A stretch of 64,000 nucleotides of DNA from an uncultured Victivallaceae bacterium (GTDB taxonomy: Bacteria; Verrucomicrobiota; Lentisphaeria; Victivallales; Victivallaceae), in contig CALXOD010000037.1 of NCBI GenBank assembly GCA_944389925.1, positions 124,001 through 188,000 on the forward strand. The letters are read 5' to 3'. The notes beneath the pieces were generated by a model. The model was not told where the DNA came from. It saw only the letters and a list, made by a program, of their open reading frames with translations, and made no database searches. Every line of letters starts with the position of its first letter. The stretch's first letter is position 1. Shown here in pieces: positions 1-64,000 of this stretch. Made by a program: the position numbers and the translations under genes.

Positions 1-1346
1 TCAAAGGACAAATCCAGCATCAGCGCAGTAATGGACGCCACAAAAAAGCCGGTACACATGGCTACCCGGAATCCCAGAAACGCTGCCATGAGAACAGCCA
101 CCAGCGCCAGTGGCACGGCATCGATCACCAGGGCGGGCGGCAATGTACGGCTTTCGCTGGAGAGCATCTTAAATATTTCAATGCCGATATAGTTGCAGAT
201 CAGTGCGATGATGACGACCGAACCGACGATGCTGATGCGTCGGTTGCTGCCGACTACTTCCGGATGGATGTGGTACAGATAAAAGCCAGCCAGCACTACC
301 AGGGTCAGGCTCCAGAACATATTGCGCATCGGCCGATGCCAGTCGCCGCGTTCATCTGCGCGGGCGGTACAGCTGCGTTCATAGAGAGTCAGACGTTCCA
401 GGGCCGCGTCATCGACCAGCTCTCCTTTGCGGATGATCGGGTGATGTTTAGGGATCTCCGCAGTAACCGGTTCCACTTTTGCGGCGGCGGCCAGCCGGGC
501 GTTTTCCGTGCGGCGGGGATCGAATGTCAAATTCCCGGAGACACCGAGCAACACCCGGAATGCCGTACTGTAACTTTCCTGAAGTCTTTTGCGTTCCTGA
601 TCTGGCGGGAAAAATTTCAGGACGGCATCCGCCAACTGGTTGGCTCCATCCCATTCACTGGGTTGTTCGGCGACGGTACGAGCCAGACGTTCGCGCTGTT
701 GAGGGTCGACGACGCGGATTTTCTGTCCGATCTGAAGAGCGGCTTTGTCGGTGGCACCGAGGAAACCGCCTACGAGCAGGGCATTCAATTCATTCTCAAA
801 ATATCGGTAGGCGGCCGGATTGTGGATACATTGATAAAGCACCTTCAACGCCGCCGGATCCAGCCCCGCGGCAAGATTGGCTGCCGGCTGTCCATCCTCC
901 GGGGTCCGGATGTCCGGCGCATTGGGATTCATGCGGAAGGTGACTGCTTCGAAAAATTCTTTAAATATCCGCTGTATCCGGGCGTTTTCCACTTCGGAAA
1001 TATGATAAAACCGCGGTTCATTCTGAGCGGCTTCCTGCCGAGCCTGTTCCGTGGCGTTCCGGTCTTCGTATGTGAAGTCGAATTCTGCATTGATGGTCTG
1101 CGGCGCCCGCTGCCCCAACACCAATTTTTCCATCGTCTGCTGGTTGGAACTGGACAAGGTCAGCAGCAGCGAACAGACCCCCCAGATCAAAATCAGCATG
1201 AACGTTCCGAGTACTACCGAACGGTCAGCGGAATTGGTAGAATCCGACTCTTCGTGATGTCGCCGGCGTCCGCCGATCAGGCCGCGCCGTTCCATCAGCC
1301 GGCGTGCCTGGCGATGTTTCAGAAAATCGATGATTCCGTCAAACAT
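1..1346 (-). CDS. 7TM-HD (HDED) family membrane phosphohydrolase, N-terminal part, cut by the window edge
   Basis: The reading frame stays open from the ATG at 1346 to the left edge (about 448 residues), so the C-terminal cytoplasmic HD catalytic domain lies outside the window. The visible part has a basic N-terminus, one hydrophobic segment near residues 47-62 (FMLILIWGVCSLLL), a long extracytoplasmic region ending around KHHPIIRKGELV, and then several membrane segments beginning near MFWSLTLVVLAGFYLYHI. This order matches the 7TMR-HDED/7TM-HD family (YqfF/PgpH), whose members hydrolyse cyclic di-AMP in Firmicutes; the substrate here is inferred. The ATG overlaps the end of phoH by 8 bases, so the two are translationally coupled, in the phoH-HD order seen in many bacteria. 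A long ORF on the opposite strand is only its shadow. Confidence 0.85.
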   Translation of the reverse strand, partial: MFDGIIDFLKHRQARRLMERRGLIGGRRRHHEESDSTNSADRSVVLGTFMLILIWGVCSLLLTLSSSNQQTMEKLVLGQRAPQTINAEFDFTYEDRNATEQARQEAAQNEPRFYHISEVENARIQRIFKEFFEAVTFRMNPNAPDIRTPEDGQPAANLAAGLDPAALKVLYQCIHNPAAYRYFENELNALLVGGFLGATDKAALQIGQKIRVVDPQQRERLARTVAEQPSEWDGANQLADAVLKFFPPDQERKRLQESYSTAFRVLLGVSGNLTFDPRRTENARLAAAAKVEPVTAEIPKHHPIIRKGELVDDAALERLTLYERSCTARADERGDWHRPMRNMFWSLTLVVLAGFYLYHIHPEVVGSNRRISIVGSVVIIALICNYIGIEIFKMLSSESRTLPPALVIDAVPLALVAVLMAAFLGFRVAMCTGFFVASITALMLDLSF

Positions 1347-2295
1347 GGTCTTCTCGTGAATAAGCGTTGATGATTTTTTCGAGCAGTGCGTGTCTCACCA
1401 CATCTCCGGTGTCAAATCGGCAAAAGGCGATACCGTCGATCTCGCCCAGAGTACGTTCTGCCTGCAGCAGGCCTGATTTCTCATGACGGGAAAGGTCTGT
1501 CTGAGTCGGGTCGCCCGTTACGACGCACTTGGAGTGAAAGCCCATCCGGGTCAGAAACATAAGCATCTGTTCCGGCGTGGTGTTCTGGGCTTCGTCCAGA
1601 ATGATGAATGCCCCGCTGAGGGTGCGACCGCGCATGAAGGCCAGCGGAGCGACTTCGATGGCGCCCCGTTCAATCAGGGCGGTGGCTTCCTCAAGAGAGA
1701 GCATGTCGTACAGCGCGTCATAAAGCGGGCGCAGATACGGCATGATCTTTTCCTCCAGATTGCCCGGCAGATAACCGAGATTTTCTCCGGATTCCCGGGC
1801 CGGACGAGTCAGGATGATACGGCTGCATTCTCCTTTCAAAAAGGAGGATACGGCCAGTGCCATGGCCAGATACGTTTTGCCCGTCCCGGCCGGGCCGATG
1901 CCGAAAACAACATCGTTTTCCCGAATGGCCCGGACGTATTCCAGCTGTCTCCGTGATCGTGGCAGTACTTCCCGTTTCTTCGGACTGACGGTAATTCGTT
2001 CGTTCCACAGTTCCCGGAGGTCATGGATTTGCTCTTCTCGGCAGGAGCGGAGCAGAAGTTCAAAATCCCGCTGATCCAGTTCCCGGCCGCGAATTCCATA
2101 AAAGTGTGTCAATTCTTCGAAAAAGCGGATGGCGCGTGCCACGTCTCCGGTTTCTCCGGAAACCTGGATGGAACCGTCCCGCGCCGTGATATTCACACGG
2201 AATGTGTTTTGAACCAGCCGGAGATTGCGGATTTCATTACCGGCGCAGGCCGCATGAAGGTTCATGCCGTTATCAAAATAGAACCGGTCTTCCAT
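1339..2295 (-). CDS. phoH: PhoH-like ATPase
   Basis: Cytoplasmic P-loop ATPase of the PhoH/YbeZ family, usually linked to RNA metabolism and ribosome maturation together with YbeY. From the start used here (MEDRFYF) it has 318 residues. Walker A GPAGTGKT is at about 134-141, followed by the family stretch LTRPARESGENLGYLPG; Walker B ILDEAQN is at about 232-238 and TGDPTQTD follows. A longer frame reaches 2382, but those 29 codons run through the stem-loop and T-tract that terminate the upstream lysM gene, so the ATG at 2295 is more likely. The gene overlaps the following 7TM-HD gene. Confidence 0.92.
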   Translation of the reverse strand: MEDRFYFDNGMNLHAACAGNEIRNLRLVQNTFRVNITARDGSIQVSGETGDVARAIRFFEELTHFYGIRGRELDQRDFELLLRSCREEQIHDLRELWNERITVSPKKREVLPRSRRQLEYVRAIRENDVVFGIGPAGTGKTYLAMALAVSSFLKGECSRIILTRPARESGENLGYLPGNLEEKIMPYLRPLYDALYDMLSLEEATALIERGAIEVAPLAFMRGRTLSGAFIILDEAQNTTPEQMLMFLTRMGFHSKCVVTGDPTQTDLSRHEKSGLLQAERTLGEIDGIAFCRFDTGDVVRHALLEKIINAYSREDHV

Positions 2296-2333
2296 GATTT
2301 CCTGTCTGCTTGTTCCGTCTTTCAAGCCAAAAG

Positions 2334-2374
2334 AAAAAAACCGGGAGAAGCGCTCGGCTTTCCCCGGATTTTTT
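2334..2374 (-). terminator. Rho-independent terminator after the LysM lipoprotein gene
   Basis: An imperfect stem (CCGGG...AAGC pairing with GCTT...CCCGG, 2341-2367) is flanked by a run of seven A on the left and six T on the right. On the minus strand it ends in a T-tract just after the lysM stop at 2389. It may also work in the other direction. Confidence 0.7.
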
Positions 2375-2388
2375 GAAAACAACGTTGT

Positions 2389-2976
2389 TCAGAGCGCGGG
2401 AATGCGCAACTTCATACCGGGGCGCAGCCGATTCGGATTGCCTTTGAGCACATCGGCGTTGGCTTTCAGAATCCGATGATATTTACGCCCATCCTTGTAG
2501 AACTTTTTGGCGATCAGCGACAAGCTGTCGCCTTGCTGAACCGTGTAAACTTCTTCCGCTGGCGCAGCATCTGACGCAGTGTCCGCAGCGGCATCCGGGG
2601 CAACCGTTGTGGCTGCGTCTTCTGCTGTACCCGAGGTTTCGGTTACAACGACGGTTTCCGTTTCGGAAACTACGGTGAGATCATCCGCAGCCGGGACCGG
2701 TACATCCGCTGCTTCATTGGCGGACACCGGCTCGTCCACATCCGGTTCCGTCTCAATCGGAGCAATTTCCGGAGTGTCTACAAAGTCTTTTGACATATTG
2801 TTGCGGATGGCGGGCGGCGCCACCGGCGGCGGATTCCAGGACGGATAACTGTGTTTGATGGCGGATTGCCAGGCCTGTTCCTTGGTACCGAGCTGGGTCT
2901 GCGCCAGTTCAGGGCTGCATCCGACCAGAGCGACGGTCAAGAGAGAACATCCGAATATGCCCAGAATTGTTTTCAT
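2389..2976 (-). CDS. LysM-domain lipoprotein
   Basis: A 195-residue secreted lipoprotein. The N-terminus MKTILGIFGC then SLLTVALVGC carries a lipobox with Cys20 as the acylated residue. Residues 21-140 form a low-complexity linker rich in Pro, Ala, Val, Asp, Glu and Thr. Residues 144-195 form one LysM domain (YTVQQGDSLSLIAKKFY...LRPGMKLRIP), a peptidoglycan/GlcNAc-polymer binder. No catalytic domain is present, so it probably anchors or organises the envelope rather than cutting the wall. AAAGGAG lies upstream of the ATG. It has its own promoter and terminator, so it is monocistronic. Confidence 0.88.
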   Translation of the reverse strand: MKTILGIFGCSLLTVALVGCSPELAQTQLGTKEQAWQSAIKHSYPSWNPPPVAPPAIRNNMSKDFVDTPEIAPIETEPDVDEPVSANEAADVPVPAADDLTVVSETETVVVTETSGTAEDAATTVAPDAAADTASDAAPAEEVYTVQQGDSLSLIAKKFYKDGRKYHRILKANADVLKGNPNRLRPGMKLRIPAL

Positions 2977-3081
2977 CAGCCATTCTCCTTTAAAAGATAA
3001 AGAAATTCATACGTTTGGGGGTTGCCTGCGTTTCCCATACCGTTCTCAGCAAAAGAAACGATTCCGGAGACGCCTTGCTAC

Positions 3082-3110
3082 AATATAATGTTCATCTGTC
3101 TATATTTCAA
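3082..3110 (-). promoter_or_regulatory. Sigma-70-type promoter of the LysM lipoprotein gene
   Basis: Read on the minus strand: TTGAAA (3110-3105), 17-base spacer, TATATT (3087-3082). The predicted transcript starts about 100 bases before the lysM ATG at 2976. An inverted repeat (3114-3143) lies directly upstream of the -35. Confidence 0.65.
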
Positions 3111-3113
3111 CCT

Positions 3114-3143
3114 CGCAGTGGAAATAATTCCCATTCCACTGCG
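3114..3143. repeat. Perfect 10-bp inverted repeat upstream of the lysM promoter
   Basis: CGCAGTGGAA (3114-3123) and TTCCACTGCG (3134-3143) are separated by 10 bases. It sits 4 bases upstream of the -35 box and about 85 bases beyond the fabF terminator. There is no T-tract, so it may be a protein-binding site or a stem-loop in read-through RNA. Confidence 0.5.
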
Positions 3144-3228
3144 GGGATATGCACAAAAACTACCTTTTTGTCCCGCCGTGAGGGGGACAAGAAGTACCGG
3201 CGTTTTCAAACCGGAGACAGATGGAAAA

Positions 3229-3263
3229 CGGCTCCGTCCCATCTCCGAACGGAGCCGATTTTT
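3229..3263 (-). terminator. Terminator after fabF
   Basis: A perfect 9-bp stem, CGGCTCCGT (3229-3237) with ACGGAGCCG (3249-3257). A-rich sequence on its left gives a short T-run on the minus strand, directly after the fabF stop. T's on the right could also stop plus-strand transcripts. Confidence 0.75.
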
Positions 3264-4519
3264 CAGTCCTGGAAACGACGGAAAAGCGTAACCGCGTTGT
3301 GTCCGCCGAAACCGAGGTTGATGTTGAGTGCGACGTCCACCTTCTTTTCCCGTGCGGTATTTGGCGTGATATCAAGATCACAGGCCGGGTCCGGCGTCAC
3401 ATAATTGATCGTCGGCGGAACGACATTGTCCCGGATGGCGAACATGCAGGCAGTCGACTCCAGTGCACCGGCCGCCCCCAGGCTGTGCCCGGTCGTACCT
3501 TTGGTGCTGCTGACGGAGACCTTCTTCGCATGGGGACCGAAGGCGGCCTTGATTGCCATGGTTTCATATTTGTCGTTCAGCTGCGTGCTGGTGCCGTGGG
3601 CATTGATGTAGTCCACGTCTTCGGGAGCGATGCCGGCATGTCGAAGTGCCATGGTAATGGCTCTGGCGGCTCCGTCTCCTTCCGGATGGGGCGAGGTGAT
3701 ATGGTACGCATCCCCGGTGGCGCCGTAACCGATCAGTTCGGCAATGATATTGGCACCGCGGCGTTTGGCGTGTTCCAGTTCTTCCAGTACCAAGACTCCC
3801 GCACCTTCGCTCATGACGAAGCCATCGCGATCCAGATCGAACGGGCGGCTGGCATGCAGCGGGTCGTCATTGCGCTGACTCATCGCTTTCATGGAGCAGA
3901 ATCCGGCGAATCCGAGCGGGATAATCGTGGATTCCGCACCGCCGGCCAACATGATGTCGGCATCATCGCGCATGATCATCCAGTAGGCTTCTCCAATGGA
4001 GTGACAACTGGTGGCGCAGGCGGTGACGATCCCGAGGTTGGGGCCTTTAGCACCGGTGCGCATAGATATGTTACCCGAAGCAAGGTCGCCAATCATCATT
4101 GGAATCAGCAGTGGAGATACTTTCGAGGGACCGCGTTCGGCCAGGATGCGATCCTGTTCGCTCATGGTCTGCAAGCCGCCGATGCCGCTGGATACCAATA
4201 CTCCGACCCGGGTCGGATCAATGGGGCCGTCATTGAAATTGGCGGGCAATCCGGCATTTTGAAGGGCCTCATCTGTGGCGGCGATGGCGAACTGGCAGAA
4301 GGGGTCCAGCCGTTTTGCCTCTTTGGGGTTCATGTATCGGGTGATGTCAAAATCTTTGACCTCACCGGCGATCTGAGTTCGGAACTCCCCTGCGTTGAAG
4401 TGGGTCACCTTGCCGATGCCGCAACGACCGTTGAGCAACGCACTCCAGAAATCAACGGAATTATTGCCGACGCAGGAGATGATGCCGGTACCGGTCACAA
4501 CCACTCGTCTGGATTTCAT
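3263..4519 (-). CDS. fabF: 3-oxoacyl-[acyl-carrier-protein] synthase II
   Basis: Condensing enzyme (KAS II) that extends acyl-ACP with malonyl-ACP in cytoplasmic type II fatty acid synthesis. The 418-residue length is normal for the family (about 410). The Cys-His-His triad is visible: Cys168 in VTACATSCHS, His308 in NAHGTSTQLND and His345 in GTTGHSLGAAGA. GAGVLVLEELEHA is also conserved. GGAGAAT lies just before the ATG. It lies downstream of acpP, the usual partner gene, with a terminator-like hairpin between them that could make acpP more abundant than fabF. Confidence 0.97.
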   Translation of the reverse strand: MKSRRVVVTGTGIISCVGNNSVDFWSALLNGRCGIGKVTHFNAGEFRTQIAGEVKDFDITRYMNPKEAKRLDPFCQFAIAATDEALQNAGLPANFNDGPIDPTRVGVLVSSGIGGLQTMSEQDRILAERGPSKVSPLLIPMMIGDLASGNISMRTGAKGPNLGIVTACATSCHSIGEAYWMIMRDDADIMLAGGAESTIIPLGFAGFCSMKAMSQRNDDPLHASRPFDLDRDGFVMSEGAGVLVLEELEHAKRRGANIIAELIGYGATGDAYHITSPHPEGDGAARAITMALRHAGIAPEDVDYINAHGTSTQLNDKYETMAIKAAFGPHAKKVSVSSTKGTTGHSLGAAGALESTACMFAIRDNVVPPTINYVTPDPACDLDITPNTAREKKVDVALNINLGFGGHNAVTLFRRFQD

Positions 4520-4548
4520 GCAATATTCTCCTTCCTGTCTCCCGCTTT

Positions 4549-4586
4549 AAAAAAAAATGGGCCACACCGTATACGAAGTGACCCAT
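4549..4586 (-). terminator. Terminator or attenuator between acpP and fabF
   Basis: On the minus strand, ATGGGTCAC and GTGGCCCAT (one mismatch in nine) form a stem followed by nine T's. It lies in the short gap between the acpP stop (4631) and the fabF start (4519). It would end most acpP transcripts, while read-through feeds fabF. Confidence 0.75.
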
Positions 4587-4630
4587 CAGGAGTGTCTCTC
4601 TATGAAATGTGACACCAGAGCAAGGCGTTC

Positions 4631-4987
<357 letters not shown>

Positions 4988-5058
4988 TCAAATTCTGAAA
5001 TATTCGTTCTTTTTTCCGGAAAATGATGAAAAAAAATGAAAATTTCGTAATTTTGTGC

Positions 5059-5088
5059 TTGCTTTTCTCAGGAAATGGTATTTATTAT
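5059..5088 (+). promoter_or_regulatory. Promoter of tRNA-Phe
   Basis: TTGCTT (5059-5064), 18-base spacer, TATTAT (5083-5088), about 38 bases before the mature tRNA 5' end. The tRNA-Ser gene at 25218 has a very similar TTGCTT box. Confidence 0.6.
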
Positions 5089-5126
5089 GTTTCCGTTGCC
5101 TCTCCGATGCGGACAGGTGACAGCGT

Positions 5127-5202
5127 GGTGGGATAGCTCAGTCGGTAGAGCAAAGGACTGAAAATCCTTGTGTCCCCGGTTCGATTCCGGGTCCCGCCAC
5201 CA
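5127..5202 (+). tRNA. tRNA-Phe (anticodon GAA)
   Basis: A 76-base cloverleaf: acceptor GGTGGGA pairs with TCCCGCC, D-arm GCTC/GAGC, anticodon stem AAGGA/TCCTT with loop CTGAAAA (GAA), T-arm CCCGG-TTCGATT-CCGGG. The 3' CCA is encoded, at 5200-5202. Confidence 0.97.
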
Positions 5203-5215
5203 TTTTTGTATCTAT

Positions 5216-5250
5216 GCCAGTCCCGGTAAGAGGGGGCTGGCTTTTTGTTT
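5216..5250 (+). terminator. Terminator after tRNA-Phe
   Basis: GCCAG-TCCC pairs with GGG-G-CTGGC (5216-5241) and is followed by TTTTTGTTT. It lies 13 bases after the tRNA. Confidence 0.75.
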
Positions 5251-5587
5251 GGCCTGGCAATAGTCTGTGGCAGTACAGATAGATTTTTACAGGTGATTGT
5301 TCAGCCACTTCCGTTTGTATCTTGCACGGAGCCCCACCAATCAAAATTACTTTTTTTAGGCGGGCTGTCGGATTTCTTGTGGAGGTGCATTGCATTGCTC
5401 ATTTGTCCCCCAGAAGGGGAGGTGGTGGTAGGGGTGCCCTGTTGCTTTTGTTGCGGCCCCCGTTCTCTTTCCCGTTGCAGCAGCGAGTGCGGTTCAGCAG
5501 CGAAATGGTGCTCTTGCTTCGTAAAAAATCGGCTGTGGTTGTCTGAATGTAATGTAATGTAACAAATAGAGGAATCACTCCAGTATC
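5251..5587. other. 337-bp region without a recognised gene
   Basis: I see no supported coding frame and no RNA family I recognise; SRP and tmRNA hallmarks are absent. It contains the pentamer AATGT three times in tandem (5546-5560). It separates the tRNA-Phe transcription unit from the convergent small membrane protein genes. Confidence 0.5.
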
Positions 5588-5887
5588 TTAGGGGAATTCC
5601 TCCGGAAAATATTTTTTCAGTAAATCTGAAATATCAAATTTCTCATACGAATATCTTATTTCATTTTTCATCCGTTCAAGGTCATTTAGCAGAGTTGTGT
5701 CTTGCTTTTCAAGTCTTGATATTGTCGCTTGCAGTAAAAGAATATTTTGCTTTTCTGCATTGATACTATATAAGACGCTTCTTTCTGTCGCAGCAGGGTG
5801 TACGTTTAAGCATATGATTGCTGCCGTCAGCAGATTGGATGTTATGAGAATCAGAATATAAGCTCCCCAGAAAGGTTTCTTTCTCAT
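5588..5887 (-). CDS. Small membrane-anchored coiled-coil protein, paralogue 1
   Basis: Unknown function. From MRKKPFW it has 99 residues: a positive N-terminus, one membrane segment (about residues 8-28, AYILILITSNLLTAAIICL), a short extracytoplasmic stretch, then a helical region (LLLQATISRLEKQ...LLNDLERMKNEIRYS) and the tail LLKKYFPEEFP. It is clearly homologous to the next gene upstream (5957-6253): the NLLTxA membrane motif, LLLQxxISRL, the LLNxL helix and the KYPEEF-like tail align without large gaps. No good Shine-Dalgarno is visible before this ATG; a start 13 codons earlier (5926) is possible. It is AT-richer than its surroundings. Confidence 0.65.
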   Translation of the reverse strand: MRKKPFWGAYILILITSNLLTAAIICLNVHPAATERSVLYSINAEKQNILLLQATISRLEKQDTTLLNDLERMKNEIRYSYEKFDISDLLKKYFPEEFP

Positions 5888-5956
5888 TTTATAAAAATAA
5901 TTTAAAAAAGAGAATTTCCCGAGCATAGTTTTTTCTTTCTATATCATGAATAAAAA

Positions 5957-6253
5957 TTAAAATTCCTCTGGATACTTCTTTCGTATTAAATCTAGCAAAT
6001 TGGACCCTTCTCGAGAATACACGAATTCATTTCTTATTTGTCTTAAATTGTTCAGTAAATAGGGATCGTGAGCTCTCAATCTGGATATTAGAAATTGCAA
6101 GAGGAGTCGGTTCCGTTCGCCGGAGCTGATATTGCACATGAAGATCTGTCCAATGCTGGAAAAACGGTGGCTTTGTATCGCGACAGCTCCGGTTAACAGG
6201 TTCGTGGCAATTAAAGTCAATATAAGTATGCTGTAAAAAAATATTTTTTTCAT
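5957..6253 (-). CDS. Small membrane-anchored coiled-coil protein, paralogue 2
   Basis: Unknown function, 98 residues. The start MKKIFFYS is supported by GTGGAGGC just upstream and by alignment with its downstream paralogue; an upstream in-frame ATG (6307) is less likely. One membrane segment (about 5-26), then a helical region with LLLQFLISRL and LLNNLRQIRNEFVYS, and the tail DLIRKKYPEEF. The pair looks like an old tandem duplication transcribed from the promoter at 6320-6347. I know no family for it. One-helix topology with a periplasmic helix would fit an envelope or stress-linked role, but that is speculation. Confidence 0.7.
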   Translation of the reverse strand: MKKIFFYSILILTLIATNLLTGAVAIQSHRFSSIGQIFMCNISSGERNRLLLQFLISRLRAHDPYLLNNLRQIRNEFVYSREGSNLLDLIRKKYPEEF

Positions 6254-6319
6254 ACGCCTCCACTCCACTTTAAACTGATGTAACTTTTTATGGAGTGATG
6301 GGAGCAAAGTTTCTGAATT

Positions 6320-6347
6320 ATTATAGCCCGCCGCCTGGGGAGTGCAA
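6320..6347 (-). promoter_or_regulatory. Promoter of the small membrane protein pair
   Basis: On the minus strand: TTGCAC (6347-6342), 16-base spacer, perfect TATAAT (6325-6320). The transcript would start about 60 bases before the ATG at 6253. Confidence 0.7.
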
Positions 6348-6502
6348 GTAACGAATGAAACTTCACTCCATGTTCGAGGTTGCCGAAAAAGTAAATGGCA
6401 AATTCTGAACTCCGTAACTTAATCGCCTTAAGAATTGGAGTGTTATTCTGTTGTGCCGTCATCAGAAATGATTCATTCCGTTACTTTTAAAATTTATTTC
6501 TC

Positions 6503-6521
6503 CCCGCCCCGTTCAGGCGGG
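6503..6521 (-). terminator. Possible weak terminator after rtcR
   Basis: CCCGCC (6503-6508) pairs with GGCGGG (6516-6521) directly next to the rtcR stop codon. The following sequence is AT-rich but has no clean T-tract. Confidence 0.35.
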
Positions 6522-8099
6522 TCAGGAGTTTTGACACATTTGAAAGGTTAAACCGAACTTTTCCAGATATTTTCCCAGTCGGTCGGAGTCATTGACCGTG
6601 TGACGTCGTCTTCTTGAGACGGCAAAGAGTTTTTTGCCCGCTTCGGCACGGCTGGGACTGGTTCGACAGACTTCCACAACCCGGGCAAGTTGGCAGAGAT
6701 CAAATTCGTCAAACCGGGATTGATAATCATTGCCAAGAAGTTTTCTTAATATTTCATCGTTTGTTGCACTTTGGGGCGTTTTTCTCTGGCGTATAATCTC
6801 ATTTTTTACAACTGTTTCGTCAATTCGTCCGCCACTGGATAGCGTTGCCATACGCGTGATCATGGCGTTCAAATCCCGGAAGTTGCCCCGCCATGCCGTC
6901 GCCGGATCAAGGGCAAAACGCATGAATTCTGCTTTCGCCTCTTTGTTGAAGGTGATGTGTTTGCCACTTTTTTCCGCAAAACATTTCAATTCATATTCCA
7001 GGTTGGGTTCAATATCCTCCCGGCGTTCGGCAAGTCCCGGCAGTTGAAAGTGCCAGAGATTGATCCGGGCAAGCAGATCAGAACGGAAATGTCCGTCATT
7101 TACGGCACTTTCCAAATCGCGATTGGTGCCGCAGATAAGTTCAAAGCTGCTTTCGCTTTCCGTATCGGCCCCAAGAGGGAAAAAATTTTTTTCTTCGACG
7201 GCATGCAGCAACATGGCTTGTTCATCCAGACCAAGCTCTCCGATTTCATCTAGGAACAAGATGCCGCCGTCGGCCTTTTTGAGTAAGCCCGGACGGTCAG
7301 CTGTCGCCCCGGTAAATGCCCCTTTTTTATGTCCGAAAAGGACACTCATGGCCTGATCTCCCCGGAGGGTGGCGCAGTTGATGCTGACAAATTCCCCCTT
7401 GATTTGATGATTGAGTTTTTTGAGCTCATAAATCCTTTTTGCAAGCCGGGATTTGCCTGCGCCGGTCGGCCCGGAGAGGAGAATCGGTTCCGCCGAACGG
7501 ATCGCCACCCGTTCGATGGTTTCAATCAGTTCGTTGAATTGTTGATTTTTAGTGGCGATGCCGGATTTCAGAAAATCAAGGTCGCTTTCCCGCTCCATGG
7601 CAAAACGCTTGGCAAGCATGTCATAACGCGAGAGATCAAGGTCAATGATGTTGTACCCCCCCTCCGGGCCTGTTCCGGGGTGAGTTTGAATAAGTTTTCC
7701 CGGTAAATGGTGCGATTCGTTCAGTAGAAACAGGCAGATTTGTGCTACGTGCGAACCGGTGGTTATATGGATATAGTAATTGTCTTCTTCGCTGGAGAAA
7801 TCATGATTGCGACTGTATTCGTAAAGCTTGCCGTAAACTTCTTCAAAGTCCCACGGGTCGTCCATGGCGATCACCTCCGGGATAACTTCGGTACCGGGAG
7901 AACACTGCTGAATATCTTCAACGACTCGCTTTTTTAAATCCTCAAATCTGGGTTGGTAGATCAGATGATAGCGGTCAAAATGCAAATCATGCTGCATGGC
8001 GAGAGCCACTGAGGGGCGCCAGGCATTCCAGCGGGAGAGACCACGCGTTCTGCCGTTGTTGTCCAGGGTTGAACCCAAAAGCGAAATCAGGATGTTCAT
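6522..8099 (-). CDS. rtcR: RtcR, sigma-54-dependent activator of RNA repair genes
   Basis: 525 residues. The N-terminal part (about 1-185, MNILISLLGST...) is the CARF-like sensory domain of RtcR, which in E. coli responds to RNA ends. The central AAA+ domain has Walker A GPTGAGKS (210-217), the sigma-54 contact loop GAFTGA (260-265) and Walker B ILFLDEIG (280-287). The C-terminal region carries a helix-turn-helix-like segment (ARVVEVCRTSPSRAEAGKKL). GAFTGA means it opens sigma-54 holoenzyme promoters. It is divergent from rtcB, whose upstream region holds a matching sigma-54 promoter, so the control circuit is clear from sequence. Confidence 0.95.
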   Translation of the reverse strand: MNILISLLGSTLDNNGRTRGLSRWNAWRPSVALAMQHDLHFDRYHLIYQPRFEDLKKRVVEDIQQCSPGTEVIPEVIAMDDPWDFEEVYGKLYEYSRNHDFSSEEDNYYIHITTGSHVAQICLFLLNESHHLPGKLIQTHPGTGPEGGYNIIDLDLSRYDMLAKRFAMERESDLDFLKSGIATKNQQFNELIETIERVAIRSAEPILLSGPTGAGKSRLAKRIYELKKLNHQIKGEFVSINCATLRGDQAMSVLFGHKKGAFTGATADRPGLLKKADGGILFLDEIGELGLDEQAMLLHAVEEKNFFPLGADTESESSFELICGTNRDLESAVNDGHFRSDLLARINLWHFQLPGLAERREDIEPNLEYELKCFAEKSGKHITFNKEAKAEFMRFALDPATAWRGNFRDLNAMITRMATLSSGGRIDETVVKNEIIRQRKTPQSATNDEILRKLLGNDYQSRFDEFDLCQLARVVEVCRTSPSRAEAGKKLFAVSRRRRHTVNDSDRLGKYLEKFGLTFQMCQNS

Positions 8100-8100
8100 A

Positions 8101-8226
8101 ATATAAAATTTTATATATCAATATAGTATTATATATTTTTTTACTAATAGTCCAAGAGGAAGGAATATGCAAGCCCTACATGTATGAAGTTTTTTTTGAG
8201 CTTCAAAAAAACAGTTTTTCGAAAAA
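8101..8226. promoter_or_regulatory. AT-rich palindromes between rtcR and rtcB, candidate RtcR sites
   Basis: Three symmetric elements lie in this intergenic stretch: a perfect palindrome ATATAAAATTTTATAT (8101-8116) touching the rtcR start, an inverted repeat TTTTTTTGA/TCAAAAAAA with a 3-base spacer (8191-8211), and the palindrome TTTTTCGAAAAA (8215-8226). The last two sit 20-56 bases upstream of the sigma-54 promoter. Activator binding is inferred. Confidence 0.4.
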
Positions 8227-8245
8227 TTCTTTGTTTTTTGTGAAT

Positions 8246-8262
8246 CTGGCATGGCTTTTGCT
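8246..8262 (+). promoter_or_regulatory. Sigma-54 (RpoN) promoter of rtcB
   Basis: TGGCAT-N5-TTGCT, with GG at 8248-8249 and GC at 8260-8261, exactly 10 bases apart, matches the -24/-12 consensus at all key positions. Transcription should begin near 8273, about 47 bases before the rtcB ATG. Confidence 0.9.
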
Positions 8263-8319
8263 AATCCGTGTGACAGACAATAAGATTCTGCATGAAAAAA
8301 TGAAAAAAAGGATTGAAAA

Positions 8320-9519
8320 ATGGAATTTATCAAAGGAGAAGGACTTCCCATTCCCATCAAAAGCTGGTGTCGGGGTGTGGAAGATACCGCAATGGTACAG
8401 GCCGAAAATCTTGCCCGTCATCCGGCCTTGCGTCATCATGTGGCGCTGATGCCCGATTGCCACTGTGGGATCGGGATGCCCATCGGAGGGGTGATCGCCG
8501 CAAAAGATGCTGTTATTCCTGCGGCGGTTGGCGTGGACATCGGATGCGGAATGATTGCTGTGGAAACTGACATCCCCGCAGAAAGACTCGAAGATATGCG
8601 TTGTCTGCGTGCCATTCACAGCCGGATAAAAGCGCTTATCCCGGCGGGGGAGGGGAAAATGCACCAGAATCCGCAAGAGTGGACGGGATTTGAAGAATAT
8701 CTGGATACCAAAGGAGTTGATCCCCAGTTTATTACCAGACTTGACCGGCATAATCTCGGGACTCTCGGCGGGGGAAACCACTTTATTGAAATCCAGAAAA
8801 GTACTTCCGGATTTGTCTGGATGATGATTCACTCCGGAAGCCGCAACCTGGGAAAGCGCGTGGAAGAGGTGTATCAGGAAAAGGCGATGCAGCTTTGTGA
8901 ACGCTTTTATGCGCCTTTGCCATGCCGGGATCTGGCATTTTTTCCCATTCAATGCGAAGATGGGCATAACTATTTTAGAGATATGAATTTTGCATTGAAA
9001 TACGCCTTTGAGAACCGTCAGCGAATGATGGCAAAGTGTAAAGCGGCAATGGCCGAGTTCGTGCCCGAAGCCCACTATATTCGGGAAGTGAATATCCATC
9101 ACAACTACGCGGCTTTTGAAGAACACTTCGGAGAAATTTTGTGTGTTCATCGTAAGGGGGCGACCCGTGCCAGACTTGACGAAATCGGCATCATTCCCGG
9201 CTCCATGGGGACGGCAAGCTACATTGTTCGAGGCCTGGGGAATCCGGAAAGTTTTATGAGCTGTTCTCACGGCGCCGGCCGATGCATGAGCCGTACGGCC
9301 GCCTGTCGTACTTTGACTGCCGCCGAGTGCGACGAAGCGATGAAAGGGATTGTTTATGATCGCTGGCATCCCGTGACACGTTATGGTAAAGGGAAGCAGG
9401 TACTGGATCTCTCCGAGGCACCGCAGGCCTATAAGGATATTGACGCGGTCCTTGCCGCCGAACGTGACCTTGTGGAAATTCAAGTTCGTCTGACGCCGCT
9501 GGCGGTGATCAAGGGATAA
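8320..9519 (+). CDS. rtcB: RNA-splicing ligase RtcB
   Basis: GTP- and Mn-dependent ligase that joins RNA 2',3'-cyclic phosphate or 3'-phosphate ends to 5'-OH ends. 399 residues, close to E. coli RtcB (408). Metal-site residues appear in GVDIGCGM (Cys76) and GGGNHFIE (His154). The guanylylated histidine is His317 in SCSHGAGRCMSR. AAAAGG precedes the ATG. It is driven by the sigma-54 promoter at 8246 and controlled by the divergent RtcR. The cyclase gene rtcA, often in the operon, is absent from this window; an EVE/PUA-like gene follows instead. Confidence 0.97.
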   Translation: MEFIKGEGLPIPIKSWCRGVEDTAMVQAENLARHPALRHHVALMPDCHCGIGMPIGGVIAAKDAVIPAAVGVDIGCGMIAVETDIPAERLEDMRCLRAIHSRIKALIPAGEGKMHQNPQEWTGFEEYLDTKGVDPQFITRLDRHNLGTLGGGNHFIEIQKSTSGFVWMMIHSGSRNLGKRVEEVYQEKAMQLCERFYAPLPCRDLAFFPIQCEDGHNYFRDMNFALKYAFENRQRMMAKCKAAMAEFVPEAHYIREVNIHHNYAAFEEHFGEILCVHRKGATRARLDEIGIIPGSMGTASYIVRGLGNPESFMSCSHGAGRCMSRTAACRTLTAAECDEAMKGIVYDRWHPVTRYGKGKQVLDLSEAPQAYKDIDAVLAAERDLVEIQVRLTPLAVIKG

Positions 9520-9556
9520 AACAGTCTGGATGGGGAACTATGGAGGCGGAGTTTTG

Positions 9557-10105
9557 ATGAAAAAGAAGTGTGTAATTCTCAAATGGAATCCGGCGGTCTC
9601 TTCCTGTAACATGAGGTGGTTTCTGGATCGTATCTTATGGAATGAAAATGAATTCGATTGGAGTATTTATGACTATAGGAAAGTGCGAGTCGGAGATCCA
9701 TTTTTCATGCTCAAAGTCGGTGTCGGTACTTGCGGCATTGTGGCCGCAGGAGAACTCACCAGTGATCCCGAGCCAGGAGAAGACTGGAGCGGCCGGGGGC
9801 GCAGGGTGTATTATGCCGATTGCACGTGTAAACTGATGGTCAATCCTGAAGTTCTGCCTATCCTTGAATGCGGGGAGTTGGAAGGCCATATCCGCGGTTT
9901 CGATTGGCATGGCGGACACTCGGGAAGCGTGCTGACTGACGGGCAGGCTGAGGTGCTGATCCAAATTTTCCGCCGGTATCTGCAGGATTGTGCAGCCGTT
10001 TTTTTCGAACGGCTGGAATGGATAGAAAAACGTGGTATGGACAATGACCAGATCTATATAGACCAAAAATTTCTCAAAGAGTTTGCCATTCCCTCCGGTT
10101 TCTGA
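9557..10105 (+). CDS. EVE/PUA-like domain protein in the rtcB operon
   Basis: 182 residues from MKKKCVILKWN, with GGAGGCGGAG just before the ATG; a start nine codons earlier is less likely. The pattern VGDPFFMLKVG...GIVAAGELTSDP, then DWSGRGRRVYYADC and a GHSGSVLT...QAEVL tail resembles EVE/PUA-like proteins. That fold reads modified bases in RNA or DNA. The family call rests on motif memory and is moderate. It is 37 bases downstream of rtcB on the same strand with no terminator between, so it is probably co-induced with rtcB. A link to RNA-damage or RNA-modification sensing is inferred. Confidence 0.6.
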   Translation: MKKKCVILKWNPAVSSCNMRWFLDRILWNENEFDWSIYDYRKVRVGDPFFMLKVGVGTCGIVAAGELTSDPEPGEDWSGRGRRVYYADCTCKLMVNPEVLPILECGELEGHIRGFDWHGGHSGSVLTDGQAEVLIQIFRRYLQDCAAVFFERLEWIEKRGMDNDQIYIDQKFLKEFAIPSGF

Positions 10106-10152
10106 AAGGAAAACCGGTACAGGAGGGAATCCTGCTCCATGTATGGAGCAGG
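10088..10152 (+). terminator. Two consecutive strong hairpins at the end of the rtcB operon
   Basis: The first is a long stem: ATTCCCT plus CCGGTTT (10088-10101) pairs with AAACCGG (10111-10117) and AGGGAAT (10124-10130), spanning the stop codon. The second, CCTGCTCCAT/ATGGAGCAGG (10131-10152), is a 10-bp perfect stem with a 2-base loop. Neither has a T-tract, so they may protect the 3' end or stop transcription with Rho. Confidence 0.45.
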
Positions 10153-10325
10153 AGAATACCGACGGCAGAATCGGTTCGGCAATTATGGGGACTGGTTTGC
10201 ATTTTTCAGGAATGGTCTTTCTCTAGGAAGATATAGCTTGCAATGCCGGTTTCGCGGCTCAACAGGACCAGACGGCGAGTTTGCCATGAGTCATTCCGAA
10301 AATCGTTTCCGATTACGAAGAAGGC

Positions 10326-10353
10326 TTGCATAAAAAAGATGGAGATGTATATT
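10326..10353 (+). promoter_or_regulatory. Promoter of the Ehr-like operon
   Basis: TTGCAT (10326-10331), 16-base spacer, TATATT (10348-10353); an overlapping TATTAT gives an 18-base spacer. It lies about 50 bases before the first start codon. Confidence 0.55.
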
Positions 10354-10404
10354 ATAAGCCTTTGTTTTTCTACGGGAAACAGATTGTAAAATCAAGGTGT
10401 TATC

Positions 10405-12297
10405 GTGTCTATTTCATGGATGGACGGTGTGGCTTGGGGCATTTGGGGAATGGGAGCGTTTGTCGCGTTTCTGTTTTCCCGCAGCTCTTCAATTGCCACA
10501 GGGACGGGCTGCGTGGCGGTTTGTGCCGGTGCGCTGGCCGCATTGGCGGGGTGGGGAGCCCGACTCACGTTCCCCCCTTGTGAAGTTGCGGGATTCTTTC
10601 AGTTGCCGATCCTGGTGCTGGCTGTTGCCGGCGCGATTCATTCACTCGGCTATCTGAAAGGACATGGGGAAAAACGCGCCGGGACGTACTGGGGATTTTA
10701 TAACATTACCGTCGCGGCGATGTACGGTGTAACCCTGGCTGGATCACCGTTTCAATTTCTGGTGCTCTGGGAACTCATGGGGCTGGCGAGTTTTGCCCTG
10801 GTCGCCTTTGAACGGGAGTCGAAGGAGGTTATGCGTGCGGCGTGGATTTACATCGTTGCGTGTCATGCCGGTGCGGCGTTTCTCATCGCCATGTTTTTCT
10901 TCGGGGGAACGCCGACTGCGGTATTTGTTCTCGGGGTGATCGGCTTCGGGCTGAAAATCGGCTTTCCGCTCCTGCATGTATGGTTGCCGGAAGCACATCC
11001 CGCCGCACCGGCACCGGTTTCCGCTTTGATGTCCGGTGCGATGATTCAGCTTGGATTTTACGGGCTGCTCACCTACTGTACCTGGTCGCTTTCGGAATAT
11101 GCCCTCTATGGCTGGACTTTGCTGGGGCTGGGGGTAATCGGTACGTTCGGCGGCATGTTGTTTGCCCTGGGACAGACGAACTTGAAGAAATTGCTGGCCT
11201 ATTCCAGTATTGAAAATATGGGGGTGATGGCAATCGGTTTCGGGTTTGGATTTCTCGGCAGTGCCTCCGGGAATGCCGGTATGTCGCTGTTCGGTTTTGC
11301 CGGGGCGTTTCTGCATCTGCTGATTCATGCGTTGCTCAAGGGGGGACTCTTTCTCGGAGCCGGTTCCATTCTCCGGGCGGAGGGGACGCTCGAAATGGAT
11401 CGGATGGGAGGTCTGTTGAAACGAGCCCCCTTTACCGGATGGGTATTTGCGATGAATGCCGCCGGTTTGAGCGGACTGCCACCGTTTGCCGGATTTCTGA
11501 GTGAATTTCTGATTTATCTTGCGGCACTGGCGGGGTTGACGGCTCCTGGACATTACGGTGTGTTTGCCATGTCGCTGGCGGTGCTGATCGTGCTGGCCCT
11601 GACCGGTGGACTTGCGGCGAGTGCGTATGTCAAGGCGGTGGGGGCGGTATTTCTCGGAGAACCGCGGTCACCGGAGGCTGCCGAGGCGCATGAGGTGACG
11701 GCTTCCATGAAGTGGGTGCCGGGGGCACTGCTGATTTTGAGTGCACTGCTGACGGCAGGAGCGTCCTGGGTGATCGAGTATGGTTTTCCGGCGTATTGCG
11801 GAAATACGGCAGGCAGAGAAATGGCGGTATGTATTGCGGCATTGCGGTATGTGGGAGTATTTTCCGGGCTGCTGATTCTGCTGGCTGCGATCGGGTTGGT
11901 TTGGCGGTTCCGGCTGGTGCCGCGAAGCCGTCGCGGCCGGGTGGCTCCCACCTGGGACTGCGGGTATCGCAATCCCTCGGCGCGGATGGAATATACGGGG
12001 ACGGCATTTACGCAACCGCTCACGGATTTCTTTGCCGGCGTTTTGCGGCCACGGGTTGCGGAGGAAAAGCCGGAAGGGGATTTTCCCCGCAAGAGTTCTT
12101 TCGAGGAGTGGATAGAAGACGGCGGGGTGCGTTTCCTCTGGCAGCCGGTATTCCGTGCTCTGGCGTACCTGGCACATAGAATCCACGTGCTGCAGTCCGG
12201 ATATCTGCATTTATACATTCTGGCGATGGTTCTTACTTTGCTGGCAATGTTGCTGTGGGCGTTCCTGTTTTCCGCAGGGACGGAAGGAGGTTTTTGA
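10405..12297 (+). CDS. HyfB/HycC-like proton-pumping antiporter subunit of an Ehr-type complex
   Basis: 630 residues, GTG start preceded by AAGGTG. A polytopic membrane protein of the Mrp-antiporter/NuoL-NuoM family. Key charges of the ion path are visible: Glu in VLWELMGLASF, Lys in GFGLKIGFPLLHVWLPEAH, and Lys in NLKKLLAYSSIENMG and HALLKGGLFLGAG. The long C-terminal extension after the antiporter core is typical of HyfB/HycC. It is the first gene of a six-gene operon running to 17633. It would form part of the membrane arm that moves H+ or Na+. Ion specificity cannot be read from the sequence. Confidence 0.9.
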   Translation: MSISWMDGVAWGIWGMGAFVAFLFSRSSSIATGTGCVAVCAGALAALAGWGARLTFPPCEVAGFFQLPILVLAVAGAIHSLGYLKGHGEKRAGTYWGFYNITVAAMYGVTLAGSPFQFLVLWELMGLASFALVAFERESKEVMRAAWIYIVACHAGAAFLIAMFFFGGTPTAVFVLGVIGFGLKIGFPLLHVWLPEAHPAAPAPVSALMSGAMIQLGFYGLLTYCTWSLSEYALYGWTLLGLGVIGTFGGMLFALGQTNLKKLLAYSSIENMGVMAIGFGFGFLGSASGNAGMSLFGFAGAFLHLLIHALLKGGLFLGAGSILRAEGTLEMDRMGGLLKRAPFTGWVFAMNAAGLSGLPPFAGFLSEFLIYLAALAGLTAPGHYGVFAMSLAVLIVLALTGGLAASAYVKAVGAVFLGEPRSPEAAEAHEVTASMKWVPGALLILSALLTAGASWVIEYGFPAYCGNTAGREMAVCIAALRYVGVFSGLLILLAAIGLVWRFRLVPRSRRGRVAPTWDCGYRNPSARMEYTGTAFTQPLTDFFAGVLRPRVAEEKPEGDFPRKSSFEEWIEDGGVRFLWQPVFRALAYLAHRIHVLQSGYLHLYILAMVLTLLAMLLWAFLFSAGTEGGF

Positions 12298-12300
12298 ACT

Positions 12301-13239
12301 ATGGCGAATCCTACTGTGATCTGGCTGAGTTCCTTTCTGTTGTCGCTGATTCTAGCGCCGCTGCTGCCCGGAATCGTAAATAAAGTCAAGGCTTTTTTTG
12401 CCGGGCGGCGTGGTCCGAATCTTTTTCAGCTCTATTTCGATCTGGCCAAACTCCTTCGCAAGGAAGGGGTATTCAGTGCGACGGCGGGAGGATTTCTGCA
12501 AGTGGCGCCACCGGTGTCACTCGGATGTCTGTTGCTGGCTGCGCTGCTGCTGCCGCATGGGCTGGTGCGTTCTCCGCTGGGGTTCGGGGGAGATGCGGTG
12601 CTGTTCTTCTATCTGTTGGGAATGGCCCGTTTCATAACGGTGCTGGGAGCGCTGGACACCGGATCAAGTTTTGAAGGGATGGGCGCTTCACGTGAAATGC
12701 AGTTTTCGGCGTTGGCCGAAGGGGCAATTTTCGGAGTGATTGGTTTTATCGCGGTATTTACCGGGCGCGCCGGATTTACGATGCTTCCCGCGGACGGGGG
12801 CGGAGAATGGTGGAGCGTTCATGCGGTGTCGCTCCTGCTGGCTGCGGCGGCATTCTTCGTCGTGCTTATGGCTGAAAATTGCCGCGTTCCCTTTGATGAT
12901 CCGGAAACGCATCTGGAGCTTACCATGATTCACGAAGCCATGATTCTGGATTACGGCGGGCCTGATCTGGCCCTGATTCTTTACGGGGCTTCGCTCAAAT
13001 TGTGGATGTATGCCATGGTGTTGATGATGCTGGTGCTGCCCTGGAGTATCTGCGGCACATGGCTGGGGATGGGGTGCACCCTGGGCGGAGTGCTTCTGAC
13101 CGCCGTTGTGGTCGGCGCCGTGGAATCAAGCATGGCTCGTTACCGTTTTCTCAAAGTACCGCGAATGCTGGTTGGTGCGTTGGCGGTGGCATTGCTGGGG
13201 ATCTTTTTCCGGCTGGTTTTCGAGGGAGGCATCCAATGA
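12301..13239 (+). CDS. HyfC/HycD-like (NuoH-type) membrane subunit
   Basis: 312 residues with about eight membrane segments. It belongs to the NuoH/HycD/EchB family that links the membrane arm to the peripheral redox arm. The family loop is clear: NCRVPFDDPETHLELTMIH followed by EAMILDYGGPDLALI, with the conserved acidic residues. The early RRGPNLFQLYFDLAKLLRKE is also diagnostic. GGAGG lies before the ATG. It starts 3 bases after the previous stop and its own stop overlaps the next ATG (ATGA). Confidence 0.93.
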   Translation: MANPTVIWLSSFLLSLILAPLLPGIVNKVKAFFAGRRGPNLFQLYFDLAKLLRKEGVFSATAGGFLQVAPPVSLGCLLLAALLLPHGLVRSPLGFGGDAVLFFYLLGMARFITVLGALDTGSSFEGMGASREMQFSALAEGAIFGVIGFIAVFTGRAGFTMLPADGGGEWWSVHAVSLLLAAAAFFVVLMAENCRVPFDDPETHLELTMIHEAMILDYGGPDLALILYGASLKLWMYAMVLMMLVLPWSICGTWLGMGCTLGGVLLTAVVVGAVESSMARYRFLKVPRMLVGALAVALLGIFFRLVFEGGIQ

Positions 13240-13943
13240 CGGCATGGTGTGAAGCGGTTCTTGCGGCATTTTTGTTGACGGATATCATGCTGGCGGCATC
13301 GAGCCGTCTGCTGCATTGTATCCGGATTGTGGCAGCGCAGGGACTCCTGCTGGGGATTCTGCCGCTGGTGATTCGTTCCTGGAGCGAAGTGCATCCTGAC
13401 CAGATATGGATTTCTCTGGTGAACATCGGCATCAAGGGCGTGGCGTTGCCGCTTCTCTTGATCCTGGCGATGAAACAGGCCAACGTCCGGCGGGAATTGG
13501 AGCCGTTTGTCGGTTATTCGTTGTCCGTGGTGGCGGTGCTGGGGCTGACGGGGATCTCTTTCTGGGTGGGGGCGCAGCTGCCGCCGCCGGTGGAGGCGGG
13601 AGTGAGGCTTGCCATGCCGGTGGCTTTTTCCACAATGCTGACGGGACTTTTCATGGTCATGGCGCGGCGCAAGGCCATTACGCAGGCGATTGGGTTTCTG
13701 ATCTTTGAAAACGGCATTACGCTGTTCGGGACGGGATTGATGATTGAATACGGGCTGGTGGTGGAACTGGGAATTCTGCTGGATGTTTTTGTGCTGGTGT
13801 TTGTCATGGGCATCGCCCTGTTCCAGATCAACCAGGAGTTTGAGCATATCGATGCTGATAAACTGAACCGTCTCGGCGATTGGTCCGCGCCGGACGAAGA
13901 AGATGCCGAAGCGCTCCCGACTCCGGCAGAGGAGGGCAGATGA
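13236..13943 (+). CDS. HyfE-like membrane subunit
   Basis: 235 residues from MTAWCEAVLAAF; E. coli HyfE is about 216. Several membrane segments (AAFLLTDIMLAAS, LPLLLILAMK, VGYSLSVVAVLGLTG, FSTMLTGLFMVMARR) and a NuoK-like C-terminal part, ending in an acidic soluble tail. The in-frame extension upstream of 13236 lies inside the preceding gene and is rejected. The ATGA overlap shows translational coupling. HyfE-type subunits occur in Hyf and Ehr complexes but not in the Hyc formate hydrogenlyase, which helps place this operon. Confidence 0.88.
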   Translation: MTAWCEAVLAAFLLTDIMLAASSRLLHCIRIVAAQGLLLGILPLVIRSWSEVHPDQIWISLVNIGIKGVALPLLLILAMKQANVRRELEPFVGYSLSVVAVLGLTGISFWVGAQLPPPVEAGVRLAMPVAFSTMLTGLFMVMARRKAITQAIGFLIFENGITLFGTGLMIEYGLVVELGILLDVFVLVFVMGIALFQINQEFEHIDADKLNRLGDWSAPDEEDAEALPTPAEEGR

Positions 13944-15367
13944 TGGTTTTGATTCCGATACTTCTGCCGGCACTGATGGCGCCGGTGATCTGGTTTGCGG
14001 GGAGACGCAGTTCTCTTGCCGCCCGGGTGCTGCTGCTGGTAACGGCATTGCTCCATGCCGGCGGGACAATCGCGCTTTATCGGTGGTGCGATGCGCCGAT
14101 GGAGGGCGAATATCTTGGCGTGGATCCGTTGGGGTTGTGGGTGGTTTCGATTACTTCTCTGCTGTTTTTGTGCGTATCGCTGCATGCCTTTTTCTGGTTG
14201 CCGATGGCGCGGAAATATGAAGGCGGTGCCCATGGACGTTCGCTGATGAGTGAACATCTTTTCTGCTCGATACTGGTCTGCTTTCTGAGTACGATGACAC
14301 TGGTGGCGCTCTCCCGTAACTTCGGGCTGCTCTGGGTGGCGGTTGAGGCCACGACGCTGGCCAGTGCGCCGCTGATCTGCTTTCATCGTTCCGCGGGGTC
14401 GCTTGAGGCGATGTGGAAATATTTGCTGATCTGTTCCGTCGGAATCGGTCTGGCGCTGTTTGGAACATTAATGCTCGGCGTCGCGATCCAGCCTCCGGTG
14501 GGCGCGGAGCCGGGATTGGGGTTTACGGTGCTGGGGGCAGCATGCAATACGGTCAATCCGGCGTGGTTCAAGGCTGCTTTCATTTTCTGCTTTGCCGGAT
14601 ACGGACTGAAAATGGGACTTGCGCCGTTTCATACCTGGCTGCCGGATGCCCACAGCGAGGCGCCGTCGATGGTGTCGGTGCTGCTTTCCGGGGCGCTGTT
14701 GAACTGTTCGTTTCTGGGAATTGTCCGGGTGCTCGGGGTGGCTCCCGCATCGCTGCGGAGTTTCTGCAACGGCTATCTGGTGGCGTTTGGGGTTTTGTCG
14801 CTGGTAATTGCGGCATTTTTCATCATCCGCCAGAGTGACTACAAGCGGATGCTCGCTTATTCGAGTGTCGAACACATGGGGTTGCTCGCCATTTTCTTCG
14901 GGCTGGACGAGGAAGTGACCGGGCTCATTCACATGGGAGTACATTCCCTGACCAAAATGATGCTGTTTCTGATTGCCGGCAACATTCTCATGGCGTGCGG
15001 GACGCGCAGTGTGGAAAAAGTCCGGGGGCTTTTTGAACGCATGCCGCGGACTGCCTGGCTGTGGGCGGCAGGCATGTTTCTGATCTGCGGGACGCCGCCG
15101 TCTCCTTTGTTTGTGACGGAACTGTTATTGGTGCAGCGGGCCGGATGGTGGCTGGGAGGGACGATTCTGCTGCTGCTTTTTGCTGTATTCTGCGGGATGT
15201 CGATGATCGTTTTCCGGATGGTCGGCGGCAAGGCCGCTCCGGAGTGTGCCGTGTCCCGTGACGCGGAGCGGGCGGCTGAAAAACTTGCGTGGCTTCCCGG
15301 CGTGCTCGCGGTGCTGCTGTTGGGCTGGGGGAGTTTGCTCATCTGGAATTTCATGGGGAGATTGTAA
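13940..15367 (+). CDS. HyfF-like antiporter subunit
   Basis: 475 residues from MMVLIPILLPAL. It is a second Mrp/NuoM-type antiporter protein in the operon. The core is visible: LLWVAVEATTLASAPLICF (Glu of the first half), GYGLKMGLAPFHTWLPDAH (Lys), SDYKRMLAYSSVEHMG (Lys) and HSLTKMMLFLIAGN (Lys). The start overlaps the previous stop (ATGATGG). Together with the 10405 gene it gives two antiporter-like modules, as in Hyf and Ehr complexes. Confidence 0.92.
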   Translation: MMVLIPILLPALMAPVIWFAGRRSSLAARVLLLVTALLHAGGTIALYRWCDAPMEGEYLGVDPLGLWVVSITSLLFLCVSLHAFFWLPMARKYEGGAHGRSLMSEHLFCSILVCFLSTMTLVALSRNFGLLWVAVEATTLASAPLICFHRSAGSLEAMWKYLLICSVGIGLALFGTLMLGVAIQPPVGAEPGLGFTVLGAACNTVNPAWFKAAFIFCFAGYGLKMGLAPFHTWLPDAHSEAPSMVSVLLSGALLNCSFLGIVRVLGVAPASLRSFCNGYLVAFGVLSLVIAAFFIIRQSDYKRMLAYSSVEHMGLLAIFFGLDEEVTGLIHMGVHSLTKMMLFLIAGNILMACGTRSVEKVRGLFERMPRTAWLWAAGMFLICGTPPSPLFVTELLLVQRAGWWLGGTILLLLFAVFCGMSMIVFRMVGGKAAPECAVSRDAERAAEKLAWLPGVLAVLLLGWGSLLIWNFMGRL

Positions 15368-15369
15368 CG

Positions 15370-16851
15370 ATGCTGCCGATGAAAATTGGAAACGGTATGG
15401 CGGCGCTCTGGCGTGAGGTGCCGGTGTGCGAAATGGCTGAATTCCGGGCCTGGCTTCGGGAGATTTCGGAAACGGAACGGCGTCGGATTGCGGCTTTTTT
15501 TGCGGTACCGGACGACGAGCAGTTCCGCCTGGTTGCGGTGGCGGAGGATGCCGGAGGCTGTGGCTTTGCCCTCTGTTCGGTCCGTGTCTGCCGTGTTTAC
15601 CCTGCGTTGAGCGGAGAAATCGCGGCGCTTCAGAAATTCGAACGATTGATTGCGGAACGTGATGGACTGGTGCCGGAAGGCCATCCCTATCTGCAGCCGG
15701 TGCGCCGTCTTCGGGAAGACGAGGACGGAAGAGGGTTTCTGGCTGAACGGGGAGCGGCGGTACATGATGTCGCGGTGGGGCCTGTTCATGCGGGGGTGAT
15801 CGAACCTGGTCATTTCCGGTTTGAGTGTGTCGGCGAGAAGGTGCATTCTCTGGAGATTGCTCTCGGGTATCAGCACCGTGGGATTGAGGCCATGCTTGCC
15901 GGAGGGCCGGATGAAAAAACACTGCATCTGATGGAGACGGCCGATGGTTCCAGCTCGATTGCAGTTGCTACGGCGTATGCTCGTCTGATCGAAGCCCTGA
16001 GCGGAATTGCCGTTCCGGCAGAGACCGTGACTCTCCGTGCGATTGCACTTGAACTGGAGCGGATAGCCAATCATGTCGGTGATCTGGGGGCGCTGGCAGG
16101 GGATGTGGCGTTTCTGCCGACGGCTTCGTTTTGCGGACGGATTCGGGGGGAATATTTGAATATGACGGCGGAACTTTGCGGGAACCGTTTCGGACGCAAT
16201 TTCATTCTTCCCGGCGGAACCCGGTTCGGACTGGATGCAGCGCGGGCCGGAAAAATTCTCGACTGGTTGCGGCGGGTCAAGCGGGATCTTGACGGGGCGC
16301 TCAAGCTCTTTTTCGATTCTCCGACGGTACTTGACCGTCTGGAAAATACCGGGCGCGTTTCCCGGGAAACGGCGTTGCATCTTGGCGCGGTCGGGCCGGC
16401 CGCCCGGGCTTCCGGAGTGGCCCGGGATGCACGGTGCGATTTCGGCTGGAGCGAATATGCGCCGTATGCCGCATGTGAATGTGTTACGGAAGAGACCGGA
16501 GATGTTCTGGCGCGGGCCCGGGTGCGTTTGCGGGAGCTGGAGTTTTCGCACCGCTTTCTTGACGCGGCGCTGGCGGAAGCCGTGCGCCGTCCGATCGAGG
16601 CGGTCCGATGTGATTCTGGAATTTTCCCGGCTGCCGATTCCATCGCGGTGAGCGCGGTCGAAGGATGGCGCGGGGAGCATATTCATGTGGCGTTGACCGA
16701 TAGCCGCGGTTATTTCGAGGTGTATCGGATGGTGGATCCCTCGCTGCGCAACTGGGAGATGCTTGGCATGGCGCTGCGTGGAGAAGAGATTTCCAATTTT
16801 CCGATTTGTAATAAGAGCTTTAATCTGTCCTATTGTGGACATGATCTGTGA
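15370..16851 (+). CDS. Large-subunit homologue (HyfG/HycE/NuoD-like) lacking NiFe ligands
   Basis: 493 residues. An N-terminal NuoC-like part (about 1-125, HPYLQPVRRL near its end) is fused to a NuoD/hydrogenase-large-like part (from about 130: GPVHAGVIEPGHFRF, ALGYQHRGIE, ELERIANHVGDLG). In NiFe hydrogenases four cysteines hold the metal. Here the N-terminal motif reads ETADGSSSIA (189-198) and the C-terminal motif reads DPSLRNW (456-462), so all four are missing. The tail NFPICNKSFNLSYCGHDL resembles Ehr large subunits as I remember them. It is therefore probably not a hydrogenase but a quinone- or other-substrate site, as in complex I. The substrate is unknown. Confidence 0.9.
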   Translation: MLPMKIGNGMAALWREVPVCEMAEFRAWLREISETERRRIAAFFAVPDDEQFRLVAVAEDAGGCGFALCSVRVCRVYPALSGEIAALQKFERLIAERDGLVPEGHPYLQPVRRLREDEDGRGFLAERGAAVHDVAVGPVHAGVIEPGHFRFECVGEKVHSLEIALGYQHRGIEAMLAGGPDEKTLHLMETADGSSSIAVATAYARLIEALSGIAVPAETVTLRAIALELERIANHVGDLGALAGDVAFLPTASFCGRIRGEYLNMTAELCGNRFGRNFILPGGTRFGLDAARAGKILDWLRRVKRDLDGALKLFFDSPTVLDRLENTGRVSRETALHLGAVGPAARASGVARDARCDFGWSEYAPYAACECVTEETGDVLARARVRLRELEFSHRFLDAALAEAVRRPIEAVRCDSGIFPAADSIAVSAVEGWRGEHIHVALTDSRGYFEVYRMVDPSLRNWEMLGMALRGEEISNFPICNKSFNLSYCGHDL

Positions 16852-16871
16852 CGGGAGGCGGGTGATTCATT

Positions 16872-17633
16872 ATGCTCAAAGCGCTGAAAGGCCGTTTCGA
16901 ACAGGGATTCCGGACCGGGAAATTTCCGGATGCGCCGCCGATGCTTTCCGATCGCTTTCCGGGGAGGCCGGTTCTGGAGGCTGCGCGCTGTACGGGGTGC
17001 GGGGCATGCATGCGTACCGAAGTGTGTCCATCCGGAGCTGTTGCAGGAAAGGACGGCCGACCGGAGATCGACACCGGAAAGTGTATTTTCTGCGGGGCGT
17101 GTGCGGAAATCTGCCCTGAAAAGGCCATCGGTTTTTCGCAGGAATATCGCATGGCGGCGATGACGCGCCGGGCGCTGGTGGTCCGGCCCGGCGAACCATA
17201 TATTCCGGAAAGACCGACCAACCGGGAGTTTCTCCGGTTCTGCGGCCGTTCGCTCAAGATCCGACAGGTGTCGGCGGGAGGATGCGGTGCGTGTGAACTG
17301 GACTTCAATGTACTGGGAACATTGGCGTGGGACATGGGACGGTTCGGCATTCAGATTGTTGCATCTCCTCGACACGCCGACTGTATTCTGGTCACGGGGC
17401 CGGTCAGCCGCAATATGCTTGTTGCTTTGAAAAAGACGTATGACGCGGCACCCCGGCCTGTCTGGGTGATCGCCTCCGGGGCATGCGCGATTTCGGGAGG
17501 TCTTTACGCCGGGAGCCCCGAATGTCTGGGGGGTGTCGAGGAGATTCTTAAGCCGGATCTGTATGTGCCCGGCTGTCCTCCACATCCTGCGACGCTGCTG
17601 GAAGGAATGCTGCGCCTGATGAATCGCCGTTAA
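16872..17633 (+). CDS. Ferredoxin-small subunit fusion (HycF/NuoI plus HycG/NuoB type)
   Basis: 253 residues. The N-terminal third (about 35-95) is a two-cluster ferredoxin: CTGCGACMRTEVCP and CIFCGACAEICP. The first group has five residues before its last Cys instead of the usual three. The C-terminal part (about 125-253) is a NuoB/hydrogenase-small domain with cluster ligands in GGCGACELD, GACAISGGLYAG and VPGCPPHP. The clusters look complete, so electrons can flow even though the large subunit lacks nickel ligands. GGGAGG precedes the ATG. In Hyc and Hyf these domains are separate proteins. It is the last gene of the operon, followed by a terminator. Confidence 0.92.
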   Translation: MLKALKGRFEQGFRTGKFPDAPPMLSDRFPGRPVLEAARCTGCGACMRTEVCPSGAVAGKDGRPEIDTGKCIFCGACAEICPEKAIGFSQEYRMAAMTRRALVVRPGEPYIPERPTNREFLRFCGRSLKIRQVSAGGCGACELDFNVLGTLAWDMGRFGIQIVASPRHADCILVTGPVSRNMLVALKKTYDAAPRPVWVIASGACAISGGLYAGSPECLGGVEEILKPDLYVPGCPPHPATLLEGMLRLMNRR

Positions 17634-17671
17634 AGCACGCTTCGGAAGCGGTGATGCGCAGAGGGGAGGAA

Positions 17672-17702
17672 AGAGAGGGGGCGGAAGCCGCCGCTCTTTT
17701 TA
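17672..17702 (+). terminator. Terminator of the Ehr-like operon
   Basis: AGAG...GGCGG pairs with CCGCC-GCTCT and is followed by TTTTT (17697-17701), about 40 bases after the last stop codon. Confidence 0.7.
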
Positions 17703-17770
17703 CTCATTTTTCATCCTCCTGAAAAATCCTGCGGCTTTGCATGTATCTGCGTTCTACGGTCATGCTTTCC

Positions 17771-17799
17771 TTGACAAGACTCGTGAGAAAGGTTACTGT
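17771..17799 (+). promoter_or_regulatory. Possible promoter of the GH20-like gene
   Basis: A perfect TTGACA (17771-17776), 17-base spacer and TACTGT (17794-17799, weak -10). The rest of the 17703-17966 gap shows no supported gene; a 67-codon frame at 17741 is not convincing. Confidence 0.4.
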
Positions 17800-17966
17800 T
17801 TTTAGGGAAAGCATCCTCCGCCTTTTCTGGCGGAAGAGGACTATGGGGGACCGGAGACCGGAATACCGGCGGCGCCGTTGTCGCACACCGGTGGCGGCAA
17901 CGGCAAGTTCGGACGCCGCGGCGAAAAAAAAGAACGTCAGCTGACACAGATGAGGAGGGTCATACG

Positions 17967-19874
17967 ATGAAATCACCTTATCTCTATTGCAGGGAATATG
18001 ACCTGCTGGACTTTGCCGCAGGCCGGCCCGTGCCGGGAGCGCTCATGCCGTCCCGGTCGCTGCGATTGCTGGAGCAGGTGAAGTTCGCCATCCCGTTTGC
18101 CTGGACGAAGGTGTCCGTGGAGGAGTTGAACCGACTTGCCGGAGACATTTTTCAGACGCAGCTCCAGACTCGGGAGGAAGCTTTTCTGATTCGGTTTGAC
18201 GAAGCGGGGGTCCATATCTGGTCTGTGGGGGAGGCCGGACATTTTTATGGTATGCAGACATTTCTGCTCAAGCTGGGAGAAACGGGGCTGCGGGCTTTCA
18301 CTCTCTATCAGTCTCCGCGGGGAGACCGCGGCTTGAAGCTGTATCTGCCGGAGCCGACTGAAGAAGGGATGAACCATTTCAAGCGGATTATTGATCTGGC
18401 GGCACAGTGTAAATACAACTTCATCATGCTGGAGCTGGGAGGCGCTTTGGAATACAAACGCCATCCGGAAATCAATGAGGGCTGGATCGAATACGCGGCG
18501 ATCATGAATGAATATCCGGGGAAAACACTCAAGGTACAGAATCAGTTCCCATGGCGGAAAAACTCCATTCATACCGAAAACGGTGGCGGAAAGGTATTGT
18601 CGCAGGCACAGTTTCTGGAGTTGACGGAGTATTGCCGGGAGCGTTTTCTGGAAGTGATTCCGGAGATGCCGTCTTTGTCGCATTGTGATTACCTGCTGAC
18701 CCGGCACCGGGAACTGGCGGAGCGTCCGGAAGATCCGTTCCCGGACACCTGCTGTCCGCTCAATCCTGATTATTACAAGCTCTTTTTCGAACTTCTGGAC
18801 GAGGTGATCGAGCTTATCCACCCCCGCAAAATTCATATCGGTCACGATGAATACTACTCCATCGGACTCTGCCCGAAATGTAAAGGACGGGATGCCGCGG
18901 AACTTTACGCCCGGGATGTCAACCGGATGACCGCTTATCTGCGGGCACGGCAGGTGGAACCCATTATCTGGGGGGAAAAACTGCTGGATTCGCATTGGCG
19001 GAACGGCGAACCGATCGGCGGCGCCGCCTGTCCGGAGACGGAAAAGCTGGATGCATTGCCCGCGACCTTTCGGGCTATGGAAATGATTGAGCCGTTGTCT
19101 GTGTTTCATTGGTATTGGAGTATTGACCGGGCATTGGATCAGGTTTATGCCGCCCGGGGGCTGCGGTATTGGTTCGCTAATTTTGAACCCGCGCTTTTTA
19201 AAGATTGGGAAAGACGTATCAGTGTACCCGGTGTCGCAGGAATTTGCGTCTCCAACTGGGGACGGAGTGATATGAGAACGTTGCAGCGCAACGGCATTCT
19301 TTATCACCTGGTTTACGCATCCTGGCTGATGTGGGAGCCGGCATTCGGTTCAGAGGATTATCCGGATCTTGATCGGCTGGTATTGGAGCGACTGTATCGG
19401 ATGCATCCGTCGCAGGCGGCCGGGGCGACGGGGGCGGAACTTACCGTGTGCCATACGGTTCAAACCGATATTTCATTCCAGTATTTTTTTGACGGGGTAC
19501 TTCTGGATGAGGCGTTTTACCTGTTGGGACATCATGTTTTCCGCTGCAGGAGATCCGGTGTGGAATTGCGGTTTCCCGTGATTTTCGGATCGAACATTTC
19601 CAATACTGATTTAAATCCAGCCCGGTATGATTCTCCGGATTCGCTCTCGGACGCCTATGAGATAGACCGGCGTTATCTGGAAATTGCCGGCGAATGCTAT
19701 CCGCGGCGGGATGCGTCCGGGGAGATGTGGTATTATTGTCGTTATCCGCTGCCGGCGGGGGTAACGGACGTGGAGTATCTTCGATTTGAATCGGCCGGGG
19801 CCTGCTGCCGTCCGGTCCGCCTGAAAGAATTTTACTGTTCTCCGATCGCAGCGCATCATCTGCCTTTTAACTGA
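17967..19874 (+). CDS. Glycoside hydrolase family 20-like protein (beta-N-acetylhexosaminidase type)
   Basis: 635 residues, GGAGG before the ATG. An N-terminal GH20b-like alpha/beta domain (about 1-115, AGVHIWSVGEAGHFYGMQTF) leads into a TIM barrel starting at RGLKLYLPEPT. The GH20 signature Asp-Glu pair is HIGHDEYYS (Asp294-Glu295; the usual motif is HxGGDE). PIIWGEKLL and the Trp-rich FHWYWSID follow. GH20 enzymes remove terminal GlcNAc or GalNAc by substrate-assisted catalysis. No signal peptide is visible, so it probably acts in the cytoplasm on imported oligosaccharides. It is divergent enough that substrate cannot be stated. Confidence 0.75.
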   Translation: MKSPYLYCREYDLLDFAAGRPVPGALMPSRSLRLLEQVKFAIPFAWTKVSVEELNRLAGDIFQTQLQTREEAFLIRFDEAGVHIWSVGEAGHFYGMQTFLLKLGETGLRAFTLYQSPRGDRGLKLYLPEPTEEGMNHFKRIIDLAAQCKYNFIMLELGGALEYKRHPEINEGWIEYAAIMNEYPGKTLKVQNQFPWRKNSIHTENGGGKVLSQAQFLELTEYCRERFLEVIPEMPSLSHCDYLLTRHRELAERPEDPFPDTCCPLNPDYYKLFFELLDEVIELIHPRKIHIGHDEYYSIGLCPKCKGRDAAELYARDVNRMTAYLRARQVEPIIWGEKLLDSHWRNGEPIGGAACPETEKLDALPATFRAMEMIEPLSVFHWYWSIDRALDQVYAARGLRYWFANFEPALFKDWERRISVPGVAGICVSNWGRSDMRTLQRNGILYHLVYASWLMWEPAFGSEDYPDLDRLVLERLYRMHPSQAAGATGAELTVCHTVQTDISFQYFFDGVLLDEAFYLLGHHVFRCRRSGVELRFPVIFGSNISNTDLNPARYDSPDSLSDAYEIDRRYLEIAGECYPRRDASGEMWYYCRYPLPAGVTDVEYLRFESAGACCRPVRLKEFYCSPIAAHHLPFN

Positions 19875-20196
19875 GGAAAACGATCGGCTGCAATGAATAA
19901 CCGACAATTCAGAAGTGTCGGCGCAATGGTGCGCACTATAGCAGGAAGTGTCGTACTTGCAAGAACAGGGAAACGTATCAGGGGGAACGTGTGGTAGAAC
20001 TGACATTTCTCTAACCAAACAGTTTTCCTGTTTTGCCGATAGAGCGTATAACTTGCTGGATTGACAGGGAAGATGGCACGTGCTATGTTCATCCGGGATC
20101 ACTGGAGGATAACCGGGTATTTTCGCCGGCCGAGACTCAGCGGGACTTGGGAGGGACTCAGTACTGAAAATGGACCATGGAGAAAGGGAAAGGGGA
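19875..20196 (+). other. Intergenic region before the heparinase-like gene
   Basis: A 322-bp stretch with no supported coding frame. It contains the strong promoter at 20061-20089 and a purine-rich leader (GAGAAAGGGAAAGGGGA) that serves as ribosome binding site. The first 180 bases hold nothing I recognise. Confidence 0.5.
20061..20089 (+). promoter_or_regulatory. Promoter of the heparinase-like gene
   Basis: Perfect TTGACA (20061-20066), 17-base spacer, TATGTT (20084-20089). About 100 bases upstream of the ATG at 20197. Confidence 0.7.
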
Positions 20197-22068
20197 ATGT
20201 TGCGAACATTTTTTCTATTGCCGTTTCTGCTGGGAGGCGCCTGTTCGACAGCGATTGCAGAGACCTGGCGCCCGCCAGAAGTATCGGCTCAGGAAATACT
20301 GATGCAGTTGCAGAACAATCCCCGGATACAGACTCGGCCGCGACTGCTGATCGCCAGCTTCGACGAGCTTCAGCACGGTGGGAAAACGCCGGAAGGCCGT
20401 CTGCTGGCCGAACGAATTGAGCATGATGCAGAACTGCTTTTGTCGGAGGCGCCGTCTGAATATCAGAAAACAGGAATCCGGTTGCTGGACGTCAGCCGCA
20501 CCGTTCTTTTCCGGGTCAATACTCTGGCCGTCGCCTGGCATCTGACCGGCAAAAAGGCGTATGCCGAACGTGCGGTGGCGGAGATGATGGCCGTGGCCGC
20601 ATTCCCGGATTGGAATCCTTCCCACTTTCTGGATGTCGGCGAGATGACGCTGGCGCTGGCCGTCGGCTACGACTGGTTGTATGAAACCATGTCCACTGAA
20701 GAACGCACGACTATCCGCGAAGCGATCCTGAAGCATGGGTTGCGCGTCTCTGTCGCCGATCCCCGAGCCTGGTGGATCCACGCTGCCAACAACTGGTACG
20801 CGGTCTGCCACGGCGGTCTGACCGCAGGGGCGGTGGCAGTCTGGGAGGAGGACCCGAAGTTGGCCGCGCAGGTGATTGCCCGCGGCCTCAACGGTATCGC
20901 ACCTTATATGAAGAATTCGTATTTTCCTTGTGGCGCTTATCCCGAAGGACCCGGATATTGGGATTACGGGACAGATTTCACCTCGGTATGGCTGGCGGTG
21001 CTGATGCGGGCATTCGGGCAGGATTTTGGAATTTCACAGGCTCCCGGTTTTGCAGAGACCGGCTTCTATCTGAAAGCCGTTACCGGTCCTTCCGGAAAAA
21101 CCTTCAATTATTCGGATGGCGGTTCCGGATTCCCGCTTGGTTTTTCCTCGTTTTATCTGGCCTACCGGTATCGGCGTCCGGATTGGCGGCAGCCGCAGGC
21201 GGACAGGAGTCTGATGGAATATGCCCGCCGACGACCGAGAAACAGCCGCGGACAACAACGGTTGCTGCCGCTGATTCTGCCGTTTCTGGAGGTGCCGCAG
21301 GATCGTGAGGCGGTATCGCCGCTGAATTATTTCAGTGGCAAAGACGCGCTGGTGCCCATTGCCGTGTTCCGCAGCGGATTTGAGCGTGACGCGGTATTTC
21401 TGGGGGTTAAAGGTGGAGCTCCCAATGCCCCGCACGGACACATGGACGGTGGTTCATTCGTTTTAGAAGCGGACGGCGTACGCTGGGCGCAGGATCTGGG
21501 TATGGAAAATTATCACAAAATCGAATCCCGGGGAATGAACCTCTGGAGCAACGCCCGGAATTCCGATCGCTGGCGTATTTTCCGGATCGGTTTCCAAAGC
21601 CACAACATTCCGGTCATTGACGATCAGCCGCCCCGGGTGGATGGCCGGGTGGAAATCATCGAGGTAACTGACGGAGAAGAATACCACGGCGCAACACTGG
21701 ATTTGAGCAAAGCCTATACCGGGCAGGCGGTTTCGGCGATTCGTGAAGCCCGGCTGCTGCCGGATCGCAGTGTGGTGATCCGGGACCGGTTTACCGGGTT
21801 GAAACCGGGGGCGGTGGTGCGTTGGCAGATGCTGACCGGCACCGACACGGTACCGGATGAAACAGGATTTCGGCTTACCTCCGGCAACAGGAAATGTCAT
21901 CTTGTCGTCCAAACTTCCGCTTTGTTTCGGACCCGGGTGGTGGAAACCAGCTCGCTGGAGCAGGTGTTCGACACTCCCAACCGTGATTGCCGGATGCTGA
22001 CTGTGGAAACTGTCGCTCCGGCGGACGGCACGGTGGACTGGCAGTTTGTCTTTTCTTTCAGCGACTGA
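20197..22068 (+). CDS. Secreted heparinase II/III-family protein (polysaccharide lyase type)
   Basis: 623 residues from MLRTFFLLPFLLGG. A signal peptide with likely cleavage after CSTAIA puts it outside the inner membrane. An alpha/alpha toroid (about 60-330) has NNWYAVCHGGL and the aromatic-rich CGAYPEGPGYWDYG. A C-terminal beta-sandwich has the family motif APHGHMDGGSFVLEADG. These features match heparinase II/III-like lyases, which cut uronic-acid-containing glycans by beta-elimination. The exact substrate (heparin, alginate or another glycan) cannot be read. Nine upstream in-frame codons lack signal features. With the GH20-like gene and uxaC it suggests use of hexosamine-uronate polymers. 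Confidence 0.82.
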   Translation: MLRTFFLLPFLLGGACSTAIAETWRPPEVSAQEILMQLQNNPRIQTRPRLLIASFDELQHGGKTPEGRLLAERIEHDAELLLSEAPSEYQKTGIRLLDVSRTVLFRVNTLAVAWHLTGKKAYAERAVAEMMAVAAFPDWNPSHFLDVGEMTLALAVGYDWLYETMSTEERTTIREAILKHGLRVSVADPRAWWIHAANNWYAVCHGGLTAGAVAVWEEDPKLAAQVIARGLNGIAPYMKNSYFPCGAYPEGPGYWDYGTDFTSVWLAVLMRAFGQDFGISQAPGFAETGFYLKAVTGPSGKTFNYSDGGSGFPLGFSSFYLAYRYRRPDWRQPQADRSLMEYARRRPRNSRGQQRLLPLILPFLEVPQDREAVSPLNYFSGKDALVPIAVFRSGFERDAVFLGVKGGAPNAPHGHMDGGSFVLEADGVRWAQDLGMENYHKIESRGMNLWSNARNSDRWRIFRIGFQSHNIPVIDDQPPRVDGRVEIIEVTDGEEYHGATLDLSKAYTGQAVSAIREARLLPDRSVVIRDRFTGLKPGAVVRWQMLTGTDTVPDETGFRLTSGNRKCHLVVQTSALFRTRVVETSSLEQVFDTPNRDCRMLTVETVAPADGTVDWQFVFSFSD

Positions 22069-22087
22069 GTGTCAAGCGGGGGGAAAT

Positions 22088-22122
22088 GAAAAAAACGAAT
22101 CCGTCCGGAGGGGACGGATTCG
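22088..22122 (-). terminator. Terminator after aqpZ
   Basis: A perfect 11-bp stem, CGAATCCGTCC (22096-22106) with GGACGGATTCG (22112-22122), and a 5-base loop. An A-run on its left gives seven T's on the minus strand. Confidence 0.9.
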
Positions 22123-22141
22123 GGGCGGAGAGCAGAGGAAC

Positions 22142-22843
22142 TTATTCCGCGTCGAAGAATTTTCGGTAAAGCAGCCCCGCCAGGATCGCGCCGATGACCG
22201 GTGTCAGCAGAAAGAGCCAGAGCTGTGCCATCGCATCACCGTTCACCGCAAACCACTGAACCAGCGCCGGGCCGAAACTGCGCGCCGGATTAACTGAAAG
22301 GTTGGTTACCGGAATCCCGATCAGATGGATCAACGTCAGGCAGAGCCCGATGGCTACCGGAGCAAAGCCCTGGGGCGCCCGTTTGCCGGTAGCGCCGCAG
22401 ATGACGACAAGAAAGATGAATGTGAGCAGGATTTCCACCAGGGCGCAGGCCCCCATCCCATAATTGGAGGGAGACAATCTGCCATAGCCGTTGGCGGCGA
22501 AACTGAGGTTTTGCGACAACATGCTGGCCTGACCTTCCTGAATCAACCACAGGACGAAAGCGGCCGCCACCGCACCGACCATCTGGGCTGCGATATAGGG
22601 CAGGAGATTCTTGCGTTCAAAGCGGCCGGCGGCCCAGAGTCCGATACTGACCGCCGGGTTGAAGTGGCCGCCGGACACATGGCCGAAGGCATAGGCGCCG
22701 GTCAGTACCGTTAAGCCGAAAGCCAGCGCGATACCGACGTATCCGATCTGTGATCCGGCGAAGACGGCAGCGCCGCATCCCCCCAGAACCAGCCAGAAAG
22801 TCCCGATCAATTCAGCGACAGTTTGTTTTGATACGAAGTTCAT
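22142..22843 (-). CDS. aqpZ: Aquaporin Z
   Basis: 233 residues, inner-membrane water channel with six membrane segments. Both NPA boxes are present: [11 protein letters not shown] and [11 protein letters not shown]. The selectivity-filter histidine in [11 protein letters not shown] and the Arg after the second NPA match water-selective AqpZ rather than GlpF. Start [12 protein letters not shown] is preceded by AAAGGAAAA. A longer frame to 23137 contains non-conserved sequence and the leader hairpin and is rejected. Confidence 0.95.
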
Positions 22844-22946
22844 GACAGTCGTTTTTCCTTTCTGCAGCGGGGGGCGGATATGGTGACGGTCCGACGCCAC
22901 CGGTTGTGCCGGATCACACTTTCTGCACCTCCAGTAAGGTTGAGGA

Positions 22947-22968
22947 GCCGTGGAAACCGGTCCACGGC
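22947..22968 (-). promoter_or_regulatory. Hairpin in the aqpZ leader
   Basis: GCCGTGGA (22947-22954) pairs perfectly with TCCACGGC (22961-22968), loop 6 bases. It lies about 105 bases upstream of the aqpZ ATG, inside the transcript if the promoter at 22981-23008 is used. The rest of the leader shows nothing recognised. Confidence 0.3.
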
Positions 22969-22980
22969 GATCTGGAAGAA

Positions 22981-23008
22981 AATCTACAGGGAATATGAAA
23001 AAATGCAA
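22981..23008 (-). promoter_or_regulatory. Possible aqpZ promoter
   Basis: On the minus strand: TTGCAT (23008-23003), 16-base spacer, TAGATT (22986-22981). Confidence 0.4.
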
Positions 23009-23097
23009 ATAAAAGTTCCTTTTTGCAGCAAGGAATCCTGCGTTTTTGCCGCTGTTTCCAGGTTTTCCATACGTTGGTGTTTCGGAGTAACGGGCTT

Positions 23098-23452
23098 TCA
23101 ACCTGGTTGTGCGGTATCGGTTATGATCGCGCTGCATGAGAAGTGTAATTGTTTGAGAAAAAACGGTCGCCCTCCAGGCCTGCCATAATAGAAAGCAGGT
23201 TGCCCATTAAAATAAATCAGTTCCGGATGTGTCGGCTGAGCAAAATGTTCCGTTTTCTTCTGCTTACGGGCATCATACCATCCCCCATACATCCCCGTAT
23301 CCTCAGCCGGAAAATCGAAGGACAGCAACAGGTCGCTCCGAGTAATGTTTCCCTGGCCACCTGTATAATATAAAAAAATCCGACAGCTTCGCATACCGCC
23401 ATGGGGCTTTGCAGCTGCAACGGTCGTATGGAGGAAATTCGTCCCGACTCAT
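23098..23452 (-). pseudogene. Possible frameshifted small gene downstream of the Sel1 gene
   Basis: On the minus strand an ATG at 23452, preceded by GGAGGAGG, opens a frame reading MSRDEFPPYDRCSCKAPWRY and then SDFF. It then meets a run of seven T (A7 at 23372-23378) and loses its coding character. In the frame reached by dropping one T, a protein-like sequence continues (YYTGGQGNITRSDLLLSFDF, then MYGGWYDARKQKKTEHFAQP) to a stop at 23098. The join at a homopolymer suggests either a sequencing error or a real slip mutation. I do not recognise the family. The frame may also begin earlier, right after the Sel1 stop codon at 23549. Confidence 0.35.
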
Positions 23453-23548
23453 CGCTTCTTTTTCCTCCTCCAAGAGACGTTGTTTCTCACGGATGTCTTC
23501 CGGGTCGCGGGAAGGAGCGGGCCGTTCCTTGAGTTGTTGGTTCGGGAA

Positions 23549-24997
23549 TTACGTCCGGGGGGCTTTTGCAATCTCGCGGGCCTGCTGCTCCAGCCGGTCC
23601 GCCTCATCGTTCTTTCCGGATTTCCGCAGCAGAGTGGCGAGGGCGTCGGTTACCTGTCTGAAACGTGCTTCGATCTGCGGCGTGGATTCCCGGGACCCGC
23701 AGCGGGTCAAATCCCGATATAATTTGACCTGCTTGTCAAATTCCCGTTCCGGATCGGTCAGTTCCGCGGCCGTTTCAAATTGGTTTTTTCCCAGAAAAAG
23801 AAACAGATAGTCCGCAGTCCAGTACTGTTTCGCTTTTTGCGGATGGCGTCTGTGGAGTTCCCGGTAAAATGCCACCGTGTCGTCATCGCGCTGCAGAAAA
23901 CGATTGATCTCCAGAATCCCGTTGACGGCTTTTGCGGAAAAATCCCCTTCCAGAACATCCGCTTGCAGCTTCTGCACTGCTTCGGTTAAAAATGCCCGGG
24001 CTTCCGGATTGGTCGCAAACAGTTTTTTCCAGCGGAACCATTCGTCGAGCCACGAATGATAGTCGCTCCATTCACGATAAAGCCAGCGGAACAGCCGCAG
24101 CGCCTCCGCGTCGTCCCGGTTTTTGATCGCCGCATGGACCTGGTTGAAAAAAGTGCTGAAATCCTCCAGCGATTGCTCCTCATGGGCTCGCACCTCCTCC
24201 GCCTGCCGTCGCAGCTCCGCGGACCGGGCCGTGTCCTGTGGCACTCCGGTACCTGCGGCATACAGTTCGGACAGTTTCAGCAGGGCGGCGACGTTTTCAC
24301 CTGCCGCGGCCGACTCGTACCACTTGACCGCTGAAGACAACGAGCGCTTCATGCCTTTCCCTTCCTCACAGCAGAGTCCAAGCTGATATTGCGCTGCGAC
24401 GGAACCGCCTTCCACGGCCTTGCGGAAAAGGGAAACGGCTTCTGCCGCATCGCCTTTTTCCAGATATTCCATGCCGAGCGCATGCAGGGCGGAGGGCTGG
24501 TTTTCCGAGGCGGCCTTGCGCATCCAGCGCCGTGCCAGCGTCGGATTTTCTGCGGTGCCGCTTCCCGTCCGGTAACACTGGGCCAGTTCGTACATGGCGT
24601 CCGGATCGCCCCGTTCCGCAGACTTCCGGTACCAGAAGAACGCCTGTTGCATGTCGCGCGGCGTGCCGTGGCCGGATTCATACGCGATGGCGAGGTTGAA
24701 AGCGCCGAGGGCGCTTCCTGCCCAGGCAGTCTCCTGAAAGAGCGCCAATGCCTTCCGATAGTTTCTGGCGGTGCCCATGCCCTTGACGTAGCAGTAGCCG
24801 AGCATGTCTTTGCCGTCGAGGTCGCCTTCCGAAGCTGCGCGCTGAAACCAGAGAAAGGCCTGGTCCGGATCTCCGTGTTCTTCAAACCATACCCCCCTGT
24901 CGTACGCCTCTTCCTCCGGCTGAAGGCGGTAAATCGACCATGCCAGCAAAACGCAGCAGATCAGACCGGCAAGCAACAGGATTGACAGGGAAAACAT
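23549..24997 (-). CDS. Sel1-repeat (tetratricopeptide-like) membrane-anchored protein
   Basis: 482 residues from MFSLSILLLAG; a TTG start 11 codons earlier (25030) is also open and neither has a good Shine-Dalgarno. An N-terminal membrane anchor (about 3-22) is followed by several 36-residue Sel1-like repeats (about 35-275), for example AFLWFQRAASEGDLDGKDML and ALALFQETAWAGSALGAFNL. The C-terminal 200 residues are helical, with no known domain that I can name. Sel1 proteins act as protein-protein scaffolds, often in envelope or stress signalling. No enzyme motif is seen. Confidence 0.85.
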   Translation of the reverse strand: MFSLSILLLAGLICCVLLAWSIYRLQPEEEAYDRGVWFEEHGDPDQAFLWFQRAASEGDLDGKDMLGYCYVKGMGTARNYRKALALFQETAWAGSALGAFNLAIAYESGHGTPRDMQQAFFWYRKSAERGDPDAMYELAQCYRTGSGTAENPTLARRWMRKAASENQPSALHALGMEYLEKGDAAEAVSLFRKAVEGGSVAAQYQLGLCCEEGKGMKRSLSSAVKWYESAAAGENVAALLKLSELYAAGTGVPQDTARSAELRRQAEEVRAHEEQSLEDFSTFFNQVHAAIKNRDDAEALRLFRWLYREWSDYHSWLDEWFRWKKLFATNPEARAFLTEAVQKLQADVLEGDFSAKAVNGILEINRFLQRDDDTVAFYRELHRRHPQKAKQYWTADYLFLFLGKNQFETAAELTDPEREFDKQVKLYRDLTRCGSRESTPQIEARFRQVTDALATLLRKSGKNDEADRLEQQAREIAKAPRT

Positions 24998-25144
24998 TTT
25001 TGGGACATGGTCTGTTTCCTCAAAAATCAATTTTAGGAGGCTGAAAAAACAGAGGAAAAACCTCGATCAACGGAAAAGATTCAAAAACAAATTGCAACCG
25101 GAAAAGTTCCAGTATTTTTTATCTACGGTTCAAATTTCATTACC

Positions 25145-25166
25145 AAAACCGGGGAAAAACCGGGGA
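25145..25166. repeat. Short direct repeat upstream of the Sel1 gene
   Basis: The 11-mer AAAACCGGGGA occurs twice back to back with one shared base. Function unknown. Confidence 0.5.
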
Positions 25167-25217
25167 TAGTTTTTATTGCCCTGAAAAATAATGAACATTC
25201 ACAAGTGGTTGATAATC

Positions 25218-25307
<90 letters not shown>

Positions 25308-25325
25308 TGGCTTGATACCGGCTCT

Positions 25326-25353
25326 AACATAGCCTGAAAATCATCAAAAGCAA
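25326..25353 (-). promoter_or_regulatory. Promoter of tRNA-Ser
   Basis: On the minus strand: TTGCTT (25353-25348), 16-base spacer, TATGTT (25331-25326), about 20 bases before the mature 5' end. Confidence 0.6.
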
Positions 25354-25402
25354 GCGGCGTCCGGACGATTTTGCAAAAAAAATGCCGTTCATCCGCTTCC
25401 TG

Positions 25403-25759
25403 TCAGTGTCGACGCGTTACCCAGAAGATGTTCCCCTCGGGATCGCTGCCGCGAAAATACTCCCCGCTGCTTCGTTCCTCCGGTTCCGCCGACAGCGTGT
25501 ATCCATTATCCTCCAGCCGCTCCCGCAATATTACCGGATCGTCACATTCCAGTACCCAGGTTGTTGCCGCCGAGGCGTGTTCCAGATAAGATGCTGCGCT
25601 TTTCTCCAGACGCAGCGAAAACCATTCCGACGGCCGGAACTCCACCGCGAATCGACTGTCCGACACCGGTTCCCCGATGCCGAGCAGATCCCGGTAGAAA
25701 CAACGGCACGTTTCCAGATCATTGACGCGGATGATAATGCCGAAACGCGGCGATTCCAT
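25403..25759 (-). CDS. Glyoxalase/bleomycin-resistance (VOC) fold protein
   Basis: 118 residues from MESPRFGIIIRV, with AAGGGG upstream; 15 extra in-frame codons upstream overlap the promoter. Paired beta-alpha-beta-beta-beta units are visible: VNDLETCRCFYRDLLGIGEP and DPEGNIFWVTRRH. VOC proteins include metal-dependent lyases, isomerases and drug-binding proteins. The usual metal ligands are not obvious here, so no reaction is assigned. It is monocistronic and divergent from purB. Confidence 0.8.
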   Translation of the reverse strand: MESPRFGIIIRVNDLETCRCFYRDLLGIGEPVSDSRFAVEFRPSEWFSLRLEKSAASYLEHASAATTWVLECDDPVILRERLEDNGYTLSAEPEERSSGEYFRGSDPEGNIFWVTRRH

Positions 25760-25795
25760 GTGTTTTCCCCTTGCTAATTCCTGCATGACGTATAC

Positions 25796-25823
25796 ATTAT
25801 ACACAGGGGGAACACTTTTGCAA
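25796..25823 (-). promoter_or_regulatory. Promoter of the VOC-fold gene
   Basis: On the minus strand: TTGCAA (25823-25818), 16-base spacer, perfect TATAAT (25801-25796), 37 bases from the ATG. Confidence 0.7.
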
Positions 25824-25866
25824 ACGCATTTTCAGGATAAGTGCAAAGATTGAAGGAATATTTCCG

Positions 25867-27306
25867 ATGGATTACGACCGTTACCAGAATCCGCTGACCG
25901 ACCGTTATGCCGGCAAAGAGATGAGTTTTCTCTGGTCTCCCCAGTTCAAGCATTCCACCTGGCGTCGTTTATGGCTGGCCCTGGCCGAGGCTGAACGCAA
26001 TCTCGGACTGGACATCACCGAAGAACAGATCCGTCAGATGGCTGCCCACCTGGAGGATATCGACTTCGAGGCCGTTGCCGCCAAGGAAAAGGAACTGCGG
26101 CACGATGTGATGAGCCATATTCACGTTTTCGGCGCCCAGTGTCCCGCAGCCATGCCCATTATTCATCTCGGGGCGACCAGCTGTTTTGTCACCGACAATA
26201 CCGAACTGATTCAAATGCGCGACGGCATGCGGATCATCCGGCGGAAACTGTTGAAATTGATGAGCCAGCTGGCCGATTTCGCCGACTCCTACCGGGAAAT
26301 GCCGACGCTGGGGTTCACCCATTATCAGCCTGCCCAGTTGACGACGGTGGGGAAACGCTTTTCTCTGTATTTGCAGGATTTCCTGTTTGACTTTGAGCGC
26401 TTGAACCGGGAGCTGGAGATGCTGCCGTTCCGCAGCGTCAAAGGGACTACCGGGACGCAGGCAAGTTTTCTGGCGCTGTTCGACGGCGATCATGAAAAGG
26501 TCCGGCAGCTCGAACGTGACGTTGCCGCCCGAATGGGATTTTCCCGGATTGTGGCGGTTTCCGGACAGACCTATACGCGCAAGGTCGACTATTTCGTGCT
26601 GTCCGTGCTCGGCGGAATCGCCCAGTCCGCGGCGAAGATGGCCGGAGACATCCGGTTGCTTGCCAATCTGCGCGAAATGGAAGAACCTTTCGGCAAAAAG
26701 CAGATCGGCTCCAGCGCCATGGCCTACAAACGCAATCCCATGCGCTGTGAACGTGTCTGCGCCCTGGCCCGTTATCTGATGAATCTGCCGGTCAATACTG
26801 CGCATACTCATGCGGTGCAGTGGTTCGAGCGCACGCTGGACGATTCCGCCAATCGGCGGCTGGTGCTGCCGGAGGCATTTCTCAGTGCCGACATCATTTT
26901 GTCGATTCTGCTGGATATCACCAATGGACTGCAGGTGTGGCCGAAGGTGATTGCACGGCGTGTTCGTGCTGAACTGCCGTTCATGGCTACGGAAAATATT
27001 CTGATGGCCGCGGTCCGCGCCGGCGGTGACCGGCAGATGCTGCATGAGGTGATCCGGGAACATTCCATGGCCGCGGCCCGGCGGATCAAGGAAGAGGGCG
27101 GGGACAACGATCTGCTGGAGCGGCTGCGTAATGACCCGGCCTTTGCGGCGATTGCGGGACGGTTCGATGAACTGGTCAATCCCCGCGACTTTATCGGGCG
27201 GGCGCCGGAACAGGTGACGGAATTCCTGAACGAATGCGTGCGTCCGGTGTTGGAGGCATACCGGAGCGAATGGGAGCAGGCCGGCGGTGAGGAGGTAACG
27301 GTTTAA
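25867..27306 (+). CDS. purB: Adenylosuccinate lyase
   Basis: 479 residues. Cleaves SAICAR to AICAR and adenylosuccinate to AMP, with release of fumarate, in purine synthesis. The fumarase/aspartase-superfamily signature is [15 protein letters not shown] (near residue 280). The substrate-site motifs [10 protein letters not shown] and [15 protein letters not shown] are present. Its length and the motif [10 protein letters not shown] resemble the longer eukaryote-like type of PurB. AAGGAA precedes the ATG. purM lies 1.6 kb downstream with uxaC between. Confidence 0.96.
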
Positions 27307-27386
27307 AGTTTTTTCCCGGAACGGAGACCTCCCGCCGATAAAGGAATGGGGGGTCGGCAGGTCAAACAGGGCGGAGGTTGTTTCTG

Positions 27387-28757
27387 ATGGAATTCATGGG
27401 TGATGATTATCTGATCGGCAGCGAGGCGGGGCGGCGCATTTTCGAGGCGATCCGAGATTTGCCGGTAGTGGATCCGCACAATCACGCGGATGTAAAAGAG
27501 ATTGCGGAAAATCGGAATTATTCGGATGTCTGGCAGCTTTTTGCCGCGACCGATCACTATGTCTGGGAAATGTTGCGCAAATGTGCGGTGCCGGAGGAAT
27601 ATATTACCGGTGACCGTTCACCACGGGAAAAATTTCTCCGGATGGCGGAGGTTTTCCCCCGTCTCGTCGGCAATCCGGTCTATGAATGGGTGCATCTGGA
27701 TTTGCGACGCAGTCTGGGAATCGACACGATTCTGGGACCTGCCACCGGAGCAGCGGTCTGGGAAGAGGCCAATGCTGCGCTGGCACGACCGGAAAACCGA
27801 CCGCTGCAGCTGCTGTGCGGGAAATTGAATGTAGAGGTCATGTGTTCCACCGATGATCCCGCCGACGATCTGCAATGGCATGAGAAAGTCAATGCCGCCG
27901 CCGGCCGGATGCTGGTGCGTCCCACCTGGCGTCCGGATAAGGCCATGAATATTACGGCGCCGGGCTGGAACGCCTATATCGACCGGCTGGGGGAACGGTT
28001 CGGGATGCGGATTCGTACTTATGAGGAACTTCTGGAGGTATTGCGGCAGTCGCATGACTATTTTGCCGCCCATGGTGCCGTGTCCAGCGACCACGGGGTG
28101 GAAGTCCCGCCGGGGATTTGTGCTTCTGCCGACAAGGCGGCGGCGGTTTTCCGGCATGCACGGGATGGCGAAGCGTTGTCGGCCGAGGCGGCGGAGTGTT
28201 TCCGGGGACGTTTTCTGCTGGAAGTTGCGGGGCTGGATGCGGAGAAGGAATGGGTGTTTCAGTATCATGCCGGTGCCGTCCGGGATGTACGGGATACGCT
28301 GTTTCAGACGCTTGGACCGGATTCCGGCGGTGACGTCTGCAATCCCTGGCAGAATGCCCTGCCGGGAATGTGCCGGCTGTTGAATCGTTTCGACGGGCGG
28401 CTGAAGGTGGTGCTGTATTGTCTGGATCCTGTGTTTCAGCCGATGCTGGCGTCGCTGGCGCGCGCTTTCGGAGACAAGGTCCGGCTCGGCTCGGCCTGGT
28501 GGTTGTGTGATACGCCGGTGGGAATGCGACGTCAGCTGGAAGCGATCGGAGCGGTGGATGTCTTCAGCTGTTTTGCGGGCATGGTGTCTGATTCGCGCAA
28601 GCTGCTGTCCTATGGATCGCGTTTCGAAATGTTCCGGCGGGTGCTGGCGGACGTGCTGGGCAGTCTGGCCGATCGGGGGCAGGCGCCGCTGGCATTGCTG
28701 GAGGAAACTGCCCGGGAAATGGCTTACGACGGACCGAAGAAGTTCTTCGGATTGTAA
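27387..28757 (+). CDS. uxaC: Glucuronate/uronate isomerase
   Basis: 456 residues. Interconverts D-glucuronate with D-fructuronate and D-galacturonate with D-tagaturonate, the first step of intracellular uronate catabolism. It belongs to the amidohydrolase superfamily; the metal-binding HNH motif is in VVDPHNHADVKE near the N-terminus, and VFQYHAGAVRDVR and GSAWWLCDT are family segments. GGAGG lies 9 bases before the ATG; a TTG three codons upstream touches the Shine-Dalgarno and is rejected. It fits with the heparinase-like lyase, which would release uronates. Confidence 0.93.
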   Translation: MEFMGDDYLIGSEAGRRIFEAIRDLPVVDPHNHADVKEIAENRNYSDVWQLFAATDHYVWEMLRKCAVPEEYITGDRSPREKFLRMAEVFPRLVGNPVYEWVHLDLRRSLGIDTILGPATGAAVWEEANAALARPENRPLQLLCGKLNVEVMCSTDDPADDLQWHEKVNAAAGRMLVRPTWRPDKAMNITAPGWNAYIDRLGERFGMRIRTYEELLEVLRQSHDYFAAHGAVSSDHGVEVPPGICASADKAAAVFRHARDGEALSAEAAECFRGRFLLEVAGLDAEKEWVFQYHAGAVRDVRDTLFQTLGPDSGGDVCNPWQNALPGMCRLLNRFDGRLKVVLYCLDPVFQPMLASLARAFGDKVRLGSAWWLCDTPVGMRRQLEAIGAVDVFSCFAGMVSDSRKLLSYGSRFEMFRRVLADVLGSLADRGQAPLALLEETAREMAYDGPKKFFGL

Positions 28758-28758
28758 T

Positions 28759-28787
28759 TTGTAAAAATGCCGGCGACACGTTATATT
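28759..28787 (+). promoter_or_regulatory. Promoter of purM
   Basis: TTGTAA (28759-28764), 17-base spacer, TATATT (28782-28787). The leader then contains a GACGGAG-CAT-CTCCGTC hairpin near 28833-28849 and the purM Shine-Dalgarno AAGGA. Confidence 0.65.
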
Positions 28788-28890
28788 CCCGGGAATCATC
28801 CGGGCCGGCACGAGTGGTACGGTAAAAAAAACGACGGAGCATCTCCGTCCGCTGCCGGACCCAAATCCAATAGAACAGTAAGGAAGAAAA

Positions 28891-29937
28891 GTGAGTACCA
28901 AAGCGAAAAGCGACCTTTACAAAGCCGCCGGAGTCGACATTGACCTGGCTACCTCGCTGCTGGATCAGGTGAAGAAAAAATTTGCCGCAACCCGGCGTCC
29001 GGAAATGCTCAGTCCGATCGGTGGTTTCGGTGGCCTTTTCCAGATTGATCTGAAGAAGTACCGGGAGCCGGTGCTGGTTTCCAGCATCGACGGAGTGGGT
29101 ACCAAGTTGATGATCGCCATGATGATGGAGAAATTCGACACTGTCGGATACGACATCGTCAATCACTGTATCAACGACATTTCCGTCCAGGGGGCGGAAC
29201 CGGTGTTTTTCATGGATTACATCGGGATCGGGAAATTGCGCAGCCCGCTCTATGAGCAGGTTCTGTTCGGGATTGCCGACGCCTGCCGGGCGGCGAACTG
29301 CGCGGTGCTGGGCGGTGAAACCGCGGAAATGCCGGGAATGTACGGGAACGATTTCGACCTGGTCGGGGTCATTACCGGCCTGGTGGAACGTTCGGAAATC
29401 ATCACCGGGGAAAAAATTTGCCCCGGTCACGTGGCGATCGGTCTCGGCTCCAACGGGATGCATACCAACGGCTACAGCCTGGCCCGCAAGATTCTCTTCG
29501 CACAGTGCTCCTATACGGTCAATACGAAACTGCCCGAGCTCGGTGGCGAGACCGTCGGCGAGGCACTGCTCAAACCGCATATCTGTTATTATCCGGCCAT
29601 CCGGCGGGCGCGGGAAGAAGGATTGCCGCTGGACGGCATCGCTCACATTACAGGGGGCGGGCTGTACGACAATGTGCCGCGGATTCTGCCGGAAAACGTT
29701 GATGTGATTTTCGACAGCGGCGTGTTGCCGGTGCCGTCGATCTTCAAGGTGCTGGTGCATCGCGGTAACGTGGATCCGGTGGAAGCGTACCGGGTGTTCA
29801 ACATGGGGATCGGCATGGTCTGGTTTGTACCGAAGGCGGCCGCGGACCGCGCCGTGGCGGTTTGCCGGGAAAGCGGGTTCACCGCCGACGTGATCGGCGA
29901 AGTGGTGAGCGGTCACAAAAACGTGAAAATCCACTGA
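28891..29937 (+). CDS. purM: Phosphoribosylformylglycinamidine cyclo-ligase (AIR synthetase)
   Basis: 348 residues, GTG start with AAGGA upstream. It converts FGAM to AIR using ATP in purine synthesis. Family motifs: SSIDGVGTKLMIA, VNHCINDISVQGAEPVFFMD, GGETAEMPGMY, GLGSNGMHTNGYSLAR and HITGGGLYDNVPRILP. It leads a transcription unit with the AI-2E-type transporter (22-base gap) and a lipase-like lipoprotein. Confidence 0.97.
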   Translation: MSTKAKSDLYKAAGVDIDLATSLLDQVKKKFAATRRPEMLSPIGGFGGLFQIDLKKYREPVLVSSIDGVGTKLMIAMMMEKFDTVGYDIVNHCINDISVQGAEPVFFMDYIGIGKLRSPLYEQVLFGIADACRAANCAVLGGETAEMPGMYGNDFDLVGVITGLVERSEIITGEKICPGHVAIGLGSNGMHTNGYSLARKILFAQCSYTVNTKLPELGGETVGEALLKPHICYYPAIRRAREEGLPLDGIAHITGGGLYDNVPRILPENVDVIFDSGVLPVPSIFKVLVHRGNVDPVEAYRVFNMGIGMVWFVPKAAADRAVAVCRESGFTADVIGEVVSGHKNVKIH

Positions 29938-29959
29938 TCCGGAAACCGGGAGAGGTCGC

Positions 29960-31834
29960 ATGTTGGGGAAATTCAGCGCCGGCTTCAGCTCCGGGGGCTT
30001 GCTGGAAAAACCGATTCAACGGGCCATTGGTCTGTTTGCATCCCGTTTTTCCGGCAGCGAAGACGAAGAGGAGATGCTGCGGCGGACGCTGATTGCGCTG
30101 ATCAAAACCGTGTTGTCTGAGGATGGCCGGGAGTTGAGCGATGCCGATTACGAGGCGGTGCGCTACCAGTTGCGCGACTATCCGCCGGGAGAAATCCGGC
30201 AGATGCTCGAAAAACTGCGCAATTCTCCGCTGATTTCCGCTGCGGAAGCGGCGACGGTGCTGGAAAAAATACCGGATACGGAAAAAGAAAAGGTGATCCG
30301 GGCGCTGCTGACACTGGCGATTGGTTCAGGTCGGTTATTCCGGAAACAACCGCTGATTCAGGAACTGGCTTCCCGCCTGGGAATGAGCCGGCAGGAGTAT
30401 GCCGAGTTGCGGGAGGAGTTGCTGTTGCGCCACCAGCAGCGCCGCAAGATCATCAAATCCGGGGCCGGTATTGTAGTGGCGCTGATTGTACTGGTCGTGT
30501 TCATTTTGACCGCTACGCTGCTGCGTTCGGTGATTTTCGGATTGATTGCGGCCTACATTATGCTGCCGGTGGAGCAGTATTTCGAACGCCGTCTGGCGGA
30601 TCGGCACACCTGGCTGTACCGGATATTCCGGCTGTTTTCCCGAGTGACGGAGCCATTGAACGCTCTATCGCGGGCATTGCGCCGTTCTCGGAAGCCGCGT
30701 CCGACAAAACGGGAACGGACTTTGCGGGATCGGCGGACCCGGATCGCCCGGGCGGTATCGTTGACCTGCGGGACTCTGCTGTTGTTTCTGCTGGCCATTG
30801 TAGTGCTGCTGGGGAATCTCTCTTCCGGCTATGTGGCAAAAATCCGCCATGCGGAGGAAAAAGCGGCGGCGGTGGTCCGGAATATGAATGCTGACGCCGC
30901 CATTACAGCGGGGGGGGCGAATGCAGAAGGTTCCGCGTTGAAAGATAACGCACTGGAGCGTTTTTTCGCTCCGATGCTGCATTATCTGGATAATCTGAGG
31001 ACGCGTTTTGACCGGATGCCGCTGGTGCAGTCGACGCTGGCGGAACTTTCACGTGCGCTGAACGACGAAGCCTCCCAGCGGGAACTGGTGAAGATGGTGC
31101 TGAAACGGACCGGAGGGTTTTTCTCCTTTACAGCGAGTGTATTCGGTGCATTATGCAATCTGCTGTTGGATTTGCTGTTGACGGTTTTCTTCTTCCTGTT
31201 GTTTCTGACCAAACTGGCGGAATTCTGTTCGGGGAATGCCGGTGCCGGAAAGCAGAGTGAATATCTGGTGCGGACGGTGTTCAACGGCAGCTGGCTGCCC
31301 GGGGCAAACGAAGAGACCCTGCTGGAAGCGGAGCGGATCATCAGCGAAGTGATTGGGAAGCTGAAAACCTGGCTGCGAGGTTATCTATCGCTGGTGCTGA
31401 TTGATGCGACGGTGTATACGGCGGCGTTTTATTTTCTGCAGGTGCCCTACTTTTTCATCCTCGGTCCGCTGGCTGGGTGTGGGATTTTGCTGCCCTATAT
31501 TGGTCCGGTGGCCAGTGCCGTGCTGACGGTGCTGGTGACACTGGCGGTGGACGGTGCGGCGGCAAGCACGCTGCAGATTTGCGGGATCATCGGGACTTAC
31601 CTGATTTACAACGGTATCATTGAACAGTTCATTCTCTATCCGGTGGTCATTGGCGAATCACTGGGGTTGAGCACGCTGGAAACCATCATCGTGGTACTGC
31701 TGGGAGCGATTTTTGCGGGGATCACGGGGATGATTCTGGCGATTCCGGCTGCTGCCGTGCTCAAGTACCTGGTGCCGCAGATTTATCATTGCCTCGACCG
31801 GTCCGACCGGAAGGAGCGGGAGATGCAGTCATGA
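29960..31834 (+). CDS. TerB-like domain fused to an AI-2E/PerM-family transporter
   Basis: 624 residues. Residues about 40-155 are a soluble helical domain like TerB (LIKTVLSEDGRELSDADYEA, then RALLTLAIGSGRLFR...LGMSRQEYAELREELL). From about 167 the protein is a polytopic AI-2E/PerM (UPF0118) transporter with paired membrane segments (ALIVLVVFILTATLL, VIFGLIAAYIMLPVEQYFER), a long basic loop, and the conserved C-terminal region FFILGPLAGCGILLPYIGPV. Family members are linked to autoinducer-2 export or ion exchange; the substrate here is unknown. The fusion is not the usual PerM layout. The stop overlaps the next start. Confidence 0.8.
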   Translation: MLGKFSAGFSSGGLLEKPIQRAIGLFASRFSGSEDEEEMLRRTLIALIKTVLSEDGRELSDADYEAVRYQLRDYPPGEIRQMLEKLRNSPLISAAEAATVLEKIPDTEKEKVIRALLTLAIGSGRLFRKQPLIQELASRLGMSRQEYAELREELLLRHQQRRKIIKSGAGIVVALIVLVVFILTATLLRSVIFGLIAAYIMLPVEQYFERRLADRHTWLYRIFRLFSRVTEPLNALSRALRRSRKPRPTKRERTLRDRRTRIARAVSLTCGTLLLFLLAIVVLLGNLSSGYVAKIRHAEEKAAAVVRNMNADAAITAGGANAEGSALKDNALERFFAPMLHYLDNLRTRFDRMPLVQSTLAELSRALNDEASQRELVKMVLKRTGGFFSFTASVFGALCNLLLDLLLTVFFFLLFLTKLAEFCSGNAGAGKQSEYLVRTVFNGSWLPGANEETLLEAERIISEVIGKLKTWLRGYLSLVLIDATVYTAAFYFLQVPYFFILGPLAGCGILLPYIGPVASAVLTVLVTLAVDGAAASTLQICGIIGTYLIYNGIIEQFILYPVVIGESLGLSTLETIIVVLLGAIFAGITGMILAIPAAAVLKYLVPQIYHCLDRSDRKEREMQS

Positions 31835-33744
31835 ACGGATGGCGTCTTTCTGGTTTGAGTCTGGCTTTCGGTGTTCTTCTGCTGCTGGTCGGATGTACCG
31901 GTACCGATGTGCTGATTCGGGAGGTCGGTGCTTCCGGTCGTGCCGATTACGGGACGCTGGGGGATGGCAGCCGGCTGGGGGCCGCGGCTGCCAATCTGCT
32001 GGCTAACCGGATGCTGCAGGAGGAATTCGAGCGTGCCCCCGACGAGGTATTGCGGCGGCTGGAACAGACATATCGACGCGAAAAAAATCCGGAACTTCTC
32101 GCTGCTCTGGCAGATTTGGCACAAAGCATCGGGAGGAAAACCGAAGACCCCGACCGGGCGGCGTCGGCACGGCTTTCGACGTTGCTGTACTGTTATGAAT
32201 ATCTGACCGAGGTGGATCGGCCGCGGGAAGAACCGTATTGTCCGCAGCGACTGCTGATTATGCGGCATTACAATCTGGCGCTGACGGAATTGTTCGCTTA
32301 TTTGAGTGAACGGGATCTGGCCTTGCATTCATCCTTTCAGCTGACCTCTCTGACCGGGTGCCAGGTGCGTTTCCTGGAGCCGGAACTGGAATTGCCGTTG
32401 CCGTCGGAAGATGTGGAAGCACTGCTGCTTTGCGCGGACTACCGCCCCTGCAATCTGACGCATGTCAGTTACCGTTTCGGGCTCGGAGTGCCGCTGATCT
32501 GCAAACTGCGGGACGGGGTGCGGATGCGCGGGCAGAAGATTTTTTCCGGACAGAGTCTGCCGGCGACATTGATCATCCGGTTTGAACGCGATCCGTCCTC
32601 GCCTGGTCGGTTTACGGCGCGGCTGGCCGGATACGGGACGCTGGATCGGGAGGAGGTGGCTCTCAACGGGCAGATGGAGCATGTGCCTTTGGAATTGGAT
32701 TTTTCGACTCCGATCGCTTATATGACACGAAAGCCGCCGCTTTTCGGATATCTTGCCTATATGCTGAACCCTTCCGCTACGAAGGAAATGCAGGGGTTGT
32801 ATTTGATGCAGCCCTATGATCCCGATCGGATTCCGGTGGTGTTCGTACATGGGCTCATGTCCAATGCGCGGACCTGGGTGCAGATGGTCAATACTCTTCA
32901 GAATGATCCCGTGATTCGCCGCCATTACCAGTTCTGGGGATTTTCCTACTCCAGCGGTAATCCGGTGCTGTTTTCTGCGTACATGTTGCGACGGGAATTG
33001 GATCTGGCGGTGGAGCGCAATACCCGGCCGGGAGAGCCCAGCCACCTCCAGGACATGGTAGTGGTGGGGCACAGTATGGGCGGTTTGCTGACCCGGGCGT
33101 TGGTAACGACGTCGGATCAGGAGAATCTGGAACGTGTTTTCGGGGTGAAGCTGGAGGAGCTGGAAATGGAACTCGACGAAGAGGAGCGCCGGAAATTGGA
33201 TGAAATTCTGCTGTTTTCAGCCCGGCCTTATATCAGCCGAGTGGTATTCATCGCGGTGCCGCACCGGGGAGCGGAGTTGGCAACATCATGGATCGGACGT
33301 TTCGGGGCGGCACTGATTGAACTGCCTCATCAACTGATCCAGACTTCCCGGGCGGTTCTGGAGGCGGCAGCGCGACGGCGGGATGCTACAGCTGAACAAC
33401 AGCTTCGCGTTGCCACCGGGATTGACAATCTCAATCCCGGCGACGATACGCTGACGTTACTTAATGCTTTGCCATGGAAAAGCGGAATGCCATACCATTC
33501 CATTATCGGAAACCGGGAAAAGGAACGGACACCGGGCGGCAGCGACGGCATTGTGCCTTATTCCAGTTCGCATCTGGACGGTGCCGCCAGCGAGCTGGTT
33601 GTGAAGTCAGGGCACGGCGTTCAGCAGCAGCCATCAGCCATTCTGGAGTTGCGCCGGATCCTGCTGGAGCACCTGCGCAGTCTGGGCCGGGATACATCTT
33701 CCTGTCAGGAAACTCCGGCCGCATCCGAAGTCAGTCGACCGTAA
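31831..33744 (+). CDS. Alpha/beta-hydrolase lipoprotein (lipase/esterase-like)
   Basis: 637 residues from MNGWRLSG. The lipobox LLLLVGC makes it an outer- or inner-membrane lipoprotein. A long N-terminal region without clear domain (20-335) precedes an alpha/beta-hydrolase domain: VVFVHGLMSNARTW (oxyanion loop), VVVGHSMGG with nucleophile Ser415, and a likely catalytic His in VKSGHGVQQQP. It resembles PGAP1-like or triacylglycerol lipase folds. It overlaps the upstream transporter by four bases (ATGA) and ends tail-to-tail with tsaE, overlapping by 14 bases. Confidence 0.82.
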   Translation: MNGWRLSGLSLAFGVLLLLVGCTGTDVLIREVGASGRADYGTLGDGSRLGAAAANLLANRMLQEEFERAPDEVLRRLEQTYRREKNPELLAALADLAQSIGRKTEDPDRAASARLSTLLYCYEYLTEVDRPREEPYCPQRLLIMRHYNLALTELFAYLSERDLALHSSFQLTSLTGCQVRFLEPELELPLPSEDVEALLLCADYRPCNLTHVSYRFGLGVPLICKLRDGVRMRGQKIFSGQSLPATLIIRFERDPSSPGRFTARLAGYGTLDREEVALNGQMEHVPLELDFSTPIAYMTRKPPLFGYLAYMLNPSATKEMQGLYLMQPYDPDRIPVVFVHGLMSNARTWVQMVNTLQNDPVIRRHYQFWGFSYSSGNPVLFSAYMLRRELDLAVERNTRPGEPSHLQDMVVVGHSMGGLLTRALVTTSDQENLERVFGVKLEELEMELDEEERRKLDEILLFSARPYISRVVFIAVPHRGAELATSWIGRFGAALIELPHQLIQTSRAVLEAAARRRDATAEQQLRVATGIDNLNPGDDTLTLLNALPWKSGMPYHSIIGNREKERTPGGSDGIVPYSSSHLDGAASELVVKSGHGVQQQPSAILELRRILLEHLRSLGRDTSSCQETPAASEVSRP

Positions 33745-34159
33745 TTTCCCGGGCGCCGTCCTGCGGCAGATGACGGATGGTGATCCGCAGGGTGCCGGGC
33801 GGCAGAATGTCGGCAATCCGCTCCGGCCACTCCACCAGCGAATAGTCGCCGTTGTCGGCCAGGTATTCATCGACGCCGAAGGCGAGCGCCGATGCGGAAT
33901 TGGCGATACGGTAGAGATCCAGGTGGTAGAACCAGCCGCCCTGCGGGCGCGGGTATTCCTGAATGATGGTATAAGTGGGGCTGGAGACTGGTTCGGTAAT
34001 GCCGAGTGCCCGGGCGAAGCCGCGGGCGAAGACGGTTTTTCCCGCACCGAGATCGCCGAAAAGGGCGATGACCGCACCATGCGGATGGGCGGCGGCAATC
34101 TCGGCGGCGAAGTTTTCTGTTTCCTGTTCAGAATGGCTGATGTGTTTATTGATGGACAT
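33731..34159 (-). CDS. tsaE: tRNA t6A biosynthesis ATPase TsaE
   Basis: 142 residues. A P-loop protein with Walker A GDLGAGKT (35-42), SPTYTIIQEY and the HLDLYR box. TsaE works with TsaB and TsaD to make N6-threonylcarbamoyl-adenosine at position 37 of ANN-decoding tRNAs. It overlaps the end of thiL by 14 bases; tsaD lies in this window at 55098. Confidence 0.96.
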   Translation of the reverse strand: MSINKHISHSEQETENFAAEIAAAHPHGAVIALFGDLGAGKTVFARGFARALGITEPVSSPTYTIIQEYPRPQGGWFYHLDLYRIANSASALAFGVDEYLADNGDYSLVEWPERIADILPPGTLRITIRHLPQDGAREITVD

Positions 34160-35054
34160 ATCCGGTCCTTTCCTGTTTCATCCAATCATTGCCTTCAGGG
34201 TCGCATACCTTTTTCCCGTTTTCGGCGGGCAGAATTCTGCCGATTCGGGTGATGGTGGCAAACTCCGCCGGCCAGGCAGCAACCAGTGCCGGGCTCCGGT
34301 CGGGTGGGACGGTGAAGAGCAATTCATAATCCTCTCCGTCGCAGAGCGCATTGCGGGGACACGCATTGTGGTTCAGCGGCAGGAGCGTTGCATCGATTTC
34401 CACACAGACGCCGGAGGCTTCCGCCAGGCGCCCGGCGTCCAGCAGCAGGCCGTCGCTGAGATCAAGCGCACATCGGGAGAAACCATGTTGCGCCAGAAAT
34501 CGGCCTTCTTCAAGGCGCGGTTGAAAAGTCAGGTGATGACCACTCTCCAGCGAATTTCCCAGCGCTCCGGTAACCCAGAGTTCTTCTCCCGGCACGGCGT
34601 TGCGCCGGAGGAGAAGGCTTTGATGGGCGCCCGGTGTTCCGAGGATCGTGAGCGTGGCAACCTCGCCGCGGCAGGACTGCGGCAGCGCTGCCAGATCACC
34701 GCCGACCAGCAGCACTCCGTATGCTGCGGCTTCTCGGGAAACAGTTCGGGCGAAGCGCAGCAGCCAGTCATCGTCGCGACCGCCGCTTGCCAGCGTCAGC
34801 AGAGCCCAGCGTGGGATGCCGCCCATGGCGGCGATATCGCTGAGGTTGCGTTTCAGCAGTTTTGCCCCGGCTGCTTCCGGAGCGGTACCGTCGGTGTAAT
34901 AATGGACATCGCCGATCAGCTGGTCAACGGCGGCGAGCAGCTGTTCACCGTTGCCGACGTCAAGCACGGCGCAATCATCTCCCGGGCCGACGGGAACTGA
35001 AGCGTCAACCGGCAATTCCGGCAATAAAGTATGTAACAGGTGCAATTCGTTCAT
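34146..35054 (-). CDS. thiL: Thiamine-monophosphate kinase
   Basis: 302 residues from MNELHLLHTLL; a GTG five codons earlier (35069) is an alternative and neither has a clear Shine-Dalgarno. It phosphorylates thiamine monophosphate to the diphosphate. PurM-like fold with VPVGPGDDCAVLD, DVHYYTDGTAPEAAGAKLLK, the NLSDIAAMGGIPRWALLTLA motif, CALDLSDGLLLDAGRLAEAS and LCDGEDYELLFTVP. Translationally coupled to tsaE. Confidence 0.95.
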   Translation of the reverse strand: MNELHLLHTLLPELPVDASVPVGPGDDCAVLDVGNGEQLLAAVDQLIGDVHYYTDGTAPEAAGAKLLKRNLSDIAAMGGIPRWALLTLASGGRDDDWLLRFARTVSREAAAYGVLLVGGDLAALPQSCRGEVATLTILGTPGAHQSLLLRRNAVPGEELWVTGALGNSLESGHHLTFQPRLEEGRFLAQHGFSRCALDLSDGLLLDAGRLAEASGVCVEIDATLLPLNHNACPRNALCDGEDYELLFTVPPDRSPALVAAWPAEFATITRIGRILPAENGKKVCDPEGNDWMKQERTGYVHQ

Positions 35055-35223
35055 GATTCGATCTGCCACAGTTGCGCCGACGTGTTTTCGGACGTGACGG
35101 GGCTTTTCGTCGTTCCGTCTTCCGGCACGCTCCTGCGTTTGTGTCTTATAAAAATAATCTCAAAATGCAAAAAAGAAAGCGCCGGGACTTTTATTTGGGA
35201 AAAAACGGGCTATTTTAGATAAT

Positions 35224-35865
35224 ATGAAAGCATTGATATTCAGCATCTGTTGTCTCCTGCTCCTGTGCGGCTGCGGCCGGAAGAACAGGAAAGAAACCCC
35301 GCCCACGGAACGGAACCGTCTGGTGATCCGTATGTTTCACAGTATGAACAAAGGGGAGTCCGCGGCCGCGGCGGAGCAGGCACAGAAATTACGGGCTCTG
35401 GATCCCGGGAACGCGTATCTGGCGACGATCGTGGATACGCAGCGAGGGAATGCTCTGATTCGCGAGGCGCAGGCGCGTTTGGACGCCGGGCAGCCGGAAG
35501 AAGCGATGTCTTTGCTGGAAGAAGGTCGCAAGACCATGCCGTTGCACTCGGGTCTCGGGCGTGAAATTCTCCGTTTGCAGCAGCTGGCGACGCTTCAGAC
35601 CGCGGTGAAGGCCTATGTAAATGCAGTCGGTCTGGCGGGGCGCAGCGCGGCGTTGACGGAGCTGGAGCGCGTCGCGTCGCGCATCGATCATCCGGAACTG
35701 GTTACGGAGTTGAAACGGCAGCGGGCTGCGCTTACTGCGGAAATCGCCGCGGAGGTTAAGCGAAGAGAGGCCGCTGCCCGTGCCCGGGAGGCGCAGGAAA
35801 AAGAGAACGATGTTCCGGAAAAGTCCTCCGAAATATCGACACCCGATGCCACGGTGCAACCGTAA
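35224..35865 (+). CDS. Helical (TPR-like) lipoprotein
   Basis: 213 residues. N-terminus MKALIFSICCLLLLCGC is a lipoprotein signal with Cys17 as the likely acylated residue. The rest is predicted helical with TPR-like pattern (SAAAAEQAQKLRALDPGNAY, LDAGQPEEAMSLLEEGRKTM) and a charged tail with coiled-coil tendency (AAEVKRREAAARAREAQEKE). No enzyme motif. It is 33 bases upstream of a PpiC-type chaperone gene, so a role in envelope protein handling is plausible. An AT-rich region lies just before the ATG, with no clear Shine-Dalgarno. Confidence 0.8.
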   Translation: MKALIFSICCLLLLCGCGRKNRKETPPTERNRLVIRMFHSMNKGESAAAAEQAQKLRALDPGNAYLATIVDTQRGNALIREAQARLDAGQPEEAMSLLEEGRKTMPLHSGLGREILRLQQLATLQTAVKAYVNAVGLAGRSAALTELERVASRIDHPELVTELKRQRAALTAEIAAEVKRREAAARAREAQEKENDVPEKSSEISTPDATVQP

Positions 35866-35898
35866 TCCACCCCAATCGCCAATTACCGGGGGAACCGG

Positions 35899-36786
35899 AT
35901 GAAAAGAAACTTTCTGAAATTGTTGGGGGCCGTCCTGTTCCTATTGACGTTGGCCGGTGCCGCTGTGGCGGCGGAAGGCCTCCCGGAAATTCTCACGTCT
36001 TTCGCGGGAGGAACCATCACCCGGGAGCAGGGGGTGAAGCTGGCTTATCAAAAAAATTCGTCGGTGCGGGAGAGTTCCGGAGAATTTCGTGCCCTCCTGC
36101 GACAGGCGGTGGATGAGGAATTGTGCCGGATCGCCTTGCGGAGACATTTGCGGAAAGCCGGGTTTCCGGCTTCGGAAGAGATGGCATACGCCTGCCTTCA
36201 GCAACTGTATCGCGCCTGGCCGAAACCCATGAAACGGCCATCCGATGAGGAATTGAAAAAACTCGCCGCTGATCCGGATACGCAGTTACAGCTGGCCGTT
36301 CAATGGTATTTGCATCAGACGAGGCCGGAAATCTTGAAGGTTTCCGACACGCAGGTAGAGGATTATTATCGGGAGCATCAGGACCGTTTTCGCCGTCCGG
36401 CTTCGGTGCAGGCGGAGGTGTTGCGTACCGCGCCGACTCCCGCGGGACGGGCGGCCATTACGGCGGCGGCGGCACGGATTCTGCAGGGCGAGGATTTCCG
36501 CCGGGTGGCGACGGACACGCCGGAGCGGCTGGACACGCCGATTCCGGATGAGACGATTGCCCGGCTTGGTGCCGGGCTGAAGGAAGGAGCGATCAGTACG
36601 GTGGCGGAATTGCCTTCCGGCTATGTGCTGATACGAGTGGTCCGGCGTGTGCCGGAAGGGTATTATTCTCTGGCAGACGCGCGGGGGTATATTCAGCAGG
36701 AACTGGCGGCGCGCCGGGCGGCGGAGGAATTGCGCCGGATCGTTTCCCGGCTGCTGCCGGAGATGAAGGTGCAGTATCATTTCTGA
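35899..36786 (+). CDS. PpiC/SurA-like periplasmic peptidyl-prolyl isomerase
   Basis: 295 residues. A signal peptide (about 1-25, cleavage after GAAVAA) exports it. An N-terminal helical chaperone-like part is followed by a parvulin-like region (about 170-260): RFRRPASVQAEVLR, ILQGEDFRRVA, ARLGAGLKEGAISTVAELPS, GYVLIRVVRRVP. The parvulin core is shortened and lacks some conserved residues, so it may be a chaperone rather than an active isomerase. Probably co-transcribed with the lipoprotein gene upstream. Confidence 0.82.
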   Translation: MKRNFLKLLGAVLFLLTLAGAAVAAEGLPEILTSFAGGTITREQGVKLAYQKNSSVRESSGEFRALLRQAVDEELCRIALRRHLRKAGFPASEEMAYACLQQLYRAWPKPMKRPSDEELKKLAADPDTQLQLAVQWYLHQTRPEILKVSDTQVEDYYREHQDRFRRPASVQAEVLRTAPTPAGRAAITAAAARILQGEDFRRVATDTPERLDTPIPDETIARLGAGLKEGAISTVAELPSGYVLIRVVRRVPEGYYSLADARGYIQQELAARRAAEELRRIVSRLLPEMKVQYHF

Positions 36787-36816
36787 AAAGTACCGGAACA
36801 GAAGGGAAAGAGCAGA

Positions 36817-37368
36817 ATGAACGGAGCGGATTTTCTGGAATTGGTTCGGCGCCGGTACAGTTGCCGATCCTATCGGCCGGATCCGGTGCCGGAAGAGGTG
36901 TTGACGCGTTGTGTGGAGGCGTTGCGGCTGGCTCCTTCCGCCTGTAACCGGCAGCCCTGGCGGGTGGTGTTGGTGACGGCGCCGGATTTGCGCCAACAGC
37001 TTGCTGCGGAGGCGTTACTGCCCGGTATTTCCATGCCATGGGTGGCTCAGGCGCCGGCGATGGCGGCTCTCGCAGTACGCCGGGACTGGTTCACGCATCG
37101 GGTGGCTCCCTGGTTTTCCGGAGTGCGCTATGATTTGCTGGATCCGGGCATTGCCGGGGAGCACCTGGTACTGGCGGCGGCAGCGGAGGGACTGGGCAGC
37201 TGCTGGATCGGCTGGATTCGTCCGCATGCCGTTCGCCGTATTCTGGGACTGCCGGGAAGTTTCAAGCCGCTGGCGCTGATCACGCTCGGGTATCCGGCGG
37301 CAGAGCCTGAAACGCGTTCCTCCCGGCTGCCGGTCGAAGAGGTGTGCCGCCGGAACCGCTGGGCTTAA
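36817..37368 (+). CDS. Nitroreductase-family flavoprotein
   Basis: 183 residues. FMN-dependent NAD(P)H oxidoreductase family: N-terminal LVRRRYSCRSYRPDPVPEEV and LRLAPSACNRQPWRVVLVT (FMN phosphate site), central AGEHLVLAAAAEGLGSCWIG, C-terminal LALITLGYPA. Substrate not predictable. GAAGGGAAAG precedes the ATG, 30 bases after the PpiC gene. It converges with tgt. Confidence 0.9.
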   Translation: MNGADFLELVRRRYSCRSYRPDPVPEEVLTRCVEALRLAPSACNRQPWRVVLVTAPDLRQQLAAEALLPGISMPWVAQAPAMAALAVRRDWFTHRVAPWFSGVRYDLLDPGIAGEHLVLAAAAEGLGSCWIGWIRPHAVRRILGLPGSFKPLALITLGYPAAEPETRSSRLPVEEVCRRNRWA

Positions 37369-37389
37369 AGCGACCGTCGGGCGGGAGCA

Positions 37390-38580
<1,191 letters not shown>

Positions 38581-38598
38581 TCATTCGCAGATAAAAGA

Positions 38599-39153
38599 TC
38601 AATGCTCCACCAGCATGGCTTCAAACAGCTGGTCCGCTTCCTCCCCCCGGCCCAGCGCCGCCGCCACCTCCGCTGCAAAACGGAAGGCCGCGCCGGGACC
38701 GCGCCCGGTCACCACCCGGTCGCCGCGCTCGGTCGGATGTCCGCTCGGTTTGCGTACGCCGAATTCCGATTCAAATCCCGGATAGGCAGTGAACCGGCAA
38801 TGTTCCAGCAGACCCGCTTTGGCCAATACGATCGGCGCGGCGCAGATTGCCGCTACCACGCCGCCGCCGCGGTGAATCTGCTGCAGAAAGGAGATGACCG
38901 CCGGGTTGTCCCGCAACCGGGCACTGCCGGGCATACCGCCGGGCAGAACGGCAGCGGCATAGTTTTCCGGCCGGGCGGAGGCGAGGGTGCCCTCCATTTT
39001 CAGAGTCATGCCGTGGGCTCCGGACACCTCCGGCTGATTATCCGCAGCGAGCAGAGTCACTTCAAAATTCAGCCGGCGCAGCACGTCGGCGACAATGACC
39101 GCTTCCGCTTCTTCAAAACCTTCGGCAAACAGCATGGCGATTTTTCCGGCCAT
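38599..39153 (-). CDS. DJ-1/PfpI family protein
   Basis: 184 residues from MAGKIAMLFAEG, with GGAAGGAG upstream; an in-frame extension into the xerD leader is rejected. The family nucleophile is the Cys in AAICAAPIVLAKAGL, with the acid residue in FAEGFEEAEA. The tail VVTGRGPGAAFRFAAEVAAAL is typical of the ThiJ/YajL branch (chaperone or glyoxalase-III-like activity). Divergent from xerD. Confidence 0.92.
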   Translation of the reverse strand: MAGKIAMLFAEGFEEAEAVIVADVLRRLNFEVTLLAADNQPEVSGAHGMTLKMEGTLASARPENYAAAVLPGGMPGSARLRDNPAVISFLQQIHRGGGVVAAICAAPIVLAKAGLLEHCRFTAYPGFESEFGVRKPSGHPTERGDRVVTGRGPGAAFRFAAEVAAALGRGEEADQLFEAMLVEH

Positions 39154-39169
39154 AATCGTCTCCTTCCTG

Positions 39170-39198
39170 TTTTCATGATCGGGATTCCGTGCTATAAT
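39170..39198 (+). promoter_or_regulatory. Promoter of xerD
   Basis: TTTTCA (39170-39175), 17-base spacer, perfect TATAAT (39193-39198), about 25 bases before the start codon. Confidence 0.65.
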
Positions 39199-39224
39199 AC
39201 TGCAAAACGGGGAATTTGCCAATC

Positions 39225-40124
39225 ATGATGGAACATAATTTGCAACATTTCCTCCAGTATCTGGTTTCTGAGCGCGGTCTGGCCCGTCATTCGGTGGAGG
39301 CTTATCGTGCCGATCTGGAGGATTTCATCGATTATCTGCGGACCCGCGGCATAAGTTCGTTCACCGAAGTGGACCGGGCGATGCTGGTCGATTATCTCGG
39401 GGACTGCCGTGACGCCGGTATGGAGACGGCCACCGTGGCCCGGCGTCTGGTGTCGATCAAACTGCTGTTTCGTTTTCTCACCGACGAGAAACTGCTGGAA
39501 CGGGACGAGAGCCGGGTCATGGATTCGCCGAAGTTGTGGCGGATTCTGCCGGATTTTCTTTCGGCGGAGGAGGTGGCGGCATTGATCGGGGTTTTCTCCG
39601 ATCGTTCCGGAGATGCGCTGGAGCTGCGCAACCGCGCGATTATGGAACTGCTTTATTCTTCCGGGTTGCGGGTATCGGAAATCGCTTCGCTGCCGCTTTC
39701 CGCGGTGGATTTCGATACGGAAATCGTCCGGGTGACCGGCAAGGGCTCCAAAACCCGTGTGGTGCCGGTAGGGAAAATCGCCCTGCAACTGCTGCGCCGT
39801 TATCTGGAGTCGGCACGGCCGGAACTGGCGGAGAAAAATCCGCGGGCTGCTGAATTGTTCCTCTCCCGGAACGGTCGCCGCCTGGACCGGGAACGAATCT
39901 GGGGGATCGTCAAAGAGGCGGCGCTCCTGGCCGGCATATCCAAAAACGTTCATCCGCATACGTTGCGTCACTCGTTTGCCAGCCACCTGCTGGAAAACGG
40001 CGCCGATTTGCGCGTCATTCAGGAGATGCTCGGACACGCCGATATATCCACCACCGAAATCTATACCCATATCGACAAGTCGCGCCTTGCGGCGATTCAC
40101 CGGAAATTTCATCCGCGTTCCTGA
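39225..40124 (+). CDS. xerD: Site-specific tyrosine recombinase XerD
   Basis: 299 residues from the ATG at 39225 (GGGGA upstream; a TTG three codons earlier is less likely). N-terminal SAM-like core-binding domain (LQHFLQYLVSERGLARHSVE), C-terminal catalytic domain with Arg149 (SSGLRVSE), Lys in VTGKGSKTRVVPVG, HTLRHSFASHLL, LGHADISTTEIYTH and nucleophile Tyr280. The length and sequence match chromosomal XerC/D, which resolve chromosome dimers at dif. No dif site was identified. Not linked to mobile element genes. Confidence 0.93.
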   Translation: MMEHNLQHFLQYLVSERGLARHSVEAYRADLEDFIDYLRTRGISSFTEVDRAMLVDYLGDCRDAGMETATVARRLVSIKLLFRFLTDEKLLERDESRVMDSPKLWRILPDFLSAEEVAALIGVFSDRSGDALELRNRAIMELLYSSGLRVSEIASLPLSAVDFDTEIVRVTGKGSKTRVVPVGKIALQLLRRYLESARPELAEKNPRAAELFLSRNGRRLDRERIWGIVKEAALLAGISKNVHPHTLRHSFASHLLENGADLRVIQEMLGHADISTTEIYTHIDKSRLAAIHRKFHPRS

Positions 40125-40135
40125 GAACGACAGGT

Positions 40136-40166
40136 CGCATTCCGCCGGATCGACCGGCGGAATGCG
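40136..40166. terminator. Perfect 13-bp hairpin between xerD and the beta-propeller gene
   Basis: CGCATTCCGCCGG (40136-40148) and CCGGCGGAATGCG (40154-40166) with a 5-base loop. It lies between two convergent genes and could end both transcripts, but has no T-tract on either strand. Confidence 0.55.
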
Positions 40167-40181
40167 GCTGGAGAGGGAGAC

Positions 40182-42083
40182 CTATCGATCGGCCGGAGTC
40201 GGAATACGGAAACGGTAAAGATCCGGTCCGGAGCCCAGATAGATTACTCCGGACGGATCCAGATATTCCGCCATTGTATCGTGTACAAGGGGATTGAATT
40301 TGTTTTGAATAATCGGAGAGCGAGTCAGAATCTCCACTTTGCCGGAAGTGACATCCACTTCGAAAATAGCGTCTCCTCCGAGTACATATAGACGATTTCC
40401 GAATTTTTTCGGAGCACTGCCGACAGCACGCAGGGAAATGCCGTTTCCGCTGAGCGGGAGCTGCAGGGTTTTCACCACTTTGCGGGCGGCGGTGTCGATG
40501 ATGACGACGGTTCGGGTATAGACGCCGACCGTCCAGACCAGATCGCCGGAAAGACGGTGGGCTCCCATATATATTTTTTCTCCGGGGACCGGAACAGTTT
40601 CCCATACGGTTTTTTTGTCTTGAAGATTCCAGAGGAATACCTTTGCCTCCTTTTCGCTCGGCACGGAACCGGAGCCGCCATTAATATCGCCTGCACCGAA
40701 TAATAACGCAGGATCGGACGTTGTGGTTAAAGCCCTGACACTCTGCTTATTGATCACATTCCGGTAAAAGCGATAGCGATCAGAGCCGGGACGCCACTCA
40801 AGAATGCCGCCGCCGAGATGTCCCTTGATCGGCATCGTCGGGCCGTATACTTTGCCGTCGGAGGCGGGAACGAAGGAGAAAATACGTTCCTGCTCTTCGC
40901 TTTTGAATAGAGAAAGGACTTTCTGAGAGCGTTTCCTTTGGAGGTTGACTTCGTCAATCCAGCCCTGGCCGTAACTGGAGACATACACTCTGCCGTTGTG
41001 CCATTCCAGCGTATCATAGATCTGGGTGTCGCCGCTGCCCTGACGGCCGTAGTTGACAAATCCCTTTTCCGGGTGGGCGGTATCAAAGGAGGCCAGTGCC
41101 GGGGGAGAAAAGCTGCCGATCCACAGCCGGGACCCTGCGCCGGGGGAGATCGAATAAATCAGCGGCGAGAAACCTTCCAGCTCAATGGGGCGGTAGCTCG
41201 TTTCGCCGGTGGCACGGTCGAGAATGGCGAGCCGGCTGCCGCTGTCCAGCGCGACAAATTCCTTGCCGGGCTGGAATTCGAGATCGCAGACAATCTGATG
41301 TTTGGGCGTTTTCACACCGGGGATGGCATCGACCGGCTCCATCTTTTCCGGGGTGCAGCGATAGAAATCATTGCCCATCCAGCTGTAGACGACGCCGTCG
41401 ACGGCCATGATGTTGGCCCGGTCGGAGAGTTTCCGGTATTGCTCCGGAAGAATTTGCTGAATTTTTCCGGAAGACGGTTGCAGACACCAGACTTCCGGAT
41501 GATGAAGGCCGACCGTGAAATAAACGTGGCCGTCGCGGTCGGTCAGCATCTGAAGAATGTATTTTTGATTGAGGTCCGGAGTGATCCGGGGTAATGCCCC
41601 GGTGGCGCCGGTGGCAGGATCGAACCAGCCGATTTCCACATCCGGGAAAGTCCCGATATAAATCTTTCCGTCCGGCGCAATGGCGGCGGAGCTGTCAACG
41701 AAATAACGCCCGTTGATCGGGAGTTTGAAGGTCCGGCGTTGGCCGGTGGCGGGATCATACTCGATGACACGGGAAGGATTGCCGCCCTGAATGGCGTACA
41801 CTTTGTTATGGTAGACACGCAGCAGGAGCATCCGGCTGGGGTGATCTTTCGTGACGTCGATCCAGGTGGCCTTGCCGCTTTCCGGCTCGGCGCCGATGAT
41901 ACCGACGCGGGCAGGGGATTTCACTTTCGTCCAGGCGGTGACGACACCTTCCGGAGTCCGGGTAAAACCGTAAATAGGGAAGTGCCCGGCCTGGATCGGA
42001 GTCCCGATTTTTTCCAGTTCGGCAGCGCCGGCCAGGGAGGTGAACGCCAGCAGGGTGGCGGTAATGACAGAACGGATGCGCAT
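40182..42083 (-). CDS. Secreted beta-propeller protein (PQQ/NHL-like)
   Basis: 633 residues from MRIRSVITATLLAFTSLAGA, a signal peptide with cleavage after GAA; AAGGAGA lies upstream. Repeated blade motifs run through the protein, such as VIEYDPATGQRRTFKLP, IGWFDPATGATGALPRI and LAILDRATGETSYRPIE. Propeller proteins of this type bind ligands or act as lyases or dehydrogenases; no catalytic residues are assigned. It is downstream of the UroD-like gene in an accessory cluster led by a GntR-type regulator. Confidence 0.8.
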   Translation of the reverse strand: MRIRSVITATLLAFTSLAGAAELEKIGTPIQAGHFPIYGFTRTPEGVVTAWTKVKSPARVGIIGAEPESGKATWIDVTKDHPSRMLLLRVYHNKVYAIQGGNPSRVIEYDPATGQRRTFKLPINGRYFVDSSAAIAPDGKIYIGTFPDVEIGWFDPATGATGALPRITPDLNQKYILQMLTDRDGHVYFTVGLHHPEVWCLQPSSGKIQQILPEQYRKLSDRANIMAVDGVVYSWMGNDFYRCTPEKMEPVDAIPGVKTPKHQIVCDLEFQPGKEFVALDSGSRLAILDRATGETSYRPIELEGFSPLIYSISPGAGSRLWIGSFSPPALASFDTAHPEKGFVNYGRQGSGDTQIYDTLEWHNGRVYVSSYGQGWIDEVNLQRKRSQKVLSLFKSEEQERIFSFVPASDGKVYGPTMPIKGHLGGGILEWRPGSDRYRFYRNVINKQSVRALTTTSDPALLFGAGDINGGSGSVPSEKEAKVFLWNLQDKKTVWETVPVPGEKIYMGAHRLSGDLVWTVGVYTRTVVIIDTAARKVVKTLQLPLSGNGISLRAVGSAPKKFGNRLYVLGGDAIFEVDVTSGKVEILTRSPIIQNKFNPLVHDTMAEYLDPSGVIYLGSGPDLYRFRIPTPADR

Positions 42084-42185
42084 GCAGTGATTTCTCCTTA
42101 TGTTTTGTTGTCGATGATTGTTTCTGGGGGAGAGACGGAGATTGATTACGGATGTTTTTCGCTGATTGTTCATTCTCCTTGAAAT

Positions 42186-43301
42186 TCAACAGTGCCAGTG
42201 CCGTTCCGCATAGTTGATGAGTTCCCGGCCTTCCGCTTCTGTCAAGTCATACAGAAAATGCAGATACAGTCCTTCCGGGCCCAGACGGCGGACCAGCTGA
42301 TCAGCGGCGCGAACGGCATCTCTGAAGGTGCCGTCCTTGAGTGAAATCCACAGCCCTTTTCCGGCCGCCCGCACCTTTTCATAAAGCGGCAACCAGCATT
42401 CATTGCCGCCATCCGGCTGGCCGTCACCCGGTGTCCATTGCAGACATTTGAGCTTATCCAGACTTAAAATGGAATTCAGATGCACGATTGCCGCTTTCCC
42501 GTCAAGATGGTAAAAGCAGTATTCGATCTCATCGCATTGCCGTCGCAGGCCGGGGCGCATGAATTCATCAAACAGATCCGGGCTCAGAAGCGTGCTGAAG
42601 TCACATTGCAATTTGGCCATCCGCCCGGGTTCCCAGACCTGAAAGGCGATCCAGACGCTTCCGCCATCCTGCGGATCCTTGACAATGTCGTACATGGTAT
42701 CGTAAACCATGCGGTAGGTATCGTCAAGCTCTCTGAGTCTGGCCAGAAGCAGCTCTGGACAATCAAAGAAATCAAGACACAAGTCCTGGGCGCCACGTAA
42801 CGCCGAAAGCACATCCAGCCGCTCCATGAGGTCCGGGATCGTGATGAAAAAGTTGCCCTCCGCAAGGGAAACCGCCTTCCGCAGCATTTGCTGATGGTGC
42901 AGGAACAACGGGGGATCAGGTTTCAGCCGCAACGACGGCAGGTCCCGGTTGTAGTCGAATACGCATCGCTCATACCAGACGGTATTCGGCAGATATTCCG
43001 GGCGCGCTCCGAAATATTCCGCCAGCAGGGGGAGCCTCCACACCACATTCAAGGCCGGGAAGGATTCTCCCAGGTAGCTGCGGTGTGCCGCATTAAAACG
43101 GAAATGGCTGATCTGCCGCTCTACATGGGTGTATTTGTCCGTCAGGTCTGCAAACGGTTCCGGGGGATCGACCGGCAGCGGTCGCTCCCGCCGGGCGGAG
43201 AGAGCCAGCATGGGGCGTCCCAGGCTGTTGCCTTTCCACCACTGTTGAAAACGTGCCTTGGTTTCGTCGAAATTTTCTTTGTAATATATAATATGATTCA
43301 T
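42186..43301 (-). CDS. Uroporphyrinogen-decarboxylase-superfamily protein
   Basis: 371 residues. TIM-barrel protein resembling UroD-like methyltransferases: WWKGNSLGRPMLALSARRER near the start, FDEFMRPGLRRQCDEIEYCF in the middle, HLDGKAAIVHLNSILSLDKL and CLQWTPGDGQPDGG with a possible metal-binding His. In related families such proteins move methyl groups to corrinoid proteins or act on other substrates. It is not a haem enzyme by context. No Shine-Dalgarno is visible before the ATG, and a TTGACA box ends 2 bases upstream of it. Confidence 0.72.
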   Translation of the reverse strand: MNHIIYYKENFDETKARFQQWWKGNSLGRPMLALSARRERPLPVDPPEPFADLTDKYTHVERQISHFRFNAAHRSYLGESFPALNVVWRLPLLAEYFGARPEYLPNTVWYERCVFDYNRDLPSLRLKPDPPLFLHHQQMLRKAVSLAEGNFFITIPDLMERLDVLSALRGAQDLCLDFFDCPELLLARLRELDDTYRMVYDTMYDIVKDPQDGGSVWIAFQVWEPGRMAKLQCDFSTLLSPDLFDEFMRPGLRRQCDEIEYCFYHLDGKAAIVHLNSILSLDKLKCLQWTPGDGQPDGGNECWLPLYEKVRAAGKGLWISLKDGTFRDAVRAADQLVRRLGPEGLYLHFLYDLTEAEGRELINYAERHWHC

Positions 43302-43496
43302 GCTGTCAACAATGATTGGGGGTGAAAACGAGTGGTCATTTTAACGTTACCGCCCCGGTTGCATGCATTCCGTCCAGGAGAAAGCCTTCCGCATTCCGGC
43401 ATCAGTCCATCTTGGGGATATGATTTTTTTCCTTTTGTTCTGTTTTTTACTCCATATTGTAGAGGTTGGGAGGGAAGGCGATCGTCCGGATACCGG

Positions 43497-44261
43497 TCAC
43501 CAGCGATCCCGTCCACGTACAAAAACCGTCATATCACTTGGTTCTGTGAGATGTCCATATTGCATGAAAACGACTTTTGACTCCACATGTCCGTCGCCGA
43601 AAGCAGCATTCACCCGTCCGCTGTGCCGCAGTTCAATCTGCTCTTCTTTCATGGAGCCGGGCGCCAGATAGGTCGTTCCATTCCAGTTGGTTGTCAATGA
43701 GCCAAACGCACCGGTTTCGCTATTGTTCGGAACTGCGATATTGAGTCTTCCATCCGCGAAAGAAAACATCCGGGACGGATGTTTGATCTGGGTAATTTTC
43801 TTGGATTTTACAGCATTATAGCCGAAGAGGAATGCATTGCCGGCCCCAATCACCGCCCGGCTGTTGTACCCGTAATTGGATGCCAGAAACGGTGCCTGGG
43901 AAATCGAATAGCAATGGGTATAGCGACCGGACGGACACAGGTAGGGCTTGTAGAAGATCGGATGCTCGGCCGAGCTGTCCGACGGAACTTCCCCCCCGGC
44001 TATGAATGGATAAAGAAAGCGCAGAAAGGTGCCGGGCAGAACTCCATTGGCTGACTGGGTATTATACCCCCAGCAGACAAAATCGTCATAAGCCATATTA
44101 TACTGTACCGAAGCCGAGCCGATTTGTTTGAGATTGTTGGCGCAGCTGATCGCTTTGGCCTTGTCCCGGGCTTTGCCGAGGGCGGGCATCAGCATGGACG
44201 CCAGAATGGCGATGATGGCGATCACTACCAGCAGTTCGATCAGCGTGAATGATGTTTTCAT
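43497..44261 (-). CDS. Type II secretion/prepilin-like protein (DUF1559-type)
   Basis: 254 residues from [20 protein letters not shown], with GGAAGG upstream. The class III signal is cut before Phe5, and Glu9 is the usual +5 Glu. After the helix comes [20 protein letters not shown] and a globular domain ending in [15 protein letters not shown], a motif very common in Lentisphaerae and Planctomycetes. These pseudopilin-like proteins occur in large families in that group, often beside glycan genes, and their function is unknown. This one lies between a regulator and a UroD-like gene. Confidence 0.9.
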
Positions 44262-44306
44262 GGCGTATTCCTTCCAGTTATACATGGAAAAGGGAGAAGA
44301 GTCTTC

Positions 44307-45338
44307 TCAACGGCTTTGCTCCGGTTGCGTGAATTGCCCGGAAAGATAGATTCTGCGTCTTCGACGGGTGGGATCGCCAATCAGTGCCATGCATTCCTCA
44401 AAGGCGGCGCGTCCGACCTCCCTCCAGTCGAGTGCGATGGTGGGGAAACGAAATTCCCAGGGCATGATCAGGTTTTTGCCATCCACCGCAATCATACGCT
44501 CGGGGTCGAAGGGATCCCGCCCGTATTTTTCCCGGTGGTTGGTGATTACCGCGTACAGCAGACTGTCGGAGGCGAAAAAGTAACCGCGATCAGGCGCGAA
44601 GTATTCCATGTCTGCCCCAGATTCGGGATATTGGGCATAGTGACCGGTGACGATTCCGCCGGCCTCGGTCCAGAGCATTTCGAATAATTTTGCACGCAGC
44701 CGATAGCAGGGATAGTTTACATAAGCGAGATGTACCTGGCTGATGCCCCGGGCAAGAAAAAAAGAGACCGCCTCCTGTGCTGCGGCATAGGGGTCAATGC
44801 CGACAAGAGAGAGCTGTCCGCCATAGTTGTTTTCCATCAGGATTCCCACTGTCGGCACGGTAATCTGCATGGCGGTCAGCCAGCCGTCAATCTCCTTCAT
44901 CAGGATCACGCCGCGGCAGCGGTTGAGCTTTTCAACGGTTGCGGAATCGAGAATTTTCACGTTCGGCATCGGAATGACCATCAGGGAATAATGATGTTCC
45001 GCAGCCAGCTGTTCCAGGACGCTCAACGTCGAGTGAAACAAGCCGTTGGTATCATTCAGAGAGGTGAAATGCGGTGCGACCAGGGCCAGCTGCTGCTCCG
45101 GTGAGGCTTCGTTCACAGCGTTTCTGGATTGTACGAAAATGCCGCGGCGTGCTGATTTGTGCAATTTTCCCTGACGTTCCAGATACTCAATGCCGTTCCA
45201 GGCGGAGGTGTAGCTGATCTGGAATTTTCTTGCCAGCAGCCGCAGAAACGGTAGCTTGGAGCCGACCGGGTAGCGACCGGTAATGATCTGGGTATTGATG
45301 TATTCAATCAGATTGGCGGCAACTTCCGGTTTTTTCAT
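44307..45338 (-). CDS. GntR-type transcriptional regulator with a sugar-binding (LacI-like) domain
   Basis: 343 residues. The N-terminal winged helix-turn-helix (about 1-70: NLIEYINTQIITGRYPVGSK and YLERQGKLHKSARRGIFVQS) is GntR family. The C-terminal domain (about 80-330) is a periplasmic-binding-protein-like sensor, as in AraR. Such proteins repress or activate carbohydrate genes in response to a sugar. It heads a minus-strand cluster (prepilin, UroD-like, beta-propeller) with only 45 bases to the next gene. A strong promoter and an inverted repeat lie upstream, suggesting autoregulation. Confidence 0.88.
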   Translation of the reverse strand: MKKPEVAANLIEYINTQIITGRYPVGSKLPFLRLLARKFQISYTSAWNGIEYLERQGKLHKSARRGIFVQSRNAVNEASPEQQLALVAPHFTSLNDTNGLFHSTLSVLEQLAAEHHYSLMVIPMPNVKILDSATVEKLNRCRGVILMKEIDGWLTAMQITVPTVGILMENNYGGQLSLVGIDPYAAAQEAVSFFLARGISQVHLAYVNYPCYRLRAKLFEMLWTEAGGIVTGHYAQYPESGADMEYFAPDRGYFFASDSLLYAVITNHREKYGRDPFDPERMIAVDGKNLIMPWEFRFPTIALDWREVGRAAFEECMALIGDPTRRRRRIYLSGQFTQPEQSR

Positions 45339-45386
45339 TGATCAGTTCCATGAAGATGAGTCAAATCGATTGTTTTCTCTGATGCA

Positions 45387-45415
45387 ATTATAGCAAAAAC
45401 AAGTAGAAAAGTCAA
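45387..45415 (-). promoter_or_regulatory. Strong promoter of the GntR-type regulator cluster
   Basis: On the minus strand: TTGACT (45415-45410), 17-base spacer, perfect TATAAT (45392-45387), about 50 bases before the ATG at 45338. Confidence 0.85.
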
Positions 45416-45418
45416 TAA

Positions 45419-45457
45419 ATCAGATTGAAAAAAGAAATAGATTTTGATCAATCTGAT
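45419..45457. promoter_or_regulatory. Inverted repeat directly upstream of the regulator promoter
   Basis: ATCAGATTGA (45419-45428) and TCAATCTGAT (45448-45457) are perfect complements separated by 19 bases. The right arm overlaps a TGATCA...TGATCA direct repeat (45446-45460). The site starts 3 bases upstream of the -35. It is a likely operator of the GntR-type protein or of another regulator. Confidence 0.5.
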
Positions 45458-45622
45458 CATTGGCAGGGAGAAACAGGGAAAATTGTGCTGACGTTGCCGG
45501 AAGCGGAAAAGTCGTTTTCGCTGCTTGCAAAATCGGAGATCCGGCATCATCTTCCGAAGAAACCACCATTGGAGTCCGGTTGTCGGGACAGGAGAGGAAG
45601 AGAGGAGTATTTCAGAGGAAAC

Positions 45623-46390
45623 ATGGGGCAAACGCTTTATGATTTGTTTGGAGTGGCCCGGGATTGTGATTTCGCCACGCTGAAAAAAGCTTATTACGCC
45701 CGGGCGAAATGCTGCCATCCGGACCTGTATGGAAATTCCGCGGCGAAAACCGAGGAGTTCAAAGTGCTGGTCGCCGCCTTCAATACCTTGTCCGATCCGG
45801 AACTTCGGCGCCGGTACGATCTGCGGCTGGCCGCTTCGGAACAACCTGTGGCGGGGCGCGATTCCCTGCTGGGATCGGAGGCGGACGACATTCTGGAAGA
45901 GTTGATCGTCGGCAATCATGCACCGCCGGAAACATCGCTGGCGACGCTGATGGCGGACCTGGCCAAGACGGAGGTATTCGTAACGTTCCGCGAGGGACGG
46001 GATCATTACGAACACGGGCGGATGCGTTCGGCGGAACATTGTTTTTACTATGTGGTGGGGCGTTCGCCGGGAAATATCCTGTATCGGATCTTTCTGGCGC
46101 GGGCGCACGCAGCGCGGCGGCGTTACCGGCTGGCGTTTCGTGAATACCGGGTGGCGCTGGAGCTGGGACGACTGCGGGAACCCCCGCTCGCCATGGAGCG
46201 GATCCGTCAGGAATATGAGCGGCTGTACCGGCGACGGCATCCGCTTTTTCACTGGATTTTCGGGCTGTTCCGCCCGGAACCGTCGCGGTTTTGTGAAGAC
46301 GCCTCGGATGCGATGGTGCGGCAGTTGAACCGCAGTATTGCCACCCAGCTCCGGAAAATGGAACGGGAAAATACGCGCCGATTGGAATAA
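45623..46390 (+). CDS. J-domain (DnaJ-like) protein
   Basis: 255 residues from MGQTLYDLFGVARD, with AGAGGAA upstream. The J-domain covers about 1-68 and has the HPD motif in CCHPDLYG. It lacks the Gly/Phe and zinc-finger regions of true DnaJ. The rest is helical with a TPR-like segment (HYEHGRMRSAEHCFYYVVGR) and a hydrophobic HPLFHWIFGLF patch. Likely a specialised DnaK co-chaperone. The frame continues 66 codons upstream from a TTG, but that part crosses the regulator promoter region and is rejected. Confidence 0.88.
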   Translation: MGQTLYDLFGVARDCDFATLKKAYYARAKCCHPDLYGNSAAKTEEFKVLVAAFNTLSDPELRRRYDLRLAASEQPVAGRDSLLGSEADDILEELIVGNHAPPETSLATLMADLAKTEVFVTFREGRDHYEHGRMRSAEHCFYYVVGRSPGNILYRIFLARAHAARRRYRLAFREYRVALELGRLREPPLAMERIRQEYERLYRRRHPLFHWIFGLFRPEPSRFCEDASDAMVRQLNRSIATQLRKMERENTRRLE

Positions 46391-46411
46391 GCGCTGCCGC
46401 CATGCTATATT
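46382..46411 (+). promoter_or_regulatory. Promoter of the rhomboid-queA unit
   Basis: TTGGAA (46382-46387, overlapping the end of the J-domain gene), 18-base spacer, TATATT (46406-46411), about 40 bases before the rhomboid ATG. Confidence 0.5.
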
Positions 46412-46450
46412 ACCGCTCATAAAAAAAGCGAGGCAACCAAGGGGAGGAAT

Positions 46451-47323
46451 ATGGGGCTTTTTGACCGTTCTTACATGCGCCGGGAATCGCAGGCCGGCGA
46501 CGGTATGTCGATGATTTGGCGCCTGATTGGCGTCAATGCGGCGATTTTTCTGCTGGTGCTGGTGGCACCGCAATGGAGAGATGAATTGATGCTGACCTCC
46601 GAAGGCATCCGCCGGGGACAGATCTATCGACTGGTAACGGCGGCATTCCTGCATCTTGATTTTATGCATATTTTGTTAAATATGTGGGGCCTGTATCTTT
46701 TTGGGACTCTGGTGGCACCGTATCTCGGGGCAGGGCGGATGCTGTGGCTGTATCTGATCGGAGGGATTTCGGGCAATGTGCTGTTTCTGATTTTCAACTG
46801 GAACGGCTTCTATGCGCTGCTCGGTGCCAGCGGTGCGGTTTACGCCATTACCATTGCCGCGGCTATGCTGGAGCCGAATCGGCGTTTCGTGCTTATTCTG
46901 ATGCCGATGTTTCCACTGAAAACCAGTACCATGGTGGTCTGCTTCACCATCATTGAAATCATCAGTCAGATCGGCGGTATGCAGGGACAGGTGGCGCATC
47001 TGGCGCATCTTGGCGGATTTCTCGGCGGCTACATCTATTTAAAGTCGCTGCGGAATCTCCCGATTGCCTGGGATCCCCTGCGGAGCTGGACAGGGCGCGG
47101 CCGGGCGGCGGGAGGCAGCCGGGGCGGTCGGGTGGAATATCGTCCGGGAGATTGGAGTCGTCCGGATGTGAATATTTCCGTGGATGGCTCCACGCCGGTG
47201 CCGCAGCGGGAAGTGGATCGGTTGCTGGACAAGATTTCCGAGAGCGGCATCAACAGTCTGACTCCGGAAGAACTGGCGACACTGCGACGAGTTCGGGAAC
47301 AGATGAAAAGACAGGGACGGTGA
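46451..47323 (+). CDS. Rhomboid-family intramembrane serine protease
   Basis: 290 residues with six membrane segments. Catalytic Ser127 in LLGASGAVYAI and His186 in AHLAHLGGFLGG form the rhomboid dyad; HLDFMHILLNMWGLYLFG is the conserved second-helix region. The C-terminal 80 residues are soluble, with a Gly/Arg linker and a helical tail. It cuts transmembrane proteins; the substrate is unknown. GGGGAGGAAT precedes the ATG. Three bases separate it from queA. Confidence 0.95.
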   Translation: MGLFDRSYMRRESQAGDGMSMIWRLIGVNAAIFLLVLVAPQWRDELMLTSEGIRRGQIYRLVTAAFLHLDFMHILLNMWGLYLFGTLVAPYLGAGRMLWLYLIGGISGNVLFLIFNWNGFYALLGASGAVYAITIAAAMLEPNRRFVLILMPMFPLKTSTMVVCFTIIEIISQIGGMQGQVAHLAHLGGFLGGYIYLKSLRNLPIAWDPLRSWTGRGRAAGGSRGGRVEYRPGDWSRPDVNISVDGSTPVPQREVDRLLDKISESGINSLTPEELATLRRVREQMKRQGR

Positions 47324-47326
47324 CAA

Positions 47327-48400
47327 GTGGCAGAAATTCTCGGCACATCCTGTTTTGACTATAATCTGCCGGAGGAGCTGATTGCGCAGCATCCGACGGA
47401 ACGGCGGGATGGTTCGCGCCTGTTGGTGCTGGATCGGGTTTCGGGAGAGACGGAAATTCATCCGTTTCATGATATCGTTCATTATCTGGAGCCCGGGGAT
47501 GTTCTGGTCTGCAACGATACCCGGGTACTGCGCGGACGCATGTTTGCCCGCAAAAACGGATTGCCGGAGGGCGCCCGCTTCGAACTGCTGCTGGTCGCTT
47601 CGCTGGAACCGTCAGGCCGCCGCTGGAAGGCATTGCTCAAGCCCGGGAAACGGGCTACGCCCGGTACGCGCGCCGTATTGCTGGAACACGACGGTTCGCT
47701 CAATGACCGGGGAGACGGCTTCACGGTGCTCGGTCGCTGTGATGACGAGGCGTTCGAGATAGAATTTTTTCAAGGGGCCCCGGAAGAACTGCAGCGCCGT
47801 TACGGTCATGTCCCGTTGCCGCCTTATATCCGTCGTGGCGATGAAGATGCCGATTCAGAACGGTATCAGACAGTATTCGCGCGGCATCCGGGCGCGGTGG
47901 CCGCGCCGACTGCCGGGTTGCATTTTACACCGGAGATCCTCGAGGAGCTGCGGCAGAAAGGCATCCGGATTGCGACGGTGACGCTGCATGTCGGGCCGGG
48001 GACATTCAAGCCGGTTTCAGTGGAGGATGTTTCCCGCCACCGGATGCATTCGGAGGAATACTTTCTGACCGAAGAGACGGCGGCGCTGGTCAACGGCGCC
48101 CACGCTGCGGGCAGACGGGTATTGGCCGTAGGGACCACTACGGTTCGGGTGCTGGAAAGTTGCGCCCAGGAGGATGGCACAGTTTTGCCCGGACATGGTC
48201 ATACCGAGCTGTTTCTTTATCCGCCGTATCGTCCCCGGGCGGTGGATCGGCTGTTGACCAATTTTCATCTGCCGAAAAGTACGCTGCTGATGCTGGTTTC
48301 GACCTTTGCCGACCGGGAAAAGGTATTGGCGGCTTACGAGCGCGCCATCCGGGAGCGAATGCGCTTTTACAGTTACGGGGACTGCATGCTGCTGAAGTGA
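47327..48400 (+). CDS. queA: S-adenosylmethionine:tRNA ribosyltransferase-isomerase
   Basis: 357 residues, GTG start. Transfers the ribosyl part of SAM to preQ1-34 in tRNA to make epoxyqueuosine. Family motifs: FDYNLPEELIAQHPTERRD, VCNDTRVLRGRMF, AAPTAGLHFTPEIL, HVGPGTFKPV, RVLAVGTTTVRVLES and TNFHLPKSTLLMLVS. With tgt (37390) it supports queuosine synthesis. Confidence 0.98.
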   Translation: MAEILGTSCFDYNLPEELIAQHPTERRDGSRLLVLDRVSGETEIHPFHDIVHYLEPGDVLVCNDTRVLRGRMFARKNGLPEGARFELLLVASLEPSGRRWKALLKPGKRATPGTRAVLLEHDGSLNDRGDGFTVLGRCDDEAFEIEFFQGAPEELQRRYGHVPLPPYIRRGDEDADSERYQTVFARHPGAVAAPTAGLHFTPEILEELRQKGIRIATVTLHVGPGTFKPVSVEDVSRHRMHSEEYFLTEETAALVNGAHAAGRRVLAVGTTTVRVLESCAQEDGTVLPGHGHTELFLYPPYRPRAVDRLLTNFHLPKSTLLMLVSTFADREKVLAAYERAIRERMRFYSYGDCMLLK

Positions 48401-48408
48401 GGACGGGC

Positions 48409-49539
48409 ATGAAACGCAATCAGATCCGGCGATGGTTGTGGGGGGCGGTGGTGCTTTTTCTGGCTGCCGGAGGCTGTGTGTCCGACAGCGGCGGAAAACC
48501 GTTACCGGAGCAGCGAAGGCTGTCGGGGGAGCAGGTGAGGGAGCTTGCAGAAAAAAATCTGCTGGAAGTGCGTGTGGACGAGCATTTGCAGTCTCTGGCC
48601 CGGGAACATGCACATCAGGATTTGCTGCTGGCCGTTCCGGGACGATTCCGGGAGCGGCAGTCTGACGGGAAGGAGGCGGCGGGGAGCGCACGGCGGGCCC
48701 TGGAGCTGGCGCTGGCGTATCAGCATCAGCTGCTGGCTCCGGGAGAGGATACCGGTGCAGAACTGGCCCGGACACGCTGTCGCCGATTGCTGGCACTGGA
48801 GTGCGATGAAGTGGCAGCCGGGGTGGAGTCTCTGGAAAGGCAGCGGGCGATTTTGAAGGACGGGCGGGGGGATCCCGGTTTTGCCGGAGAGCTGGAGCGG
48901 GAAACCGCCGCTGTGGATCAGGCGCTGGCGGAAAAATATATGGAACTGCGTACCCTGGTCGGCCTGCCGCCGGGAACGGAATTGAAACTGGCGCCGTCGT
49001 CGGAATTGCTGATAGCCGTTCCGGAGTCGGAACAACTGGAAGTGGCTCTTTCGTTGCGTCCGGAGTTTGCGGGGGCTCCGGTATCTTCGGGTGAGCTGGC
49101 CGCCGGTGCCCGGTCTCTGGCGGAGCGTTTACCGCCGGAGAGCGGGGATCCGGTCCGGCTCGGATGGCGCAGTGTGGAGATGTTGCTGCGATTGCCGCGG
49201 TATCTGGCGGAGCGGTCCCTGGCGGAACGGCGGACTGCACCGGTGACGCGCCATGTGGGGGCGGCGCTGGCGCTGGATCGGCAACTGGCACTGGACCGTA
49301 TGGAGGTGGCGCGCTGCCGCCGGGAGATGGAGCTGGCGGCACCGGGACCGGAAAGAGACACTGCCGCCCGTTTGCGGCGGGAACGGGCCGCTCTTTCGCT
49401 GCGTCTGGCGGAACTGCGTCTGGCCGCTGATTTGGGATTGCCTCCTGGGGTTGGGCGGGCTGCGGCGCCGCCGCCGGGAAAGGTATCCCCGGAGACGGAG
49501 CAGGCGGTGGAATTGCTGTTGCAAATGGGACAACGTTAA
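48409..49539 (+). CDS. Lipoprotein, degenerate TolC/OEP-like helical protein
   Basis: 376 residues from MKRNQIRRWLWG. Lipobox FLAAGGC with Cys24 or nearby. The rest is long amphipathic helices, rich in Arg, Glu, Leu and Ala (ALELALAYQHQLL, EKYMELRTLVGLPPGTELKL). The pair LVGLPPGTEL and SLRPEFAGAPV resembles segments of TolC-type outer-membrane efflux proteins, but the beta-barrel part is not evident and efflux partners are not adjacent. Eight bases after queA. I regard the family as likely but not proven. Confidence 0.6.
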   Translation: MKRNQIRRWLWGAVVLFLAAGGCVSDSGGKPLPEQRRLSGEQVRELAEKNLLEVRVDEHLQSLAREHAHQDLLLAVPGRFRERQSDGKEAAGSARRALELALAYQHQLLAPGEDTGAELARTRCRRLLALECDEVAAGVESLERQRAILKDGRGDPGFAGELERETAAVDQALAEKYMELRTLVGLPPGTELKLAPSSELLIAVPESEQLEVALSLRPEFAGAPVSSGELAAGARSLAERLPPESGDPVRLGWRSVEMLLRLPRYLAERSLAERRTAPVTRHVGAALALDRQLALDRMEVARCRREMELAAPGPERDTAARLRRERAALSLRLAELRLAADLGLPPGVGRAAAPPPGKVSPETEQAVELLLQMGQR

Positions 49540-49574
49540 GAAAAAAGAATTCGGATGGGAAAGGAAACGGGAAG

Positions 49575-50333
49575 ATGATGGAGTCGGGGCTGGTGTCGAT
49601 TTCGTTTCGCAAACTGTCGGTGCGGGAGATCGTGGAATTGTGCGTGCGCAGTGGTTTGAAACTGATCGAATGGGGGGGCGATGTCCATGTGCCGCCCGGG
49701 GATCGCACTGCTGTGGAGACGGCGGTGGCACTGATGGCGGATCACGGTTTGCGCTGTTCTTCCTATGGTTCTTATTATCGGGCAGGGACGCCGGATCGTC
49801 CTCCTTTTGAAAAGATTGTTGAAACAGCAGAAGCGCTGGGAGCTCCGACCATTCGGGTATGGGCGGGCAATACGGGGTCGGCGGAGACGGACCCCGCTCA
49901 ACGCGATGCAGTAGTGGCCGACCTGTATCAATGCTGCCGTCTGGCGGCGGCGGCAGGCATGACGGTGACCACTGAATTTCATGGAAAAACGTTGACCGAC
50001 ACGAACGAATCGGCCGAACTGCTGTTCCGGGAAGTGGGAGATCCGCAGTTGCGTTCCGGCTGGCAGCCGGCGGTGGGGCAGTCATTCGAGTATCGGATGG
50101 CGGGCTTACAGACGATGCTGCCGGTATTGAGTACGTTGCATGTTTTTCAGTGGGATCAGCCGACGGTGCGGCGCCCCCTGGTGGAAGGGGCCGCGGACTG
50201 GCGGCGTTATCTGCGGACGGCGGCGGATTCGGGGGTGGATCACGCCGCGCTGCTGGAATTTTTCATGGACGACTCTCCGGAACAGTGCGTGGCGGATGCC
50301 GCGACGTTGAACGGCTGGCTGGCGGAACTCTGA
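49575..50333 (+). CDS. Sugar phosphate isomerase/epimerase-like TIM-barrel protein
   Basis: 252 residues of the xylose-isomerase-like/AP-endonuclease-2 fold. GLKLIEWGGDVHVPPGD, GAPTIRVWAGNTGS and MTVTTEFHGKTLTDT carry the usual barrel residues, with acidic and His residues that can bind metal (TEFHG; LHVFQWDQP). Members isomerise or epimerise sugars or inosose. The reaction is not assigned. GGAAACGGGAAG precedes the start; its end nearly touches the following GNAT gene. Confidence 0.85.
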   Translation: MMESGLVSISFRKLSVREIVELCVRSGLKLIEWGGDVHVPPGDRTAVETAVALMADHGLRCSSYGSYYRAGTPDRPPFEKIVETAEALGAPTIRVWAGNTGSAETDPAQRDAVVADLYQCCRLAAAAGMTVTTEFHGKTLTDTNESAELLFREVGDPQLRSGWQPAVGQSFEYRMAGLQTMLPVLSTLHVFQWDQPTVRRPLVEGAADWRRYLRTAADSGVDHAALLEFFMDDSPEQCVADAATLNGWLAEL

Positions 50334-50335
50334 CG

Positions 50336-50836
50336 GTGGAATGGCGCATTCGCGTGTATCGTCCCGGCGACGAGATGGCGGTAGCGCAGCTGGCGGAGAG
50401 TTGTTTCGACGAGGCGCTGCGGCCGTATTATGAGGAAGATGGCTGTCGGCTGTTCTTTGCCTACATTGCCCCGGGAGAAATCGCGGCGCGGCAATCGCAC
50501 GGAGCGCAGTTGTTTCTGGCAGAGACGCCGGAGGGAAGATTGGCAGGGATGCTGGAAATGCGTAATTTCAGCCATATTTCCATGCTGTTTACCGGGAAAG
50601 AATTTCGCCGCATGGGAGTTGCCGGGAGCCTGATCGACCGGGTAACGCCGCTGGCACTGCGGATGCATGGAGCGGAATTTGGCGGCCTCACATTGCTGGC
50701 GGTGCCGGGAGCGGTGCCGGTCTATCGAAAACTGGGATTTCGGGAGGAGGGCCCCGAGCAGATGGCCTGCGGTGTGCGTTTCGTGCCGATGCGGCAGCGT
50801 GGATCCGGCCTGAAACGTGAACCTGGGGGAATATGA
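50336..50836 (+). CDS. GNAT-family N-acetyltransferase
   Basis: 166 residues from a GTG at 50336, two bases after the preceding stop; the longer frame upstream lies inside that gene. WRIRVYRPGDEMAVAQLAE starts the fold, and the acetyl-CoA pyrophosphate loop is in FTGKEFRRMGVAGSLID (RRMGVAG). GAVPVYRKLGFREEG closes it. Substrate unknown. Its stop overlaps the HD-domain gene start by four bases. Confidence 0.87.
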   Translation: MEWRIRVYRPGDEMAVAQLAESCFDEALRPYYEEDGCRLFFAYIAPGEIAARQSHGAQLFLAETPEGRLAGMLEMRNFSHISMLFTGKEFRRMGVAGSLIDRVTPLALRMHGAEFGGLTLLAVPGAVPVYRKLGFREEGPEQMACGVRFVPMRQRGSGLKREPGGI

Positions 50837-51612
50837 CCATGCCAACTGAAATGGATGAGCTGGGACGGCGGTTTCGACATTACGCGGAGGGATTTCTCAG
50901 CGGGGAAGAGGAGTTTGACCGTTCGATCCGGCTGAAAATCGAACACTCGTTCCGCGTGCGCTCCGAGGCGGCGGCGCTTGCCGCTTCCGAAGATTTTCCG
51001 CCGTCGGTCGCCCGGTTGACGGATGTTGCCGCCATGCTGCATGATTTCGGGCGTTTTGAGCAGTTTCGCCGATTCCGTACTTTCCATGATGCGGTAAGCG
51101 TTGATCATGGGCAATTGGGAACACGTTTGCTGGTGGCGCAACGGTTCCTGGCGGGGGATACGCCCGCTGAACGAGGAATGGTTCTGGCAGCGGTGCGTTG
51201 GCACAACGCATTGGCATTACCGCCGGGGCTGTCCGGGGTGGCATGGCAGGTGGCGTCCGCCGTCCGGGACGCGGATAAGCTGGATATTCTGCCGATTCTG
51301 TTTGATTATCTGGAGCATCCTGACAATCGGGCTGTGGTCTGGAACCTGGAAGACAGTCCCCGCCTGACGCCCGCCGTTCGGGAACGGTTGCTGCGGAGGG
51401 AGTCGCCGTTTTACCGGGATTTTCACAATGCGGTGGATTTCATAGCCTCCAAGCTGGGATGGGTGTATGATCTCAATTATGACCATTCCCGGAGTGAATT
51501 TGCGCGGCGCGGTTATCTCGGGCGATTGCGCCGGTATCTGCCGGATACCGCGGAGATTGCGGAAATTTTCGAACTCGCTTCAAAAGCACTTGAGTCTCGG
51601 GAAAAGCAGTAG
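50833..51612 (+). CDS. HD-domain phosphohydrolase
   Basis: 259 residues. Metal ligands of an HD domain are visible: His in KIEHSFRVRSEA, His-Asp in AAMLHDFGRFEQFR, His in VRWHNALALPP and Asp in AVRDADKLDILPIL. Such enzymes remove phosphate from nucleotides or phosphoesters; the substrate is unknown. ATG overlaps the GNAT stop (ATGA). Confidence 0.9.
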   Translation: MTMPTEMDELGRRFRHYAEGFLSGEEEFDRSIRLKIEHSFRVRSEAAALAASEDFPPSVARLTDVAAMLHDFGRFEQFRRFRTFHDAVSVDHGQLGTRLLVAQRFLAGDTPAERGMVLAAVRWHNALALPPGLSGVAWQVASAVRDADKLDILPILFDYLEHPDNRAVVWNLEDSPRLTPAVRERLLRRESPFYRDFHNAVDFIASKLGWVYDLNYDHSRSEFARRGYLGRLRRYLPDTAEIAEIFELASKALESREKQ

Positions 51613-51700
51613 TATATTATGCAATGCGCCCCACGGGGATGCCCCCCCGCAGGTCGACGGAAATTCAGACAGACGGAAGACGGAGACGGGATAGCCAGAT

Positions 51701-52243
51701 ATGAATTTATTTACTGCCAAATGGCCGTTTTACATCAGCGGTCCACTGCTGGCGCTGCTGATGGTGCTTTCCCTGTTCATCTTTGATGACGTCATCGGTC
51801 TCGGGGACGCGTTGACCGTGGCGACGGAATACTGCGGTGGAGCCGTGACGGAGCGGCAGTTCGGGGATCCGCCGCCGCTGGACTGGCAGCTGGGGCTGCT
51901 GATCGGGTTGTTCATCGGTGCGCTGGTCGGGGCTTTGATGGGGAATAAGTTCAAGCCGGAATTGATGGCCGAGGGCGGGGGATCTTTTACCGTCAAGACG
52001 CTGCGGACCGTCGGCTGCGGGATGGGCGGCGGTTTTCTGGTGATGCTGGGGATTCAGCTGGCGGGGGATTCGGTATTCGGACAGATCAGTGCTGCCATGC
52101 AGCTTTCCGGCGGTGCGTGGGTGTTTCTGATCGCCATGACGGTCACCGGTTGTGCGCTGGCGATTCTGCTGGAGCGGCGCGGCGAAGGGGGCGCCTCCGC
52201 GAAGGGAGCTTCCGGTAAGGGCGCGGCGGCGAAAGGAAAGTGA
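51701..52243 (+). CDS. YeeE/YedE-like membrane protein, first half
   Basis: 180 residues with about four membrane segments (ISGPLLALLMVLSLFIF, QLGLLIGLFIGALVGALMG, CGMGGGFLVMLGIQLAG, GAWVFLIAMTVTGCALAILL). It matches half of a YeeE/YedE (thiosulfate/selenium transporter) protein. In canonical members a Cys follows AGG (LAGGCTSGH); here the motif is QLAGDSVFGQ and the Cys is gone, although Cys residues remain elsewhere. The tail is basic and Gly/Ala-rich. It is paired with the next gene, 4 bases away. Confidence 0.7.
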   Translation: MNLFTAKWPFYISGPLLALLMVLSLFIFDDVIGLGDALTVATEYCGGAVTERQFGDPPPLDWQLGLLIGLFIGALVGALMGNKFKPELMAEGGGSFTVKTLRTVGCGMGGGFLVMLGIQLAGDSVFGQISAAMQLSGGAWVFLIAMTVTGCALAILLERRGEGGASAKGASGKGAAAKGK

Positions 52244-52247
52244 AATC

Positions 52248-52811
52248 ATGCATCCGCTTGACCTCTCGGATAATTATAAGCTTGCCGCCGCGATCATTGT
52301 CGGTATGGCATTCGGCTTTGTCTTCATCAAGAGCGACCTGGCATGGCCGAAAAGCCTGCTGGAGGCGTTCCGGCTCCGCAACGGGCGGATTATAAAAACC
52401 GTGTTGCTGACGCTGGCCGCAGGAGCGGTGCTGTTCTACTGTGCCCGCCGGCTGGGATTGGCGGAGGTGCGGGTGCGGCCGTCCTATTTTTGGGGATCGC
52501 TGCTCGGGGGCGTCATTACCGGAATCGGCATGGTGCTGTGCGCCATGACTCCCATGACGGCGTTGTCTTGTCTGGCGACGGGGCGTTTTTATGCCATCTG
52601 GCCGATTGTGGGCATGCTGCTGGCGCTGCCGGCGGTGCGGCTGGTGTCGGAACAGCTTTCGCGATCCATCTATCGCTGGAGCGAGCCGATGAGCGCGCCG
52701 TGGGAACCGTCGGTATTCTGGGCGGTGGATAACCCGGCTCTGTATGCTGCGGGAATTTTAATCGTACTGTTGCTGCTGGTCCATTTCACAGTGGGGGATC
52801 CAGAGGAGTGA
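52248..52811 (+). CDS. YeeE/YedE-like membrane protein, second half
   Basis: 187 residues from MHPLDLSDNYKLAAAII; AAAGGAAAG precedes the ATG. Membrane segments include IIVGMAFGFVFIK, TVLLTLAAGAVLFYCA, GGVITGIGMVLCAMT and AIWPIVGMLLALPAV. The half-motif GVITGIGMVLCAMTPMTAL, then SCLATGR fits the YeeE/YedE repeat, with two Cys in place. The two genes probably make a heteromeric transporter for a sulfur or selenium anion; substrate inferred only from the family. Confidence 0.7.
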   Translation: MHPLDLSDNYKLAAAIIVGMAFGFVFIKSDLAWPKSLLEAFRLRNGRIIKTVLLTLAAGAVLFYCARRLGLAEVRVRPSYFWGSLLGGVITGIGMVLCAMTPMTALSCLATGRFYAIWPIVGMLLALPAVRLVSEQLSRSIYRWSEPMSAPWEPSVFWAVDNPALYAAGILIVLLLLVHFTVGDPEE

Positions 52812-52886
52812 AGGCGCCGGGGCATTGCGGATGAAGGAATCTGGTTGAAGATCAGGTGGAAATATTGAATATGGGAGAGTGTTAGA

Positions 52887-54173
52887 ATGGGAAAAACATT
52901 GGCGCAGAAAATTTTCGATGCGCATCGCGTGGATACGCCGGCGCCGGGAGTTGCGGTTTTGTCGCTGGACCGGGTGTTCTGTCATGAAATCACCACTCCG
53001 ATCGCGCTGAACGATCTGGTGGCCAAGGGCAAGGACCGGGTGTTCGATCCGTCCCGGATCAAGGCGGTGATCGACCATGTGACCCCCGCGAAGGATTCCA
53101 AGACCGCCGAGCAGGGCAAAACCTTGCGGGACTGGGCGCGCCGGCACGGCATCGCGGACTTTTTCGATATCGGTGAAAACGGGGTCTGTCACGCGATTTT
53201 TCCGGAAAAGGGGTTTGTGCGGCCCGGTTTTACGGTGATCATGGGGGATTCGCATACCTGTACGCACGGTGCGTTCGGTGCGTTTGCGGCGGGTGTCGGG
53301 ACCACCGACCTGGAAGTCGGTATCCTCAAAGGGGTCTGCTCCATGCGCGATCCGGAAACGATCAAGATCAATGTGACCGGCAAACTCCGTCCCGGCGTTT
53401 TCGCCAAAGACGTGATTCTGGCCATCATCAAAAAACTGACGGTCAACGGTGCGACCGACAAGGTGATTGAATTTGCCGGACCGGTGGTGGACGGCTTCGA
53501 CATGGATTCGCGCATGACGCTCTGCAACATGGCGATCGAAGCCGGCGGCACCTGCGGAGTCTGCTACCCGGATATGACGACGGTGGAATACCTCTGGCCG
53601 TTCATCCGGGAGGAATTCACCGACAAGGCGGCGGCGCTGGCTGAATACTCGAAATGGCGTCCGGACGAGGATGCGGAATATGTCGCGGTGATCGATTTCA
53701 ACGTCGACGATCTGGAGCCGCAGGTGACGCACGGTTACAAGCCCGATCAGGTGAAAAACGTCAGCGAAATGACCGGAACTCCGGTCAATCAGGTCTATAT
53801 CGGTTCCTGTACGAACGGACGGCTGGGGGATTTGCGGATTGCCGCAGGGGTGTTGAAGGGGCATCGGATTCATCCGAACGTGCGCGGCATTGTGTCGCCC
53901 GCGACGCCGAAGATTTATTCCCAGGCGTTGGAAGAAGGGCTGATCAAGATTTTTATGGACGCCGGATTCTGCGTGACCAATCCTACCTGCGGCGCGTGCC
54001 TCGGGATGAGCAACGGCGTGCTGGCCAAAGGAGAGGTCTGCGCCTCGACTACCAACCGCAATTTCAACGGACGCATGGGCCGGGGCGGCATGGTGCATCT
54101 GATGAGTCCGGCGACCGCGGCGGCGACCGCCATTGCCGGGGTGATCACTAATTCGCCGCTGTTTCACAAGTAA
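52887..54173 (+). CDS. leuC: 3-isopropylmalate dehydratase large subunit (aconitase family, LeuC/HacA type)
   Basis: 428 residues. [4Fe-4S] dehydratase of the short LeuC2/HacA type. Cluster cysteines are in YIGSCTNGRLGDL and the NPTCGACLGMS motif; GDSHTCTHGAFGAFAAGVGTT is also conserved. GGAGAG lies before the ATG. With LeuD it isomerises isopropylmalate in leucine synthesis, or a homologous hydroxy-acid. leuA and leuB are not in the window, so the leucine role is likely but not certain. Confidence 0.9.
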   Translation: MGKTLAQKIFDAHRVDTPAPGVAVLSLDRVFCHEITTPIALNDLVAKGKDRVFDPSRIKAVIDHVTPAKDSKTAEQGKTLRDWARRHGIADFFDIGENGVCHAIFPEKGFVRPGFTVIMGDSHTCTHGAFGAFAAGVGTTDLEVGILKGVCSMRDPETIKINVTGKLRPGVFAKDVILAIIKKLTVNGATDKVIEFAGPVVDGFDMDSRMTLCNMAIEAGGTCGVCYPDMTTVEYLWPFIREEFTDKAAALAEYSKWRPDEDAEYVAVIDFNVDDLEPQVTHGYKPDQVKNVSEMTGTPVNQVYIGSCTNGRLGDLRIAAGVLKGHRIHPNVRGIVSPATPKIYSQALEEGLIKIFMDAGFCVTNPTCGACLGMSNGVLAKGEVCASTTNRNFNGRMGRGGMVHLMSPATAAATAIAGVITNSPLFHK

Positions 54174-54192
54174 TTCCGGAGAGTTCCGTATC

Positions 54193-54717
54193 ATGAAAAA
54201 CTTCAATGGCAAAATTCTGTTTCTCGATCGTTCGGATATCAATACCGATGAAATCATTCCGGCGAAATACCTGACCGAATTGACCAAGGAGGCCCTGCGC
54301 CCGTACTGTCTGGAAGACCTAGCTCTGCCCGGTTTCGAGCCCCGCCGGGATGTGGCGGACAAGGCGGTGATCGTCACGCGTGCCAATTTCGGCTGCGGCT
54401 CGTCCCGCGAACATGCGCCGTGGGTGCTGGAGTGCAACGGGATCAATCTGGTGATTGCGGAGAACTTCGCCCGGATTTTCCGGCAGAACATGTTCAACTG
54501 CGGCTGCATGGCCGTGTCACTGGCGCCGGCAACGATCGACGAGATTTTCACCGTATTCGCTGCAACCGGGGCGGAATGCGTGACTGATCTGGAGCGGATG
54601 ACCTTCACCATCAGCAACGGGAAGGAGTCGCGGGTCTATCCTTTCACGGTCGGAAGTTTCGATCTGGAGCTGGTAAAGGCCGGCGGCTGGGTGGATTACG
54701 CGGATAGAAAATATTGA
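54193..54717 (+). CDS. leuD: 3-isopropylmalate dehydratase small subunit
   Basis: 174 residues, swivel domain of the LeuCD-type enzyme. Family motifs: DINTDEIIPAKYLTE, the TRANFGCGSSREHAPWVL signature and AENFARIFRQNMFNCG. The substrate-specificity loop after IIPAKY reads LTELTKEALRP, unlike the YLRT of homoaconitases. 19 bases downstream of leuC and followed by a small monooxygenase-like gene. Confidence 0.92.
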   Translation: MKNFNGKILFLDRSDINTDEIIPAKYLTELTKEALRPYCLEDLALPGFEPRRDVADKAVIVTRANFGCGSSREHAPWVLECNGINLVIAENFARIFRQNMFNCGCMAVSLAPATIDEIFTVFAATGAECVTDLERMTFTISNGKESRVYPFTVGSFDLELVKAGGWVDYADRKY

Positions 54718-54748
54718 GAGCTGCGATAAGAGAGACGGAGGCGCAAAG

Positions 54749-55057
54749 ATGATTCACGTGATTGCCAGAATCGGCGTCAAGCCGGGACGGATGGAAGAGT
54801 TTCTGCAGATTTTCAAAGCCAATGTGCCCGCGGTGCTGGCCGAGGAAGGATGCCATGGCTATGTTCCCTGTCTGGATTTCGATACCGGCCTCCCGGCGCA
54901 GGGCGGAGCGGATTCGAATGCGGTGACTGTGCTGGAATGCTGGGAAAGCCTGGATCACCTGAAGCGCCATCTGGCCTCGCCGCATATGAAAGCCTATGGC
55001 GATGCCGTGACCGACCTCCGTACCGACACGGTACTGACGGTAGTGGAGCCGGCCTGA
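54749..55057 (+). CDS. ABM (antibiotic biosynthesis monooxygenase)-fold protein, YgiN-like
   Basis: 102 residues, a dimeric ferredoxin-like fold. MIHVIARIGVKPGRMEEFLQ and EEGCHGYVPCLDF, then LECWESLDHLKRHLASPHMK are typical of the ABM domain found in quinol monooxygenases and related proteins. Function not predictable. GGAGG lies upstream, and it is part of the leuCD-tsaD run. Confidence 0.85.
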   Translation: MIHVIARIGVKPGRMEEFLQIFKANVPAVLAEEGCHGYVPCLDFDTGLPAQGGADSNAVTVLECWESLDHLKRHLASPHMKAYGDAVTDLRTDTVLTVVEPA

Positions 55058-55097
55058 GCGGGAAGTTCGCCACCGGAAAGGGGCGGAACGGAGTGTT

Positions 55098-56174
55098 ATG
55101 AGCCTGATTCTTGGAATTGAAAGCAGTTGCGACGAAACCGCCGCCGCCGTGGTGCGCGACGGGTATGAGGTGCTGTCCAGCGCAGTGGCGTCGCAGATCG
55201 CCAAGCATGCCGCACACGGCGGCGTGGTACCTGAGCTGGCGGCGCGAGAACACCTGACCGCGCTGAATCCGCTACTGGAAGAAGCGTTGCGGACTGCCGG
55301 TGTAACCATGCAGGAGGTAGACGCAGTGGCGGTTACCCAGGGGCCGGGATTGATTCCGGCGTTGCTGGTCGGCCTCAATTTTGCCAAGGGATTGGCGCTC
55401 GGATATGGGAAGCCGTTGATCGCGGTCAATCATTTTATTGCGCATATCTATGCGGCTTTTCTGGAGTCCGGACACGGCGTGTTGGAGAATCCGGAGTCGT
55501 ATCCGCTGTTGGCGCTGGTCGTTTCCGGCGGGCATACTTCATTGTTGCTGATTGCCGCGAACGGTGAGGCCCGGCAGCTTGGCTGTACCCTGGATGACGC
55601 CGCAGGTGAGGCACTGGACAAGGCGGCGAAACTGTTGGGACTGGGCTATCCCGGGGGACCGGTGATGCAGAAGACGGCCGAGGGCGGCGACGCCGGGCGG
55701 TTTGAATTTCCGCGGCCCTTGACCGGGGGAGCGGGGAAGGCGCTGGCGCCGGAGCACCGGTATGATTTCAGCTTCAGCGGAGTGAAAACCGCTTTGCTGT
55801 ATCACGTCCGTCGTGAGGCGGAGCGGAATGGCGGAGTGTTCCCTGAATCGCTGTTGAAAGATACAGTGGCAAGTTATCAGGAAGCGGTCGTGGACGTACT
55901 GGTACGCAAGACGTTGCAGGCGGCGCGGGATTTTCAGGTTCGCGGGATCGTGGTTTCCGGCGGAGTGGCCTGCAACGCGGTGCTGCGCGAACGTTTCCGG
56001 CAACAGACGCCGGAAGGAATCCGGCTGCATCTGGCTGAACGGCGGCACTGTACCGACAATGCGGCGATGGTGGCGGGGTGTGGCTGGCATTTTTTCCGCC
56101 GTGGAGAATTTGCCGGGCCGGACATCGACTCTTTTGCCCGGCTGCCGCAGATTACGCGAGTTCCATTCGTTTAA
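55098..56174 (+). CDS. tsaD: tRNA N6-adenosine threonylcarbamoyltransferase
   Basis: 358 residues, ASKHA-fold enzyme that makes t6A37. N-terminal LGIESSCDETAAAVVRDG, metal-binding HxxxH in NHFIAHIYAAF, LALVVSGGHTSLL, KLLGLGYPGGPVMQ, FSFSGVKTALLYHV and GGVACNAVLRERF. With tsaE in this window, most of the t6A machinery is represented. Confidence 0.98.
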   Translation: MSLILGIESSCDETAAAVVRDGYEVLSSAVASQIAKHAAHGGVVPELAAREHLTALNPLLEEALRTAGVTMQEVDAVAVTQGPGLIPALLVGLNFAKGLALGYGKPLIAVNHFIAHIYAAFLESGHGVLENPESYPLLALVVSGGHTSLLLIAANGEARQLGCTLDDAAGEALDKAAKLLGLGYPGGPVMQKTAEGGDAGRFEFPRPLTGGAGKALAPEHRYDFSFSGVKTALLYHVRREAERNGGVFPESLLKDTVASYQEAVVDVLVRKTLQAARDFQVRGIVVSGGVACNAVLRERFRQQTPEGIRLHLAERRHCTDNAAMVAGCGWHFFRRGEFAGPDIDSFARLPQITRVPFV

Positions 56175-56194
56175 GGGGGAGAGCAGGGGACCGC

Positions 56195-56863
56195 ATGGAA
56201 AGTGTACGCTGTATTTTATTCGATCTGGATGGGACACTGGTGGATTCGCTGCCCGATATTGCGCTTGCGGTCAACCGGATGCGGGAGTCATTCGCCCTGT
56301 CTCCGTTGCCGGAAACAGTGGTTTCCGGGCTGATCGGCAGCGGGATTGAGACATTGGTGCGGCGGGCGACGGAGGGGGAAAAGGTGGATCCGGAAGCGGC
56401 TTTGCAACGGACCCGTGATTTTTATCGAGCGCACCCGGTGGAGCTGTCGCGGGCATATCCCGGTGTGCCGGAGGGGTTGCGGCGGTTGCGGGCGTGCGGA
56501 TTCCGGTTGGGGGTGGTGACCAACAAGCCCCGGGACATCGCGGAGGCCGTACTGCGGGAACTGGATTTGATGGCGGCGCTGGAAGCGGTTGTCGGGGATG
56601 ATGGGCTGCATGTGTTGAAACCGGCTCCGGACGGTTGTCTGCAACTGCTGAGGCAATGGAAGGCTGTGCCGGAAAAGAGCTGGATGGTGGGAGATCATTG
56701 GACCGATCTGGAGGCGGGCCGCCGGGCGGGAATGCGCCGGGCGCTGGCGCGCTGGGGGTTCGGCGATCCCCGGGAGGAAAAATGGGATTTTGCCGCGGTG
56801 GATTTCACGACGCTGGCGGAGTACTTGGAGCAGACATTACAAGAGGAAGGCAGGACAGCATGA
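56195..56863 (+). CDS. gph: Phosphoglycolate-phosphatase-like HAD hydrolase
   Basis: 222 residues from MESVRCILFDLDGT; the frame extends upstream into tsaD, which is rejected. HAD motif I DLDGTLVDS (Asp10, Asp12), motif II VVTNKP, motif III Lys in HVLKPAPDG, motif IV VGDHWTDLEAGRRAG. The Gph-type cap domain (LIGSGIETLVRRA) supports the name, but other phosphatase substrates are possible. The stop overlaps the pgi start (ATGA). Confidence 0.88.
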   Translation: MESVRCILFDLDGTLVDSLPDIALAVNRMRESFALSPLPETVVSGLIGSGIETLVRRATEGEKVDPEAALQRTRDFYRAHPVELSRAYPGVPEGLRRLRACGFRLGVVTNKPRDIAEAVLRELDLMAALEAVVGDDGLHVLKPAPDGCLQLLRQWKAVPEKSWMVGDHWTDLEAGRRAGMRRALARWGFGDPREEKWDFAAVDFTTLAEYLEQTLQEEGRTA

Positions 56864-58431
56864 AGGATTGGGTGGAACGCAATCGGGCTTATACGCTGAT
56901 CGACGGTGCAGACCGTTTTTCCATTGATTTTGCCGGAATGAATTTTACGGAGAAGGATCTCGATGCGTTGTCCGGACGCTTTGCCGCGGCGGCGGAGGAG
57001 ATGCGCAAACTGGAAGCGGGCGCGGTGAAGAATCCGGATGAAAACCGCAAGGTGACGCATTTTACCGATCGGGCGGGCTATGTGCGCAGCGAATTGTTTT
57101 ATGCGGTGGAGGCCTTTGTCGAGGACGTGCACAGCGGCGCGTTGACCGGGAGTACCGGCAAGCGGTTTGATGCTGTGGTGGTAAACGGCATCGGTGGTTC
57201 CGCGCTCGGGCCGCAGCTGCTGCAGTTCGCGCTGAACGGTCCGTATTGGAATGAACTTCCGGCCGCCCGCCGCCGCCAGTACCTGAAAATTTATTTTCTG
57301 GACAATACCGACTCTGCCGGACTGACCGACCTCATCGCGGTCATGGATCCGGAATGCACGCTGCACTTGACCATTTCCAAGTCCGGCGGTACACAGGAAA
57401 CGAAAAATAACCTGATCGCGCTGGAAAATCTGTATCGTGCCCGGCATCTCGACTTTTCCCGCCATGCGGCGGCCATCACCATGCGCGGTAGCGAACTGGA
57501 TCGTAAGGCCCGCGGCGAAAAATGGCTCCGGGTCTTCGAAATGGCCGAATCCATTGGCGGACGCACCAGCGAAACCAGCATTGTCGGACATCTGCCCGCC
57601 GCGCTGACCGGGATTGACTTCCGGGAATTTCTCGGCGGCGCCTGCCGGATGGATGAATGGACCCGCACGGCCGATTCCCGGCGGAACCCGGCCGCCATGC
57701 TGGCGGCGATGTGGTATATCGCCGGCAACGGCAAAGGGGATCGCAATATGGTGATCGTGCCCTATTCCGACCGGCTGATTCTGCTGTCCCGTTACCTGCA
57801 GCAGCTGGTGATGGAAAGTCTGGGCAAGGAGCTGGATCTGGATGGCAAGGTGGTGCATCAGGGACTGAACGTTTTCGGGAACAAGGGGGGGACTGACGCG
57901 CATGCCTTCATCCAGCAGCTGAATGACGGCCGAGACGATTTCTTCGTTACGTTCATCGAAGTGCTGCAGGACGCTACGGTATTTCCGCTGGAAGACGGGG
58001 TTGCGATGGGTGATTATCTGCATGGGTTCATGGCGGGACTCAGCGCGGCGTTGCGCAACAAGAAGCGCCAGGTGATCACGATTCAGATCGACCGGATCGG
58101 CGCGGCGGAGCTGGGGATGCTGATTGCGCTCTATGAACGCGCCGTGGCGATTTATGCGGAATTCATTCATATTAACGCTTTCCACCAGCCCGGGGTGCAG
58201 GCCTACAAACGGGCGGCGGGAGCGGTGCTGCAGCTGCGGAAGGAGTTGTTCCGCAAGCTGGGCGAGTTGGGCGCGGTGGACGGTACTGCCGTGGAAATTG
58301 CCGAACGCGTCGGTATGGTGGACGATGCCGTGGAAATCGGCGGACTGCTGGACAAGGCCGCATTGAATTGCGACCGGGTTCGGCGCCGTTATGATGAAGC
58401 GCGCGGCGAATGGGTGTACGCGGTGCGGTGA
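56860..58431 (+). CDS. pgi: Glucose-6-phosphate isomerase
   Basis: 523 residues from MKDWVERNRAYT. SIS-domain enzyme of glycolysis: VVVNGIGGSALGPQLLQF, LTISKSGGTQETKNNLIAL, the active-site region SIGGRTSETSIVGHLPAALT, and QGLNVFGNKGGTDAHAFIQQ. The sequence is more divergent than E. coli Pgi but has the complete SIS pair. Translationally coupled to gph (ATGA) and rsmE (GTGA). Confidence 0.95.
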   Translation: MKDWVERNRAYTLIDGADRFSIDFAGMNFTEKDLDALSGRFAAAAEEMRKLEAGAVKNPDENRKVTHFTDRAGYVRSELFYAVEAFVEDVHSGALTGSTGKRFDAVVVNGIGGSALGPQLLQFALNGPYWNELPAARRRQYLKIYFLDNTDSAGLTDLIAVMDPECTLHLTISKSGGTQETKNNLIALENLYRARHLDFSRHAAAITMRGSELDRKARGEKWLRVFEMAESIGGRTSETSIVGHLPAALTGIDFREFLGGACRMDEWTRTADSRRNPAAMLAAMWYIAGNGKGDRNMVIVPYSDRLILLSRYLQQLVMESLGKELDLDGKVVHQGLNVFGNKGGTDAHAFIQQLNDGRDDFFVTFIEVLQDATVFPLEDGVAMGDYLHGFMAGLSAALRNKKRQVITIQIDRIGAAELGMLIALYERAVAIYAEFIHINAFHQPGVQAYKRAAGAVLQLRKELFRKLGELGAVDGTAVEIAERVGMVDDAVEIGGLLDKAALNCDRVRRRYDEARGEWVYAVR

Positions 58432-59144
58432 ATCTGCTGCTGATTACGCCGGAAGATCTGGTGGAGTCGGACGTCGCGGAGATCGGCGGCCGGCGTTTCC
58501 GGCATGTGACGGAAGTGTTGAAACTGCAGGAACGTTCCGGGTGCTGCCGGGCGGGTATGCTCGGGGGGCGGACCGGTACGGCGGAGCTGCTTTCCGCGGA
58601 TTCTGAAGCGGAACGGATGCGGTTGCGACTGCATTGGACGGCGGAGCCGCCACCGCCGTTGCCGGCGATTCTGGTGACGGCGCTGCCGCGGCCGAAAACC
58701 TTCCGCAAAGTGCTGCATGCAGCGGTTACGCTGGGGGTGAAGCACCTGATTTTCATTCATGCGTTTAAAGTGGACCGAAGTTACTGGTCGAGCCCGGTGA
58801 TTGAAGAAAAAAACTTGCGGGAAGAGTTGCTTCCGGCATTGGAGCAGGCCGGAGATACGGTACTGCCGAAGGTGGAATTCCGGACGCGGTTCAAGCCGTT
58901 TGTCGAGGACGAGTTTCCGGCGCTTTGCATCGGGCGTCGGGCATTGGTAGCCCACCCGGGGGCGGTAGAGGGGTGTACCCCGTCGACGGAACCGCTGACC
59001 CTCTGTATCGGTCCTGAAGGTGGTTTTACCGAATATGAAGTGGAACTGTTGTGCGCGAACGGTGCCCGGACGGTGACGCTGGGGCCGCGGATTCTCCGTA
59101 CTGAAGTAGCGGTGCCGGTGCTGCTGGCGCGTCTGTTTTTATAA
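58428..59144 (+). CDS. rsmE: 16S rRNA m3U1498 methyltransferase RsmE
   Basis: 238 residues from a GTG that overlaps the pgi stop. N-terminal PUA-like part (GGRRFRHVTEVLKLQERSGC), C-terminal SPOUT domain with knot: LCIGPEGGFTEYEVELL and LGPRILRTEVAVPVLLARL. Methylates U1498 in helix 44 of 16S rRNA. Confidence 0.93.
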   Translation: MNLLLITPEDLVESDVAEIGGRRFRHVTEVLKLQERSGCCRAGMLGGRTGTAELLSADSEAERMRLRLHWTAEPPPPLPAILVTALPRPKTFRKVLHAAVTLGVKHLIFIHAFKVDRSYWSSPVIEEKNLREELLPALEQAGDTVLPKVEFRTRFKPFVEDEFPALCIGRRALVAHPGAVEGCTPSTEPLTLCIGPEGGFTEYEVELLCANGARTVTLGPRILRTEVAVPVLLARLFL

Positions 59145-59242
59145 TGGAGAGTGCAACAGAGTGAAAAAAACAGCTGGAGTCGTACAGGCGTTGTCTGGAC
59201 CAGGGGGCGACGACGGACGGAGCCGGAGGAATCGGAGAAGGA

Positions 59243-59938
59243 ATGAAGCGCAGTATTTTTGATTTTCCGCAGGATCGGGTCTTGGTGGCGCCGTCGTTGC
59301 TGGCGGCAGATTTCGGCCGGCTGGACGAGGAGGTTGACCGGGTGACGGCGGCCGGAGCGGACTGGTTGCATCTGGATGTGATGGACGGCCACATGGTGCC
59401 GAACATTTCCTTCGGGCCGCCGGTGATTTCCGCATTGCGTCCGAAACATGAGCTGCTGTTCGACACCCATTTGATGATTGCTCATCCGGCCCGTTACGCA
59501 GAAGCGTTCGCCGCCGCCGGGGCGGACCATCTGACGTTTCATCTGGAAAGCGACGATGATCCCATGGCGGCAATTGCGGCGATTCGCGCCGTCGGTTGTT
59601 CCGTTGGCATCTCCATCAAACCCGGAACTCCGGCATCCGCGTTGGTGCCCTGGCTGGATCGGATTGACCTCGTGCTGGTCATGACGGTTGAACCCGGGTT
59701 CGGCGGACAGCGTTTTATGGCGGACGTCATGCCCAAGGTTCGGGAACTGCGTGATATGATTACGGCCCGATCGTTGCCGGTGCTGATCGAAGTGGACGGT
59801 GGAATCGATCGTATGACCGCTCCCATCGCCCGGGAGGCAGGAGCCGGGGTGCTGGTGGCTGGAACCAGTGTTTTCCGGGCTGCCGACGGCGCGGCGGCGG
59901 CAATCGCCGCATTAAAAGACGCCGGAGCCCGGGCATGA
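59243..59938 (+). CDS. rpe: Ribulose-phosphate 3-epimerase
   Basis: 231 residues, TIM barrel of the pentose phosphate pathway. VAPSLLAADFGRL, DWLHLDVMDGHMVPNISFGP, LFDTHLMIAHPARY, VMTVEPGFGGQRFM and IEVDGGIDRMTA contain the metal and acid-base residues. GGAGAAGGA lies before the ATG, and its stop overlaps the ogt start. Confidence 0.98.
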   Translation: MKRSIFDFPQDRVLVAPSLLAADFGRLDEEVDRVTAAGADWLHLDVMDGHMVPNISFGPPVISALRPKHELLFDTHLMIAHPARYAEAFAAAGADHLTFHLESDDDPMAAIAAIRAVGCSVGISIKPGTPASALVPWLDRIDLVLVMTVEPGFGGQRFMADVMPKVRELRDMITARSLPVLIEVDGGIDRMTAPIAREAGAGVLVAGTSVFRAADGAAAAIAALKDAGARA

Positions 59939-60378
59939 CAGTGCCTTATGCACTGGAGGTGAGGGACGGAGTGGTGATCCGCATCCGGATTGGCGTGAGT
60001 GCCGCGGCGGCGGAGGAGTCCCGGAAACGGTATACGGAGCTGCATCAACTGTTAGAAGACGTGCGTTCCGGCAGACGGCCGGTTACGGATTTTCCCGCCG
60101 CACCGCTGCCGGGTGGATTCACGGGAAGGGTGATCGCCGCTTTGACGGAACTGCCGCGCGGACGCTTGACCCCCTACGGAGAACTGGCCCGCCGCTGCGG
60201 TGTGCCGGGAGCGGCGCGGGCCGTGGGGCGCGCGCTGGCCGGAAATCCTCTGCCGTTGCTGTATCCCTGCCACCGGGTGGGACGCGCCGACGGGTCTCCC
60301 GGAGGTTTCATGGGGTCGACAGCACCGGAACAGGTGGCGCTGAAGCTGGCGCTGCTGCATGAGGAACAGGATCAGTAG
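59935..60378 (+). CDS. ogt: Methylated-DNA--[protein]-cysteine methyltransferase (Ogt/MGMT domain)
   Basis: 147 residues. Suicide repair protein for O6-alkylguanine. Acceptor Cys112 in LLYPCHRVGRADG; helix-turn-helix RLTPYGELARRCGVPGAARA with the arginine finger in AARAVGRALAGNP. The N-terminal domain is reduced to about 55 residues. ATGA overlap with rpe. The stop overlaps the convergent radical SAM gene by 7 bases. Confidence 0.93.
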   Translation: MTVPYALEVRDGVVIRIRIGVSAAAAEESRKRYTELHQLLEDVRSGRRPVTDFPAAPLPGGFTGRVIAALTELPRGRLTPYGELARRCGVPGAARAVGRALAGNPLPLLYPCHRVGRADGSPGGFMGSTAPEQVALKLALLHEEQDQ

Positions 60379-61493
60379 GTGAGATAGGCGGCGGCTTTGC
60401 GCCGGTAGGCAGCGGCGATACGGATCCCGTCCAGAGACGTGAGACGGTGAATCTGCCGTGCCTGCAGGATGCGGTCGACCGCCACCGGACCAAGTCCCGG
60501 CACCCGCAGGAGAGCTTCCGGAGCGGCCTGGTTGGCATTTACCGGAAAAAATTCCGGGTGACGGGCTGCCCAGATCTGTTTGGGGTCGGCCGCCAGCGAC
60601 AGATTGCCGTCTTCTCCGAATTCCATCTCATCCGGTGTAAAGCGGTAACGCCGCAATAGCCAATCCACCTGATACAGCCGGTGTTCCCGAGTCAGACGGT
60701 CTTCCGGAGCCAGGGTGAAATCGCGTTCTCCAGGGATACTTCCGGCGCCCAGACCGGGCTGGTAGGCGGAAAAATAAATCCGTTCAAAGCGCAGCCGATT
60801 GTAGATGCCATCCATATAACGGATAATCTCCCGGTCCGTTTCGTCGGAAGCGCCGACAATGAACTGAGTGGTGCAGCGCACCCGGGAGAAAGGCCCCTCC
60901 GGAGCAGTTTGCCGCGCCAGATAGCGCAACGGTGCGACGATATCCCGATCAAAATCTTTCCGATCCGAAAGCTGTTGAAAATGACGGCGTCCGGGGACTT
61001 CGATGTTGAGCGATACGGCGCTGGAATAACGCAACGCCTCTTCCATGGCCGCTTCGGAGGCGCCGGGAATGATCTTCAAGTGGATATAGCCCCGGTAACG
61101 ATGCTTGCGGCGCAGGATCTCGGCGGCGGCAATCAGATGGTCCATGGTACGGTCAGGACTGCCGCAGACACCGGAGCTGAGAAACAGCCCGAGCAGCCAC
61201 TGGCGTTCGTGATGGCGCAGAAAGAGCCGCACGGCTTCTTCCGGAGTGAGCGAACAACGTTCGGCATTGGCGTCGCCGCGCAACGGACAATATTTACAAT
61301 CATTGACGCAGCAGTTGGAGAGCAGGGTTTTAAACATGAGGCTTCGTCCGCCCGCCGCCAGTGGTACGGGATACAGCCAGCGGCTTCCGTCCCGGGTGCG
61401 TTTGCGGTGCTCGTGATTGCCGGAACCGCAGGCGCAGGCCAGGTCGTACTGGGAATCGGTGGAGAGTATCTGCAGTCTGGTCAACGGGTCCAT
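60372..61493 (-). CDS. Radical SAM protein of the putative DNA modification/repair type (rSAM_link_UDG-like)
   Basis: 373 residues from MDPLTRLQILSTDSQYD; a longer frame to 61775 lies over the symporter gene and is rejected. The [4Fe-4S]-SAM motif is Cys62-x3-Cys66-x2-Cys69 (CVNDCKYC), preceded by YDLACACGSG and LMFKTLLSNC. The C-terminus has a helix-hairpin-helix DNA-binding element (LLRVPGLGPVAVDRILQARQ). This layout fits the family usually paired with a uracil-DNA-glycosylase-like protein. That partner is not seen here, but ogt is its convergent neighbour. No Shine-Dalgarno is obvious. Confidence 0.87.
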   Translation of the reverse strand: MDPLTRLQILSTDSQYDLACACGSGNHEHRKRTRDGSRWLYPVPLAAGGRSLMFKTLLSNCCVNDCKYCPLRGDANAERCSLTPEEAVRLFLRHHERQWLLGLFLSSGVCGSPDRTMDHLIAAAEILRRKHRYRGYIHLKIIPGASEAAMEEALRYSSAVSLNIEVPGRRHFQQLSDRKDFDRDIVAPLRYLARQTAPEGPFSRVRCTTQFIVGASDETDREIIRYMDGIYNRLRFERIYFSAYQPGLGAGSIPGERDFTLAPEDRLTREHRLYQVDWLLRRYRFTPDEMEFGEDGNLSLAADPKQIWAARHPEFFPVNANQAAPEALLRVPGLGPVAVDRILQARQIHRLTSLDGIRIAAAYRRKAAAYLTY

Positions 61494-61573
61494 GATATCG
61501 TGCGTTCCGGTGAAATGATCAGAAAAAATATAACACCGTTCCGACGAAAGAAAAGATCTTTTCTTTTTTTTGA

Positions 61574-63532
61574 TCAACTGTCTTCGGACGGAGGCGGCAC
61601 CCGCCCGTCGTCGGCATCGTCTCTGGCCATGGTGCGGAGTGTCCGGTTCAATGCCACCAGATCCCGCAGTCCTCCCCACAGAAACCAGACCGTGGTGACC
61701 ATTACTACGGCCAGAATCAGAAATACAACCCAGCGCCACCAGATCAGCCATTGCGCATTGGTGGTATGAAAGCATTGGCCAATGATCGTGCCGATCAGAA
61801 AGGCGCCGAACCAGAAAACCGCCCAGCCGATCTTGAAAAAATAAATGAATTTATCGCCCCGGGTAAATTCCGGACCGATACCCAGCCGTTCCTGCCAGGT
61901 ACGGCGGGCAGAGGTTTGGGAAGTGACGTCTTCACGATGCAGCATCCGGTTCAGATCGAATGGCTTCCGGCAGGTCAGGAGCGATACGACCACATACAGT
62001 GTCAGCGCCGCGAGTGAGGCGAAAAAGGTGACTTGCATGCCGTTGAACGGGCAGGTTTCTCCCCACTGTGCGGGGAGCCACGGCAGATTGCTCCAGAACG
62101 TTTTCACAACAATGCCGGTAAGTGCCAGCAGCCCTCCCGCGATCATCGCGGTCCAGGCCCCGGCGGTCGTCCCTCTTTTCCAGTATAAGCCGCCGATGAT
62201 GACTGCTCCGGCACCGCCGGTATACACCGCCCCGGTAATCGCCAGATACATCAGAATGAAATCACGCAAGGGGAAAAACAGACTGAACAATACACTCAGC
62301 AATCCCACAGCAAAGATGGCGATACGCAGCAACCGGAGATGGGTGGCCGTATCAAAGGCTCTGCCCCGCAGAGGGATGAGAATGTCCTGTACAAAAATAC
62401 TTCCCCAGGAATGAATACAGGTGTCGTCGGTCGATACCGCCGCCGAAATGATCACCACCACGAACAGCCCCGCCAGTCCGACCGGCAGCATCTGGGAAAG
62501 CGCTTCCGGTACCAGCATCTGGGTCCGGGTCTGAAGATCGGGGTAACGGGCGAGATTGGCCGTTACCCGGGCCGCCACCTCTCCATATTTCGGGTGATGC
62601 ATCAGAACCCAGGAGAAAATCGGGATCATCAGAAATCCAAGCAGGGTGGTTTGTCCCCGCCATTCCGCCAGAATGCCGGCCATGCGTGCTTCGTGAGGAC
62701 TGCGCGCAGCGCTGCTGTACCCCTGACCCGATTGCCAGGCCCGATAGGTGTAGATATTGATCCAGACACTCATCAGGAAAAAAAAGACATTGAAGTCCCG
62801 GATCTTATCCACCGCCTGATCAAAGGGATTGACCAGCGACATGCCCGGCGGTGCCTGTTCCAGAATGCCGGCAACCTCCTGCCAGGGAAATTGCAGAAAG
62901 AGCGTCAGGACCACCACCAGCAGTACCAGCATAACCAGCACCCCCTGGAAGAAGTCCGACACCATGACCGTAATCTGCCCGCCCTTTAGGGTCAGAAAGA
63001 GCGCCATTGCCAGCATAATCAGCATGATCAGCAGATAGTTGGAAACGCGGAGAGTGCCGATTTCAAAGTAGGCGGGAAAACCGCAGAACGACAGGAGAAA
63101 GCGTGCCGTCACTCCGGGGAATACACCGTAATTGAGCATCCCCGACACCCAGATGACGATGCCGGCGAAGATCCGGAACCTGCGGCCGTAACGCATTTCA
63201 AAAAATTGTGCCAGCGTCAGCGCCCGGGTCTCCCGGTAACGACAGACGACGAAACCCGAGAGCGCCATGATCAAGCCGAGCGGCAGCAGCATCCAGCTCC
63301 ACCACAATGCCGCAAATCCGGCCTGGTAATAACTTTCAAAATAGGCAACGAACGTAATGGCTCCCAGTCCTGCCATTCCCTGGGAGATGCACAGTAGATA
63401 ACGTCCGGCGCAGCGTCCGGCGGAAAGAAAATCGGCGACATTGCGTACCAGACCCCCCGCCCAGGCACCGCTGCCGAGCAGCAGAGCCATGACGGTGCCG
63501 ATGATGATCCAGTCCGGAAGTTGCAGATGCAC
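61574..63532 (-). CDS. Sodium:solute symporter (SSS family)
   Basis: 652 residues, GTG start with GGAG nine bases upstream. About 13-14 membrane segments; AGRCAGRYLLCISQGMAGLG and FVVVIISAAVSTDDTCIHSW are typical of the SSS/SGLT family, with Ser-Thr residues of the Na2 site in the latter. A soluble insert and C-terminal membrane pair follow (HREDVTSQTSARRTWQERLG; WWRWVVFLILAVVMV). Substrate probably a sugar or organic acid, given the LacI-type regulator 32 bases upstream on the same strand. Confidence 0.92.
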   Translation of the reverse strand: MHLQLPDWIIIGTVMALLLGSGAWAGGLVRNVADFLSAGRCAGRYLLCISQGMAGLGAITFVAYFESYYQAGFAALWWSWMLLPLGLIMALSGFVVCRYRETRALTLAQFFEMRYGRRFRIFAGIVIWVSGMLNYGVFPGVTARFLLSFCGFPAYFEIGTLRVSNYLLIMLIMLAMALFLTLKGGQITVMVSDFFQGVLVMLVLLVVVLTLFLQFPWQEVAGILEQAPPGMSLVNPFDQAVDKIRDFNVFFFLMSVWINIYTYRAWQSGQGYSSAARSPHEARMAGILAEWRGQTTLLGFLMIPIFSWVLMHHPKYGEVAARVTANLARYPDLQTRTQMLVPEALSQMLPVGLAGLFVVVIISAAVSTDDTCIHSWGSIFVQDILIPLRGRAFDTATHLRLLRIAIFAVGLLSVLFSLFFPLRDFILMYLAITGAVYTGGAGAVIIGGLYWKRGTTAGAWTAMIAGGLLALTGIVVKTFWSNLPWLPAQWGETCPFNGMQVTFFASLAALTLYVVVSLLTCRKPFDLNRMLHREDVTSQTSARRTWQERLGIGPEFTRGDKFIYFFKIGWAVFWFGAFLIGTIIGQCFHTTNAQWLIWWRWVVFLILAVVMVTTVWFLWGGLRDLVALNRTLRTMARDDADDGRVPPPSEDS

Positions 63533-63564
63533 TTGAGATACTCCTGAAAATGTTCAAGTTTTCA

Positions 63565-64000
63565 TCAGGCGCTTTCCCGGGGGACCAGGAAGGGGGCCAG
63601 CATTTCGGAACGGACGGGACGGTCATACAGCAATTCGACGACGCGATCCATCAAGGTTTCTCCCAGTTGCCGGAATGGCTGCCCGATGGTGGTCAGAGTC
63701 ACCGGAAGCTGATCTGTCAGAAACGAATTGTCATAGCCGATGATCAGCAGATTTCCGCCCACGCGCCATCGGGTGTCCCGGACGGCGCGCATGAGTTGCA
63801 GCGCCACGCTGTCCGAGTGAGCGAAGATGCCGAGCGGCGCATTTTCGGAAAAATCCTCCGGGCGCCATTTCCGCAGCTGCTTCAGTATGCCTGCCGGTTC
63901 ATCAGATTCGACCGGTTGAGCTGTCAAGGTCTGGAGAAAACCGCGGGAACGCAGGCCATCCAGCTGTTCGGCGGGATGACAGTTCAGGAAATGGCGGCAA
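63565..64000 (-). CDS. LacI-family-type regulator, C-terminal part, cut by the window edge
   Basis: The frame is open to the right edge, so the N-terminal DNA-binding domain lies outside. The 144 visible residues are the periplasmic-binding-like sensor of LacI/PurR-type proteins: LGIFAHSDSVALQLMRAVRD, LLIIGYDNSFLTDQLPVTLT, TIGQPFRQLGETLMDRVVEL and LAPFLVPRESA at the end. It is upstream of the symporter in the same direction and likely controls it. The start cannot be seen. Confidence 0.85.
   Translation of the reverse strand, partial: CRHFLNCHPAEQLDGLRSRGFLQTLTAQPVESDEPAGILKQLRKWRPEDFSENAPLGIFAHSDSVALQLMRAVRDTRWRVGGNLLIIGYDNSFLTDQLPVTLTTIGQPFRQLGETLMDRVVELLYDRPVRSEMLAPFLVPRESA

Follow-up and report, generated by a model that had tools for sequence, protein, structure and literature searches.

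The window, a 64,000-nt stretch of contig CALXOD010000037.1 from an uncultured Victivallaceae bacterium (a gut anaerobe of the Lentisphaeria type), carries at positions 10405–17633 of the plus strand an operon that is an ordinary additional member of the widespread family of energy-converting hydrogenase-related (Ehr) complexes. We estimate the probability at slightly over one half (about 0.56) that the operon encodes a functional complex of the complex I superfamily, namely an ion pump fed by ferredoxin, with a small non-quinone acceptor reduced in the remodelled former NiFe pocket. As a locus it is one more routine copy, and Ehr complexes without nickel ligands, including those of Lentisphaerae, have been described earlier (PMC6349859, PMC10284858, PMC7304191).

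Operon structure and membrane subunits

The six genes, all on the plus strand, follow in the order A-B-C-D-L-S with intergenic spacings of 3, −4, −4, 2, and 20 nt. A first-pass annotation made from the sequence alone had listed two antiporter modules, a NuoH-like, a HyfE-like, a large, and a small subunit, and the family matches (two Proton_antipo_M, NADHdh, HyfE-like, 49-kDa-like, and NuoB with two [4Fe-4S] domains) agree with this list. Family searches and alignments thus yield a subunit set resembling that of group 4 hydrogenases.

EhrA (10405–12297, 630 aa, GTG start) is a HyfB-like antiporter-type subunit (PF00361, 1.6e-42). Its best NCBIfam match is hydrogenase 4 subunit B, with 1.1e-123 but below the curated cut-off, and the pump residues E123, K184, H308/K312, and K410 align with those of HyfB. 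EhrB (12301–13239, 312 aa; PF00146, 2.3e-30) is a HyfC/NuoH-like membrane anchor, whose acidic loop reads ENCRVPFDDPE in the alignment to E. coli HyfC. The HyfE-like EhrC (13236–13943, 235 aa) aligns with E. coli HyfE and matches NF008556, a hydrogenase 4 membrane subunit, below the cut-off at 2.4e-18. The second antiporter-type subunit, the HyfF-like EhrD (13940–15367, 475 aa; PF00361, 2.5e-46), also falls below the cut-off for hydrogenase 4 subunit F (2.5e-85); in the alignment it keeps E136, K224, and H335/K339. These genes are followed by the large subunit EhrL (15370–16851, 493 aa; PF00346, 6e-30) and the small subunit EhrS (16872–17633, 253 aa; PF01058, 3.9e-25, and Fer4 families). Downstream of the operon, a pattern match at 17674–17701 (plus strand) resembles an intrinsic terminator, with an 11-pair stem and a T tail. 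The ORF list and the family search revealed no HyfA/HycB-type linker, HyfD, or NuoEFG in the operon.

In an all-against-all comparison of ∼100 ehr loci, we found no recurrent redox partner and no neighbouring gene that would name the acceptor. An HTH-EIIA regulator lies upstream in about 22 loci, with eight additional diverged copies, and in gut Lentisphaeria the ehr loci are preceded by an ABC export set and followed by an SNF Na+ symporter. All three are absent from the window.

The former nickel site and the iron-sulfur ligands

EhrL is comprised of a NuoC-like N-terminal domain and a large-subunit domain without NiFe ligands. Its best solved relative is HycE (8.3e-34). A Foldseek search with the EhrL model, a monomer with low confidence at the C-terminus, also returned HycE as the best match (7z0s_E, TM 0.86), complex I being the next nearest fold. 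At the first CxxC site, ETADGSSS (residues 189–196; 15934–15957, plus strand) aligns opposite HycE RVCGICGF, as had been proposed. By contrast, the earlier placement of the second nickel motif at DPSLRNW (residues 456–462; 16735–16755, plus strand) has to be rejected, as the alignment pairs this heptapeptide with HycE AATYANW, upstream of that motif. DPSLRNW is a conserved Ehr motif, and DPS[FL]xNW is found in nearly all Ehr large subunits. The second-motif region aligns to the C-terminus CNKSFNLSYCGHDL (residues 480–493; 16807–16848, plus strand), where SFNLSYCGHDL of EhrL lies opposite SLDPCYSCTDR of HycE. Here S487 and G490 replace both nickel cysteines, with a new Cys489 in between. EhrL ends at the HycE cleavage position and has no cleavable C-terminal extension.

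The misassignment leaves the conclusion about ligand loss unchanged. The four nickel positions read DSSG in EhrL and A[TS]SG in most Ehr, versus CCCC in 15 true group 4 subunits of the same alignment, so that all four cysteines are indeed replaced, as first suggested. Nor have they shifted elsewhere, since the entire protein contains no CxxC; both motifs of group 4 [NiFe] hydrogenases, RxCGxC and DPCxxC, are lacking.

At motif 1, Ehr relatives, Geobacter and Geomonas among them, carry A-G-D-[ST], while the window EhrL has ADGS. D192-G193-S194-S195 is common to this protein and its nearest relative, and Asp occupies position 194 in 115 of the 117 Ehr rows. This signature was derived from our own alignment and is not a published criterion for Ehr; the mismatch does not exclude the complex from the family, because it has every published Ehr feature that can be read from sequence.

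VIEPGHF (residues 143–149; 15796–15816, plus strand) contains E145, the counterpart of the proton-relay glutamate E21 of MbhL (PMC7684303). This position is Glu in 117/117 Ehr and 15/15 NiFe sequences, and Gly in Nuo. The NuoD residues H38 and Y87, which have quinone roles (PMC7684303), correspond to I144 and G193, and nearly all Ehr have Ile and Gly there.

EhrS is a fusion of a HyfH-like domain with two [4Fe-4S] clusters and a HyfI/NuoB-like domain. The iron-sulfur ligands had been described as intact, and all twelve cysteines (C40/43/46/52, C71/74/77/81, and C138/141/205/235) are present, each kept in 93–111 of 114 relatives. The CxxC spacing at the proximal cluster is of the hydrogenase type, with GGCGACE aligned to GGCNACE.

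Placement within the complex I superfamily

We built a large-subunit tree with 39 Ehr rows, leaving out MBS/MBX. In this tree EhrL groups with the 38 other Ehr rows, including those of Geobacter and Geomonas, with support 100/99, and the clade lies outside 16 [NiFe] subunits and two NuoD rows. EhrL is therefore not placed inside true NiFe hydrogenases. Together with the missing nickel ligands and the matching subunit set, this bears out the initial assignment to Ehr. Among the closest systems described, the Ehr of Geobacter and Geomonas (ehrABCDLS; GSU0739–0745 in G. sulfurreducens) belongs to the same clade, has lost the same nickel sites, and carries a C-terminal motif of the CNKSFNLSYCGHDL type. 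In G. argillaceus and Geomonas limicola the gene order is also A-B-C-D-L-S, and the large subunits are 46–47% identical to EhrL. Unlike the window, Geobacter loci contain a second EhrA-like antiporter gene and the HTH-EIIA regulator.

Compared with hydrogenase 4 and formate hydrogenlyase of E. coli (HyfA–I, HycB–G), the window encodes homologs of HyfB, C, E, F, G, H, and I, the counterparts of HyfH and HyfI being fused, but no HyfA or HyfD; the NiFe ligands and the cleavable extension are missing, and the genome lacks formate dehydrogenase and HypD. With complex I (NuoCD/NuoB), the complex shares the folds of both subunits and the NuoC-like N-terminal domain. It differs by the absence of NuoEFG from the operon, by the replaced quinone His/Tyr, and by the hydrogenase-type proximal CxxC.

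Redox partners and candidate acceptors

Genome content was assessed by family searches with control genomes, and statements of absence refer to an assembly of 69 contigs that is 97% complete. The genome encodes pyruvate:ferredoxin oxidoreductase (PFOR), Rnf, and NADH-dependent [FeFe] hydrogenases, indicating a ferredoxin economy. In these searches we detected no PF00374 [NiFe] hydrogenase and no second NuoD-like subunit. Hydrogenase maturation (hyp) genes had been noted as missing nearby, and HypD is absent from the whole genome as well. PF00384 molybdopterin oxidoreductases, and with them any recognisable Mo/W formate dehydrogenase, are missing too, as are UbiA, enzymes of the MqnA/D type, and cytochrome bd. 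The same holds more broadly: PF00384 was matched in none of 39 genomes, 24 of them Ehr carriers (the control was matched in 11 of 14 genomes), and UbiA was below the cut-off in 20 of 24 tested carriers. The Ehr-carrying Lentisphaeria tested have ferredoxin enzymes, no molybdopterin formate dehydrogenase, and mostly no recognisable quinone synthesis.

We also considered Ehr as a substitute for Rnf (PF03116). All three Rnf-less genomes of the 39 carry Ehr, which is at the level of chance as 24 of the 39 do (p ∼0.22, hand calculation), and the idea was rejected.

Under the preferred reading, ferredoxin reduced by PFOR would pass electrons to the two [4Fe-4S] clusters in the HyfH-like domain of EhrS and then to the proximal cluster, which would face the remodelled former NiFe pocket of EhrL. 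A small acceptor would be reduced there, rather than protons at a NiFe site, a quinone, or CO2/formate, with protons arriving by way of the retained Glu145. The energy released would move ions through the NuoH-like and the two antiporter-like subunits. We infer ferredoxin as the probable donor by analogy; the direction of electron flow, the ion pumping, and the kind of acceptor are likewise predicted. With pumping so understood, the earlier label of a redox-driven pump is a fair one.

Two other kinds of small-molecule chemistry deserve consideration. MBS of Pyrococcus furiosus (6U8Y) is a solved group-4-related complex that, like Ehr, lacks NiFe and the quinone residues; its acceptor is a small molecule, and there the proximal [4Fe-4S] cluster itself reduces sulfane sulfur or polysulfide at an iron not ligated by cysteine (PMC7684303). 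We consider such a mechanism unlikely for Ehr. MBS keeps two nickel cysteines, has three cysteines at the proximal cluster, and lacks E21 (PMC7684303), whereas Ehr has no nickel cysteine, four proximal cysteine ligands with C138/C141 conserved, and E145. Moreover, MBS depends on a loop at the proximal cluster that is shortened by three residues relative to MBH, while the EhrS loop, judged by alignment, has hydrogenase length, and with hydrogenase CxxC spacing the MBS mechanism is not predicted. Alternatively, C480 and C489, close to the former nickel site, could form a redox pair beside the proximal cluster and reduce thiol/disulfide substrates in the manner of ferredoxin:thioredoxin reductase. 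This putative pair, read from the sequence, is well conserved (C480 in 111 and C489 in 110 of 117 Ehr), and C489 lies between former nickel-ligand positions. Still, C489 is Ala or Ser in the other seven rows, and the modelled C-terminus is of low confidence, so we give this proposal a low probability too.

A ferredoxin:quinone oxidoreductase, similar to cyanobacterial NDH-1 or headless complex I, would be in line with the homology of EhrL to NuoD and with its second-nearest fold, but seems rather improbable given the Ile/Gly replacements and the lack of quinone-related genes. Still, the cell may scavenge a quinone from its surroundings or use a carrier that is not recognised.

The complex could also be a relic, electron-dead and either drifting or serving just as an ion antiporter. 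The nickel site is gone, Ehr is patchy within the family with one same-genus genome (86% complete) lacking it, and the Ehr of Geobacter has been regarded as non-functional (PMC13194489). We find this very unlikely: relative to an operon with a 79% identical large subunit, dN/dS over five subunits (the NuoH-like gene was left out) is 0.05–0.14, which indicates purifying selection and argues against decay, and conservation across many phyla extends to the iron-sulfur ligands, E145, R434, D353/R355, and the new motif at the C-terminus.

Finally, a formate-driven pump paired with a Mo/W formate dehydrogenase, proposed for Margulisbacteria from genome context (PMC6349859) and suggested for Geobacter, where formate raises Ehr subunit abundance (PMC7894505), hardly applies here despite the HycE-like fold, as both PF00384 and the linker subunit are missing. 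Neither published idea, pairing with formate dehydrogenase or with quinones, fits a genome lacking the respective genes.

More tentatively, Ehr could represent a lineage of its own within the complex I superfamily, one that reduces some small acceptor not recognised so far, the site being the metal-free, remodelled former NiFe site built of Gly-Asp-Ser/Thr, Ser-Tyr-Cys-Gly, and Glu145; in gut Lentisphaeria, it would then be a ferredoxin-driven pump working beside Rnf without quinone or formate dehydrogenase. The Lentisphaeria genomes tested remove both usual guesses about the partner of Ehr, and their content leaves a short list of testable acceptors.

The Ehr operon and its relatives

The six Ehr genes (10405–17633, + strand) are separated by gaps of 3, −4, −4, 2, and 20 nt and followed by a terminator-like hairpin (17674–17701). 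By family profiles and alignment, their products match, in turn, HyfB, HyfC, HyfE, HyfF, HyfG, and a HyfH–HyfI fusion, and the gene order is that of the Ehr loci in Geobacter argillaceus (L077) and Geomonas limicola (L103). Upstream lies an RNA-repair module (6522–9519), a divergent pair of an RtcR-type sigma-54 regulator (− strand) and an RtcB RNA ligase (+ strand), and then a 191-aa ORF (9530–10105) with no Pfam match.

In a tree of large subunits, which did not include MBS/MBX sequences, the 39 Ehr rows formed one branch (support 100/99) apart from 16 NiFe and 2 Nuo rows, and not inside the true NiFe hydrogenases, the position that the first-pass annotation had named as evidence against its reading. 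The family is found in Geobacter, Geomonas, Geothrix, Desulfovibrio, Planctomycetes, Spirochaetes, Elusimicrobia, Riflebacteria, and others. Ehr large subunits without nickel cysteines have been described (PMC6349859, PMC10284858, PMC7304191), and Lentisphaerae Ehr is already in a published tree (PMC6349859); the window operon is a further copy of this family. Its sole oddity among Ehr is motif 1, which reads ADGS in the window and in its nearest operon, L031, vs AGD[ST] in nearly all others. Relative to L031 (large subunits 79% identical), dN/dS is 0.05–0.14 for five subunits, and the operon is therefore under purifying selection.

The Ehr clade has two long-branch relatives close to its base (L161:659–2230 and L048:8711–10630); the motifs of the former are changed otherwise (AGTTAFSH; FGLSVAENDR), and it may be another nickel-less type. 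In the same phylum, certain genomes contain a tandem pair of Ehr-like complexes or two adjacent large subunits, in either case with diverged sequences (L045:1–18760, L046:426–15023, L044:1–13106). In about 22 loci from several phyla, the Ehr operon is preceded by a regulator that joins an N-terminal HTH_17 to a PTS EIIA-2 domain (L081:3269–3979, L065:3228–3944, L067:3204–3923, L103:1109–1786, and about 18 more), which suggests PTS-linked control of Ehr. Eight diverged copies occur elsewhere (e.g., L058:3339–4049, L098:988–1710); the window lacks this regulator.

The former nickel site and the conserved parts

The motifs of the large subunit EhrL (493 aa, 15370–16851) were placed by alignment with HycE, HyfG, NuoCD, and MbhL. 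The loss of all four nickel cysteines, claimed by the first-pass annotation, is borne out. At motif 1, which had been placed correctly, TADGSSSI (residues 190–197) replaces RVCGICGF, with Asp192 and Ser195 for the cysteines. Motif 2 had been misassigned: it is NLSYCGHDL at the extreme C-terminus, in place of HycE DPCYSCTDR, with Ser487 and Gly490 for the cysteines and an additional Cys489 between them. The sequence previously proposed, DPSLRNW, lies upstream of this site, is aligned with HycE AATYANW, and was ruled out. The EhrL C-terminus coincides in the alignment with the cleavage point of the HycE precursor, a site known from hydrogenase maturation. The whole protein contains no CxxC, hence no motif shifted elsewhere, a finding that the first-pass annotation would have counted against its reading. 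Across 136 large subunits aligned together, CCCC occupies the four nickel positions in 15 true group-4 proteins, whereas motif 2 ends in Ser-Gly in 117 Ehr rows; the loss is therefore a family trait and no sequencing accident. Asp194 is present in 115 of the 117.

By alignment, the small subunit EhrS (253 aa, 16872–17633) retains all 12 of the 12 Fe-S ligand cysteines, as had been noted, with hydrogenase-type CxxC spacing at the proximal cluster, and both antiporter-like subunits retain the pump residues. Glu145 of EhrL, the counterpart of MbhL Glu21, is conserved in 117/117 Ehr and 15/15 NiFe rows and is Gly in NuoD, while the NuoD residues His38 and Tyr87 are replaced by Ile144 and Gly193; Glu21 serves as a proton relay, and His38 and Tyr87 act on quinone (PMC7684303). 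In fold, the predicted EhrL model (pLDDT 85, pTM 0.88), NuoC-like domain included, most closely resembles the formate hydrogenlyase subunit HycE (7z0s_E, TM 0.86).

Redox genes of the genome and its relatives

Genome content was taken from family searches, which can miss divergent enzymes, in the window's genome (2.80 Mb, 69 contigs, 97% complete; its contig C37 contains the window) and 38 relatives. PFOR and [FeFe] hydrogenases are present in 39/39 genomes, and an Nqr/Rnf subunit in 36/39. The Nqr/Rnf subunit of the window's genome is Rnf, and two of its [FeFe] hydrogenases, which have NuoF-like partners, fall in group A6 (NADH-dependent). The same searches found in it no UbiA, no PF00374, no second NuoD-like subunit, and no HypD, extending to the whole assembly the earlier remark that hyp genes are absent nearby.

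At L146:5968–10531, Rnf C, D, and E were recognised, along with ORFs of the size of G and A; an rsmE-like gene comes next, and no rnfB was recognised beside the Rnf genes. A genome of the same family (G138, contig C57) is without PF03116 and has HypD and, on the same contig, a second large subunit (32% identical), possibly belonging to a genuine group 4 NiFe hydrogenase that stands in for Rnf.

Proposed working of Ehr

Most likely, Ehr works as a ferredoxin-fed ion pump with a small acceptor. Among other reactions, thiol/disulfide chemistry at the Ehr-specific Cys480 and Cys489 is a candidate that the sequence makes worth testing. The MBS mechanism of Pyrococcus furiosus needs a proximal-cluster loop three residues shorter, leaving one iron open (PMC7684303), whereas the Ehr loop has hydrogenase length, and this mechanism is thus not predicted. 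A quinone acceptor is unlikely in this lineage because of genome content: UbiA scored above the cut-off in 6/39 genomes, and MqnA/D-type enzymes and cytochrome bd in 0/23 tested. Pairing with formate dehydrogenase, as proposed for FDH-Ehr (PMC6349859), is likewise unlikely here given the genome content, including molybdopterin oxidoreductase in 0/39 genomes by a search positive in 11/14 known control genomes. In the ferredoxin-fed pump, electrons would pass from ferredoxin to the fused HyfH-like domain of EhrS and on to the proximal cluster; the remodelled pocket of EhrL would be where a small acceptor is reduced, with protons delivered via Glu145, and this reduction would drive ion transport. 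Ferredoxin as donor, the acceptor, and the direction are all presumed.
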